DNA of 33,572 nt from Thermodesulfobacteriota bacterium (GTDB taxonomy: Bacteria > Desulfobacterota > WTBG01 > CAIYCZ01 > CAIRTM01): assembly GCA_028282925.1 (NCBI GenBank), contig JANQGV010000221.1, positions 1 through 33,572 on the forward strand. Reading direction: 5' to 3'. The notes under the pieces are model-generated. The model ran no database searches, was not told the DNA's origin, and was given only the letters and a program-made list of their open reading frames with translations. The translations under genes and the position numbers were made by a program. This document shows positions 1 to 33,572 of this stretch, piece after piece. Numbering within the stretch: the stretch's first letter is position 1; every line of letters begins with the position of its first letter.

Positions 1-415
1 TGTGCAACGGTGCCGCCGGCACGAAAACATAGTAACCGGCCCGGTTACAGGCCTGCTGCAGCTTGCCCATCATGATACCGGCCTGGGCCGAAACCGTCAT
101 GCCGTTCTCGTTAAGCTCCAGAACCCGGTTCATCCCGGTCATGTCGATGAGAATATTTTTACCGGGACTTCCCTTGGGTTGACCGTAAATGCTCGACCCG
201 CCGCCCCGCACCACAACAGGGATGCCCTCCCGGTTGGCCAGTGACATGATTTTGGACACCTCTTCAGTTGAGCCGGGCCGGACCACAACGGCGGGAGGCG
301 TGCCGTTGAAAAGGCTGGCATCCTTGGAATAGGCAAACGTTGCCGTGGTGTTGCTCGTCACGTGGGGTTCACCCACTATGGCAATAAGGGCTTTTGTGAT
401 TGCAGAGGTATCCAT
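1..415 (-). CDS. FAD-linked oxidase (GlcD-like), N-terminal part, runs off the left edge
   Basis: This is the first 138 codons of a protein whose C-terminus lies outside the window. It begins at an ATG at 415 with a good AAGGAG ribosome site just upstream. The sequence reads as the N-terminal half of a PCMH-type FAD-binding domain: PPAVVVRPGSTEEVSKIM is the usual first strand-helix unit, followed by GIPVVVRGGGSS, the glycine-rich loop that contacts the FAD pyrophosphate, then a strand with ILIDMTGMNRVLE and the segment with QAGIMMGKLQQ. Known relatives oxidise 2-hydroxy acids (glycolate, D-lactate) or aromatic alcohols; the substrate-binding half is not visible, so the substrate cannot be called. 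It is the last visible gene of the MarR-controlled minus-strand cluster, 33 bp after the secreted bilin-reductase-like gene, and could supply or take electrons in that pathway. Confidence 0.85.
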   Translation of the reverse strand, partial: MDTSAITKALIAIVGEPHVTSNTTATFAYSKDASLFNGTPPAVVVRPGSTEEVSKIMSLANREGIPVVVRGGGSSIYGQPKGSPGKNILIDMTGMNRVLELNENGMTVSAQAGIMMGKLQQACNRAGYYVFVPAAPLH

Positions 416-448
416 AATGCACTCCTTGACGGATGGCCCGGCAGGGCT

Positions 449-1240
449 CTAGAAAATGACATCCATAATTTCTTGTGTCACTGCTTCGCCGAAAACTTCC
501 AGCATATACGGGTACCCCGGGTCGTTGGTCCGCAACAGGGTCCGCAAAGCGGTCAGCTTTTGTGTTGCATAGCTGCGTGCGGCGCCTTCCTCAAGCTGTG
601 TTGCATTGTCGCACAGTGAAATATACATTTTGCCGTATGCATCCACTACATCGGCAATCTGCATTGCTCCCAGCAGGGAAACCCTGACAATCATTTTGTA
701 GGGGGAGTAGGCATACATTGCCTGGGTGGAAAATTCCACCGCCTTGTCACGCACGGTATACCCCAGGATGTCATCCATCACCGCTTCTTTGGTTGTTTTC
801 AACGGTTCCATGTACTTCAGGCCGTATTCCGGTGAAACCACCAGATCCTGGAGCGGCATAAAATCGAAAATGAGGATATTGATAAAAGAAAAACGGGTCA
901 TGTTCGCCCAGAACACCGGAAAATCATATCCTTCGGCGGGATAGATAAAGACCGACTCCTCGCTGACACCGGTAGATTCGATCTGAATAGACGAAAAAAC
1001 AATCTTTTCTATCTTATCGGAGGTATACACTTCCAGGCTCACGGACCCCCCTTCAACATCATACTGCTGGTATGTTTCATCAAAAGGTACGGTTTCGGTC
1101 ATATATGTGCTGAAACTCTTTTTTGCACTGCCGATAAAATCAATGGTTTGTGCCGAACCGGGGCTGACGATGGCGACCATCAGGCCCATACCGGCAATGA
1201 GAAAAAGCATGCTTCGGATGGTGGTACTTTTTTGTTTCAT
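449..1240 (-). CDS. Secreted protein of the ferredoxin-dependent bilin reductase-like superfamily
   Basis: A 263-residue protein starting at an ATG preceded by AAGGAGG. Residues 1-31 form a signal peptide or membrane anchor (basic start, hydrophobic stretch LFLIAGMGLMVAIV, then PGSAQ), so the rest should be periplasmic. The mature part is paralogous to the products of 1910-2614, 2694-3674 and 17330-18025. All four share an early (Y/F)-x-x-DK(I/L) motif (here YTSDKIEKI), a core P-x6-P ending in an acidic or amide residue (P101, P108, N113), a following IFDFMP segment, an SPYK segment, and a C-terminal NDPG-x7-FGE motif. The core spacing matches PcyA-type bilin reductases; the position of the catalytic Asp105 of PcyA is Asn113 here and that of His88 is not His. 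Chemistry is therefore unproven. A periplasmic location is odd, because cytoplasmic ferredoxin could not reach it; it may bind rather than reduce a ligand. Confidence 0.7.
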   Translation of the reverse strand: MKQKSTTIRSMLFLIAGMGLMVAIVSPGSAQTIDFIGSAKKSFSTYMTETVPFDETYQQYDVEGGSVSLEVYTSDKIEKIVFSSIQIESTGVSEESVFIYPAEGYDFPVFWANMTRFSFINILIFDFMPLQDLVVSPEYGLKYMEPLKTTKEAVMDDILGYTVRDKAVEFSTQAMYAYSPYKMIVRVSLLGAMQIADVVDAYGKMYISLCDNATQLEEGAARSYATQKLTALRTLLRTNDPGYPYMLEVFGEAVTQEIMDVIF

Positions 1241-1409
1241 GGTTGTTCCTCCTTTTTTTGTTGCCGTTAATCACAATTCCGGGGCTTGTTTGGTGTATCA
1301 AACACGCTGAAATACATTTTCGGAAGCTCAGATAACCGTAACCCCTGGAAAACGCTCAGCATCACGCCCCCTTACCGCACGCACGGAACGAACTCCTTTT
1401 GGCACGGCA

Positions 1410-1889
1410 TCAGGTACAACGCGTTATTTTAAAACAGCATTCCGAATCGCCGGCGGGCATGTGTTTAATCCGCTCCCACACGGCGACCTTGTATTTCTCA
1501 CCCATAACGCAGTCCATATCGCAGATCAGCGGACACGGATCAGGCAGTTTGTACTTCCTGGTGGCCTCGAGATGCGGACATTTTTCAAGGTGTTCATACC
1601 AGGCGGGCCGTCCCTCTTCGTCCTTTTTTTCAACCCATATTTTCCATCCGGTTGCCGGAAACATGTCTATTTCCGCCATCATGATATCGCCGATATCTTT
1701 GCCCTCAAACTGTGCGGCCCGTTTTTTAAAGTTTTCTTCAAAAAGATCCTCGTATATCTTTTTGCCTTTTTCTTCACCGTATACGTTCACCAGTGACTGG
1801 TACAGCAGGGGCAGCTTCAAAGCGGTCATTTCAATAAGCATATCTCGTTGTTTTTCCCAGGGTATTTCTTTACCGGTTTGCTTTTCCAT
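1410..1889 (-). CDS. L-2-amino-thiazoline-4-carboxylate hydrolase-like family protein
   Basis: A 159-residue cytoplasmic protein with a strong AAGGAG site six bases before the ATG. The N-terminal half is helical. The C-terminal half has the features I associate with the ATC hydrolase-like family (PF14196): a CPHLEA segment, then CPLICDMDCVMGE, then a final strand ending GDSECCFKIT. The named family member opens the thiazoline ring in an L-cysteine pathway, but most relatives are uncharacterised and anaerobes carry many of them. It lies between two bilin-reductase-like genes, 20 bp after the upstream one, which argues for a role tied to the same substrate rather than cysteine synthesis. The six cysteines in the last 60 residues could bind a metal or act in catalysis. 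The family assignment is from motif memory and should be treated as probable; the biochemical role is unknown. Confidence 0.6.
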   Translation of the reverse strand: MEKQTGKEIPWEKQRDMLIEMTALKLPLLYQSLVNVYGEEKGKKIYEDLFEENFKKRAAQFEGKDIGDIMMAEIDMFPATGWKIWVEKKDEEGRPAWYEHLEKCPHLEATRKYKLPDPCPLICDMDCVMGEKYKVAVWERIKHMPAGDSECCFKITRCT

Positions 1890-1909
1890 AACATCTCCTT
1901 TCGATCATT

Positions 1910-2614
1910 TTAAAAAACAGCGTCAAAAACCAGGTGCGTCTTTTCTTCGCCGAACACATCGACCATAAACGGATATCCCGGATCGTTTGCTTTCATGAGC
2001 TTGCTGGTGGCCGCCTTTTTCCTGAGATAAAAATCCCTCTCATCAGCGTCGGCAAGGGGTGCGGCCTGCCGCCACAACTCAATATATTTTTCAACATAGG
2101 CTTTGGCTACCAGCGGCACCTTTGCAACGCCCGCATCTGAAATGGTGGCAACAACTTTGTAGGGAGAAAGGGTGTAGACGGAGAGCGAAGGAAGGTTTGT
2201 AGCCTTGTCTATAACCGTATCGCCCAGCGTTTCAAGCGCATCGTCCCGCAGGTCTTTTATGCATGCAACATATGTTTCGGCATAGCCGGGCCAGACCACG
2301 TAATCCATCATGGGTACGAAGTCGAATATAGGCACGTTCATAACCTCAGGAACAACCGTCATGTTGCACCACAGGATCGGAAAATTGTGATTTTCGTCCG
2401 GCCAGATCATTGCCGTTGCCTCCTCAACGCCGGTGTCGTGCAGGTTGATGGCACAAAAAACCGCTTTTCCAATCTTGTCGGCGGTATATATCTCCAGGTC
2501 GATTGTGCCTCCGGCCGCCTCGATGTGCCTGAGTTGTGGGTCGATCTCAGCGGCCCGCAATGACAGTGCTTCCATGCTTTTTTTTGCTGCTTCTACAAAA
2601 TCGTTATGTGCCAT
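1910..2614 (-). CDS. Ferredoxin-dependent bilin reductase-like protein (cytoplasmic)
   Basis: A 234-residue soluble protein, ATG at 2614 behind an AAGGGG ribosome site. It is the clearest of the four paralogues for superfamily assignment. From residue 69 the stretch MIWPDENHNFPILWCNM aligns without gaps with the core of Synechocystis PcyA (VMFPEPLYGLPLFGCDI), sharing both prolines and the cysteine, and the match continues to a D-x-x-P at the same spacing. A YTLSPYK segment corresponds to the FSEYC region, and the C-terminal NDPGYPFMVDVFGEE corresponds to NDKTRRVLEKAFGEA of PcyA. Known members reduce linear tetrapyrroles with electrons from ferredoxin. The residue at the place of PcyA Asp105 is Asn84 and that of His88 is Thr67, so a different reaction or ligand is likely. 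It follows the ferredoxin-fused paralogue by 79 bp and probably shares its transcript. Confidence 0.72.
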   Translation of the reverse strand: MAHNDFVEAAKKSMEALSLRAAEIDPQLRHIEAAGGTIDLEIYTADKIGKAVFCAINLHDTGVEEATAMIWPDENHNFPILWCNMTVVPEVMNVPIFDFVPMMDYVVWPGYAETYVACIKDLRDDALETLGDTVIDKATNLPSLSVYTLSPYKVVATISDAGVAKVPLVAKAYVEKYIELWRQAAPLADADERDFYLRKKAATSKLMKANDPGYPFMVDVFGEEKTHLVFDAVF

Positions 2615-2693
2615 GATTGTCCCCTTAAAAAAGAGTTGACTGGTTTTCCGGCATACCTGTGCCTGCGTAACCGTTTATGATACCGGCACGCTG

Positions 2694-3674
2694 TTACGGT
2701 TCGATGATTGAAAGGGCGACATCAGCCATTTCATCACCTAGAAATTTATTGAGAGACCCGACGCCGGGGTCGTTTTCCTTGTACACGGCCCTGATCTGTT
2801 TACGCCGTTCGTGGATCAATTTCATGGATTCCGATTCCCTTTTTTTCGGCCGGGCATCTTTATATATATTCAGCCAGGCTTGCAGGTAATCGGTGGCACA
2901 TTTGAAGATCAAGTCGACGTTTTTTGTGGTTTTTTCCACTGTGCCGGTAATGATGTACGGGGAGTGCAAAGCCCGTACCCAGTGAAACACACTGGGTTTC
3001 ATGCCCGGCACCGCTGAATAGGTGTGGTAGAGATCGTCCAGCGGCTCAAAGTAGTATTTCTGCAGGTGATCCTGGTTGCGGCCCACGTCGTCGCTGGGGA
3101 GCAGGTCGCAAATGAAAAAAATATGCTCGTCTGATTCATCCCAGTCCATAACATAGTAGGGTATATCATATTCGGCACCCGGTGTAAGAATCACTACATC
3201 GGCCACCATGGTCCCGTAAAAGTTCATGCGGGATAGGCCTATTTTTTCAAGTTTATCAGCCGCATATGCCCGGTAAAAACACGTCTGCCCTTCAAGATCG
3301 AATTCATTCAGGCTGCGAATGTCCGTACCGCAATGATCGAACACCTGCACCGGCTTCAGCTCCTGTAACATGTCGGTCAGATGCTGCAGGATGGGGGTAA
3401 ACTGCGGCGTTTCAGCCGCAACACTGCCCTGCTGTTGTGTAACAGGTGGCGAACCGTCTTTGACCGCTATCTTCACACCCGGTATAAAGATGGCGTTTAC
3501 CGGGCATTCACGTATGCAGGTTCCGCACTCAAGACATTTTTCAGGATCGGATATCCGGCAAATACCTTTTTGCAACTCCAGAATTTTCATGGGACAGGCA
3601 TCAACACAAACCCCGCAGCCGATGCAGATTTCACTGTCAACGGTAAAAGCTGTTGTACTGTTTTGCTTACTCAT
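2694..3674 (-). CDS. 2[4Fe-4S] ferredoxin fused to a bilin reductase-like domain
   Basis: A 326-residue protein with GGAGG nine bases before the ATG. Residues 8-66 form a bacterial 2[4Fe-4S] ferredoxin: C17-x2-C20-x2-C23-x3-C27-P and C47-x2-C50-x2-C53-x3-C57-P. A polar linker (about 67-105) joins it to a domain paralogous to 1910-2614: YAADKLEKI near 137, LTPGAEYDIPYYVMDWD (P165, P172, D177), CDLLP, a HSPYI segment and a terminal ENDPGVGSLNKFLGD. Of the four paralogues only this one keeps an Asp (D177) where PcyA has catalytic Asp105. Bilin reductases take electrons from separate ferredoxin, so a built-in ferredoxin supports the superfamily call and implies a self-contained low-potential reductase in the cytoplasm. 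A plain ferredoxin fused to an unrelated domain is the alternative. No signal peptide is present. Confidence 0.75.
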   Translation of the reverse strand: MSKQNSTTAFTVDSEICIGCGVCVDACPMKILELQKGICRISDPEKCLECGTCIRECPVNAIFIPGVKIAVKDGSPPVTQQQGSVAAETPQFTPILQHLTDMLQELKPVQVFDHCGTDIRSLNEFDLEGQTCFYRAYAADKLEKIGLSRMNFYGTMVADVVILTPGAEYDIPYYVMDWDESDEHIFFICDLLPSDDVGRNQDHLQKYYFEPLDDLYHTYSAVPGMKPSVFHWVRALHSPYIITGTVEKTTKNVDLIFKCATDYLQAWLNIYKDARPKKRESESMKLIHERRKQIRAVYKENDPGVGSLNKFLGDEMADVALSIIEP

Positions 3675-3740
3675 TGCTTCAATCCTCCGTGTTCACTGTT
3701 TTTTTCAGCACGCCGAACAACATGTCCAACGCTCGACCTT

Positions 3741-4532
3741 TTACCAGCACCAGTCCATGCCGCCGTCGACGCTCAGGTTTTGGGCGGTGATATAGGAGGC
3801 CGCATCGGATGCCAAAAAAGCCACCGCCGCGGCGATTTCTTCGGCCGTGCCGGCACGCGGTATTAAAAGCTGCCCGTTCTTGACCGATTCCTCCACCAGC
3901 CAGTCGGCGAAGGTCCCGCGTTCCATCATCATTTCATCCTCTACCCGGTTATAGATATCGGTTGCAACAACCCCCGGCGAGACACAGTTGACCCGGATAC
4001 CCATGGGTGCCAGGCTTTTGGCCAGTGTTTTAGTAAACATGATGACCGCTGCCTTTGATGGTGCATATGCACCGGACATACCTTTGCCGCTGCGCGCCAT
4101 CAGGGTAGCCACCGTCACAATCGATCCGTGGGTGCCGCAGTCGACCATGTTTTGGCCGCATGCCCGGCAAAAGGCGAAAGAACCCCGCGCATTGACCGCG
4201 AACACCCGGTCCCACTCCTCCATGCCCAGTTCGAGTGCCGAAGATGCCGATTCGCTGATCGCGGCGTTTGAAACCGCAACGTCTACCGGACCAAAAGCAT
4301 CAGTTGCCTGCTGTATAAGACATGCAATGTCCTTATCCTGCGAAACGTCGGTCTGGATATACAGGGCGGTCCCGCCCTTTTCTTTAATTTCACCGGCAAC
4401 GCGCTCTCCGTTCTCGCGGTTGCGGTTGGCGATGACAACGCGGCCGCCTTCGTCGGCCAGTAAATGTGCAATGCCGCGTCCGATGCCGGTTCCGGCCCCG
4501 GTTATGATTATGTGTTTGTCTTTGAATCTCAT
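3741..4532 (-). CDS. Short-chain dehydrogenase/reductase (SDR), classical type
   Basis: A 263-residue NAD(P)-dependent oxidoreductase. The start at 4532 is chosen because GGAGG lies four bases upstream; an ATG at 4565 in frame adds 11 unlikely residues. The Rossmann motif is TGAGTGIGRG near residue 8, the NAA-type motif is SNAAIS, and the active site Tyr and Lys are in YAPSK. The catalytic Ser that normally sits 13 residues before the Tyr is a Thr (VTVATL), a less common but workable substitution. The C-terminus ends DGGMDWCW, like the DGG closing segment of FabG-type enzymes. Its substrate is not evident. It is the first gene of the putative operon and is preceded by a copy of the MarR operator, so it is probably expressed when the MarR ligand, perhaps the pathway substrate, is present. 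Confidence 0.85.
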   Translation of the reverse strand: MRFKDKHIIITGAGTGIGRGIAHLLADEGGRVVIANRNRENGERVAGEIKEKGGTALYIQTDVSQDKDIACLIQQATDAFGPVDVAVSNAAISESASSALELGMEEWDRVFAVNARGSFAFCRACGQNMVDCGTHGSIVTVATLMARSGKGMSGAYAPSKAAVIMFTKTLAKSLAPMGIRVNCVSPGVVATDIYNRVEDEMMMERGTFADWLVEESVKNGQLLIPRAGTAEEIAAAVAFLASDAASYITAQNLSVDGGMDWCW

Positions 4533-4574
4533 GCCGCCTCCATAAGCGTTGGGTACAATATCCAAATCTGTTAA

Positions 4575-4594
4575 ATAATTGACATATCAATTAT
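4575..4594 (-). promoter_or_regulatory. MarR operator upstream of the SDR operon
   Basis: The site reads ATAATTGA-CATA-TCAATTAT: two perfect 8-base arms around a four-base centre. The core TAATTGA-N4-TCAATTA is identical to that at 5070-5091. On the minus strand a TATAAT box (4590-4595) abuts and overlaps the site, although no good -35 box is visible, so a bound dimer would cover the -10 and start region. This places the SDR and following genes under the MarR encoded just upstream (inference). Confidence 0.7.
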
Positions 4595-4606
4595 ATTAGT
4601 AAAAAA

Positions 4607-5050
4607 TTATTGTATAAGATTATTGTAAAGCTTTCTCAATACCGTTTTGCAGCTATCGATTTCTTCACTGCTCAGCCCCTCTACGGCCTTTTGCATATTG
4701 AGCAATCCCAGGGGTATCAACTGCTCTTCCAGCGCTTTTCCTTTGGGCGTCAGGTACACCTGTTTTTGACGGGAATCGTCTTTGTCCTTGATGCGGACCA
4801 CCAGGTTGCGCTTTTCAAGACCGTCGATAAGGCGCGTAATAGCGGCCCTGTCTTTTCCGATAACCTCGGCGATCTGATAGGGAAACCGGCCGTCTTCCTG
4901 CCACAATAGAAGTAAAATCATCCACTGCTCGGATGTAACATCAAAGCCTTCGCCGGTAAAAAGCCACTGGAGCCGTGTAGAAAGAGCACGGGTTGTTTTA
5001 TTGAGCAGGAATGCCAGGGAGTCCTCAGGTTTAAAATTTTTCACATCCAT
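4607..5050 (-). CDS. MarR family transcriptional regulator of the bilin-reductase-like cluster
   Basis: A 147-residue winged-helix regulator. The N-terminal helix (LAFLLNKTTRALSTRLQWLF) is the dimer and ligand region; the DNA-binding part runs from TSEQWMILLLLWQEDG through IAEVIGKDRAAITRLIDGLEKRNLVVR (recognition helix) to the wing with DDSRQKQVYLTPKG. MarR proteins bind short palindromes as dimers and usually let go when an aromatic or other small ligand binds. Two shared palindromes flank the gene, one over its own promoter and one between it and the SDR, which points to autorepression and repression of the operon. There is no ribosome site before the ATG; the predicted transcription start lies almost at the start codon, so the message may be leaderless. 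Confidence 0.9.
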   Translation of the reverse strand: MDVKNFKPEDSLAFLLNKTTRALSTRLQWLFTGEGFDVTSEQWMILLLLWQEDGRFPYQIAEVIGKDRAAITRLIDGLEKRNLVVRIKDKDDSRQKQVYLTPKGKALEEQLIPLGLLNMQKAVEGLSSEEIDSCKTVLRKLYNNLIQ

Positions 5051-5057
5051 AGTTTAT

Positions 5058-5086
5058 TTAATAGCACAAAGTAATTGACTAGTCAA
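5058..5086 (-). promoter_or_regulatory. Promoter of the MarR gene
   Basis: On the minus strand TTGACT (5081-5086) is followed after 17 bases by TATTAA (5058-5063). The -35 box is part of the palindrome at 5070-5091. The expected start of transcription is around 5051, one base before the ATG at 5050, which would give a leaderless mRNA and would explain the missing ribosome site. Confidence 0.55.
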
Positions 5087-5091
5087 TTACT
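5070..5091. promoter_or_regulatory. MarR operator over its own promoter (22-bp perfect palindrome)
   Basis: A perfect 22-bp palindrome with half-site AGTAATTGACT. Its core TAATTGA-N4-TCAATTA matches the site at 4575-4594, differing only in the four central bases. It covers the -35 box and part of the spacer of the MarR promoter. Confidence 0.75.
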
Positions 5092-5189
5092 TTTATGGCC
5101 ATACAGAGATCTCCTTGTGTCCTGGCAATGGCTCATTCTTATATCCGGTTATCCAGGAAAACGTATGTATTTTCGAAATTTTTTACGTT

Positions 5190-5801
5190 TTAGGCAGATA
5201 ATTTATTCATGAAGGCTCTACCCTCTTCCCACATCTTTTTCTGAGGCAAAGCATCAGGGCGCATACAAAGCAGCGCTACTTTTGTCGGGGTGATTTTAAG
5301 CATGTTAATTTTGCTGCGAATCATGGTCATGATCTGTTCTACCGGCCCTTCGGGAATCAGACCTTTTGCCATGTTTTCCTCCAGGAGACCGGCCGTGGCT
5401 TCATCAAGACCGAATTGAACCCACTTCTCATCAAACAGTTCAGGGTTGTTTTTCAGGTTGACGATTTCGGCCGTGCCCCACATCTGCATACTTTTTTGTT
5501 CAACGCTGTGGTCGAGTCGTTCATAAAAGCCGATGCTGACATTGGGGTTGCGCATAATGTTTGCTATTTTCCCTCCCGGCTCGGCAGTGATCCAGACGGA
5601 AAGCGTACCGTCGCTGAAAAAATCCAGGGGAGTGGCCCGGGGCATGTTATCGTGACATGTTGCCAGCACACACGAATACCCGTGCACAAGGTTGCATCCC
5701 GGTTCAGTATGCTTACCTCCGGACTCTGTTGCACGATCTGTTAAAAATTCCACAATCTCCTTTTCCAGTTCAGGTGCGGATATTTCAATTTTTTTTGTCA
5801 T
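5190..5801 (-). CDS. Pyridoxamine 5'-phosphate oxidase-like (split beta-barrel) protein
   Basis: A 203-residue protein. The open frame extends far upstream, antisense to the next gene, but the true start is the ATG at 5801 behind AAAGGAG. The N-terminal part is helical; the barrel begins at SCVLATCHDNMPRATPLDF, followed by LSVWITAEPGGKIANIMRNP and a strand with MQMWGTAEIV. This is the split beta-barrel fold used by PNPOx, flavin reductases, F420-dependent reductases (including a biliverdin reductase) and HugZ-type heme-degrading proteins. The cofactor cannot be read from the sequence. It is clearly paralogous to the product of 18665-19213 (both have LATC-x-DN-x-PRATP), and both lie next to bilin-reductase-like genes. 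It precedes the MarR gene by 139 bp on the same strand. Confidence 0.8.
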   Translation of the reverse strand: MTKKIEISAPELEKEIVEFLTDRATESGGKHTEPGCNLVHGYSCVLATCHDNMPRATPLDFFSDGTLSVWITAEPGGKIANIMRNPNVSIGFYERLDHSVEQKSMQMWGTAEIVNLKNNPELFDEKWVQFGLDEATAGLLEENMAKGLIPEGPVEQIMTMIRSKINMLKITPTKVALLCMRPDALPQKKMWEEGRAFMNKLSA

Positions 5802-5898
5802 GTGTGCTCCTTTCCGGCCGGTTCGGCCTGTAATACCTAAAAAAGCTTTTATAGCAGGCGGTACGTGAATACTGGTTCGTAATGTCCGCCTATCGATT

Positions 5899-6804
5899 CT
5901 AAAATAGTTTTGTTGCCACGAGTGCAAACACCAGTCCTGAGGGCCGGTCGACAACACCGAATTCCTTTTGCGCACGCAGTATACAATGCAGCTTCGGTTT
6001 TTTAAAAAGATAGTGTACTTCCGGTCCGACGCTGAAGGCCCGGTCGCGCGTATCCCGGTCCCATGTAACATCAGAACCGCTGTCCCTGGTAAACTGCCAC
6101 TGGCAATAACCTGAGATTCCCAGGTCGAAACCAGGGAGCAATCGTTTACCCAGTCCCCATTCCAGTGAAAAATTATTACCGGGCCGGATGTCGGTATGTC
6201 GCTTGCGGGTATGGGTTTCTGTTCGCGTAAGCACTGAAAGATGCCAGGTTTTTGCATCATCAAAATACACGGTAGCACCGATAGTGAACATGAACGACCA
6301 GAACCCCTTGCCCGCCGTCGACGGTCGCTTGCGGTCGTATTTTCCAACCGGAGCAAAGGCCGACAAAGAAAATGCAATGTCATAGCGCGGTCCGTGCCAC
6401 CCCAGGATAATCGGTTCCAGGAAGATGTCGCCGAGACTGAAGCCACTGTCGTGCAGGCCGGCTCGGCCGGCTTGCACATCGGTATACACAAGCGGCACCA
6501 GAATCGCCCAGCCGTAATCGGCACCCAGTAGTTTCTTGCCGGTTATATGGATAAATTTATGGGCATAGGCAAATGACCGCAGCTTGAAATCATTATGCAC
6601 CCTTCTACTGTGCCTGTTCCTCACTGTGTCGGCACGGTAAAAGATGTGAAACATCTCGAGGTAATAACCGGGCGGCGGCAGGCTCGAACCGAGGATGCCT
6701 TTTGAGGCCAGGGGGTAATGGCCGGTTTCACCGGCCCAGGCAAAACCGTTTGCCTGCACAGACAGGAAGCCGCCAAACAACAACAGTAACAATATTTTTT
6801 TCAC
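5899..6804 (-). CDS. Outer-membrane channel of the phenol meta-pathway (SphA/MetA) type
   Basis: A 301-residue protein starting at GTG 6804 with AAAGGAG eight bases upstream. Residues 1-24 are a signal peptide (MKKILLLLLFGGFLS...FAWA). The mature part begins with the HYPLASKGILGSSLPPPGYYLEMF segment typical of the Phenol_MetA_deg family (PF13557), followed by alternating amphipathic strands and a final aromatic residue (ATKLF) as in outer-membrane beta-barrels. Family members sit beside catabolic clusters and are thought to pass hydrophobic substrates across the outer membrane. Here the gene lies upstream of the PNPOx-like, MarR and bilin-reductase-like genes on the same strand, so it may import the cluster's substrate (inference). 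The ribosome site lies in the loop of a predicted hairpin, described separately. Confidence 0.75.
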   Translation of the reverse strand: MKKILLLLLFGGFLSVQANGFAWAGETGHYPLASKGILGSSLPPPGYYLEMFHIFYRADTVRNRHSRRVHNDFKLRSFAYAHKFIHITGKKLLGADYGWAILVPLVYTDVQAGRAGLHDSGFSLGDIFLEPIILGWHGPRYDIAFSLSAFAPVGKYDRKRPSTAGKGFWSFMFTIGATVYFDDAKTWHLSVLTRTETHTRKRHTDIRPGNNFSLEWGLGKRLLPGFDLGISGYCQWQFTRDSGSDVTWDRDTRDRAFSVGPEVHYLFKKPKLHCILRAQKEFGVVDRPSGLVFALVATKLF

Positions 6805-6828
6805 CGGGTACTCCTTTAGAACACCCGG
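6804..6828 (-). promoter_or_regulatory. Hairpin holding the ribosome site of the outer-membrane channel gene
   Basis: In the minus-strand transcript CCGGGT and ACCCGG pair perfectly, with the AAAGGAG ribosome site in the 13-base loop and the base of the stem reaching the GTG start. Such a fold could modulate translation; no known riboswitch was recognised. Confidence 0.4.
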
Positions 6829-7225
6829 AGATCAAATGCAGAGACTGCGGTCTTCAGGGATTTGTAAATGTTCACTCGTTGGTTCATTCTTTAAATACTT
6901 CACGTCCGTATATCATCAGCGTTCACGTTACACCCAGGTGCATGGTGTATATACCGGAATACAATTTCAATAATCGTGCCATACAAAATAAAGGGCATTT
7001 TTATACGGTTGCTACAATTTTCATATTCCTTACGCATGCGATAAACGGTAATAATTGAGCGAATGTGCACATCCTGTGCTGAATAATAAGCAGTTCTGCA
7101 ATAAAAGGTACTGTGCGTTGCAAACATGAAGATACAACACAAAGTAGTAGGTTGGTTTTTTCTCGGTCCCGGTTCTTCGAGACCGGAGAAAAGGTGAACG
7201 TCTACCGGCACTCCGGGAAGGCAGG
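6805..7225. other. Intergenic stretch without a convincing gene
   Basis: This 421-bp AT-rich gap separates the flavodoxin gene from the channel gene, both on the minus strand. It holds the ribosome-site hairpin at its left end and an inverted repeat at 7158-7192. A 103-codon minus-strand frame (6900-7211) has no ribosome site and no recognisable protein features. I found no clear promoter pair, though the channel gene probably has one here. Confidence 0.5.
7158..7192. repeat. Inverted repeat downstream of the flavodoxin gene
   Basis: Arms TTTTCTC-GGTC and GACC-G-GAGAAAA enclose a 12-base loop. It lies 34 bp past the flavodoxin stop, where a terminator would be expected, but the T-run precedes rather than follows the GC stem on either strand unless the A/T pairs are counted in the stem, so its role is unsure. 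Confidence 0.4.
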
Positions 7226-7765
7226 TTATAGTTTCAGCACCCCTTTTACCATTTCGGAGATATGCCGTAGATCCGTCTCATCAGGCCGCCCGCTGATGTC
7301 GCCCAGTTTTCCCCTGAGAGAAAAATCCCTGAAGGCGCCGTGGAACTCGCCCACAAAGTACCACTCGCCGATGATCTCAAAACCCAAGTGGTCAAAGAAC
7401 TGCCCCATGTATTTGACTGCGGGTACTGCTTCGTTTGCCCCTGTGTGTGTGCCGCCATAGGTGCAGTACGTTACGGCACGATTGTTTCTTCTGCGTTGTG
7501 CCGGCTGTTGGATCAATCCTTTTTCCCGGTAGTTTTTGGTCATGGCACTGAAAGCCGACATGACCGGTTTGCCGGGCAGCCACTCATACACGCCCGATCC
7601 ACTGAAAATAAGATCGTACGCACGAACATCAAATTGAACATCCGTTGACTTTTTTAGCTGAACAGTTTCAACAGTGTGGCCTTCCGCAACCGACGTGGCG
7701 GCAATTCTTTCGGCAACTTTTTTTGTATTGCCGGTTGCTGAATAATACAGATTTAATATATGCAT
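7226..7765 (-). CDS. Flavodoxin-like protein
   Basis: A 179-residue protein starting at ATG 7765 behind AAAGGAG; an upstream in-frame ATG at 7792 lacks a better site. Residues 1-15 (MHILNLYYSATGNTK) form the first strand and the phosphate-binding loop of flavodoxin (S-A-T-G-N-T), which holds FMN. DLIFSGSGVYEWLPGKP and YCTYGGTHTGANEA supply the second and third FMN loops. The length is that of a long-chain flavodoxin or an FMN-dependent quinone or multimeric flavodoxin. It would act as a cytoplasmic one- or two-electron carrier; its partner is unknown. It follows the XRE-cupin regulator by 45 bp and may be cotranscribed with it. Confidence 0.85.
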   Translation of the reverse strand: MHILNLYYSATGNTKKVAERIAATSVAEGHTVETVQLKKSTDVQFDVRAYDLIFSGSGVYEWLPGKPVMSAFSAMTKNYREKGLIQQPAQRRRNNRAVTYCTYGGTHTGANEAVPAVKYMGQFFDHLGFEIIGEWYFVGEFHGAFRDFSLRGKLGDISGRPDETDLRHISEMVKGVLKL

Positions 7766-7810
7766 AGCTTCTCCTTTCTTTACCTGTTTCATTGATACCT
7801 CACCCCTCGT

Positions 7811-8308
7811 TTAAACCACGTTATGATGAACGATCAAAAACGCTGTTTCTTCGCGGACTTTTATCCGGTGTTCGTGCAGGGCATTGAAGCGCACGGCCGT
7901 ACCGGCTTCAAGCATCATATCCTGGTCGCCCACCGACACCTGCAGGCAACCCGACATAACAAAACAGATTTCTGTCGTGTCTTCATGCAGATTGTATTCA
8001 GATTCGATTAGGACGCCTTTCCGGGCCGTGAGATAATATATCTCCAGATTATCGAAAACGATTCGTTTGCCTCCGTAACCCGGCCGCGTAAAATCCTCGA
8101 CCCTCGCCTTTTCCAGCCGAACTCCTTCAGACAATCGCAGCAATTCGCTCGAAGTCAGTTGAAAAACACGTGCAAGCGCCTCTATGGTTTGAACCGTAGG
8201 GTTGTCGAATCCGGTTTCCATTTTAACGATGGTGGCCCGGGTCACATTGGCCTTTTCGGCCAACTCTTCGGCGGTAAGGCCCCGTTTCTGGCGTAGCGTT
8301 TTAAGCAC
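7811..8308 (-). CDS. XRE-family regulator with C-terminal cupin sensor domain
   Basis: A 165-residue protein if the GTG at 8308 is used. The helix-turn-helix fills residues 1-60 (LRQKRGLTAEELAEKANVTRATIVKME), and residues 95-165 form a cupin barrel (YNLHEDTTEICFVMSGCLQVSVGD, then AVRFNALHEHRIKV). This two-domain layout is common in regulators that sense small ligands. No ribosome site precedes the GTG. An ATT codon at 8329, in frame and seven codons upstream, sits six bases after a perfect AAAGGAG and 27 bases below a strong promoter, so translation may begin there and add IKIFDFS. The gene is divergent from the methyltransferase at 8531 and probably regulates that intergenic region. Confidence 0.85.
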   Translation of the reverse strand: MLKTLRQKRGLTAEELAEKANVTRATIVKMETGFDNPTVQTIEALARVFQLTSSELLRLSEGVRLEKARVEDFTRPGYGGKRIVFDNLEIYYLTARKGVLIESEYNLHEDTTEICFVMSGCLQVSVGDQDMMLEAGTAVRFNALHEHRIKVREETAFLIVHHNVV

Positions 8309-8362
8309 TGAGAAATCAAATATTTTAATGATCTACTCCTTTTTGTCGATTATTCCTGCCAT

Positions 8363-8391
8363 ATTGTAAATTATAATATTCATTTTGTCAA
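8363..8391 (-). promoter_or_regulatory. Promoter of the XRE-cupin gene
   Basis: On the minus strand TTGACA (8386-8391) is followed after exactly 17 bases by TACAAT (8363-8368). The predicted transcript starts near 8356, about 20 bases before the AAAGGAG at 8335-8341. Confidence 0.65.
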
Positions 8392-8468
8392 CTTTAGAAC
8401 TCACACAGTGGTTTTAAAAAATATTCGTCATTTCCAACACACCTGTTTTTGTAGTCGCCCGTTAGTCA

Positions 8469-8497
8469 TTGACAAAAAAAGAGCCCTGCCCTATCGT
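8469..8497 (+). promoter_or_regulatory. Promoter of the methyltransferase gene
   Basis: TTGACA (8469-8474) is followed after 17 bases by TATCGT (8492-8497), a weaker -10 box. It lies 34 bp before the ATG at 8531, which has AAAGGAG at 8513-8519. Confidence 0.55.
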
Positions 8498-8530
8498 GAG
8501 TAATGAGATTGAAAGGAGTACGCATACGCT

Positions 8531-9370
8531 ATGTTTAAAGAACTGCAAAAAATCAACGCCCGCCCGAAACCCTTTGAGTTTTACACGGCGGAAGACCTCT
8601 GGACCGACGAACATACATCGGAACAGATGCTGAAGTACCACCTGAATGAGGATGTTGATCTGTCGTCGCGCAGGGCCGAATTCATTGACCGCTCGGTTGA
8701 GTGGATCGCCTCCCGCTTCACGGTCGGCCCGGAGACAAAAATAGCCGACTTCGGGTGCGGCCCCGGCCTCTACACCACCCGGCTGGCGCGCAGGCAGGCC
8801 CAGGTAACCGGTGTAGACTTTTCACAGCGGTCGATCCGCTACGCCCGGGATACGGCCCTCAGTGAAGGGCTTACCATCAACTACGTGCATCAAAACTATT
8901 TGGACTATACAGCCGATGAACGCTTTGATCTTGTTATGATGATCTTCTGCGACTTCTGCGCTCTGAACCCGGAACAGCGCACCACCCTGCTCAAACTGTT
9001 TTTTGAAGTGCTGAAACCGGGCGGCTCTGTGCTGCTTGATGTTCATTTGCTCAATGCCTTTGACCGGCGCGAAGAGGCAGCCCTGTACGAAAAAAACCAG
9101 CTTGACGGGTTCTGGTCGGCCGGGGACTATTACGGTTTTCTCAATACCTTTAAATATGAAACGGAGAAAGTGGTGCTGGATAAATACACAATTATTGAAG
9201 CCGGCAGAACCCGGACCGTGTATAACTGGCTGCAGTATTTCAGTCCCGAATCTTTACAAAAGGAATTAACGGATTGCGGTTTTGTGGTGGACGGCATGTA
9301 CGGCGATGTTGCAGGCAGTCCCTTTGATCCCCTGGCCGATGAATGTGCCGTGGTGGCCTCAAAACCATAG
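8531..9370 (+). CDS. SAM-dependent class I methyltransferase
   Basis: A 279-residue protein with AAAGGAG 11 bases before the ATG. The Rossmann-type methyltransferase core begins near residue 72 with KIADFGCGPGLYTTRLAR (motif I, the SAM loop), followed by VTGVDFSQRSIRYAR with the acidic residue that binds the ribose, then ERFDLVMMIFCDFCAL (motif II) and LKPGGSVLLDVHL (motif III). The C-terminal third (DGFWSAGDYYGFL and onward) is a substrate cap as in the ubiE/Methyltransf_25-type small-molecule enzymes. The substrate is unknown. It is divergent from the XRE-cupin regulator, its likely controller, and is followed 34 bp later by a lipoprotein gene. Confidence 0.88.
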   Translation: MFKELQKINARPKPFEFYTAEDLWTDEHTSEQMLKYHLNEDVDLSSRRAEFIDRSVEWIASRFTVGPETKIADFGCGPGLYTTRLARRQAQVTGVDFSQRSIRYARDTALSEGLTINYVHQNYLDYTADERFDLVMMIFCDFCALNPEQRTTLLKLFFEVLKPGGSVLLDVHLLNAFDRREEAALYEKNQLDGFWSAGDYYGFLNTFKYETEKVVLDKYTIIEAGRTRTVYNWLQYFSPESLQKELTDCGFVVDGMYGDVAGSPFDPLADECAVVASKP

Positions 9371-9404
9371 AAGGAACTGAAGACCAAAGAAAGCGGAACG
9401 CCTT

Positions 9405-10310
9405 ATGACCCTTCGTACGGATAGCAAGTCGGTTCAGGCGGGCGCGCTGCTGCTACTGGCAGCGCTTCTCCTGTGCTCATGCGCGCAGGACCCCGGCGGC
9501 GACACCATTGACGGAAGGTTGAGCGCGGTGGTGGCGTTTGTGTTTTCGTCAGGAGAGATGCAGCAATGGCTGCAGGAGCCGGGACTGGCCTACGTGCAGG
9601 CAAAGTTCAAAATTCCCGAAGACCTTGCCGACGATGTCATGTTCGGGGTTGATCATGAGTTCATTGAGGGGGTCGAGAACCCTATTCATTTTGAAGGCGC
9701 CGACTGGATGGCCCTTGCCGGCGTAACCCGCAACGGCGTGTTATGGCTGCCGGTAGGCACGCAGGAGGCATTGCAGGGAAAACCCTCCGATGCCGGGGTG
9801 TGGGAATACGTAGACCTGGGTGTTTCGATACGTCCGGACGTGTGGTATACCATGCGCCTTGAAGCCGATTTCGGTTCACTTCGCTTTCACCGCTTCAGCC
9901 TGACCGGACCCGGCGTCGACGTGGGCATTGAGCTGGACGAGCATTATGTGGATTACCCCAACTATATCAATTACGACAAACCAAGCCTTACCTTTTATGT
10001 CTATGCGCTTCGGTCATCGGAATGGGCCGCCGGCAACACCGGAAGCACCACTGTTGTATTCGACGATGTTGAAGGCGGCATTCAAACCAGTGCCGGGTGG
10101 CAGACGGTTTTCAGCAATGGCTTTGAGAGCCAGACCGAATACGGCAATGTGCCCTGGCAGCTTCCGGTTTCTCCCCTCTCAGGGGTAACGGAATTTTTGT
10201 GGTATCTGGAAAATGAAGATGCCCTGGTGCAAACAGTGACCGACGAGTATTACAGAGGTACCGCCGCCCTCTCCTGCAATGCAACCCTGCAGAAGCAGCA
10301 GGAACCTTAA
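9405..10310 (+). CDS. Predicted lipoprotein of unknown function
   Basis: A 301-residue protein I do not recognise. The N-terminus is a lipoprotein signal: basic residues, LLLLAALLLCSC with the lipobox Cys at about residue 25, then a polar DPGGD. The mature part is acidic and rich in strands and aromatic residues; WYTMRLEADFG and a repeated V-F-D-D-V / FSNGFES pattern resemble concanavalin-like sandwich domains, which often bind sugars, but this is only a structural guess. No Asp at position +2 would hold it in the inner membrane strictly (the residue after Cys is Ala), so outer-membrane anchoring is plausible. It follows the methyltransferase by 34 bp with only a weak ribosome site. It is followed by a palindromic repeat. 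Confidence 0.65.
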   Translation: MTLRTDSKSVQAGALLLLAALLLCSCAQDPGGDTIDGRLSAVVAFVFSSGEMQQWLQEPGLAYVQAKFKIPEDLADDVMFGVDHEFIEGVENPIHFEGADWMALAGVTRNGVLWLPVGTQEALQGKPSDAGVWEYVDLGVSIRPDVWYTMRLEADFGSLRFHRFSLTGPGVDVGIELDEHYVDYPNYINYDKPSLTFYVYALRSSEWAAGNTGSTTVVFDDVEGGIQTSAGWQTVFSNGFESQTEYGNVPWQLPVSPLSGVTEFLWYLENEDALVQTVTDEYYRGTAALSCNATLQKQQEP

Positions 10311-10364
10311 AGACTATCATCAAACATAAACGCCTCAACGATGAGCGTTTCGATCAATAAGAAA

Positions 10365-10496
10365 GGCAATTGGAAAATGTTCGGATACAAGGCGTGCGAA
10401 TCCGAAGGCATGAGACGTACGTGGTTGTGCGCTTCAGTGACGAAGGATGAGTGCAACCCCTATATAATCGGGATAGATGGACGTTTTCCAGTTGCC
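10365..10496. repeat. Palindromic intergenic repeat, copy A
   Basis: A 132-bp imperfect palindrome between convergent genes. It starts GGCAATTGGAAAATGTTCGG and ends with the near-complement GACGTTTTCCAGTTGCC. Inside are the family marks ACAAGGCGTGCGAATCCGAA, GGCATGAGACGTAC, AGTGACGAAGGATGAG and ATAGATGGACGTTTTCC. Copies at 14219-14345, 16895-17199, 17203-17326 and 32715-32839 share these segments. It could fold as a long hairpin in either transcript and might end transcription of both genes. Confidence 0.85.
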
Positions 10497-10504
10497 TCCC
10501 ACTG

Positions 10505-11878
10505 TTACGGTGTTTCAACAGCAAGAATATTTTTGTACGCCTTTATCGCCTTCAAAACTTCCGGCGTCTCGTTGATGCCTTCCAGAATCAGCTTACACGA
10601 CTGGGTTGCTCCGCTGATGGCATCAATATCTTTCCTGAACCTGACCGGCTGTTTCCGTGAAGCCTGTTTGATCACGCGCTGGAGATAGTCCTGTGCTTCA
10701 ATGGGCATGCCGTACAGATCGATTGACTCTATCAGGACGATGTTTTTGACTGTACCTTTCATATCGAATGAATAGACATAATGCACGTTGGTGCACACAT
10801 CGCACAGCACATCTTTAAAAACCCGGCGCGCCAGAATTTTCTTCTTATCCTGCGTGGTGCCGATGTACACCTCATTGTCAACGCTGAGGGTTACTTTGTC
10901 GATGCGCTCGGCTTCGGGTATAAGCCTGCGCAGGTATGTTCTGACAATCTCCTCGGGCAACTCCTCCTTGAAGTAGCTTTTTACTTTTACAAGGATGGAC
11001 TCCAGGTTGGTAAGAGAAATACGCTCGATGATAAACCGTATCTTGCCCTTTTTATTAATAATAAAGGTACGCGACAACGTTTTCACCCCGTACTTCTCGG
11101 CTACGGAACCGTCTTTATCAACGAGGATGGGAAAATCCACATAGTATTTCTTCTTGAAAGCGTTTACGGCCCTGGCCGAATCATTAACGGCGATCCGCAC
11201 CATTTCAAGGTCCTCACGCTTATAGCGCCGGTACACGGTTTTCATGATTTCGACAACCTGGCGGGTTGTCTCGTCCTGAACCGACATAAAGGTCAGCATA
11301 ATGGTTTTTTTGCCGATGCTGTCCTGCAACGAAAACGTTTTCCCTTCCGATGTTTTCAGGGTGAAGTCCGGGGGCTTGTTCCAGAGATCGGAGCCAACCA
11401 CCTCTTTTTCATCAACAATCTCCTGCATGATGGCTGCGAACCGCTTCTCGCCGGGCAGCTTTCCACGGTAACGGATGGTCCCGGAACGGTCGATGATGTC
11501 GATGAGCGGAATGGTGGAAACAAAATATTTCCGAAACACCTCCTTCTTCGGGTCGGGAACAAGGGTGAATTCGGCTTTGAAACTCTTTTTAAAATCACGG
11601 GTCTCCTGATTGTCATTTGCCGTTGCGATACCCAGAACTACCACATCGGGGTACTGCTTCTGCAGCATGTTTATCTGGGGCACTTCTTCCCGGCAACTGT
11701 GACAGTAGGTATTGAAATGAAACAGCAATACAATCTTGCCCGCATAGTCCGACAGGGAGTGCACCTTGCCGTCAAGGTCTTTTAACGTGAAATCCGGCGC
11801 ACCCACCCCCAGCATATCCGCACCCGCGGACCCGGTCATGAGCACACTAAAAAGCAGCATAACACACAGTTTTTTCAT
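10505..11878 (-). CDS. Periplasmic double-thioredoxin (TlpA/AhpC-like) protein with C-terminal FMN-binding domain
   Basis: A 457-residue exported protein. Residues 1-20 are a signal peptide. Residues 24-155 form a TlpA/AhpC-TSA thioredoxin fold (GAPDFTLKDLDGKVHSLSDY) with the redox pair in YCHSC. Residues 168-305 form a second such fold (PPDFTLKTSEGKTFSLQDS) in which the active site reads SVQDETT and has no cysteine. Residues 340-445 resemble the FMN-binding domain of NqrC and RnfG: a CDVC pair, then DAISGATQSCK, the S-G-A-T motif whose Thr carries a covalently bound FMN in those proteins. The combination suggests electron flow between a flavin and a disulfide on the outside of the inner membrane. 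Start at ATG 11878. The leader has a terminator-like hairpin about 110 bp upstream. Confidence 0.8.
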   Translation of the reverse strand: MKKLCVMLLFSVLMTGSAGADMLGVGAPDFTLKDLDGKVHSLSDYAGKIVLLFHFNTYCHSCREEVPQINMLQKQYPDVVVLGIATANDNQETRDFKKSFKAEFTLVPDPKKEVFRKYFVSTIPLIDIIDRSGTIRYRGKLPGEKRFAAIMQEIVDEKEVVGSDLWNKPPDFTLKTSEGKTFSLQDSIGKKTIMLTFMSVQDETTRQVVEIMKTVYRRYKREDLEMVRIAVNDSARAVNAFKKKYYVDFPILVDKDGSVAEKYGVKTLSRTFIINKKGKIRFIIERISLTNLESILVKVKSYFKEELPEEIVRTYLRRLIPEAERIDKVTLSVDNEVYIGTTQDKKKILARRVFKDVLCDVCTNVHYVYSFDMKGTVKNIVLIESIDLYGMPIEAQDYLQRVIKQASRKQPVRFRKDIDAISGATQSCKLILEGINETPEVLKAIKAYKNILAVETP

Positions 11879-11931
11879 TAAAATTCTCCGTTTTTAGCAG
11901 TCATACTCAACAGGTGCATGCTGTTTTACCA

Positions 11932-11960
11932 GATATTGCCCCGAAGGGGTATCTTTTTTT
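11932..11960 (+). terminator. Possible plus-strand terminator in the leader of the thioredoxin-FMN gene
   Basis: AGATA-TTG-CCC pairs with GGG-TATCT around a short loop, with a three-base bulge, and is followed by a run of Ts. It reads on the plus strand, opposite to the gene at 10505-11878, so it could stop antisense transcription. Confidence 0.4.
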
Positions 11961-11986
11961 ATGGGGAATACTTACCGAATTTCTTC

Positions 11987-12019
11987 AAAAAAAGGGGGTT
12001 TATGAGTAGTACCCCCCTT
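11987..12019 (-). terminator. Intrinsic terminator or attenuator ahead of the thioredoxin-FMN gene
   Basis: On the minus strand AAGGGGG pairs with CCCCCTT, with one extra G and a loop of about 13 bases, and is followed by eight Ts in total. There is no minus-strand gene upstream of it, only a short leader (a TATAAT box lies at 12067-12072), so it may act as an attenuator for the gene at 10505-11878. Confidence 0.5.
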
Positions 12020-12085
12020 GCGCCGCACGGCATTGCTGTGATATGACCAAAACCAATATACACCTGTATTATAAGGAGTGGAGAC

Positions 12086-12448
12086 ATGCCACGATTGATT
12101 ACACGCCCTGCCCGCATCAAGGCGGCCGGAAACAAACCCAAAGTAATAGAAGAATTTATCGGGCGCATTAATTCTGAATCTTCCGATGTCAGTATTGCCC
12201 GCATGGTAAGCCCGGCAGGATGGGTTGAACCCGGGCAGACACCTGAATTTGACGAATACAGCATTGTGTTAACGGGCACGCTTCTGGTTGAAAGCAAAAC
12301 CGGAACCATCCCGGTCCAGGCCGGCCAGGCAATCATGGTGCAGCACGGCGAGTGGGTACGCTACAGCACTCCCGCCGACGATGGGGCCGAATATCTTGCG
12401 GTATGCCTTCCGGCATTTTCGCCCGAAACAGTGCATCGGGACCCATGA
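12086..12448 (+). CDS. Small cupin-domain protein
   Basis: A 120-residue single-domain protein with AAGGAG before the ATG. The cupin barrel is visible as EFDEYSIVLTGTLLVESKTG (first motif, with E in place of one of the usual His) and IPVQAGQAIMVQHGEWVRYS (second motif, H present). Related short cupins include EutQ-like and DUF861-type proteins that bind a metal and a small metabolite; the function is not clear. It stands alone on the plus strand, divergent from the thioredoxin-FMN gene, and has 239 bp of non-coding DNA after it. Confidence 0.75.
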   Translation: MPRLITRPARIKAAGNKPKVIEEFIGRINSESSDVSIARMVSPAGWVEPGQTPEFDEYSIVLTGTLLVESKTGTIPVQAGQAIMVQHGEWVRYSTPADDGAEYLAVCLPAFSPETVHRDP

Positions 12449-12633
12449 AAAAACTTCTGCCTGACTCGTTATCTACCGTCCACTCATTGAACCCTTTCAT
12501 ACGTGCGGTAAGCATGCACTTTTTTCTGTTGCATGCCCCCTGTATACATTTTCAGCCAGGGTACCCCCACGTAAGCACGTTCTGAACACCCTTTACAATG
12601 CCAACATGCCCGAAGAACACACAATGTACTCCA

Positions 12634-12662
12634 TTGACATTAAGTTACGTTTTGTGTATAAA
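12634..12662 (+). promoter_or_regulatory. Promoter of the TetR-SDR pair
   Basis: A perfect TTGACA (12634-12639) is followed after 17 bases by TATAAA (12657-12662). It is the strongest promoter match in the window. The TetR operator overlaps its spacer and -10 box. Confidence 0.7.
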
Positions 12663-12678
12663 TATACAAATATCGTAA
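12645..12678. promoter_or_regulatory. Probable TetR operator
   Basis: A 34-bp imperfect palindrome: TTACG and CGTAA outer arms, TGTATA and TATACA inner arms, with three mismatched pairs between. It overlaps the -10 box and transcription start of the TetR gene, the usual layout for autorepression. Confidence 0.6.
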
Positions 12679-12687
12679 GTAAAAGCC

Positions 12688-13287
12688 ATGAACACTGAAA
12701 TCAACTATGAATCGATGACGAAAAAGCAACAGCATTTGATTGATTCTGCACTGGAGCTGTTCCCGGCGCACGGCGTGAAACGTGTAACCATAGAGGAAAT
12801 CTGCAAAAATGCCAATGTCAGCAAAATGACGTATTACAAATACTTCGACAACAAATATGACATAGCCAAAACGGTTCTGGACGTGCTGTTTACAGAAGGC
12901 ATACGCCAGTATCACCGGATGATTGAACAGGATCTCCCCTTTGCCCGAAAACTGGAAATGATCATGACCCTTACAACCACCCAGGTCCATGCGGTTGGTG
13001 AAACGTTCATGAACGAGCTTCTGGACCCGGAATCGCCCCTGCATGAGTATTTCATGAAACGCCAGAAGGAGACCAGGGAGTTGTCCGTGGATTTTTTCAA
13101 AAAAGCACAGGAGCAGGGGGATATCAGCGCAAGTGTTGAATTGCAGGTGCTGCTCTTTATGCTCGACCGCAATATCGAGCTGGTTAATCATCCTGACTTT
13201 ATCGCAATCATGCCCAACATCGAAGACCGGGCCGGGGAACTGGCAACACTCTTTTTCCACGGGTTCGCCCGCACCGCAACCAAGTAA
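12688..13287 (+). CDS. TetR family transcriptional regulator
   Basis: A 199-residue regulator. Residues 10-60 are the TetR DNA-binding domain: LIDSALELFPAHGVKRVTIEEICKN is helix 1 to helix 2 and VSKMTYYKYFDNKYDIAK is the recognition helix and helix 4. The rest is helical and forms the ligand and dimer domain, which is not conserved enough to name a ligand. An AAA-rich leader with only a weak ribosome site precedes the ATG. It shares a transcript with the SDR that starts 26 bp after its stop, so that enzyme is probably its target. The operator-promoter overlap upstream supports autorepression. Confidence 0.88.
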   Translation: MNTEINYESMTKKQQHLIDSALELFPAHGVKRVTIEEICKNANVSKMTYYKYFDNKYDIAKTVLDVLFTEGIRQYHRMIEQDLPFARKLEMIMTLTTTQVHAVGETFMNELLDPESPLHEYFMKRQKETRELSVDFFKKAQEQGDISASVELQVLLFMLDRNIELVNHPDFIAIMPNIEDRAGELATLFFHGFARTATK

Positions 13288-13313
13288 CGTTGACCGCTAC
13301 GAAAGGGCCGCGC

Positions 13314-14180
13314 ATGGACATGCAGGGTCGCACAGTTTTGATCACCGGCGCCAATGGTGCCATCGGCCGGGAGATTACCCGCGGCCTGGCGCATATGGGT
13401 GCATCGGTCATTATGGCCTGCCGTAACACTGCCGCCGCCGAAGAGGTTCGCGCCGCACTTGTAGGGGAAAAGAACGGCCTCGCAATACAGGTCATGGAGC
13501 TGGACCTGGCCTCGCTCGCATCAATTCGTTCTTTTGCAGATACTGTTTCGCAAAAGCTTCCGGCCGTTGATGTCCTGATCAACAATGCCGGTATCTTCTG
13601 CATGAAACGGCAGGAAACCACCGACGGCTTTGAACAAACCGTCGGCGTCAATTACCTGGGCTCGTTTCTGCTGACACGGCTGCTGCTGCCGCTCCTGCAG
13701 GCGGCTCCGGCGGGCCGCATCATCAATGTCTCATCAAATGCCTATAAACAGGGGATGATCGACCCGGTTGATTTCCCGGTCCAAAAGCAATACCGGCACA
13801 TCAAGGCCTATGCCGCTTCAAAACTGGCCCTTATCCTGTTCAGCCGGGAGCTGGCGGAACGCCTGCGCGCCACCCCCGTCACGGTCAATGCCGTACACCC
13901 CGGCACCGTTGCAACAAATATCTGGAACCTGTGGCCCGGCACCTGGTATCAGTCGGTTCTGTCCTGCATTACAAACCGGTTCTTCAGCACCCCCGCGGAA
14001 GGAGCCCGGCCCGTCATCCACCTTGCAGCATCGGACGAGGTAAAAGGCATCTCAGGAATCTATTTCGACAAAACAACACCGGCGGACATCCCGCAACGGC
14101 ACACAGACAGGCAGCTTCAACATGAGTTGTGGCGCCTCAGCGAAGAGCTGACCGGCATTGCAACGGACATTCCGGTTTAA
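13314..14180 (+). CDS. Short-chain dehydrogenase, retinol dehydrogenase/WWOX-like
   Basis: A 288-residue NAD(P)-dependent oxidoreductase. The ATG at 13314 is preferred because AAAGG lies seven bases upstream; a TTG at 13290 is the only earlier option. The cofactor loop is TGANGAIGRE, with MACRN (R and N) favouring NADP; then INNAGIF, the catalytic Ser in IINVSSNA and Tyr-Lys in YAASK. The overall pattern (DLASLASIRSF, VNYLGSFLLTRLLLP, VHPGTVATN) fits the retinol dehydrogenase branch, which acts on lipophilic alcohols, ketones or protochlorophyllide-like substrates; POR, the light-dependent protochlorophyllide reductase, also belongs to this branch. The true substrate is unknown. It is downstream of the TetR gene and is followed by repeat copy B. 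Confidence 0.87.
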   Translation: MDMQGRTVLITGANGAIGREITRGLAHMGASVIMACRNTAAAEEVRAALVGEKNGLAIQVMELDLASLASIRSFADTVSQKLPAVDVLINNAGIFCMKRQETTDGFEQTVGVNYLGSFLLTRLLLPLLQAAPAGRIINVSSNAYKQGMIDPVDFPVQKQYRHIKAYAASKLALILFSRELAERLRATPVTVNAVHPGTVATNIWNLWPGTWYQSVLSCITNRFFSTPAEGARPVIHLAASDEVKGISGIYFDKTTPADIPQRHTDRQLQHELWRLSEELTGIATDIPV

Positions 14181-14218
14181 TAAGGAGAACAGGAAGCGGG
14201 CGGTTTCCAATACACCAG

Positions 14219-14345
14219 CGAGGCTGCAGAAAAATGTCCCGGCGCATGGCATGCGCTGTTGTGAGGAGAGAGGCGTACTTGGTTGTATGTCACAGCGACA
14301 AACAATGCGCATAACGCGGAAGGTGGATGTTTTCCGTCAGCCTTC
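14219..14345. repeat. Palindromic intergenic repeat, copy B (diverged)
   Basis: A diverged copy: it starts CGAGGCTGCAGAAAAATGTC and ends GGATGTTTTCCGTCAGCC. The centre GAGGCGTACTTGGTTGTATG and CACAGCGACAAACAATGCGC match the other copies with scattered changes. It lies between the SDR and TPR genes on the plus strand. Confidence 0.75.
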
Positions 14346-14365
14346 CAGAAAATGTGTTGTTCCAG

Positions 14366-14384
14366 ACAATATTTATGATATTGT
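14366..14384. promoter_or_regulatory. Inverted repeat upstream of the TPR gene
   Basis: ACAATAT and ATATTGT flank a five-base centre, a perfect 19-bp dyad 50 bp before the TPR start. It may be a regulator site; no promoter pair fits it well. Confidence 0.35.
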
Positions 14385-14433
14385 ATATATTCATAATGCA
14401 ATCAACGACACCGAACCGATTGGGGAAAGATGC

Positions 14434-15522
14434 ATGAAGTTATCTTCACTGTTTAAAAAAAAGCCGAAGGACTCTTTTGAAGACAGGCTGGCCCAGTTGC
14501 ACAAAACCCTCGAAAAAAACCCCAAGGACCTGCGTATACACACCAAAATAGCCGAGCTGTATCTGGAGCACGGACAGAAAGAAAAAGCCATAGAGGCCTA
14601 TCATGCGGCCGCTAAAGAATACCGGAAGACGGGCAAGACCAGCATTGTTACGGCCGTATACAATCACATCCTGTCGCTGGATCCGGGACAGGTTGATGTG
14701 TACAGCCGGATGTGTGACATTTACCTGGAAGACCACCTGGTCGGCGATGCCGTTGAAGTGCTGGTGCGCCTTGCCGACTACTATTATAAGCAGGACATGC
14801 ACTATGAAGCCTCACAGGCCCTGAAAAGCATTAAGGACATCGACCCCGACAACACTTTCTACAAAGCAAAAGTTGAAAAATTTTACAAGGCGCACAATCT
14901 CAACGAAGAGCAGATACAAAAGATGGGGCCCAAAGACAAGTGGAGCCTTGTAGACAAGGAGCACAAGAAGGAGTCGGTCCAGATTCCACCCTCGGGCGGT
15001 TTTTTTGACCTCGAAGATTTCCTGGACGGCTCGTCGTCCATCAATATTCACTCCCAGAGCGGAGAGGGATTACCGGGCTCCTCATCCCCATCACAGAACC
15101 ACGTAGAACCCGACAAGGTGCTGGACAAGCTGGAATCGCTTATGGATGCCCAGACAGAGGAAAGCAGCCCGGAGTTCCATTACAACTTTGCCTTGGTGCA
15201 GGTCCGCCAGGGCGATTATGCAAAAGCAATAGAACATTTCAGCAAAGCCCTCGTCGGCATTCAGAACAAGCAGGGCTGTTATTTTCTCCTGATTGACTGC
15301 TGCATCAAAGCCGAACAGTTTGATGCAGCGGCCAAACACATCAACCAGGCGGTAAAGCTGAAAACACTTACCCCCAAGGAGCGCCTCTGGCTTGATTTCC
15401 AGACCGGCCTTGTGTATAAGAGCAGGGGAGATAATAAGAAGGCCCTCAAACTTTTCAAAAAAATACACGCAGCGGACAAAAGTTTTAAAGGAGTTGCAAA
15501 ACTGATTAACGAACTTACCTGA
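14434..15522 (+). CDS. Tetratricopeptide-repeat protein
   Basis: A 362-residue soluble protein. The frame is open far upstream through the repeat, but the ATG at 14434, behind GGGGA, starts the conserved part. Residues 15-175 contain about four TPR units (LHKTLEKNPKDLRIHTKIAE, then LYLEHGQKEKAIEAYHAAA, YNHILSLDPGQVDVYSRM, then VEVLVRLADYYYKQ). A charged and Ser-rich linker with the DLEDFLDG segment (about 190-235) separates a second TPR block (YNFALVQVRQGDYAKAIEHF, then YKSRGDNKKALKLFKKI) that reaches the end. No signal peptide. TPR proteins of this type usually act as scaffolds; related deltaproteobacterial genes occur near motility and type IV pilus loci, but nothing nearby names a partner. 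Confidence 0.82.
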   Translation: MKLSSLFKKKPKDSFEDRLAQLHKTLEKNPKDLRIHTKIAELYLEHGQKEKAIEAYHAAAKEYRKTGKTSIVTAVYNHILSLDPGQVDVYSRMCDIYLEDHLVGDAVEVLVRLADYYYKQDMHYEASQALKSIKDIDPDNTFYKAKVEKFYKAHNLNEEQIQKMGPKDKWSLVDKEHKKESVQIPPSGGFFDLEDFLDGSSSINIHSQSGEGLPGSSSPSQNHVEPDKVLDKLESLMDAQTEESSPEFHYNFALVQVRQGDYAKAIEHFSKALVGIQNKQGCYFLLIDCCIKAEQFDAAAKHINQAVKLKTLTPKERLWLDFQTGLVYKSRGDNKKALKLFKKIHAADKSFKGVAKLINELT

Positions 15523-15617
15523 CAGACCGTTTCCAGACCCGACAGATATGTTCATCACTTCCGTCACGCAGCACAACAAACACACTTTTTTACCTGATGG
15601 GCGCAAAGGAGGTGACA

Positions 15618-16097
15618 ATGAAGTATTGCCCCCAATGCCGTGCCGACCTGCACACGACGATTATAGAGAATACCAGCCGACTTGCGTGCTCGTCGAAATC
15701 ATGTAATTATATATACTATGACAATCCGATTCCGGTTGTCGCCGCGATTGTCGAATACGACGGCAAGGTAATTCTGGGAAGAAAAAAAGAATGGCCCGGC
15801 ACCTGGTTCGGCATAATTGCTGGTTTCCTGGAAAAAGGAGAAACACCGGAACAGGCTGTGATGCGGGAAATTGAAGAAGAAGTGGGGCTGGCAGGCGACC
15901 TCCCTGCATTTCTCGGCTACTATTCCTTTTTCGAGGCAAACCAGATAATTCTGGCATATCATGTTGTGGGTAAAGGCACCATACGTGTCGGCGAAGAACT
16001 GGAAGAAATCAAACTGGTTGCGCCTGAAGAAATAACCCCCTGGCCGGTGGGAACCGGCCCCGCAGTTAAAGACTGGCTGGAAAAACGAAATAGCTGA
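15618..16097 (+). CDS. Nudix hydrolase with N-terminal zinc ribbon (NudC-like)
   Basis: A 159-residue enzyme whose ATG at 15618 follows a near-ideal AAAGGAGGTGA. Residues 4-29 form a zinc ribbon (C4-x2-C7 and C24-x4-C29). The Nudix box spans about residues 69-91: G-F-L-E-K-G-E-T then PEQAVMREIEEEVGL, matching G-x5-E-x7-RE-U-x-EE-x-GU. A zinc ribbon before the Nudix fold is typical of NADH/NAD-cap pyrophosphatases, though this protein is shorter than full NudC and lacks its N-terminal domain. It would hydrolyse a nucleoside diphosphate-linked compound with Mg. It starts 95 bp after the TPR stop and overlaps nothing. Confidence 0.87.
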   Translation: MKYCPQCRADLHTTIIENTSRLACSSKSCNYIYYDNPIPVVAAIVEYDGKVILGRKKEWPGTWFGIIAGFLEKGETPEQAVMREIEEEVGLAGDLPAFLGYYSFFEANQIILAYHVVGKGTIRVGEELEEIKLVAPEEITPWPVGTGPAVKDWLEKRNS

Positions 16098-16117
16098 AAA
16101 ACTACCCTGAGACCTTC

Positions 16118-16879
16118 ATGAGCAAAACCTCTGTTAGCGGTATCGCAAAAAGCATCAAGACCGACGCGTCGCTGTTTCCGGCAGAAAAAGAATCTTTTTT
16201 ACCGGACGACTATACGTTCATCCTGTTTTTTTCTTTTCCGTTTTATCCAAAATTGAAGCTTTACAAAAAAACCTACTCACTGCACGGACACCTTTCCCTG
16301 TGCCTCGGCAAAACAGTGTACCAGCTCCATGATCCTAAAAAACTGAAGTCCCGGTTCCTGGTTTCCAAAATGCCCCTTGATACCTGGCTGTATGAGGACG
16401 GGTGCTGGCACGACTGGGACCCCGTGTCGCCTACCTACCGGCATGTACACCTGTACGAAAAGGCCGAGGTCAAGCGCACCAGCGTTTTCTATGTAGCGCT
16501 AAAAGGGCTCCCCCAGAGCAAACTCACCTTTTACGAAAACTATTTCAACACCATCGAACGCAACTTTCATAACGGCAGCTACCGCTTTCATCTTCACTTC
16601 AACAACTGTTCGCATGTCATTAATGAAGTATTGTACAATGAAGGCTGGCTGAAAAAAAGGGTCCTGGACTCTGTGCCGGTTATCGCACTGCAAAGACTGG
16701 CCGCGGCCTGGAAGCGGCTGGGTCTTGATTTTACCAGCGGTGTAATACGCAACCGGCGCGAGCCGGGCTTCCACCTGCACCCGCTGTGCCTGGGCATGCT
16801 CTCCCTCGCCCCCGAACAGGCGCTTATCCGCAGGCTGAACGGTAGTAGCGATAAAGCGCAAGAAAAGCGTTGCACATGA
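16118..16879 (+). CDS. Unknown protein with an NNCSH motif (possible papain-like fold)
   Basis: A 253-residue protein I do not recognise as a named family. It is basic and rich in aromatic residues, with no signal peptide, although a short hydrophobic stretch FILFFSFPFY lies near residue 35. The segment FHLHFNNCSHVINEVLYNE (near residue 160) resembles the Cys-containing helix of DUF4105- or LRAT/NlpC-type papain-like proteins, where N-C is followed by a helix carrying the nucleophile; an earlier HGHLSLCLG could hold the His-bearing strand. That is a guess from pattern only. It starts 20 bp after the Nudix gene with a weak ribosome site and probably shares its transcript. Two palindromic repeats follow it. 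Confidence 0.55.
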   Translation: MSKTSVSGIAKSIKTDASLFPAEKESFLPDDYTFILFFSFPFYPKLKLYKKTYSLHGHLSLCLGKTVYQLHDPKKLKSRFLVSKMPLDTWLYEDGCWHDWDPVSPTYRHVHLYEKAEVKRTSVFYVALKGLPQSKLTFYENYFNTIERNFHNGSYRFHLHFNNCSHVINEVLYNEGWLKKRVLDSVPVIALQRLAAAWKRLGLDFTSGVIRNRREPGFHLHPLCLGMLSLAPEQALIRRLNGSSDKAQEKRCT

Positions 16880-16894
16880 GCGTTTTACGAGATG

Positions 16895-17199
16895 CAGTGA
16901 GGCTTGCGGAAAATGTTCAGATTTAAGGCGTGCGTTAGCCTGAGGAATGAGGCGCTCTAGTCCCAATTTAAGCGAGGGTTCGTAGCGAGGGTGCTGAAAT
17001 GCCCGGAAGTACAGGCTGCTCGGACCGGAAGCCGAAGAATCGTACTTTGTAGTACGTTGATAAGGCTGAAGGGAGAACAGCCTGTAGATTCGGGTATTGC
17101 GGCAGCCGCAGCAGAATGCTTCGCTTAATTTGGGACTAGCAGTACGTCGCAGTGACGAAGGCTGCGCACAATGCAAAAGATGGGCGTTTTCCAAAACAC
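16895..17199. repeat. Palindromic intergenic repeat, copy C, split by a nested element
   Basis: The left half (16895-16956: GAGGCTTGCGGAAAATGTTC, then AAGGCGTGCG and GAATGAGGCG) and the right half (17140-17199: AGTACGTCGCAGTGACGAAGG, then GCGCACAATGCAAAAGATGG and CGTTTTCC) join into one family copy when the 16957-17139 element is removed. The right outer arm has decayed. Confidence 0.75.
16957..17139. mobile_element. MITE-like palindromic element nested inside repeat copy C
   Basis: A 183-bp element bounded by CTAG. The ends are inverted: CTAGTCCCAATTTAAGCGA on the left and, read on the other strand, CTAGTCCCAAATTAAGCGAA on the right. The palindrome continues inward with ACAGGCTG and CAGCCTGT and a small central hairpin, GTACT-TTGT-AGTAC. 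No coding region is present. CTAG may be either the duplicated target or part of the ends. Any mobilising transposase lies elsewhere. Confidence 0.7.
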
Positions 17200-17202
17200 A
17201 GA

Positions 17203-17326
17203 GAGGCTGGTGGAAAATGTTCAGATACAAGGCGTGCGAATCCGAAGGCATGAGACGTACTGATTGTACGTTGCAATGCCTGAGGATGAAGCACAACACA
17301 GTAGATGGACGTTTTCCGCCAGCCTC
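17203..17326. repeat. Palindromic intergenic repeat, copy D
   Basis: An intact 124-bp copy with outer arms GAGGCTGG and CCAGCCTC. Inner arms are GGAAAATGTTCAGATAC and GTAGATGGACGTTTTCC. It shares long identical segments with copy A. It ends four bases before the stop of the convergent gene at 17330. Confidence 0.88.
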
Positions 17327-17329
17327 GCC

Positions 17330-18025
17330 CTACAAGCCGAAGTGCATATCCATAGACCGCTCCACCCCCCCCTTGGCTCCGAAAAGCACTTTCCAGATAC
17401 CCACTCCCGGGTCGTGATCGATAAGGGTTTTCAGGTAGTCGTCGAACACTTGGCGGGTCCGCTGCAATTCATCACCGGATACCGGCTCGGCCTGCTGTAC
17501 CAGATCACAAAACAGGTGCAGGTATTCAAGGAAAATACCCACCGCGCGGTCGTCGAGCTCTTCCGGGATCTGCACCTGACAGGCCGCCGGTGAAAAAACG
17601 TCCTGGACCTGCCCCTTCTGCTTTTTGGTGTAGTGGGTCAGGTCTGGATAGCGGTCGCGTATGGCAATCATGCGCTCGAACAGTTCCGAATCGTCGTGGT
17701 GGGTTTTGCCGGTACGATGGATATCAACAATAAGCATCTTTTTGTTGCCGGTCCTCATCACTTCTCCGGCAAAAACCGGCAAGTCCAGTTCTACCCGTGG
17801 CCGGATGAACATGGAACGTACGGCAAAATAACAGGGCAGTTCAGGTCGGATAAAAACGATCCGCAAAAGCTTATCCGTACTGAACACCTCCCCATCGATT
17901 TTCATCAGCCCCAGAGCCCGCAACGGCCGTTCCGGAAAAGGGTGCTTCAGTTGTACAGAATCAAGGGAAAAACGCTTGTGCAGTTCCCCTTGAACAATGG
18001 CATGAATCTCCATCAACCGAGACAT
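17330..18025 (-). CDS. Divergent bilin reductase-like protein, fourth paralogue
   Basis: A 231-residue soluble protein. The ATG at 18025 follows AGGAGGGG; an upstream in-frame start at 18091 has no such site. It shares the family pattern of the cluster at 449-3674: FSTDKLLRI near residue 48, MFIRPRVELDLPVFAGE (P76, P83, E88), a following IVDIH segment, and the C-terminal DHDPGVGIWKVLFGA. The residue at the PcyA Asp105 position is Glu88, acidic like the fused paralogue but one carbon longer. Similarity to PcyA itself is too weak to call alone; the assignment rests on the paralogues. It is divergent from the cupin and split beta-barrel pair at 18256-19213, and convergent with repeat copy D. Confidence 0.6.
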   Translation of the reverse strand: MSRLMEIHAIVQGELHKRFSLDSVQLKHPFPERPLRALGLMKIDGEVFSTDKLLRIVFIRPELPCYFAVRSMFIRPRVELDLPVFAGEVMRTGNKKMLIVDIHRTGKTHHDDSELFERMIAIRDRYPDLTHYTKKQKGQVQDVFSPAACQVQIPEELDDRAVGIFLEYLHLFCDLVQQAEPVSGDELQRTRQVFDDYLKTLIDHDPGVGIWKVLFGAKGGVERSMDMHFGL

Positions 18026-18080
18026 AATACGTTCCCCTCCTGAAAGATGTGTATGTGAACATTGTATTGGTTGTCTGTCT

Positions 18081-18110
18081 ATTATGTACATAGAATCGCC
18101 GACTTCTCAA
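18081..18110 (-). promoter_or_regulatory. Possible promoter of the fourth bilin-reductase-like gene
   Basis: On the minus strand TTGAGA (18105-18110) is followed after 16 bases by TACATA or after 18 by CATAAT. The palindrome TATGTACATA (18083-18092) overlaps the -10 region and may be a regulator site. Confidence 0.35.
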
Positions 18111-18255
18111 GAGAGATCTGCGTTTTCTGTATACTTTATTAGTTAACATGTATAAATAATTACTTTACTTTTTCTACTAGTATCCTTTACAGTACGTACC
18201 ATTATATCGGTTTTTTCCTACAAAAAATCTCTGACGCTCTCTAAAGGTCTTGGGT

Positions 18256-18654
18256 ATGCAACACAAAATAGCAACGGGCAACACCGTCGACTCCGCACAT
18301 CAGCAGGACCGTAGCGGCTGGTTTGTCGGACAGTTCATGCCGGTAAATTCACCTGCCAACACCCGCGATGTGGAAATAAAATGGGGCGTGCATGCCGCCG
18401 GTGATACAAATGAGGGCTTTTGTAAAAACAGGACTGCAAAAACCGTGTCGATCCTCATTGAGGGACGTTTTTCGCTTACGTTTCAGGGGCCGGACGGTTC
18501 ACAAACGGTCATGCTGGAAAGGAAGGGAGATTATGCGCTGTGGGATGCCGGCATTACCCACAACTGGGCGGCACTTGAAGACAGCGTTGTTCTGACGGTC
18601 AGGTGGCCTTCCCTGCCCCATGACCACGTTCATGAAAATTCAACCGATGAGTAG
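18256..18654 (+). CDS. Cupin-domain protein
   Basis: A 132-residue protein. The ATG at 18256 has AAAGG eight bases upstream; the TTG at 18250 is too close to it. The cupin barrel runs from about residue 40 (EIKWGVHAAGDTNEGFCKN, then VSILIEGRFSLTF) to DYALWDAGITHNWAAL, whose single His would be the metal ligand of motif 2. Such proteins bind metal and a small ligand or act as sensors. It is the first gene of a plus-strand pair with the split beta-barrel gene, 10 bp apart, and is divergent from the bilin-reductase-like gene at 17330-18025. A joint role in modifying or sensing the same compound is inferred. Confidence 0.72.
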   Translation: MQHKIATGNTVDSAHQQDRSGWFVGQFMPVNSPANTRDVEIKWGVHAAGDTNEGFCKNRTAKTVSILIEGRFSLTFQGPDGSQTVMLERKGDYALWDAGITHNWAALEDSVVLTVRWPSLPHDHVHENSTDE

Positions 18655-18664
18655 AAAGGTTCAT

Positions 18665-19213
18665 ATGATGAAATATGCATCTATGAAAGAAGCTGAAAAG
18701 GACTTCAACGATAAACTGAAAACCGACTTTACCAACCTGCTCCAGGGCACCATCAGGGAGTTTTCGGGGGACGAACTGCGGACCCGCGTGGAAAAGTTTC
18801 TCAGCAACAACTGCATCGGCACCCTGGCAACCTGCAGCGACAACATCCCCCGCGCAACCCCGGTTCGTTATCGCAGCAGGGGCCTGACACTATACGTGCT
18901 CACCGAGGGGGGCGGTAAGGTATATAACATCCAGTGCAATGCCGATGTCGGGTTCAGTGTCTACGGCAACTATTCCGGCTTTAAAACGGTACGGGGACTG
19001 CAAATATGGGGGCAGGCCCAAATCATCGACAGGCGGGACGAAACCGCCTACAAAGAGGCCTATGCCGTTTTAAATCTCGATGAACGTGCCGACCTGCAGG
19101 ACATACAGCTTGAAGAGGTTCAGTCTGAAATGGCTATCCTGAAAATAGTGCCGGATCGCATACGGTTTCTAAGTCTGCCCCAGGGCATCCTCAACAGTGA
19201 GGTGCCGTTGTAG
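18665..19213 (+). CDS. Pyridoxamine 5'-phosphate oxidase-like (split beta-barrel) protein
   Basis: A 182-residue protein. The start at 18665 or 18668 (two adjacent ATGs) follows AAAGG; an in-frame ATG at 18620 lies inside the previous gene. After a helical start, the barrel begins at IGTLATCSDNIPRATPVRYR, followed by LTLYVLTEGGGKVYNIQCN and LQIWGQAQIID. It is paralogous to the product of 5190-5801 over its whole length. Split beta-barrels of this kind bind FMN, F420 or heme; no cofactor residue can be named from sequence alone. Its gene neighbours are a cupin and, divergently, a bilin-reductase-like gene. Confidence 0.8.
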   Translation: MMKYASMKEAEKDFNDKLKTDFTNLLQGTIREFSGDELRTRVEKFLSNNCIGTLATCSDNIPRATPVRYRSRGLTLYVLTEGGGKVYNIQCNADVGFSVYGNYSGFKTVRGLQIWGQAQIIDRRDETAYKEAYAVLNLDERADLQDIQLEEVQSEMAILKIVPDRIRFLSLPQGILNSEVPL

Positions 19214-19454
19214 CACGGTATGCATCTGCAGCAGCCGCTGTTCCTTAATACGTTGAAGAAACTACGTTTTTTACCTGACACCCATTTTGATCTACTACTA
19301 TTTTATTAATTTTATAGTCCTTACACTTTTTTTTGTTAAGTATTTACATAAAATCTCGATAAAATCCTCATAACAGCACATAGAGTATTTAAGGGCACAT
19401 ATCACCATACTGTTTTTCTCTTCTTTTCTGAACTGTCGTTATATGGGAGAAACC

Positions 19455-19967
19455 ATGCTTTTGCACAAAAAGTATCCGTACAGCACCGGTGCGGTTTGTC
19501 TGGGCATTGTAGGATACGCCGTTACGAGCCTTACCGACCTTGAAGTATTCGAGCACATTGTCACGATATCCGCACAGCTTGAAGAATTTGAATTTGATGA
19601 AATTCTGATTGCCGGCGTGCTGCTGCTGGTCGGTGTACTGATCGACACCGTCAAGTTGAACCACAGAAAGACTCATGAGGCGGAAATCCGCGATAACCGC
19701 CTCCGCGCGATGCAGGCCACCATGAGAACGGTTCACGATATCGTCAACAACAACCTCAACAAGTTGATCTGTTATGTGGAAGAGGCTCATGAGTCTACCC
19801 CCCTTGATTCTGAAATCAAATCATCCATCGACGACTGCATCCACGAGACAGCCGAAAAATTGCGGGAGTTGGGAAAAACCAAAAACCTGGTGGAAAAAGA
19901 CCTCGGATTCGGAAGATTTGCAATAGATATGCAGCCCCGCCCGGCCGAAAAAGAAAGTCTCAACTGA
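19455..19967 (+). CDS. Membrane protein with a histidine-kinase-like dimerisation segment but no ATPase domain
   Basis: A 170-residue protein. The ATG at 19455 is preferred over 19443 because GGGAG sits five bases upstream. Two hydrophobic stretches (STGAVCLGIVGYAVTSL and ILIAGVLLLVGVLIDTV) form a short hairpin in the membrane. The cytoplasmic tail holds MRTVHDIVNNNLNKLICY, which looks like the H-box helix of a HisKA domain (H-D-x-x-N-N-x-L), and a second helix with CIHETAEKLRELGKTK. The protein ends there: N, G1 and G2 boxes of the ATPase domain are absent. It could be a phosphotransfer or dimerisation stub, or a dominant partner of another kinase. Unlinked to any response regulator here. 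It converges with the Ser/Thr kinase gene. Confidence 0.65.
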   Translation: MLLHKKYPYSTGAVCLGIVGYAVTSLTDLEVFEHIVTISAQLEEFEFDEILIAGVLLLVGVLIDTVKLNHRKTHEAEIRDNRLRAMQATMRTVHDIVNNNLNKLICYVEEAHESTPLDSEIKSSIDDCIHETAEKLRELGKTKNLVEKDLGFGRFAIDMQPRPAEKESLN

Positions 19968-19986
19968 TATCTCCGCACCACGTTTT

Positions 19987-21666
19987 TTATTGCTTCCTTC
20001 TCTTTTTTCTTTTTTGGGGCTTCTCCTTAACAGGCAGGGTGCGATCCGGTATGATTGTCTCGATAAGCCGGGAATCGGTAACCGTGCGTTGAATCAGTCC
20101 GGATTTCTCAAGGAGGGCGAGCAATTTCATTTTCAGGTCAAACAATTCCGGTTTACGGGCGTAATCTATGCGTAAGATATCCCGGTCGGAGCTGAGCATT
20201 TCAACAAGCACATGCCGGTTTTCATGAATGTCAAGATCAAGCAGTTCACTAACCGTTTGATGTGTTTCCAGGGTAACATCAATGTCCACACTGCCGGGGG
20301 CCGTCTCCCACTGGGCAGGCAATTGCTTAAGGGGCGTGGAAGCCACCGTACCGCCTGCGCCCGGCCGGCTGCCCCATACCGACAGTCGCGCAACCTTGTC
20401 TTTGGCTTCAAGGGGCAACGAAAGCACCTTCTGCTTTGACGGTTCGACGAATACGATGGCTGAATGGCGGGTATAATAATCACCCGCGTCCACCGTAACG
20501 GTATGCGGCCCCCTGAAAATATTTATCAGTGTGTGGCTTTCATCCTTTGCAAAACGATACATCTCTTCGCCATCCAGATACAGAATTGCGCCGGGGGTGT
20601 TGGTGGCAATTTCAATGTTACCGAGATTATCGGCTTTGAAATTTTTCATATTGAAAATACCGAGCGTGACAACCAGGGCGCACAGGAGACCTGAAAAGGC
20701 CAGCCCGGCAAGCCAGAACCGAATGGGAACAGCCGCTTTCGGCGGGGTATCCAGCCCGGGGATGAGGTAGGTTGTGGTGGTCCCGTCTGATCCGCCTTCC
20801 CGGCGCGCCCGCTCCAGGTCTTCCATAAATGCCTGTACAAGCATCTGGCGATTGACCACGGTTTCGTCCATCTTCAGATATTTTGTCAGGGCCTTTTTCA
20901 TGGCCCCGGGACTGCGGTACCGGTCGCGCGGATCTCGGCGCATGGCTTTTTTAATGATATGGTTGAGTCGTCGTCCCAGCCGGGGATTGATCTTGCGGGG
21001 ATGATCGTACTTGCCCTGCATAATCTGCTGGATAAGGGTCTGCGTGTCACTTGCCGCAAAAGGTTTTTCACCGGTTGTGAGTTCATACAGCAAAATACCG
21101 GTTGCGTAAATATCGGACAGGTAGGTGGCCTCTTTGCCGGCGGCCTGCTCCGGCGACATATAGGCCGGCGTGCCGATCAACGTTCCGACGGTTGTCAACT
21201 CGGTATCGCCTCCCGTGTATTTGGCGATTCCGAAATCGGTAATTTTCACTTCCCCGTTATAGGATATGAGAATATTTGCGGGTTTGATATCGCGGTGGAT
21301 TACTTCAAACGACCAGGCATATTCCAGGGCATCCAGTATGGTCCACACAATAGCCGCCGCCACCTTCGGCGGTATCCGTTTTGAAAAATTCAGAATTTCA
21401 CGCAGGTCCAACCCGTCAACGTATTCCATAACCAGGAACTGCTTACCGTCTTCTTCAAAAAAGTCATACACGTTGACCATATTGGCATGATGCATCCGGG
21501 CGCTGATACGGGCCTCCCGCTTGAAACGCTCCGCTCCGGCAACATCCCGTGACATGTCGAATTGCTTGATAACCGCCATCCGGTCCAGTAAGGAATGACA
21601 CGCCTTGTACACGGTTCCCATACCGCCTTTGCCGATTTTTTCCAGTGAAACATAATCACGCATCAT
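19987..21666 (-). CDS. Hanks-type serine/threonine protein kinase with PEGA-like extracytoplasmic domain
   Basis: A 559-residue membrane kinase; the start at ATG 21666 (GAGGA upstream) leads directly into the kinase fold, and a GTG at 21744 adds 26 residues. The kinase domain fills about residues 5-270: glycine loop IGKGGMGTVYKA, Lys in AVIKQF, HRDIKPANI catalytic loop, DFGIAKYTGG, and GTPAYMSPEQAAG. A juxtamembrane stretch leads to one membrane span (FWLAGLAFSGLLCALVVTLG), after which the C-terminal part has a PEGA-like sandwich (TPGAILYLDGEEMYRF, then GPHTVTVDAGDYYT) outside the membrane. A very basic tail ends it. All catalytic residues are present, so it should be active. It is divergent from CheD, with a 272-bp gap. 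Confidence 0.92.
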   Translation of the reverse strand: MMRDYVSLEKIGKGGMGTVYKACHSLLDRMAVIKQFDMSRDVAGAERFKREARISARMHHANMVNVYDFFEEDGKQFLVMEYVDGLDLREILNFSKRIPPKVAAAIVWTILDALEYAWSFEVIHRDIKPANILISYNGEVKITDFGIAKYTGGDTELTTVGTLIGTPAYMSPEQAAGKEATYLSDIYATGILLYELTTGEKPFAASDTQTLIQQIMQGKYDHPRKINPRLGRRLNHIIKKAMRRDPRDRYRSPGAMKKALTKYLKMDETVVNRQMLVQAFMEDLERARREGGSDGTTTTYLIPGLDTPPKAAVPIRFWLAGLAFSGLLCALVVTLGIFNMKNFKADNLGNIEIATNTPGAILYLDGEEMYRFAKDESHTLINIFRGPHTVTVDAGDYYTRHSAIVFVEPSKQKVLSLPLEAKDKVARLSVWGSRPGAGGTVASTPLKQLPAQWETAPGSVDIDVTLETHQTVSELLDLDIHENRHVLVEMLSSDRDILRIDYARKPELFDLKMKLLALLEKSGLIQRTVTDSRLIETIIPDRTLPVKEKPQKRKKRRKQ

Positions 21667-21938
21667 AGACGCTGTATCCTCAGAAAGCAGTGCAAAGCAT
21701 ATTCCCGGTAAAAATTCCCATTGTGTGCCCCGTCGCAATACCACATACGCATCTTCGAGTCGTATTGTGATACAGTTATGTATCGATTGAAAACAGTTTT
21801 ATCTTAAGTAAATAAATCAGGAGGGGCTGAAGTATAGCGTGAATAAATCCCTCAAATATGGTACTATTTTCTCATAAAACACTCTCATGAACACTGTTTA
21901 TTCGTTACCGCAAACCAAGGACGGAAAAGTAATATCCG

Positions 21939-22445
21939 ATGAAAACAAACAGCATGAATGGTTTCAAAAACATTTTTCTCAAGCCGGGTGAATACTATTT
22001 TGGAGAGATGCAGGCCATGGTGACAACGGTGCTGGGGTCCTGTGTTACCGTTACCATGTTCAACGCCCGGAAACGCTTCGGCGCCATATGCCATGGGCTC
22101 CTGCCCCACTGCCCGGATAAAGACACCTGTACCAAAAATTTCACCACCTGCTTTAAATTTGTAGACTGCTCAATCAGGCAGATACTCGATCGGTTCAAAC
22201 GCCACGGTATCGACACACCCGACATCGAGGTCAAACTGTTCGGGGGAGCACATGTCTTTGCAACGCAGAATAGCCTTTCCATCGGCAAAAAAAACGTCCA
22301 GGCCGCCCGGGATGCCCTGCAGGAAGCAGGGCTGCATCTGACAAGCTACAGCTACGGTGGAAGAGCAACGCGCAAAGTCATATTCAACACCGGGACCGGC
22401 GAGGTGTGGTTGAAAAAACACCACGACCCTGTAGAGCTCGACTAA
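21939..22445 (+). CDS. cheD: Chemoreceptor glutamine deamidase CheD
   Basis: A 168-residue protein of the CheD family, which deamidates glutamines on chemoreceptors and interacts with CheC phosphatase. The catalytic Cys is in VTTVLGSCVTV (C35) and the His in CHGLLPHC (H52); the conserved VKLFGGAHVF strand and the SIGKKNVQAARDALQ helix follow. The segment between the two active-site parts is unusually cysteine-rich (CPDKDTCTKNFTTCFKFVDC), as in some anaerobes. No other chemotaxis gene is present in the window, so it is an orphan copy here, next to a Ser/Thr kinase. It converges with the RND transporter gene. Confidence 0.92.
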   Translation: MKTNSMNGFKNIFLKPGEYYFGEMQAMVTTVLGSCVTVTMFNARKRFGAICHGLLPHCPDKDTCTKNFTTCFKFVDCSIRQILDRFKRHGIDTPDIEVKLFGGAHVFATQNSLSIGKKNVQAARDALQEAGLHLTSYSYGGRATRKVIFNTGTGEVWLKKHHDPVELD

Positions 22446-22477
22446 TCCAGGCTGCCCTACTCAACACACTGGCATCT

Positions 22478-24835
22478 CTATTTGTGGGTAAGGAATTTCG
22501 GTTTAAACAAGAGGATGAGCACCGGCACGAGAAAAACAGCGCCAAGACAGTTGAGAAACAGGATCACCGCCAGCATCAAACCCATCTGGGCCTGGAACTT
22601 CAACCCCGACAGCACCCATACAAACAGCCCCAGCACCAGGGTTCCGGCAACGTAGATGACAGACCGGGTATAGGTCTTGATTGTTATGGTAAGAACCTCA
22701 TTGATCGACAGCGAGGGGTTATTCCGTTTTTCCTCATTCGCCCGGGCCAGCATGTAAATACCGTAGTCTACCCCCATACCGATACCGGCAGCCGATACCG
22801 GCAGCGTTGAAACAGACAGGCCGATATCGTTCATCGCCATGTAGGCAAATGCCATCCAGTTGGAAATCAGCAGCGGAATGGTAAGTATTGCACCGGCCTT
22901 GAACGATTTAAAATTGACCGTACAAAAAACAAAGACCATCGTAAGTGCCAGCAGCAGGGTCTGCAACTGTTTTGCGGCCACCACTTCGTTGATGGCGGCT
23001 TCGGTCCCGATCACGCCCCCTGCCAGCTTATAGGTGAAATCATCCGGCAGATTTGAATACCCGGCAATGAACTCTTTTGCCGTGGCAATGGCCCGCTCAA
23101 TGGTGGGCCCCACCTTATCCGTAAAATACAGCACGACATTGGTCTGCCGCAGCTTGGGGTCGATGAACTTATTCATATCACCCGGGTCGCCGGACTGGAT
23201 CAGCCCCACCAGGTAAGTGCTTGCGGTCTGCTGGTCCTCGGGCAGCCCCATCCACTTGGGGTCGTCCTCATGGAACATCTGGGGCATTTTCATAAGCGGG
23301 GTGATAATGTCCTGGGCTCCGGCCGCCCCGGAATGACGCATCATATACCCGGAGAAATTCTTGATATCGGCCATCACCTGCCGGTTGGTCAGGGACCGGA
23401 CCTTTTCCCCCTCCACAACGATATACAGCGGATTGATCAGCGGCAAATTTTTGTTGATCCTGACACTGTCGATATTGTAGCGTGCATCGGGATACAGCAG
23501 ATTTGAACCCACCTGGGCGTCACCCACTATCAACTGTTCCGACCAATAAAAGGAAAAACAGCAAATCACGAACACCACCCCCAACACCCAGTAGCGCCCC
23601 CTGCCGGTAATGAACGGCGCCAGCCAGTCGGCAAAATGGTTTTCAAAACCCCGGCGCTCACGGTTCTTGCGCTGCTGGTTATGGATGTGCTCCAAAAAGG
23701 TCTTGTTGACCGGGATATAGCTCAACACGATCGGGGTCAGGATCAAGCCGATCACAATGGTCACCAGGCACCAGAAACAGCCGGCAATAGCCATCTTTTG
23801 CAGCACCGGTATCGGTGCGATGGCAACAATGGCCAGCCCGAACGCATCGGTGGCGATTGAGGTGACACCCGGCAAAAACATTTCTTCAATGATTACCCGG
23901 ATACCGGCCAGGTTGTCCTCGGTTTTGACATATTCCTCGAAGTAACGATTGTACAACTGGTGCGAATGACGAAACGCCATGAGCGATATCAGAAACGGCA
24001 TCACGAAGATAAGGGGGTCGATATTGTAGCCCATCAAAGACATGAATCCCAGTCCCCAGATGCCTGAAACAACCGCGGTAAAGGGAATGAATATGGCCGA
24101 TATCCAGGATCTGAAAGCGAGCCACAGCAGGATGGGCATCACAATACCCGTCCCGATCATAATCATGTTCATTTCATCGATCATGCTCGCCACCACCCCA
24201 AGGTGCATGGGGTGCCCCACAATAGAAACGGTGGTACGGTCGTCTTCAGTCTTGGTCCTGATTTTTTCCAGTTCCCGGTAAACGGCGTTATAATCCAGCT
24301 CTTCCTCAAAGAAATCGGCAAAGATAAGCGATTTTTTTGAATCAAGAGAGACAAACATGCCGTAATAACGCTCGCTGGAGTAGATGGCGTTTTTAAGATC
24401 CTCCATCTCCTTTTCGGTTTTGGGAACCTCCGGCCACATCAGCGGCACTGCCTCCAGTCCCCAGGAGGTAATTTTCTGCTTTTTGATTTTTCGCGAGGCA
24501 ATGGAAAGTATTTTATAGCGATCTATGCCGGGCAGGCCCTCAAGCTCGTTGGTGATATAACGGATCTTTTCAAGGGTGTCCGCATTGAAAATATCTCCTT
24601 CCTCTACAGACACCATAATAACCAGGAAATTGGCCCCGCCGAACACCTCCCGGAATTCATTATGCACCTGTACATATTCATGGCTCTGGGGCAGCAATTC
24701 ATTGAAATTGGTGGATACACGCAGTTGGGTAAGGTGATAGGCAAAAAAGGCGGTTATGCCGGTAATGACGAGAAAAACCAGCAGACGCCGCTTGATGATG
24801 AAATCTGCAAACGTACACATGAGCGGTTCAAGCAT
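22478..24835 (-). CDS. RND-superfamily MMPL/HAE3-type exporter
   Basis: A 785-residue inner-membrane transporter. One N-terminal span (LLVFLVITGITAFFAYHL) is followed by a periplasmic loop beginning with NFNELLPQSHEY, then five spans (residues about 215-400, including FIPFTAVVSGIWGLGFMSLMG), a sixth near 430, a second periplasmic loop and five C-terminal spans with the SISTLP-like proton-relay region (GIGMGVDYGIYMLARANEEK). This twofold layout with short loops is typical of the HAE3 group, whose members move lipids or hopanoids rather than drugs. There is no adaptor gene next to it. The short start MLEPLMCTF is preceded by a GAGTAGG site. Confidence 0.88.
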   Translation of the reverse strand: MLEPLMCTFADFIIKRRLLVFLVITGITAFFAYHLTQLRVSTNFNELLPQSHEYVQVHNEFREVFGGANFLVIMVSVEEGDIFNADTLEKIRYITNELEGLPGIDRYKILSIASRKIKKQKITSWGLEAVPLMWPEVPKTEKEMEDLKNAIYSSERYYGMFVSLDSKKSLIFADFFEEELDYNAVYRELEKIRTKTEDDRTTVSIVGHPMHLGVVASMIDEMNMIMIGTGIVMPILLWLAFRSWISAIFIPFTAVVSGIWGLGFMSLMGYNIDPLIFVMPFLISLMAFRHSHQLYNRYFEEYVKTEDNLAGIRVIIEEMFLPGVTSIATDAFGLAIVAIAPIPVLQKMAIAGCFWCLVTIVIGLILTPIVLSYIPVNKTFLEHIHNQQRKNRERRGFENHFADWLAPFITGRGRYWVLGVVFVICCFSFYWSEQLIVGDAQVGSNLLYPDARYNIDSVRINKNLPLINPLYIVVEGEKVRSLTNRQVMADIKNFSGYMMRHSGAAGAQDIITPLMKMPQMFHEDDPKWMGLPEDQQTASTYLVGLIQSGDPGDMNKFIDPKLRQTNVVLYFTDKVGPTIERAIATAKEFIAGYSNLPDDFTYKLAGGVIGTEAAINEVVAAKQLQTLLLALTMVFVFCTVNFKSFKAGAILTIPLLISNWMAFAYMAMNDIGLSVSTLPVSAAGIGMGVDYGIYMLARANEEKRNNPSLSINEVLTITIKTYTRSVIYVAGTLVLGLFVWVLSGLKFQAQMGLMLAVILFLNCLGAVFLVPVLILLFKPKFLTHK

Positions 24836-25175
24836 GAGACCTACTCTTTCAGGTAGACGTGCAGCTAATTAATGTATTATTCTACAAAATCAATCCCTAC
24901 AGCAATCTTTTTTTATATTTTCATAGTAATTATATCGAACCGTAACATCTGATTCTAAAGCAAAATCCTTATAGATACCATAACTAATTACGTAGCATAT
25001 CTACTGTATTTTTTAGAACACTATCCACAGTTTCCCGTACCATGCAAAAAGCATACATACCTGTTTTCAAATACGGTCCCTCTATGCTAGGCTGTTCTGC
25101 ACAACAATCATTTACGGAACAAAAAACACTTTTTCCCAGGCTGTTTTAATCAAAATGGCCCGACACTGGTTTTAA
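24836..25175. other. Intergenic stretch between divergent transporter genes
   Basis: A 340-bp AT-rich gap between the RND gene (minus) and the MFS gene (plus). No gene or RNA was recognised. Two copies of AGGCTGTT (25090 and 25138 regions) lie before the MFS start, but no clear promoter pair or operator could be fixed. Confidence 0.5.
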
Positions 25176-26342
25176 ATGCGCTTAGAGTCTAACATCTGGA
25201 AATTGAACGTACTCCAGGCCTGCCGCTGGTTTATGCTGATAATGCCCATTATTGTGCTCTTCTATCAGCAAAACGGCCTCTCCATGCAGGATATCATGGT
25301 GCTGCAGGCAATTTTTTCAGTAGTGCTGGTTGCCTGTGAAGTTCCCTCCGGTTATTTCTCCGACACCCTCGGCCGGCGCACCTGCCTCATTATCGGATCG
25401 GTGCTGGGAACCGCAGGGTTCGGCATCTATTGCGTCTCCCATTCCTTTTACGGATTTCTGGCCGCTGAAATCGTGCTGGGCATCGGCCAAAGCTTCATCT
25501 CCGGCACCGATGCCGCACTGCTGTACGATACCTTGCTCGAAACAGAAGGTGAAGACCGCTACATCAAACATCAGGGCCGCCTGACCGCTTGCGGCAATTT
25601 TTCCGAAGCACTGGCCGGCATTATGGGCGGTCTGGTAGCACTTGTCAGCCTGCGTATGAATTTCTATATTGAAACCGCGTTCATGGCTCTCTCCATCCCC
25701 ATTGCGTGCAGCATACGCGAGCCCCGGATTCACCGCGAACTCAAACGAAGAATGCGCCTCAGGGAATTTCTGGATATTGTTAAAGACACCCTGCACGACC
25801 CCCGCCTAAGCCGGCTCATTGCCCACTGCAGCCTGATACTGGCCGCCACCCTTACCATTGTCTGGTTCGTGCAACCCTTTTTAAAAAGGGCCGGCATTCC
25901 CCTTGTATTTTTTGGAATTATCTGGACCCTCTTGAACGGGTCGGTGGGACTTGCGTCCCTTGCCGCCCACCGGCTGTCGTCGCGGCTGGGCATACGCCCC
26001 TCGCTCCTCCTGCCCATAGTCAGTGTCTGTACCGCATATCTGCTGCTCGGGTTTGGTTATTCGGTCTGGTCCATAGCTTTTTTTGTGGTGCTCTACATGA
26101 CACGGGGCTTTATTACGCCTGTCTTCAGCAACGAGATCAATCGCCTGGTATCAACGGACCGACGGGCAACCGTTCTTTCTATTCGGGTTCTGTTTACACG
26201 GCTCATATTCGTTGTAGTCGGGCCGTTGGCGGGATGGATTACCGATGTCTGGTCAATGGGACAAGCCCTGTGGATGACAGGCTGCTTTTTCGCAGTAGCG
26301 GGAATGTTGACCATAACCGCCCTTAAGCGCCTTTCCCTTTGA
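25176..26342 (+). CDS. Major facilitator superfamily transporter
   Basis: A 388-residue membrane protein with 12 predicted spans. The MFS signature between spans 2 and 3 reads GYFSDTLGRRTCLIIGS, the usual G-x3-D-x2-GR-R pattern; the second half begins after a basic loop (ELKRRMRLREFLD). The ISGTDAALLYDTLLE segment after span 4 occurs in a group of small-molecule exporters related to drug and siderophore transporters, but no substrate can be read. It stands alone on the plus strand before the AOR operon, with no good ribosome site before its ATG. Confidence 0.85.
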   Translation: MRLESNIWKLNVLQACRWFMLIMPIIVLFYQQNGLSMQDIMVLQAIFSVVLVACEVPSGYFSDTLGRRTCLIIGSVLGTAGFGIYCVSHSFYGFLAAEIVLGIGQSFISGTDAALLYDTLLETEGEDRYIKHQGRLTACGNFSEALAGIMGGLVALVSLRMNFYIETAFMALSIPIACSIREPRIHRELKRRMRLREFLDIVKDTLHDPRLSRLIAHCSLILAATLTIVWFVQPFLKRAGIPLVFFGIIWTLLNGSVGLASLAAHRLSSRLGIRPSLLLPIVSVCTAYLLLGFGYSVWSIAFFVVLYMTRGFITPVFSNEINRLVSTDRRATVLSIRVLFTRLIFVVVGPLAGWITDVWSMGQALWMTGCFFAVAGMLTITALKRLSL

Positions 26343-26347
26343 TGTAA

Positions 26348-26367
26348 CGTTCTTTTTTTATAGAACG
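26348..26367. repeat. Inverted repeat between the MFS gene and the AOR promoter
   Basis: CGTTCT and AGAACG flank an eight-base T-rich loop. It may be a weak MFS terminator or an operator just upstream of the AOR promoter. Confidence 0.35.
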
Positions 26368-26374
26368 ATTGGTC

Positions 26375-26403
26375 TTGAAAAAAAACAAAAGATCAGGTAT
26401 GAT
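26375..26403 (+). promoter_or_regulatory. Promoter of the ferredoxin-MoaD-AOR operon
   Basis: TTGAAA (26375-26380) is followed after 17 bases by TATGAT (26398-26403). The transcript would start near 26410, leaving an 80-base leader before the GTG at 26490. Confidence 0.6.
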
Positions 26404-26489
26404 AAAAGACTTTCTAGAAATAAATTCTTCATTATCCAGTACAAAACTCTTATTTATATCAACATTAATAAAAAGGGTACTAATCAACC

Positions 26490-26834
26490 GTGAGAAAATT
26501 TTTATCAGTAAACTCGGATATTTGCATCGGCTGCCGGCTGTGTGAGCTGGCCTGCTCCATGACAAAGGAAGGGGTGTTCAATCCCAAAAAGGCCCGGATC
26601 AAGATAACCTTTTACGACATACCGGAAGTACCTGTCCCCGTGTTCAGCCGCCACTGCGATTCCTGCGGCGGCAAACCCCAATGCCTGAAGTACTGCCCGG
26701 TCGGATGCATCACCTTTGTTGAAGGCAACCCCAAACGCGACCAGAAAAATATCGTGCTTTCCGATGAGGTAGCTGCGGAATGGCTTGAGCAGCATGGGGG
26801 TAAAAAGGCCGCCGGTAATGAAAATAACCATTAA
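26490..26834 (+). CDS. 4Fe-4S ferredoxin-type protein of the AOR operon
   Basis: A 114-residue protein starting at GTG; an in-frame stop lies just upstream, so this start is forced. The N-terminal cluster motif is C-I-G-C-R-L-C-E-L-A-C (residues 12-22), and CDSCGGKPQCLKYCP supplies the second set of cysteines with an insert, the pattern of polyferredoxin-like electron-transfer subunits (HycB/AorA type). It would carry electrons from the AOR to a cytoplasmic acceptor. It overlaps the MoaD gene by 17 bases, which indicates coupled translation. Confidence 0.87.
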   Translation: MRKFLSVNSDICIGCRLCELACSMTKEGVFNPKKARIKITFYDIPEVPVPVFSRHCDSCGGKPQCLKYCPVGCITFVEGNPKRDQKNIVLSDEVAAEWLEQHGGKKAAGNENNH

Positions 26835-27102
26835 ATCATTTGCCAATATCAGGGATGTTCTCGGTCAGGCGGAACTGCCCATGGAGCTTGCACCACGGGC
26901 TACCCTTACCGATCTGTTTACCCGGCTGAACAGCGAGTACGGCGAAAACTTCAACCGGCAGGTGTATGACCAGTTGAGCGGAGAACTGGTTCCTTTCCTG
27001 ATATTGATTAATGACAAGACCTACAGAACCACTGTTGACATGGACACACCGCTCAGTGACGGTGACGTGGTGACAATTATGATTCCCTTTGACGGAGGCT
27101 AA
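26818..27102 (+). CDS. MoaD/ThiS family sulfur-carrier protein
   Basis: A 94-residue beta-grasp protein. The ATG at 26818 is inside the end of the ferredoxin gene; an earlier in-frame start would add unrelated residues. The fold is seen in KITIKSFANIRDVLGQ, the helix TLTDLFTRLNSEYG and the closing strand DGDVVTIMIPFDGG, with the C-terminal Gly-Gly that is adenylated and thiocarboxylated to supply the dithiolene sulfur of molybdopterin. MoaD-like genes often sit just before AOR genes and are thought to serve tungstopterin assembly. Nine bases separate it from AOR. Confidence 0.9.
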   Translation: MKITIKSFANIRDVLGQAELPMELAPRATLTDLFTRLNSEYGENFNRQVYDQLSGELVPFLILINDKTYRTTVDMDTPLSDGDVVTIMIPFDGG

Positions 27103-27111
27103 ACAGACATT

Positions 27112-28983
27112 ATGAACAGTTTAACCTATAAAGGCTATATTGGAAAAATTTTAAGGGTCAATTTGACCGACGGCACGTGGTCTGATTTCTCCCTTACCGA
27201 TGAACTCGTTGAAAAATATATCGGCGGAGCCGGACTGGCGGCCCGCATCCTGTACGATGAACTGGAGCCCGGCGTTGATCCCCTGTCACCGGAGAACAAA
27301 GCAATATTCCTGACCGGACCCGTCAACGGCACAATGATTCCGGCAGCCTCCCGCGTAGGACTCTATGCCAAATCACCTCTGACCAATTCCTTTTTCCACA
27401 GTTCGGCCGGCGGCCATTTCGGGGCCGAACTGAAATATGCAGGCTACGACGGTATCATTCTCGAGGGTGCTTCCGAAAAACCGGTGTACCTTTTTATCGA
27501 CGAAGGCAATGTAGAGCTGCGCGATGCTTCACACCTCTGGGGCCTGGACTCCAATACGGTCCAGCATGAAATGCATGAAGAGCTCGGGTCCGAAGAAATC
27601 CACATCGCCGCCATCGGCCCGGCCGGTGAAAACCTGGTGCGGTTCGCCTGCGTAATCTGCGGATGCCGGGCTTTGGGGCGCGGCGGACTCGGTGCGGTGC
27701 TTGGTTCAAAAAAAGTAAAGGCCGTGGCCGTTCGCGGACAGGGAAGCGTGGAAGTTCCCGACATGCGCAAAATGCGCCTGCTGCTGGACGAACTTTTTGC
27801 AAAATTCAATGCCAACCCGTCCACCTCGGAAATCATGCCCCGCTACGGCACCCCGGTTCTGGTAAACGCCAACAACACTCTCGGCATGTTCGGACATAAT
27901 AACTGGCAGGACGAGTTTTATACCGAATCCGAAGGCCTGTCGGGCGAAACCATGCGCAAACAGCTGGTCAAGCGTGACAAATCATGTTTTGCCTGCCCGG
28001 CCCGTTGCAGCAAATTCAGCATTGTGGGCGAGGGACAGAATGAAGGCTGCTGCGTTGAGGGACCTGAATATGAAGACATTTTCTCGCTGGGCTCAATGTG
28101 CGGTCATAATAATCTGGATGTTGTGGCCGCCGGGGAGCGCCTGTGCGACGATATCGGGGTCGATGCCATTGAAGCCGGCGTTTCCATAGCCTTTGCCATG
28201 GAATGCTATGAAAAGGGTCTGATTACAGACAAGGAGACCGACGGCATCGAACTGCGCTTCGGCCGTGACGACCTTATTCTGCCTCTGATTGAAAAAATGG
28301 GGCGCCGCGAAGGCAACCTGGGCAATCTGCTGGCTGAAGGCGTTAAGCGTGCTTCCGAGCAGGTCGGACAGGGATCTGAATTTTTTGCCATGCAGAACAA
28401 AGGACTCACCTTCCCGGGTCACTCCGCACGCGGCATGCCCGGTTTCGCCCTGGGCTATGCAACCGGACCACGGGGTGCCAGCCATCATGACAGCCGGCCC
28501 ACCGGCGAGCGAACCGGCCTTGTAAAACGGGATACCATCGAAGGAAAGGGCGAGTACACGGCCCGCATCAACCATTTGAATATCCTCACCGATTCCATGA
28601 TCGTCTGCCATCTGCCCGAAGCAATCTGGGGTCCGCTGGATATTACCGACAACGTTGTCCGGTGCCTTAATGCGGTAACCGGAATGGATCTGACCCTTGA
28701 CCAGGCCCGCAAAACCGCCGAGCGTATCTGGAACATGATCAGGATGTTCAGCGTACGGGAAGGCTATCGTCGCGAACACGACACCCTGCCCGGCCGCTTC
28801 ATGGAAGAACCGATTAAAACCGGCCCGTCCAAAGGCATGGTTATTTCCCGCGAAATGCTGGACTATATGCTTGATCAGTATTACGAATTCCGGGGCTGGG
28901 ACAAAGAGACCGGAGTTCCTACCCGGGAAAAGCTTGAGGAACTGGGCCTTGAAGACCTCACAGAGGATGCAGCAAACCTGTAA
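27112..28983 (+). CDS. aor: Tungsten-dependent aldehyde ferredoxin oxidoreductase (AOR family)
   Basis: A 623-residue enzyme, full family length. The N-terminal domain (residues 1-210) binds tungstopterin; GGAGLAARILYDEL and AASRVGLYAKSPLT are typical. The [4Fe-4S] ligands are C292-x2-C295-x3-C299 (SCFACPARC) and probably C499 (ILTDSMIVC). The pterin-binding region around 435-470 has HSARGMPGFALGYATGPRGA and SHHDSRP. Family enzymes oxidise aldehydes to acids with ferredoxin, or in some anaerobes reduce acids. With the MoaD and ferredoxin it forms a tight three-gene operon with promoter at 26375 and a terminator at 29015. The specific aldehyde is unknown; an aryl or benzoyl-type substrate cannot be distinguished from sequence. 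Confidence 0.93.
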   Translation: MNSLTYKGYIGKILRVNLTDGTWSDFSLTDELVEKYIGGAGLAARILYDELEPGVDPLSPENKAIFLTGPVNGTMIPAASRVGLYAKSPLTNSFFHSSAGGHFGAELKYAGYDGIILEGASEKPVYLFIDEGNVELRDASHLWGLDSNTVQHEMHEELGSEEIHIAAIGPAGENLVRFACVICGCRALGRGGLGAVLGSKKVKAVAVRGQGSVEVPDMRKMRLLLDELFAKFNANPSTSEIMPRYGTPVLVNANNTLGMFGHNNWQDEFYTESEGLSGETMRKQLVKRDKSCFACPARCSKFSIVGEGQNEGCCVEGPEYEDIFSLGSMCGHNNLDVVAAGERLCDDIGVDAIEAGVSIAFAMECYEKGLITDKETDGIELRFGRDDLILPLIEKMGRREGNLGNLLAEGVKRASEQVGQGSEFFAMQNKGLTFPGHSARGMPGFALGYATGPRGASHHDSRPTGERTGLVKRDTIEGKGEYTARINHLNILTDSMIVCHLPEAIWGPLDITDNVVRCLNAVTGMDLTLDQARKTAERIWNMIRMFSVREGYRREHDTLPGRFMEEPIKTGPSKGMVISREMLDYMLDQYYEFRGWDKETGVPTREKLEELGLEDLTEDAANL

Positions 28984-29014
28984 TCGAGTACACACATACA
29001 GTTAAAAGATTTTT

Positions 29015-29042
29015 AAAAAAGAGCCCACTGGGCTCTTTTTTT
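29015..29042 (+). terminator. Rho-independent terminator of the AOR operon
   Basis: GAGCCC pairs with GGGCTC around an ACT loop, extended by flanking A and T runs, and is followed by seven Ts. It lies 31 bp after the AOR stop. Confidence 0.88.
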
Positions 29043-29154
29043 ATTGGTTTTACAGCATTCTCTTTTAGCGGTAATTGCATTGTTATACTTTGTTCTTAAT
29101 TGTTTTTTACACTATATTTCACACAACAAGTAGTTCGATAACTAAAATTATCGT

Positions 29155-29183
29155 TTGACAAAATAATATTTATTGCTTATTTA
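29155..29183 (+). promoter_or_regulatory. Promoter of the efflux operon
   Basis: TTGACA (29155-29160) is followed after 17 bases by the weaker TATTTA (29178-29183). The start of transcription would fall near 29190. Confidence 0.5.
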
Positions 29184-29190
29184 AATTTTT

Positions 29191-29213
29191 AGTGTACTAT
29201 TCAATTGTATACT
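29191..29213. promoter_or_regulatory. Probable MarR operator of the efflux operon
   Basis: A 23-bp pseudo-palindrome, AGTGTAC and GTATACT arms around a TATTCAATT centre, with 18 of 22 paired positions matching. It covers the predicted transcription start of the TolC-MarR-adaptor-RND operon, so the MarR at 30992 is the natural candidate to bind it. It is unlike the TAATTGA operators of the other MarR. Confidence 0.5.
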
Positions 29214-29234
29214 AATCAAAAAGAGGAATAAAAA

Positions 29235-30845
29235 ATGACCGCTCTTCAAAAACAAACCTACTGTATTATTTGCTCGTTATTCCTTCTGTGCATAGTTACG
29301 CACTGCTGGGCCGGGGAAGAACAGGAAAAAAATGACTTCCCTCAGATTGTCGACAACACCGTACAGGTTCCCCTGCAGAGCGTATTGTGCCTTGCGTTGA
29401 AAAACAATCTTGATATAACCTTTGCCGGACTGCAGCCGCAAATTGCAGCAACAGATGTTACCCGTGAAAAGTCGGCCTACGACACCCTTTTCACCACACA
29501 GCTCCAGAAATACCGCGAAAGAATGCAGGTCGGCAACGCCCTTACCGGTAGTGGCTCCAGCGCTGAAATTTATCAGGAACAGTTCGATTTCGAAGCCAAA
29601 CTGCAGAAAAAATTCACCGCCGGCACCCTGGCCGAACTCAAACTTTCACATTCGGAAAACCAGAACGACCTGCCCTTCTCCGGCCTTGTCCCCGAGTATA
29701 CCGGCGAGTTGCTGTTTTCCATCACCCAGCCGCTGCTGCGTGATTTCGGAATTGAAATCGGGCGCAGCCTTATTAAAATAGCCAACCTGAACCACATGGT
29801 GTCCCGGCAGGAATTCAAAAGAAACGTTATGGATATCCTGTTTCAGGTTGAATCGTATTACTGGGACCTGTTCTTCAGAATTGACGATTTGAAGAGTAAA
29901 GACAAATCCCTGAAACGCGCCGAAGACCTGTTGCGCGAGTTCAAAATCAGAATCGAAGCCGGGACCCTGGCGCCCATCGATATCTACCAGGCCGAAGCGG
30001 AAGTGGCCCTGCGCAGGCAGGAGGTGATTGTGGCCGAATCAATGGTCAAATCCGCGGAAGACAACCTGAAGGCAGCCCTCAACCTGTACGACGACGAGAA
30101 ATACTGGAACATTATTATCCTGCCCCAGGACAGCCCCGTGTCTGAGAAGTTGATCCCCGATTTAAACGAAAACATTCAAACCGCCCTTGAAAAGCGCCCC
30201 GATTTTCAACAGGCAAAGCTGAATCTCAAGGCATCCAATATTCAGGTGAAGTATTCCAAAAACCAGACCCTGCCGCGCATCGACCTGATCGGGTCCATCG
30301 GTACAACCGGTCTTGCCGGCCGCCCCAATGATACCAGCGGCGCGTTCGGCGCGTTTTTCCGGGCCGATCCCAGCCCATGGGACGGACACTGGGACGATGT
30401 ATACGATGGAATGGGTGATGATGATTATTATAATTATGTCATCGGTATTAAAATTGAAATCCCGCTGGAAAACCGTCTGGCAAAGAGCCAGTATTCCCGC
30501 GCTAAGGTCCAGGCCGCCCAGGCTATTACGAGCCTGAAAAACAGAGAGAACATCATCATCAACGAAGTACGCGATGCCGTCCGCCAGGTGATGACCACTC
30601 AGAAAGTAATCGAAGCCGCCAACGCCGCCTTAAAAATGTCCACCGAAAAGCTGAAAGCCGAAGAGAAAAAATACAAGGTGGGTATGTCCACAACCCACGA
30701 TGTGCTGGAATTTCAGGAGGAGTTGGCAAAAGCGGAAAGCTCCCTGGCATCGGCCCAGTCGCAATACGGCAAAGCTGTTGCAAACCTTTCACGGGCCCGC
30801 GGTACCCTGATTGAGGACAAGGGATTGGAAGTACAGAAAAACTAG
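29235..30845 (+). CDS. TolC-family outer-membrane efflux protein
   Basis: A 536-residue exported protein with GAGGA before the ATG. Residues 1-26 are a signal peptide. Two repeats of the TolC fold follow: helices such as VLCLALKNNLDITFAGLQPQ and IYQAEAEVALRRQEVIVAES, and beta segments TGELLFSITQPLLRDFG and YYNYVIGIKIEIPLENR. These trimerise into an outer-membrane and periplasmic tunnel. A loop rich in Asp, Tyr and Trp (WDGHWDDVYDGMGDDDYY) near residue 385 is larger than usual and may face outside the cell. It opens the efflux operon. Confidence 0.92.
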   Translation: MTALQKQTYCIICSLFLLCIVTHCWAGEEQEKNDFPQIVDNTVQVPLQSVLCLALKNNLDITFAGLQPQIAATDVTREKSAYDTLFTTQLQKYRERMQVGNALTGSGSSAEIYQEQFDFEAKLQKKFTAGTLAELKLSHSENQNDLPFSGLVPEYTGELLFSITQPLLRDFGIEIGRSLIKIANLNHMVSRQEFKRNVMDILFQVESYYWDLFFRIDDLKSKDKSLKRAEDLLREFKIRIEAGTLAPIDIYQAEAEVALRRQEVIVAESMVKSAEDNLKAALNLYDDEKYWNIIILPQDSPVSEKLIPDLNENIQTALEKRPDFQQAKLNLKASNIQVKYSKNQTLPRIDLIGSIGTTGLAGRPNDTSGAFGAFFRADPSPWDGHWDDVYDGMGDDDYYNYVIGIKIEIPLENRLAKSQYSRAKVQAAQAITSLKNRENIIINEVRDAVRQVMTTQKVIEAANAALKMSTEKLKAEEKKYKVGMSTTHDVLEFQEELAKAESSLASAQSQYGKAVANLSRARGTLIEDKGLEVQKN

Positions 30846-30991
30846 GGGGGATAACGTGCATCCTGTTGAAACACTATTATTTGTAAAGGGAGACCACTGG
30901 AAAAGATTCAGAACCGCCGCAACCCGGCAGATGAGCATTTTTCGACTGTCTTCCGGATTCAAAATGGGAGAGGAGCAACAAAGTAAGAATT

Positions 30992-31447
30992 ATGGTTTCA
31001 TTCAAAAACGTAAACGATCTCATAGGCATTATTCATCGCTGCATGCGACGCTTCTTCGAGTCGCAGATGAAAAAATATGATATCACTCCGCCCCAGTTCG
31101 AAGTACTGGTAACGCTCTGGAACGAAGACGGGCTGGTACTGAGCGAGTTGGGACGGCGGCTTTCCCGCGACGGCCCCACCATCACGGGTATCATTGACCG
31201 CATGGAAAAGAAAAAACTGGTCACCCGCAAGCGCAGTATGCGCGACCGCCGGGTAATCCAGGTCTACCTGACGTCCAAAGCCTGGGAGGTCAAGGAAAAC
31301 CTGATGAAGATGCAGCAGGAAGCCGGCAAGGACATAACGGTAAACTTTTCCGAACATGATATCCAGACCCTGGAAGACTTGCTCTATAAAATTCTGTCTA
31401 ATATTGAGGAAAATATTTTACCCAAAATCCAACAATCCGAAGATTAA
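30992..31447 (+). CDS. MarR family regulator of the efflux operon
   Basis: A 151-residue winged-helix protein. The DNA-binding part runs through TPPQFEVLVTLWNEDGLVLS, LGRRLSRDGPTITGIIDRME (recognition helix) and the wing KRSMRDRRVIQVYLT. It sits inside the operon, 146 bp after TolC and five bases before the adaptor gene, so adaptor translation may be coupled to it. It probably represses the operon through the 29191-29213 site and responds to an exported compound. Only a distant GGAG precedes its ATG. Confidence 0.9.
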   Translation: MVSFKNVNDLIGIIHRCMRRFFESQMKKYDITPPQFEVLVTLWNEDGLVLSELGRRLSRDGPTITGIIDRMEKKKLVTRKRSMRDRRVIQVYLTSKAWEVKENLMKMQQEAGKDITVNFSEHDIQTLEDLLYKILSNIEENILPKIQQSED

Positions 31448-31452
31448 TACCG

Positions 31453-32565
31453 ATGATCACAGGGCACCTGCGTGTTCGATACACCTTCTTGATGATTCTG
31501 TGCGGCTTGGCCTGCCTGTTCGGATGCAACGGGCAACCCGAAATGCAAACGGACCAGGCCGCTGAAAAAAGTTTTCCCGTTGAAGTGACGCTCCCCGTCT
31601 TGCAGGATGTCGCCCACACTCTGGAAGCCGTCGGCAGCTTCCTGCCGGAAGAGGAAGTGACGGTGGGAGCAGAGGTTGCCGGAACGATTAAGGAGCTCCA
31701 CACCGATGAGGGCACCCTGGTCACACGCGGGCAGCCCCTCCTTTCAATCGACGATGAAAAAGTCCGCCTTGAAGTCCAGGAAACCGAGGCTATGCTGCGC
31801 GAGGCCCGCGCCCGGCTGAAAAACGCTGAAAACACCCTCAATCGCATGACAAAACTGTTCAGGGACAAAGTCATCGGCCGGCACGACTTCGACGATGCCG
31901 AAACCGAAGTCTCCCTCAACAAAGCCATGGTCGAAGAACTGCAGGCCCGCCTCAATCGCGCTAAAAAATCGTTGCGCGATGCCCGCGTACGCGCCCCTAT
32001 CGACGGCACCATCAGCGAGCGCCTTGTTTCGCCCGGAGAGTATGTAAAAGTCGGGGCACAGTTGATGCGTATTGTGGATGCCGACCCCTTGAAACTTGTC
32101 TTCAGCCTTCCGGAGCAGCATGTCGGCGAAGCGCGGAAAGGACAAAAAGTTTCGATCACAACCCGGGCCTATCCCGGCAAATCCTTTGAGGGGTCTGTCT
32201 ATTTCATCAACCCGAAAATCGACCAGGACACCCGTACCATTGAAATCAAGGCTTGGGTCGATAACAGCGACCACCAGCTCAAACCGGGGTTTTACGTTAA
32301 CGTTACCGTCTATCTGGGCAGTAAAAAATCACTGGTGCTTCCTGAAAGCGCCGTCGTTGTACGAGAAGGCATCATCATGTGCATGGCGGTTGAAAACGAT
32401 CGCATTGTATACAAAAAGGTTGTTCCCGGAGTTCGATTCAACGGCATGGTGGAAGTCTTGGACGGAATCACTTCGACTGACAGGATTGTTGTATATGGCC
32501 GTAGCGAAATCAGCGAAGGAACGCTGGTAACGGTTACTTCTGAAAAAAAATCCCCTGGAACTTGA
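31453..32565 (+). CDS. RND efflux adaptor lipoprotein (HlyD/MFP family)
   Basis: A 370-residue periplasmic adaptor. The N-terminal signal ends in the lipobox LFGC (Cys near residue 25), so it is anchored to a membrane by lipid. Residues 45-80 and 180-215 form the lipoyl half-motifs (VGAEVAGTIKELHTDEGTLV and RAPIDGTISERLVSPGEYV), separated by a coiled-coil hairpin (about 95-175) rich in ARLKNAENTLNR and EELQARLNRAKK. Beta-barrel and membrane-proximal domains follow (ADPLKLVFSLPEQHVGE, then SALVVREG-like VLPESAVVVREG). It would link the RND pump to TolC. A palindromic repeat separates it from the RND gene. Confidence 0.92.
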   Translation: MITGHLRVRYTFLMILCGLACLFGCNGQPEMQTDQAAEKSFPVEVTLPVLQDVAHTLEAVGSFLPEEEVTVGAEVAGTIKELHTDEGTLVTRGQPLLSIDDEKVRLEVQETEAMLREARARLKNAENTLNRMTKLFRDKVIGRHDFDDAETEVSLNKAMVEELQARLNRAKKSLRDARVRAPIDGTISERLVSPGEYVKVGAQLMRIVDADPLKLVFSLPEQHVGEARKGQKVSITTRAYPGKSFEGSVYFINPKIDQDTRTIEIKAWVDNSDHQLKPGFYVNVTVYLGSKKSLVLPESAVVVREGIIMCMAVENDRIVYKKVVPGVRFNGMVEVLDGITSTDRIVVYGRSEISEGTLVTVTSEKKSPGT

Positions 32566-32714
32566 CAGGGTACTTTCAATACACCATATACGTAGTAGTT
32601 ATTGCGCCGCCCTGCAACCGCGCAGGCCGCATCGGCAACACTGCAATCTGATCAGCGTACCGACAGACAACTTATTTATATTGTATTTGGATAAATCGCA
32701 TAAAACATCTTCCA

Positions 32715-32839
32715 CAGGCTGTTCGAAAATGTTCAGATACAAGGCGCGTGAAAGCCATTGATACGAGGCGTACTTGTTTGTACGCCGCAGTGTCGAGGGC
32801 TGAGCGCAACACAGTAGATGGACGTTTTCCAACAGCCTG
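32715..32839. repeat. Palindromic intergenic repeat, copy E, inside the efflux operon
   Basis: A 125-bp copy with outer arms CAGGCTGTT and AACAGCCTG, then CGAAAATGTTCAGATACAAG on one side and AGTAGATGGACGTTTTCC on the other. The centre GAGGCGTACTTGTTTGTACG is itself a small hairpin. It ends 15 bases before the GTG start of the RND gene. Confidence 0.88.
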
Positions 32840-32854
32840 CTATAGGGTTTAAAA

Positions 32855-33572
32855 GTGCTGCTTCCCGAGATCTCCATAAAACGCCCCGTCTTCGCAACAA
32901 TGATGATTGCGGCCCTGGTGCTGTTCGGTTTTATCAGCCGCAACCAGATGGGCATAGCGCTCTATCCCAATGTCGATTTCCCCATAGTCAGTGTCACAAC
33001 AAGCCTCCACGGAGCCAGCCCCGAAGTAAGTGAAACCGAGCTGACCGATCCCATCGAGGAATCAATCAGCTCGGTCGAGGGTATCAAACACATCAGTTCC
33101 GCCAGCAAGCAGGGCAGCTCGCGCGTTACCGTAGAGTTTGAACTCGAACGAAACATCGAAATCGCAGCCCAGGACATCCGCGATAAGGTCTCCATGGCCA
33201 ACCGGTACCTGCCCAAGGACACCGACCCGCCGGTTATCAGCAAAGTGGACATTTCAGCCAATCCCATTTTCTGGGTCGCCGTCAACGGCAACCGGCCCCG
33301 GAAATTCCTGGGGCAACTCGCCGACGAATTTTTAAAACCCCGGTTTGAAACCCTGCCCGGGGTCGGCAGCATTGTGGTCGGCGGCCTGCAGAAGCGCGAA
33401 ATGCGCATCTGGCTCGACGCAAAAAAAATGGAGGCCTACCACATCACCTCCGGAGATGTTGAAACAGCCATCCAAAACAAGAACATAGAGCTGCCCGGCG
33501 GCCGCATTGAGAGCACAACCCGTGAGCTTACGGTAAAAACCATGGGTGAGCTGAACAATGCCGACGCATTCA
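32855..33572 (+). CDS. RND efflux pump (AcrB/HAE1-type), N-terminal part, runs off the right edge
   Basis: At least 239 codons of an AcrB-type inner-membrane pump; the rest is outside the window. An in-frame stop lies just upstream, so the start is GTG 32855 (or the next CTG). The N-terminus has the family mark ISIKRPVFATMM, one membrane span (IAALVLFGFISRNQMG) and ALYPNVDFPIVSVTT, then the porter-domain segments GASPEVSETELTDPIEESIS, GIKHISSASKQGSSRVTVEF and LPGVGSIVVGGLQKREMRIW. No good ribosome site precedes the start; the closest is AGGG at nine bases, directly after the repeat, so translation may be weakened or dependent on the repeat. Confidence 0.9.
   Translation, partial: MLLPEISIKRPVFATMMIAALVLFGFISRNQMGIALYPNVDFPIVSVTTSLHGASPEVSETELTDPIEESISSVEGIKHISSASKQGSSRVTVEFELERNIEIAAQDIRDKVSMANRYLPKDTDPPVISKVDISANPIFWVAVNGNRPRKFLGQLADEFLKPRFETLPGVGSIVVGGLQKREMRIWLDAKKMEAYHITSGDVETAIQNKNIELPGGRIESTTRELTVKTMGELNNADAF

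Follow-up and report, generated by a model that had tools for sequence, protein, structure and literature searches.

In known bilin reductases (FDBRs), ferredoxin delivers electrons one by one to a bound bilin, and Asp residues provide the protons. These enzymes have been investigated in photosynthetic organisms and their relatives, where the ferredoxin is a separate protein. An open reading frame near one end of the window (the whole stretch of 33,572 nt analysed here) appears to hold both partners in one chain. Is this a natural fusion of a ferredoxin and a bilin reductase, and is a bilin what it reduces?

The fused gene and its relatives

The ORF starts with ATG and has zero internal stops. 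Its parts, together with two active-site codons, are listed below.

2694..3674, minus strand: fused gene, 2[4Fe-4S] ferredoxin plus FDBR-superfamily domain, 326 aa (ORF, Pfam profiles, alignment)
3489..3647, minus strand: 2[4Fe-4S] ferredoxin domain, residues 10-62, Cys 17/20/23/27 and 47/50/53/57 (Fer4 matches; invariant Cys)
3402..3476, minus strand: linker, residues 67-91, predicted disordered, 12-29% identical among relatives (model; alignment)
2697..3401, minus strand: FDBR/RCCR-fold domain, residues 92-326 (profile, PDB sequence and fold matches)
3144..3146, minus strand: codon of D177, equivalent to PcyA Asp105 and GtPEBB Asp99 (pairwise views and FDBR alignment)
2769..2771, minus strand: codon of D302, equivalent to GtPEBB Asp219 (FDBR alignment; active-site pair according to PMC6755814)

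Two Pfam Fer4 motifs were found within residues 10-62, each with the pattern CxxCxxCxxxC(P) (C17-P28 and C47-P58). The Fe_bilin_red profile (PF05996) matches residues 128-318 with 52.6 bits (E 6e-14; curated cut-off 31). A first-pass annotation had described a complete ferredoxin with eight Cys in front of a reductase-like domain, and this description holds. The top NCBIfam match of the ferredoxin domain is of the HgcB type, with 56.7 bits under a cut-off of 99, indicating ferredoxin resemblance only. The RCC_reductase profile (PF06405) also matches the protein (27.9 bits, cut-off 24.9), more weakly than PF05996, and assignment as a red chlorophyll catabolite reductase by best family was therefore rejected. 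Among PDB sequences, the C-terminal part matches tomato phytochromobilin synthase HY2 (E 1.5e-9) and Guillardia GtPEBB (E 2e-4).

Seven other genomes (G001, G002, G003, G006, G007, G008 and G014), which belong to the same family or class as the source, have the same two-domain ORF, with 44-71% identity. These are MAGs, mostly of Deltaproteobacteria or Thermodesulfobacteriota, with several apparently derived from lakes. G006 and G007 have a second fused copy and G001 a partial one. Within the phylum, the architecture occurs in eight of 395 genomes, including one with a split form (G010). No fused relatives were found in viral contigs and plasmids, and an unfused paralogue (L064, from G013) gave no match to a phage collection. 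The eight Cys and both Asp (D177 and D302) are unchanged in 10 out of 10 aligned proteins. Where dS could be computed, the two domains have dN/dS values of about 0.1-0.3.

In the split form (L031/L059), a TAA follows the ferredoxin, after which AGGAAAGGGG, resembling a ribosome-binding site, and an ATG open the reductase, giving two adjacent genes. Fused and split forms make up one clade (100/100) with the split form nested inside (92/88), in a tree whose known-FDBR reference branches are long and whose long-branch joins were flagged, where any placement among the FDBR lineages would be tentative. The nested position of the split form fits a secondary fission. One might take the separate genes of this relative as a hint that an assembly or frame artefact joined two genes in the others. 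However, independent MAGs of several genera share the fusion, the Cys are conserved and both domains are under purifying selection, which leaves this explanation with a practically negligible probability. The fusion is thus a natural one, as had been proposed. The suggestion that the ferredoxin acts as a built-in electron donor is also favoured at the sequence level, by conservation of the fusion across genera and by the split ferredoxin and reductase pair.

Predicted fold and active-site residues

An AlphaFold2 model of the fused protein, based on 12 aligned sequences, has a mean pLDDT of 72.6. Residues 92-326 mostly score 80-95, the ferredoxin part about 60 and linker residues 67-91 below 50, and domain placement is not fixed by the model. 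With a flexible linker of 25 residues, many placements of the ferredoxin relative to the reductase are allowed. As indicated by Foldseek against the PDB, the model has the alpha/beta/alpha-sandwich fold of PcyA, PebA, PEBB and HY2 (HY2 E 4.6e-10, PcyA E 2.5e-9). Matches 1 to 45 are HY2, PcyA, PebA, PebS, PEBB, RCC reductase and two chains of a chloroplast motor complex (8xqw and 8xks, deposited under the names PcyA1/PcyA), with coproporphyrinogen oxidase coming next. In the fold comparison, identity to known FDBRs is just 14-19%. A viral library gave only two matches at E<=0.001, among them a phage PcyA-type protein. Thus, the predicted C-terminal fold is that of the FDBRs rather than an unrelated one, and sequence, profile and fold agree on the superfamily assignment made earlier.

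The active-site columns were read from an alignment with four known FDBRs (PcyA, PebA, GtPEBB and HY2). D177 shares its column with PcyA Asp105 and GtPEBB Asp99, confirming the position claimed for it, and D302 shares its column with GtPEBB Asp219. According to PMC6755814, GtPEBB requires both Asp99 and Asp219, and HY2 of vascular plants carries Asn in place of the first Asp. In the column of GtPEBB Arg215 the fused protein has Y298, while the second Asp (D302) is kept. Membership of PcyA itself was rejected, as Glu76 and His88 are missing and S148 and V160 occupy those columns. D177 was also said to be the only Asp at this site among the paralogues. This is correct inside the window, where the fused gene has Asp and the other three copies have N, N and E. 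Genome-wide it does not hold, as four further paralogues (L009, L011, L013 and L014) also carry Asp.

Paralogues, gene neighbourhood and bilin supply

Among 395 genomes of the phylum, 12 have PF05996 matches above the cut-off. All 12 belong to the class of the source and hold 6-17 superfamily copies each. The source genome (G000; loci L001-L024 and L091-L100) has 14, of which one is fused. No PF05996 match was present in G004, a 95% complete genome of the same family, and the expansion is therefore not family-wide. Many class members also have several matches per genome, up to 5, to the coproporphyrinogen-oxidase-like PF01218, and one such protein (L098, 5350-6108) adjoins an FDBR-fold gene. 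Around the fused gene, the following features were identified.

2..415, minus strand: FAD-linked oxidase (FAD_binding_4 type via its L056 homologue), cut by the contig end
449..1240, minus strand: second unfused FDBR-fold paralogue, signal-peptide-like N-terminus, Asn at the Asp105 site (profile, alignment)
1410..1889, minus strand: ATC_hydrolase-family protein (PF14196); a homologue adjoins the fused gene in two other genomes
1910..2614, minus strand: unfused FDBR-fold paralogue, Asn at the Asp105 site (profile, alignment, predicted fold)
3741..4565, minus strand: short-chain dehydrogenase (SDR), directly upstream of the fused gene; near the gene in 6 loci
4607..5050, minus strand: MarR-like regulator, by sequence inspection alone; near the fused gene in 4 loci

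For the paralogue at 1910-2614, the predicted fold matches that of the reductase domain of the fused protein, and in 5 genomes a paralogue of this type lies next to the fused or split gene. The product of 449-1240 is possibly exported, judging from its N-terminus, in which case not every superfamily member could use cytosolic ferredoxin. A homologue of the FAD-linked oxidase lies near the fused gene in 4 loci. Other recurrent neighbours are a CCG/Fer4 protein, an FAD-dependent oxidoreductase and an aldo-keto reductase with Fer4, and the recurring regulators are TetR or MarR by inspection. At L053, an aldehyde:ferredoxin oxidoreductase gene directly follows the fused gene. Such genes were observed near fused genes at L062 (3902-5713) and L053 (9021-10988), and in the window at 27112-28983; their product is a possible source of reduced ferredoxin. 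The window also contains dispersed direct repeats (10360-10497, 14221-14343, 16876-17325, 30916-30951 and 32716-32838), mostly intergenic, with units of 36-74 nt and about 63-92% similarity between them, which probably represent a repeated element of the genome.

Elsewhere in the genome, flavin and flavodoxin-like enzymes are frequent neighbours of the paralogues. Those on C90, C220 and C261 lie beside RND, YCF48-like, DUF1329 and DUF1302 genes, a gene combination associated with monoterpene metabolism in Castellaniella (PMC6394551). At L100, L099 and L097, these surroundings resemble the Ame monoterpene cassette.

Searches of 14 genomes did not detect heme oxygenase (PF01126), with a control search positive in three known genomes, and the phytochrome PHY domain was not found in 13. 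The MAGs searched for heme oxygenase are 59-100% complete, and its joint absence across all 14 is hard to explain as missing sequence. Matches to HutW, which opens heme anaerobically, were set aside as evidence, as they fall under the family cut-off and the HutW family also matches 14 of 14 controls. The lineage has therefore enlarged a tetrapyrrole-reductase fold without a recognised bilin supply. With 6-17 copies per genome and neither heme oxygenase nor phytochrome found, 'bilin reductase' denotes a fold and a likely mechanism, and a bilin substrate is only putative. As a statement of function, the bilin reductase of the first-pass annotation was overstated, since the PF01126 and PHY searches lean against a bilin derived from heme oxygenase. 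Biliverdin made by heme oxygenase is probably not the substrate; more likely candidates are scavenged tetrapyrroles and other hydrophobic conjugated compounds.

Proposed function and comparison with known systems

We consider it reasonably probable that the fused protein is a low-potential reductase with its own electron supply, acting on a conjugated substrate that heme oxygenase probably does not produce. The N-terminal 2[4Fe-4S] ferredoxin would accept low-potential electrons from the cellular ferredoxin pool or from an oxidoreductase, and the flexible linker would let it dock on the reductase domain. Electrons would then pass singly to the conjugated substrate in the FDBR-fold pocket, with D177 and D302 as putative proton donors, for a net 2-electron (or 2+2) reduction in which the reductase domain would need no further cofactor. 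The substrate may be handled together with the surrounding cluster of SDR, FAD oxidase and second FDBR-fold protein. Cluster content, internal electron transfer, docking and the radical mechanism are proposed by analogy. The redox genes nearby (SDR, FAD-linked oxidase, CCG/Fer4 protein, aldo-keto reductase with Fer4 and, at L053, aldehyde:ferredoxin oxidoreductase) speak for this proposal. The low identity to known FDBRs, the fusion of only 1 in 14 members and the exported-looking paralogue in the cluster speak against it. Tentatively, a class of anaerobic bacteria may have turned the fold into a broad set of reductases for compounds other than heme-oxygenase-derived bilins, with the fused protein as a self-contained member.

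A narrower version of the favoured explanation is that the expanded family applies FDBR chemistry to other hydrophobic conjugated compounds, e.g. terpenoid, steroid or chlorophyll-derived, and to no bilin. The copy number, confined to one class, agrees with this, as do the paralogues beside the monoterpene-linked gene set (PMC6394551) and the flavin and flavodoxin-like enzymes that commonly adjoin them. The fused gene itself, however, lies outside such an RND/DUF1329-type cassette, and we regard this version as plausible but somewhat short of probable. Rather unlikely, in our estimate, is a true bilin reductase acting on biliverdin- or phycobilin-like linear tetrapyrroles scavenged from algal or cyanobacterial debris. 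Nearly all solved fold relatives do act on tetrapyrroles, the GtPEBB Asp pair is kept, several fused relatives are lake MAGs by title, and heterotrophs have pre-PcyA proteins that act on biliverdin (PMC10151467). Set against these points are the missing heme oxygenase and phytochrome, the Tyr in place of GtPEBB Arg215 and the make-up of the pre-1 and pre-3 clusters, which typically hold globin and V4R and often heme oxygenase genes (PMC10151467); none of these was recognised among the typed neighbours of the fused gene in the part of the neighbourhood scanned.

The ferredoxin domain might instead feed another enzyme, such as the adjacent unfused FDBR-fold protein, with the fused FDBR-fold domain as a binding or docking module. 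In 5 genomes a second FDBR-fold gene does lie beside the fused gene or the split pair, and the PcyA-like chain of the chloroplast motor complex (8xqw, 8xks) suggests that the fold may serve non-catalytic roles. Yet both Asp are kept in every fused copy while Asn replaces the Asp105 equivalent in the neighbour, and we judge this arrangement improbable. A one-chain version from an apparently anaerobic lineage makes the fold's other substrates and the electron route to the pocket testable. Spectroscopic work would benefit from having a single polypeptide, and so would bilin supply in synthetic biology, should bilins be accepted.

In comparison with known systems, red chlorophyll catabolite reductases (RCCR; PF06405) share the fold and a weak profile match with the fused protein, which scores lower there than with the bilin reductase profile; the solved ones are plant enzymes without a fused ferredoxin. 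The pre-PcyA proteins are likewise FDBR-superfamily members in non-photosynthetic bacteria (PMC10151467). Within their pre-1 and pre-3 clusters lies a gene for a separate Fe-S protein, and a natural ferredoxin fusion is not mentioned in that paper. A 2026 FEBS J paper reported two uncharacterised metagenomic clades (PMC13193486), which might include the fused family. No description of a bilin reductase with a ferredoxin domain or fusion was found in the limited literature searched, where PF05996 appeared in one unrelated paper. With the FDBRs (PcyA, PebA/PebS, PEBB and HY2; PF05996), the fused protein shares fold, family and the Asp105/Asp99 and Asp219 positions. It differs in lacking PcyA Glu76 and His88, in its 14-19% identity and in a host without detectable heme oxygenase or phytochrome. 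Known FDBRs use a separate ferredoxin, whereas here a 2[4Fe-4S] ferredoxin is part of the same chain, a natural fusion that, as far as the literature searched extends, is a previously undescribed variant of a known superfamily.

Follow-up and report, generated by a model that had tools for sequence, protein, structure and literature searches.

Paired candidate MarR operators and an associated bilin-reductase-fold gene set in an order of Desulfobacterota

Introduction

Does a MarR-family regulator of an uncultured anaerobe control, through a matched pair of palindromes, both its own gene and a neighboring operon for proteins of the bilin reductase fold? Autoregulation via a palindrome over the regulator's own promoter, together with control of an adjacent enzyme operon, is the usual MarR scheme. 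The window, by which we mean the whole stretch of DNA analyzed (33,572 nucleotides of Thermodesulfobacteriota bacterium contig JANQGV010000221.1, assembly GCA_028282925.1), presents a marR gene with one candidate operator upstream (O1) and another (O2) between marR and an SDR oxidoreductase gene. The original prediction, made from the sequence alone, was that identical TAATTGA-N4-TCAATTA cores lie at both positions and link the MarR to the bilin-reductase-like operon.

Results

Both predicted cores are exact, with 0 mismatches. The O1 core, TAATTGACTAGTCAATTA, at positions 5072 to 5089, lies within a perfect palindrome of 26 bp (5068 to 5093) rather than the 22 bp first proposed, 21 bases before the marR start codon. 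The O2 core, TAATTGACATATCAATTA, at 4576 to 4593, is part of a site at 4575 to 4594 that has 8-bp arms and a non-palindromic spacer; neither operator is assigned to a strand, and their centers are 496 bp apart. The predicted overlap of O2 with a TATAAT sequence is also borne out: read from the sequence, this likely -10 box of the SDR promoter lies on the minus strand at 4595 to 4590, and the SDR start codon follows 43 bases further on, at 4532. A promoter scan does not list this box, as the predicted SDR promoter has a perfect -10 and no good -35 upstream.

Under a second-order Markov model of the window, 3.4e-5 exact matches are expected in the window and 0.006 in the 5.62-Mb assembly. The genome-wide search proposed with the original prediction, run with at most one mismatch, returned two places, O1 and O2, both at the window marR, rather than many unrelated occurrences, and a reversed control pattern at the same threshold returned 0 places in the assembly; this assembly (G000) consists of 324 contigs and is 96% complete, and a further operator could be missing from the scan. 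A reading of O1 and O2 as chance similarity or a dispersed repeat could draw on the result with three mismatches allowed in the window, where 2 matches were found and 1.67 are expected, but this comparison is uninformative by itself, as both matches have 0 mismatches. The uniqueness of the pair in the genome and its conservation in the clade, described below, refute that reading, to which we attach practically no weight.

O2 lies 13 bases after the marR stop codon and 8 bp of it could pair as RNA, and it could therefore be read as a structure that closes marR, either a terminator or an RNA hairpin. Such a hairpin would be weak (-4.3 kcal/mol, z -1.17), it lacks a G+C-rich stem and is not called as a terminator, and the O2 sequence is common to O1, which precedes the gene; a structure of this kind in place of a protein site is thus highly improbable.

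Behind O1, the minus strand carries in order marR, SDR, Fd-FDBR, FDBR2, an ATC-hydrolase-like gene, and FDBR1. The regulator (4607 to 5050) has 147 amino acids and matches PF01047 at 49.8 bits against a cut-off of 24.6, and SDR (3741 to 4532; PF13561, 201.7 bits) is the first gene behind O2. It is followed by Fd-FDBR (2694 to 3674), a fusion of a ferredoxin domain and the bilin reductase fold (PF00037 and PF05996, the latter at 52.6 bits against a cut-off of 31), and by FDBR2 (1910 to 2614), a bilin-reductase-fold protein that meets the same cut-off marginally, at 31.4 bits, and whose orthologue in locus L040 scores 47.6 bits. The ATC-hydrolase-like protein (1410 to 1889) matches PF14196 at 53.2 bits against 28.1, and FDBR1 (449 to 1240), the third bilin-reductase-fold protein, matches PF05996 at 35.5 bits. 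On the basis of order and strand, FDBR1 may belong to the operon. Judged by eye in the translation, its N terminus is signal peptide-like, so that it may be exported, which would be odd for a ferredoxin-dependent enzyme. Elsewhere in the window, a fourth PF05996 copy is found at 17330 to 18091, the protein encoded at 10505 to 11878 combines two AhpC/TSA-redoxin stretches with an FMN-binding domain, and a second MarR gene (30992 to 31447) lies between OEP efflux and HlyD-type membrane fusion genes in a typical efflux operon (29235 to 32565).

The operon proteins align only remotely with bilin reductases, whose equivalog models score far under their cut-offs. The best Foldseek match of Fd-FDBR is 6kme (E 1.1e-8), obtained with a low-confidence model (pLDDT 50), and on that model the fold appears to resemble those of bilin and red chlorophyll catabolite reductases. 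PF05996 is abundant in the family, with 14, 17, 7, 14, 0, 14, 10, 8, and 9 matches in genomes G000 to G008, respectively (7 to 17 in eight of the nine). In a sample of 198 genomes of the phylum it occurs in seven, five of them from this family, one from the same order, and one with a weak match under the cut-off; the weak match aside, no genome of the sample from another order has the fold.

The window MarR shares the winged-helix MarR domain of the NCBIfam families HpaR, SlyA, OhrR, and BilQ and reaches none of the NCBIfam equivalog cut-offs (HpaR, 42.2 of 121.2 bits; OhrR, 44.1 of 200; SlyA, 40 of 120; BilQ, 31 of 125). A BilQ-like identity is rejected by this last score.

Relatives of the window MarR were sought in 39 genomes, and 15 clade members were examined with their surroundings, a total that excludes the contig-edge fragment G001:C57, which has 2 mismatches to the motif. 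The degenerate motif TARTTG-N6-CAAYTA lies with 0 or 1 mismatch within 250 bp upstream of 13 of the 15 clade marR genes (8 exact), a figure that represents a fit rather than an independent test, as the motif was derived by visual inspection of the same upstream regions. Dinucleotide shuffles gave 0.085 on average and never more than 2; among control blocks of the same loci, 1 of 721 matched. Both genes without an upstream site, G006:C39 and G008:C61, fall in the subclade of the window MarR. In 7 of the 13 operator-bearing clade marR genes, a perfect TTGACA begins 27 to 31 bases before the operator, which consequently covers the -10/start region. The operator pair is usable as the regulon definition that the original prediction proposed, with the amendment that across the clade the consensus reads TARTTG-N6-CAAYTA, the TAATTG of the window being the variant of one small subclade.

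A further site with up to 2 mismatches lies downstream of marR in 6 of the 15 (shuffle mean, 0.66; 0 of 300 shuffles reached 6), and a second site is absent, at 3 or more mismatches, from the other 9. Such pairs, found also in G001, G003, G005, G007, and at the C58 paralogue of G000, together with the distance between O1 and O2, raise the possibility of joint action through a DNA loop. The start-to-start spacing varies, from 157 bp in L040 and 338 in L095 to 492 in L024 and 581 in L043 and L044, and the operator of relatives occupies the -10/start region, where one bound dimer suffices. Looping is accordingly a very unlikely account, and we treat O1 and O2 as two independent operators.

Exact TARTTG-N6-CAAYTA occurs at five places in G000, namely O1, O2, one upstream of each of the marR paralogues on C49 and C58, and one in C317, so that four of the five adjoin clade marR genes. 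With one mismatch allowed, 21 places are found (5 exact and 16 with one mismatch) versus 66 for the reversed control, and therefore only the exact degenerate form is informative genome-wide. Exact matches in C317 (G000), C168 (G003), and C56 (G005) lie inside long reading frames and look like chance.

Outside the window's class, which comprises 17 genomes, we considered 20 homologues from the phylum, one marR per genome (G205, G226, G288, and G396 had further matches). A site with 0 or 1 mismatch was present for 2 of the 20, exact in G143 and unconvincing in G205. The motif is hence a rule of the clade, and its use as a general MarR rule is rejected. In G143 (L139, 1442 to 2034), a distant MarR has exact TARTTG-N6-CAAYTA on both sides of its gene; among the query proteins, only the two window MarRs match at this locus.

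The enzyme genes of relatives extend the association beyond the regulator. A scan of GTDB genomes for Fd-FDBR gave 20 loci: six close full-length relatives with 56 to 70% identity (L039 to L044, from G008, G003, G006, G002, G001, and G007, respectively), more distant ones with 42 to 51% (L045 to L047), and 11 others that matched mainly the ferredoxin part. A site with 0 or 1 mismatch precedes the SDR/bilin-reductase-fold genes, or the marR at their head, in six of seven genomes (G000, G001, G003, G006, G007, and G008), which supports the predicted link between the MarR and the bilin-reductase-like operon. The seventh genome, G002, has these genes without a site before them; searched at E 1e-25, G002 yielded no clade MarR, and the exact motif is likewise absent from its genome.

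G006 and G008 carry the genes at two separate places, an Fd-FDBR locus, whose site has 0 mismatches in G006 and 1 in G008, and an SDR-FDBR2-FADox-FeS operon, whose site has 2 and 1, respectively. FADox, a FAD oxidase, and FeS, an Fe-S protein, show a distant likeness to GlcD and CCG-domain subunits, far under the equivalog cut-offs. G002 has FADox, FeS, SDR, Fd-FDBR, and FDBR2 consecutively, all in the same orientation. A FADox/FeS pair with 74 to 78% identity is present on C239 of G000, where the promoter of FADox is not visible because the contig begins inside this gene. As the same genes are adjacent in G002 and share operators in other genomes, they are joined either way. The operators thus mark FAD-oxidase/Fe-S genes as well, and this arrangement suggests that the SDR, bilin-reductase-fold, and FAD-oxidase/Fe-S genes form one pathway.

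Two loci of G003 show operators that have outlasted the local regulator, as far as these draft metagenome assemblies are correct. In L040, two operators before SDR-FdFDBR-FDBR2 enclose only a marR remnant, codons 1 to 28 with an internal stop, whose best match is the protein of G005 (E 1.3e-8). The pair of exact operators in L095 (G003:C61) surrounds marR codons 116 to 147, with the C20 copy of the same genome as best match (E 1.6e-10), and stands upstream of a FAD-binding oxidase gene. This remnant lies beside inserted-looking DNA (L095, 1941 to 2110), of which a copy with 72% identity occurs in L106, a locus in a different genome of the family; the DNA is perhaps a small mobile repeat. An intact marR on C20, 72% identical to that of the window and with a one-mismatch operator, precedes a FAD-oxidase/Fe-S pair. 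Palindromes would be expected to persist after decay of the adjacent regulator if they are still read by a copy elsewhere, and the G003 loci are strong evidence that these sites are read in trans by a distant copy.

Recognition helices differ within the clade. In the subclade formed by the window, G003:C20, and G005 proteins (support 94/91, just under the mark of the tool), one or both half-sites upstream of marR take the TAATTG form and the recognition helix contains GKDRAA, whereas most of the other operator-bearing clade members show KDKTT or something close to it. It can be hypothesized that the GKDRAA helix pairs with TAATTG half-sites; the two coincide in a single event on the tree, and the pairing is hence a hypothesis. 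The C49 and C58 MarR paralogues are 39 to 42% identical and sit beside TAGTTG-N6-CAACTA sites, which differ from O1 and O2 at only two symmetric core positions. Given such near-identical operators, and operator-bearing enzyme genes in G006 and G008 without an adjoining marR, O1 and O2 could be read mainly or jointly by another MarR, for example the C49 or C58 paralogue, within a cross-talking network. We consider this unlikely, though the most plausible of the alternatives, as the TAATTG form tracks one MarR subclade with its own helix sequence and O1 and O2 flank the gene of that subclade.

Discussion

Placed together, the two sites, their uniqueness, their conservation in the clade, the position over promoters in relatives, and the retention after local marR loss argue from sequence that O1 and O2 are very probably operators of the adjacent MarR, through which it would control its own gene and the SDR/bilin-reductase-like operon. 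The ligand-free MarR, presumably as a dimer, would bind the TAATTG-N6-CAATTA palindrome, repress its own gene from O1, and at O2 cover the -10/start region of a second promoter, which would drive SDR, Fd-FDBR, FDBR2, the ATC-hydrolase-like gene, and possibly the exported-looking FDBR1. The MarR may then be released by a small molecule, probably one that the pathway consumes or forms as an intermediate, so that regulator and enzymes rise together. This control logic is classical MarR autoregulation and is ordinary.

We found neither the TARTTG-N6-CAAYTA operator nor its targets in the open-access literature, and bilin reductases in combination with Desulfobacterota likewise gave nothing on this system there. 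The MarR regulator AesR of Corynebacterium glutamicum is described as having palindromic operators that overlap promoters, one of them containing TAGTTG (PMC13413800). Unlike in O1 and O2, the half-sites given there face the other way, as CGACTA-N7-TAGTTG, and the operators are neighbors within a single intergenic region (PMC13413800).

For the enzymes, the closest parallel may be the pre-PcyA clusters of heterotrophic bacteria, in which, as here, bilin-reductase-fold proteins occur in non-photosynthetic bacteria (PMC10151467). An iron-sulfur protein partner, reported for two of the three cluster types, recalls the Fe-S protein of the present gene set (PMC10151467). The clusters as described contain globins with V4R or B12-binding proteins and, in many cases, heme oxygenase (PMC10151467), whereas the present set combines SDR, an ATC-hydrolase-like protein, a FAD oxidase, and a CCG Fe-S protein; PF01126, the only heme oxygenase family searched, is found in none of the nine family genomes, compared with 3 of 14 control genomes.

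Eight of the 15 clade marR loci (G000:C49, G000:C58, L024, L028, L030, L033, L034, and L036) carry a gene for an aldehyde:ferredoxin oxidoreductase (AFOR), and an AFOR-associated MarR group was not found in the open-access literature. In view of these loci and of the PF01126 result, the tetrapyrrole ligand suggested with the original prediction is possible for the window MarR but unsupported. We tentatively propose, at somewhat under even confidence, that an order of uncultured anaerobes may have radiated bilin-reductase-fold enzymes without PF01126, and that the operator code may mark one set, together with SDR, FAD oxidase/Fe-S, and sometimes AFOR, as a pathway dedicated to some substrate that is not heme-derived biliverdin.

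The decayed marR loci with kept operators would constitute a natural example of a distant copy taking over control, and the GKDRAA helix with its TAATTG half-sites may represent a testable specificity switch. The operator pair offers a regulon definition by sequence for a set of bilin-reductase-fold genes and would tie a poorly understood group of enzymes into one regulated pathway, and the molecule that releases the window MarR would point to the substrate of that pathway.
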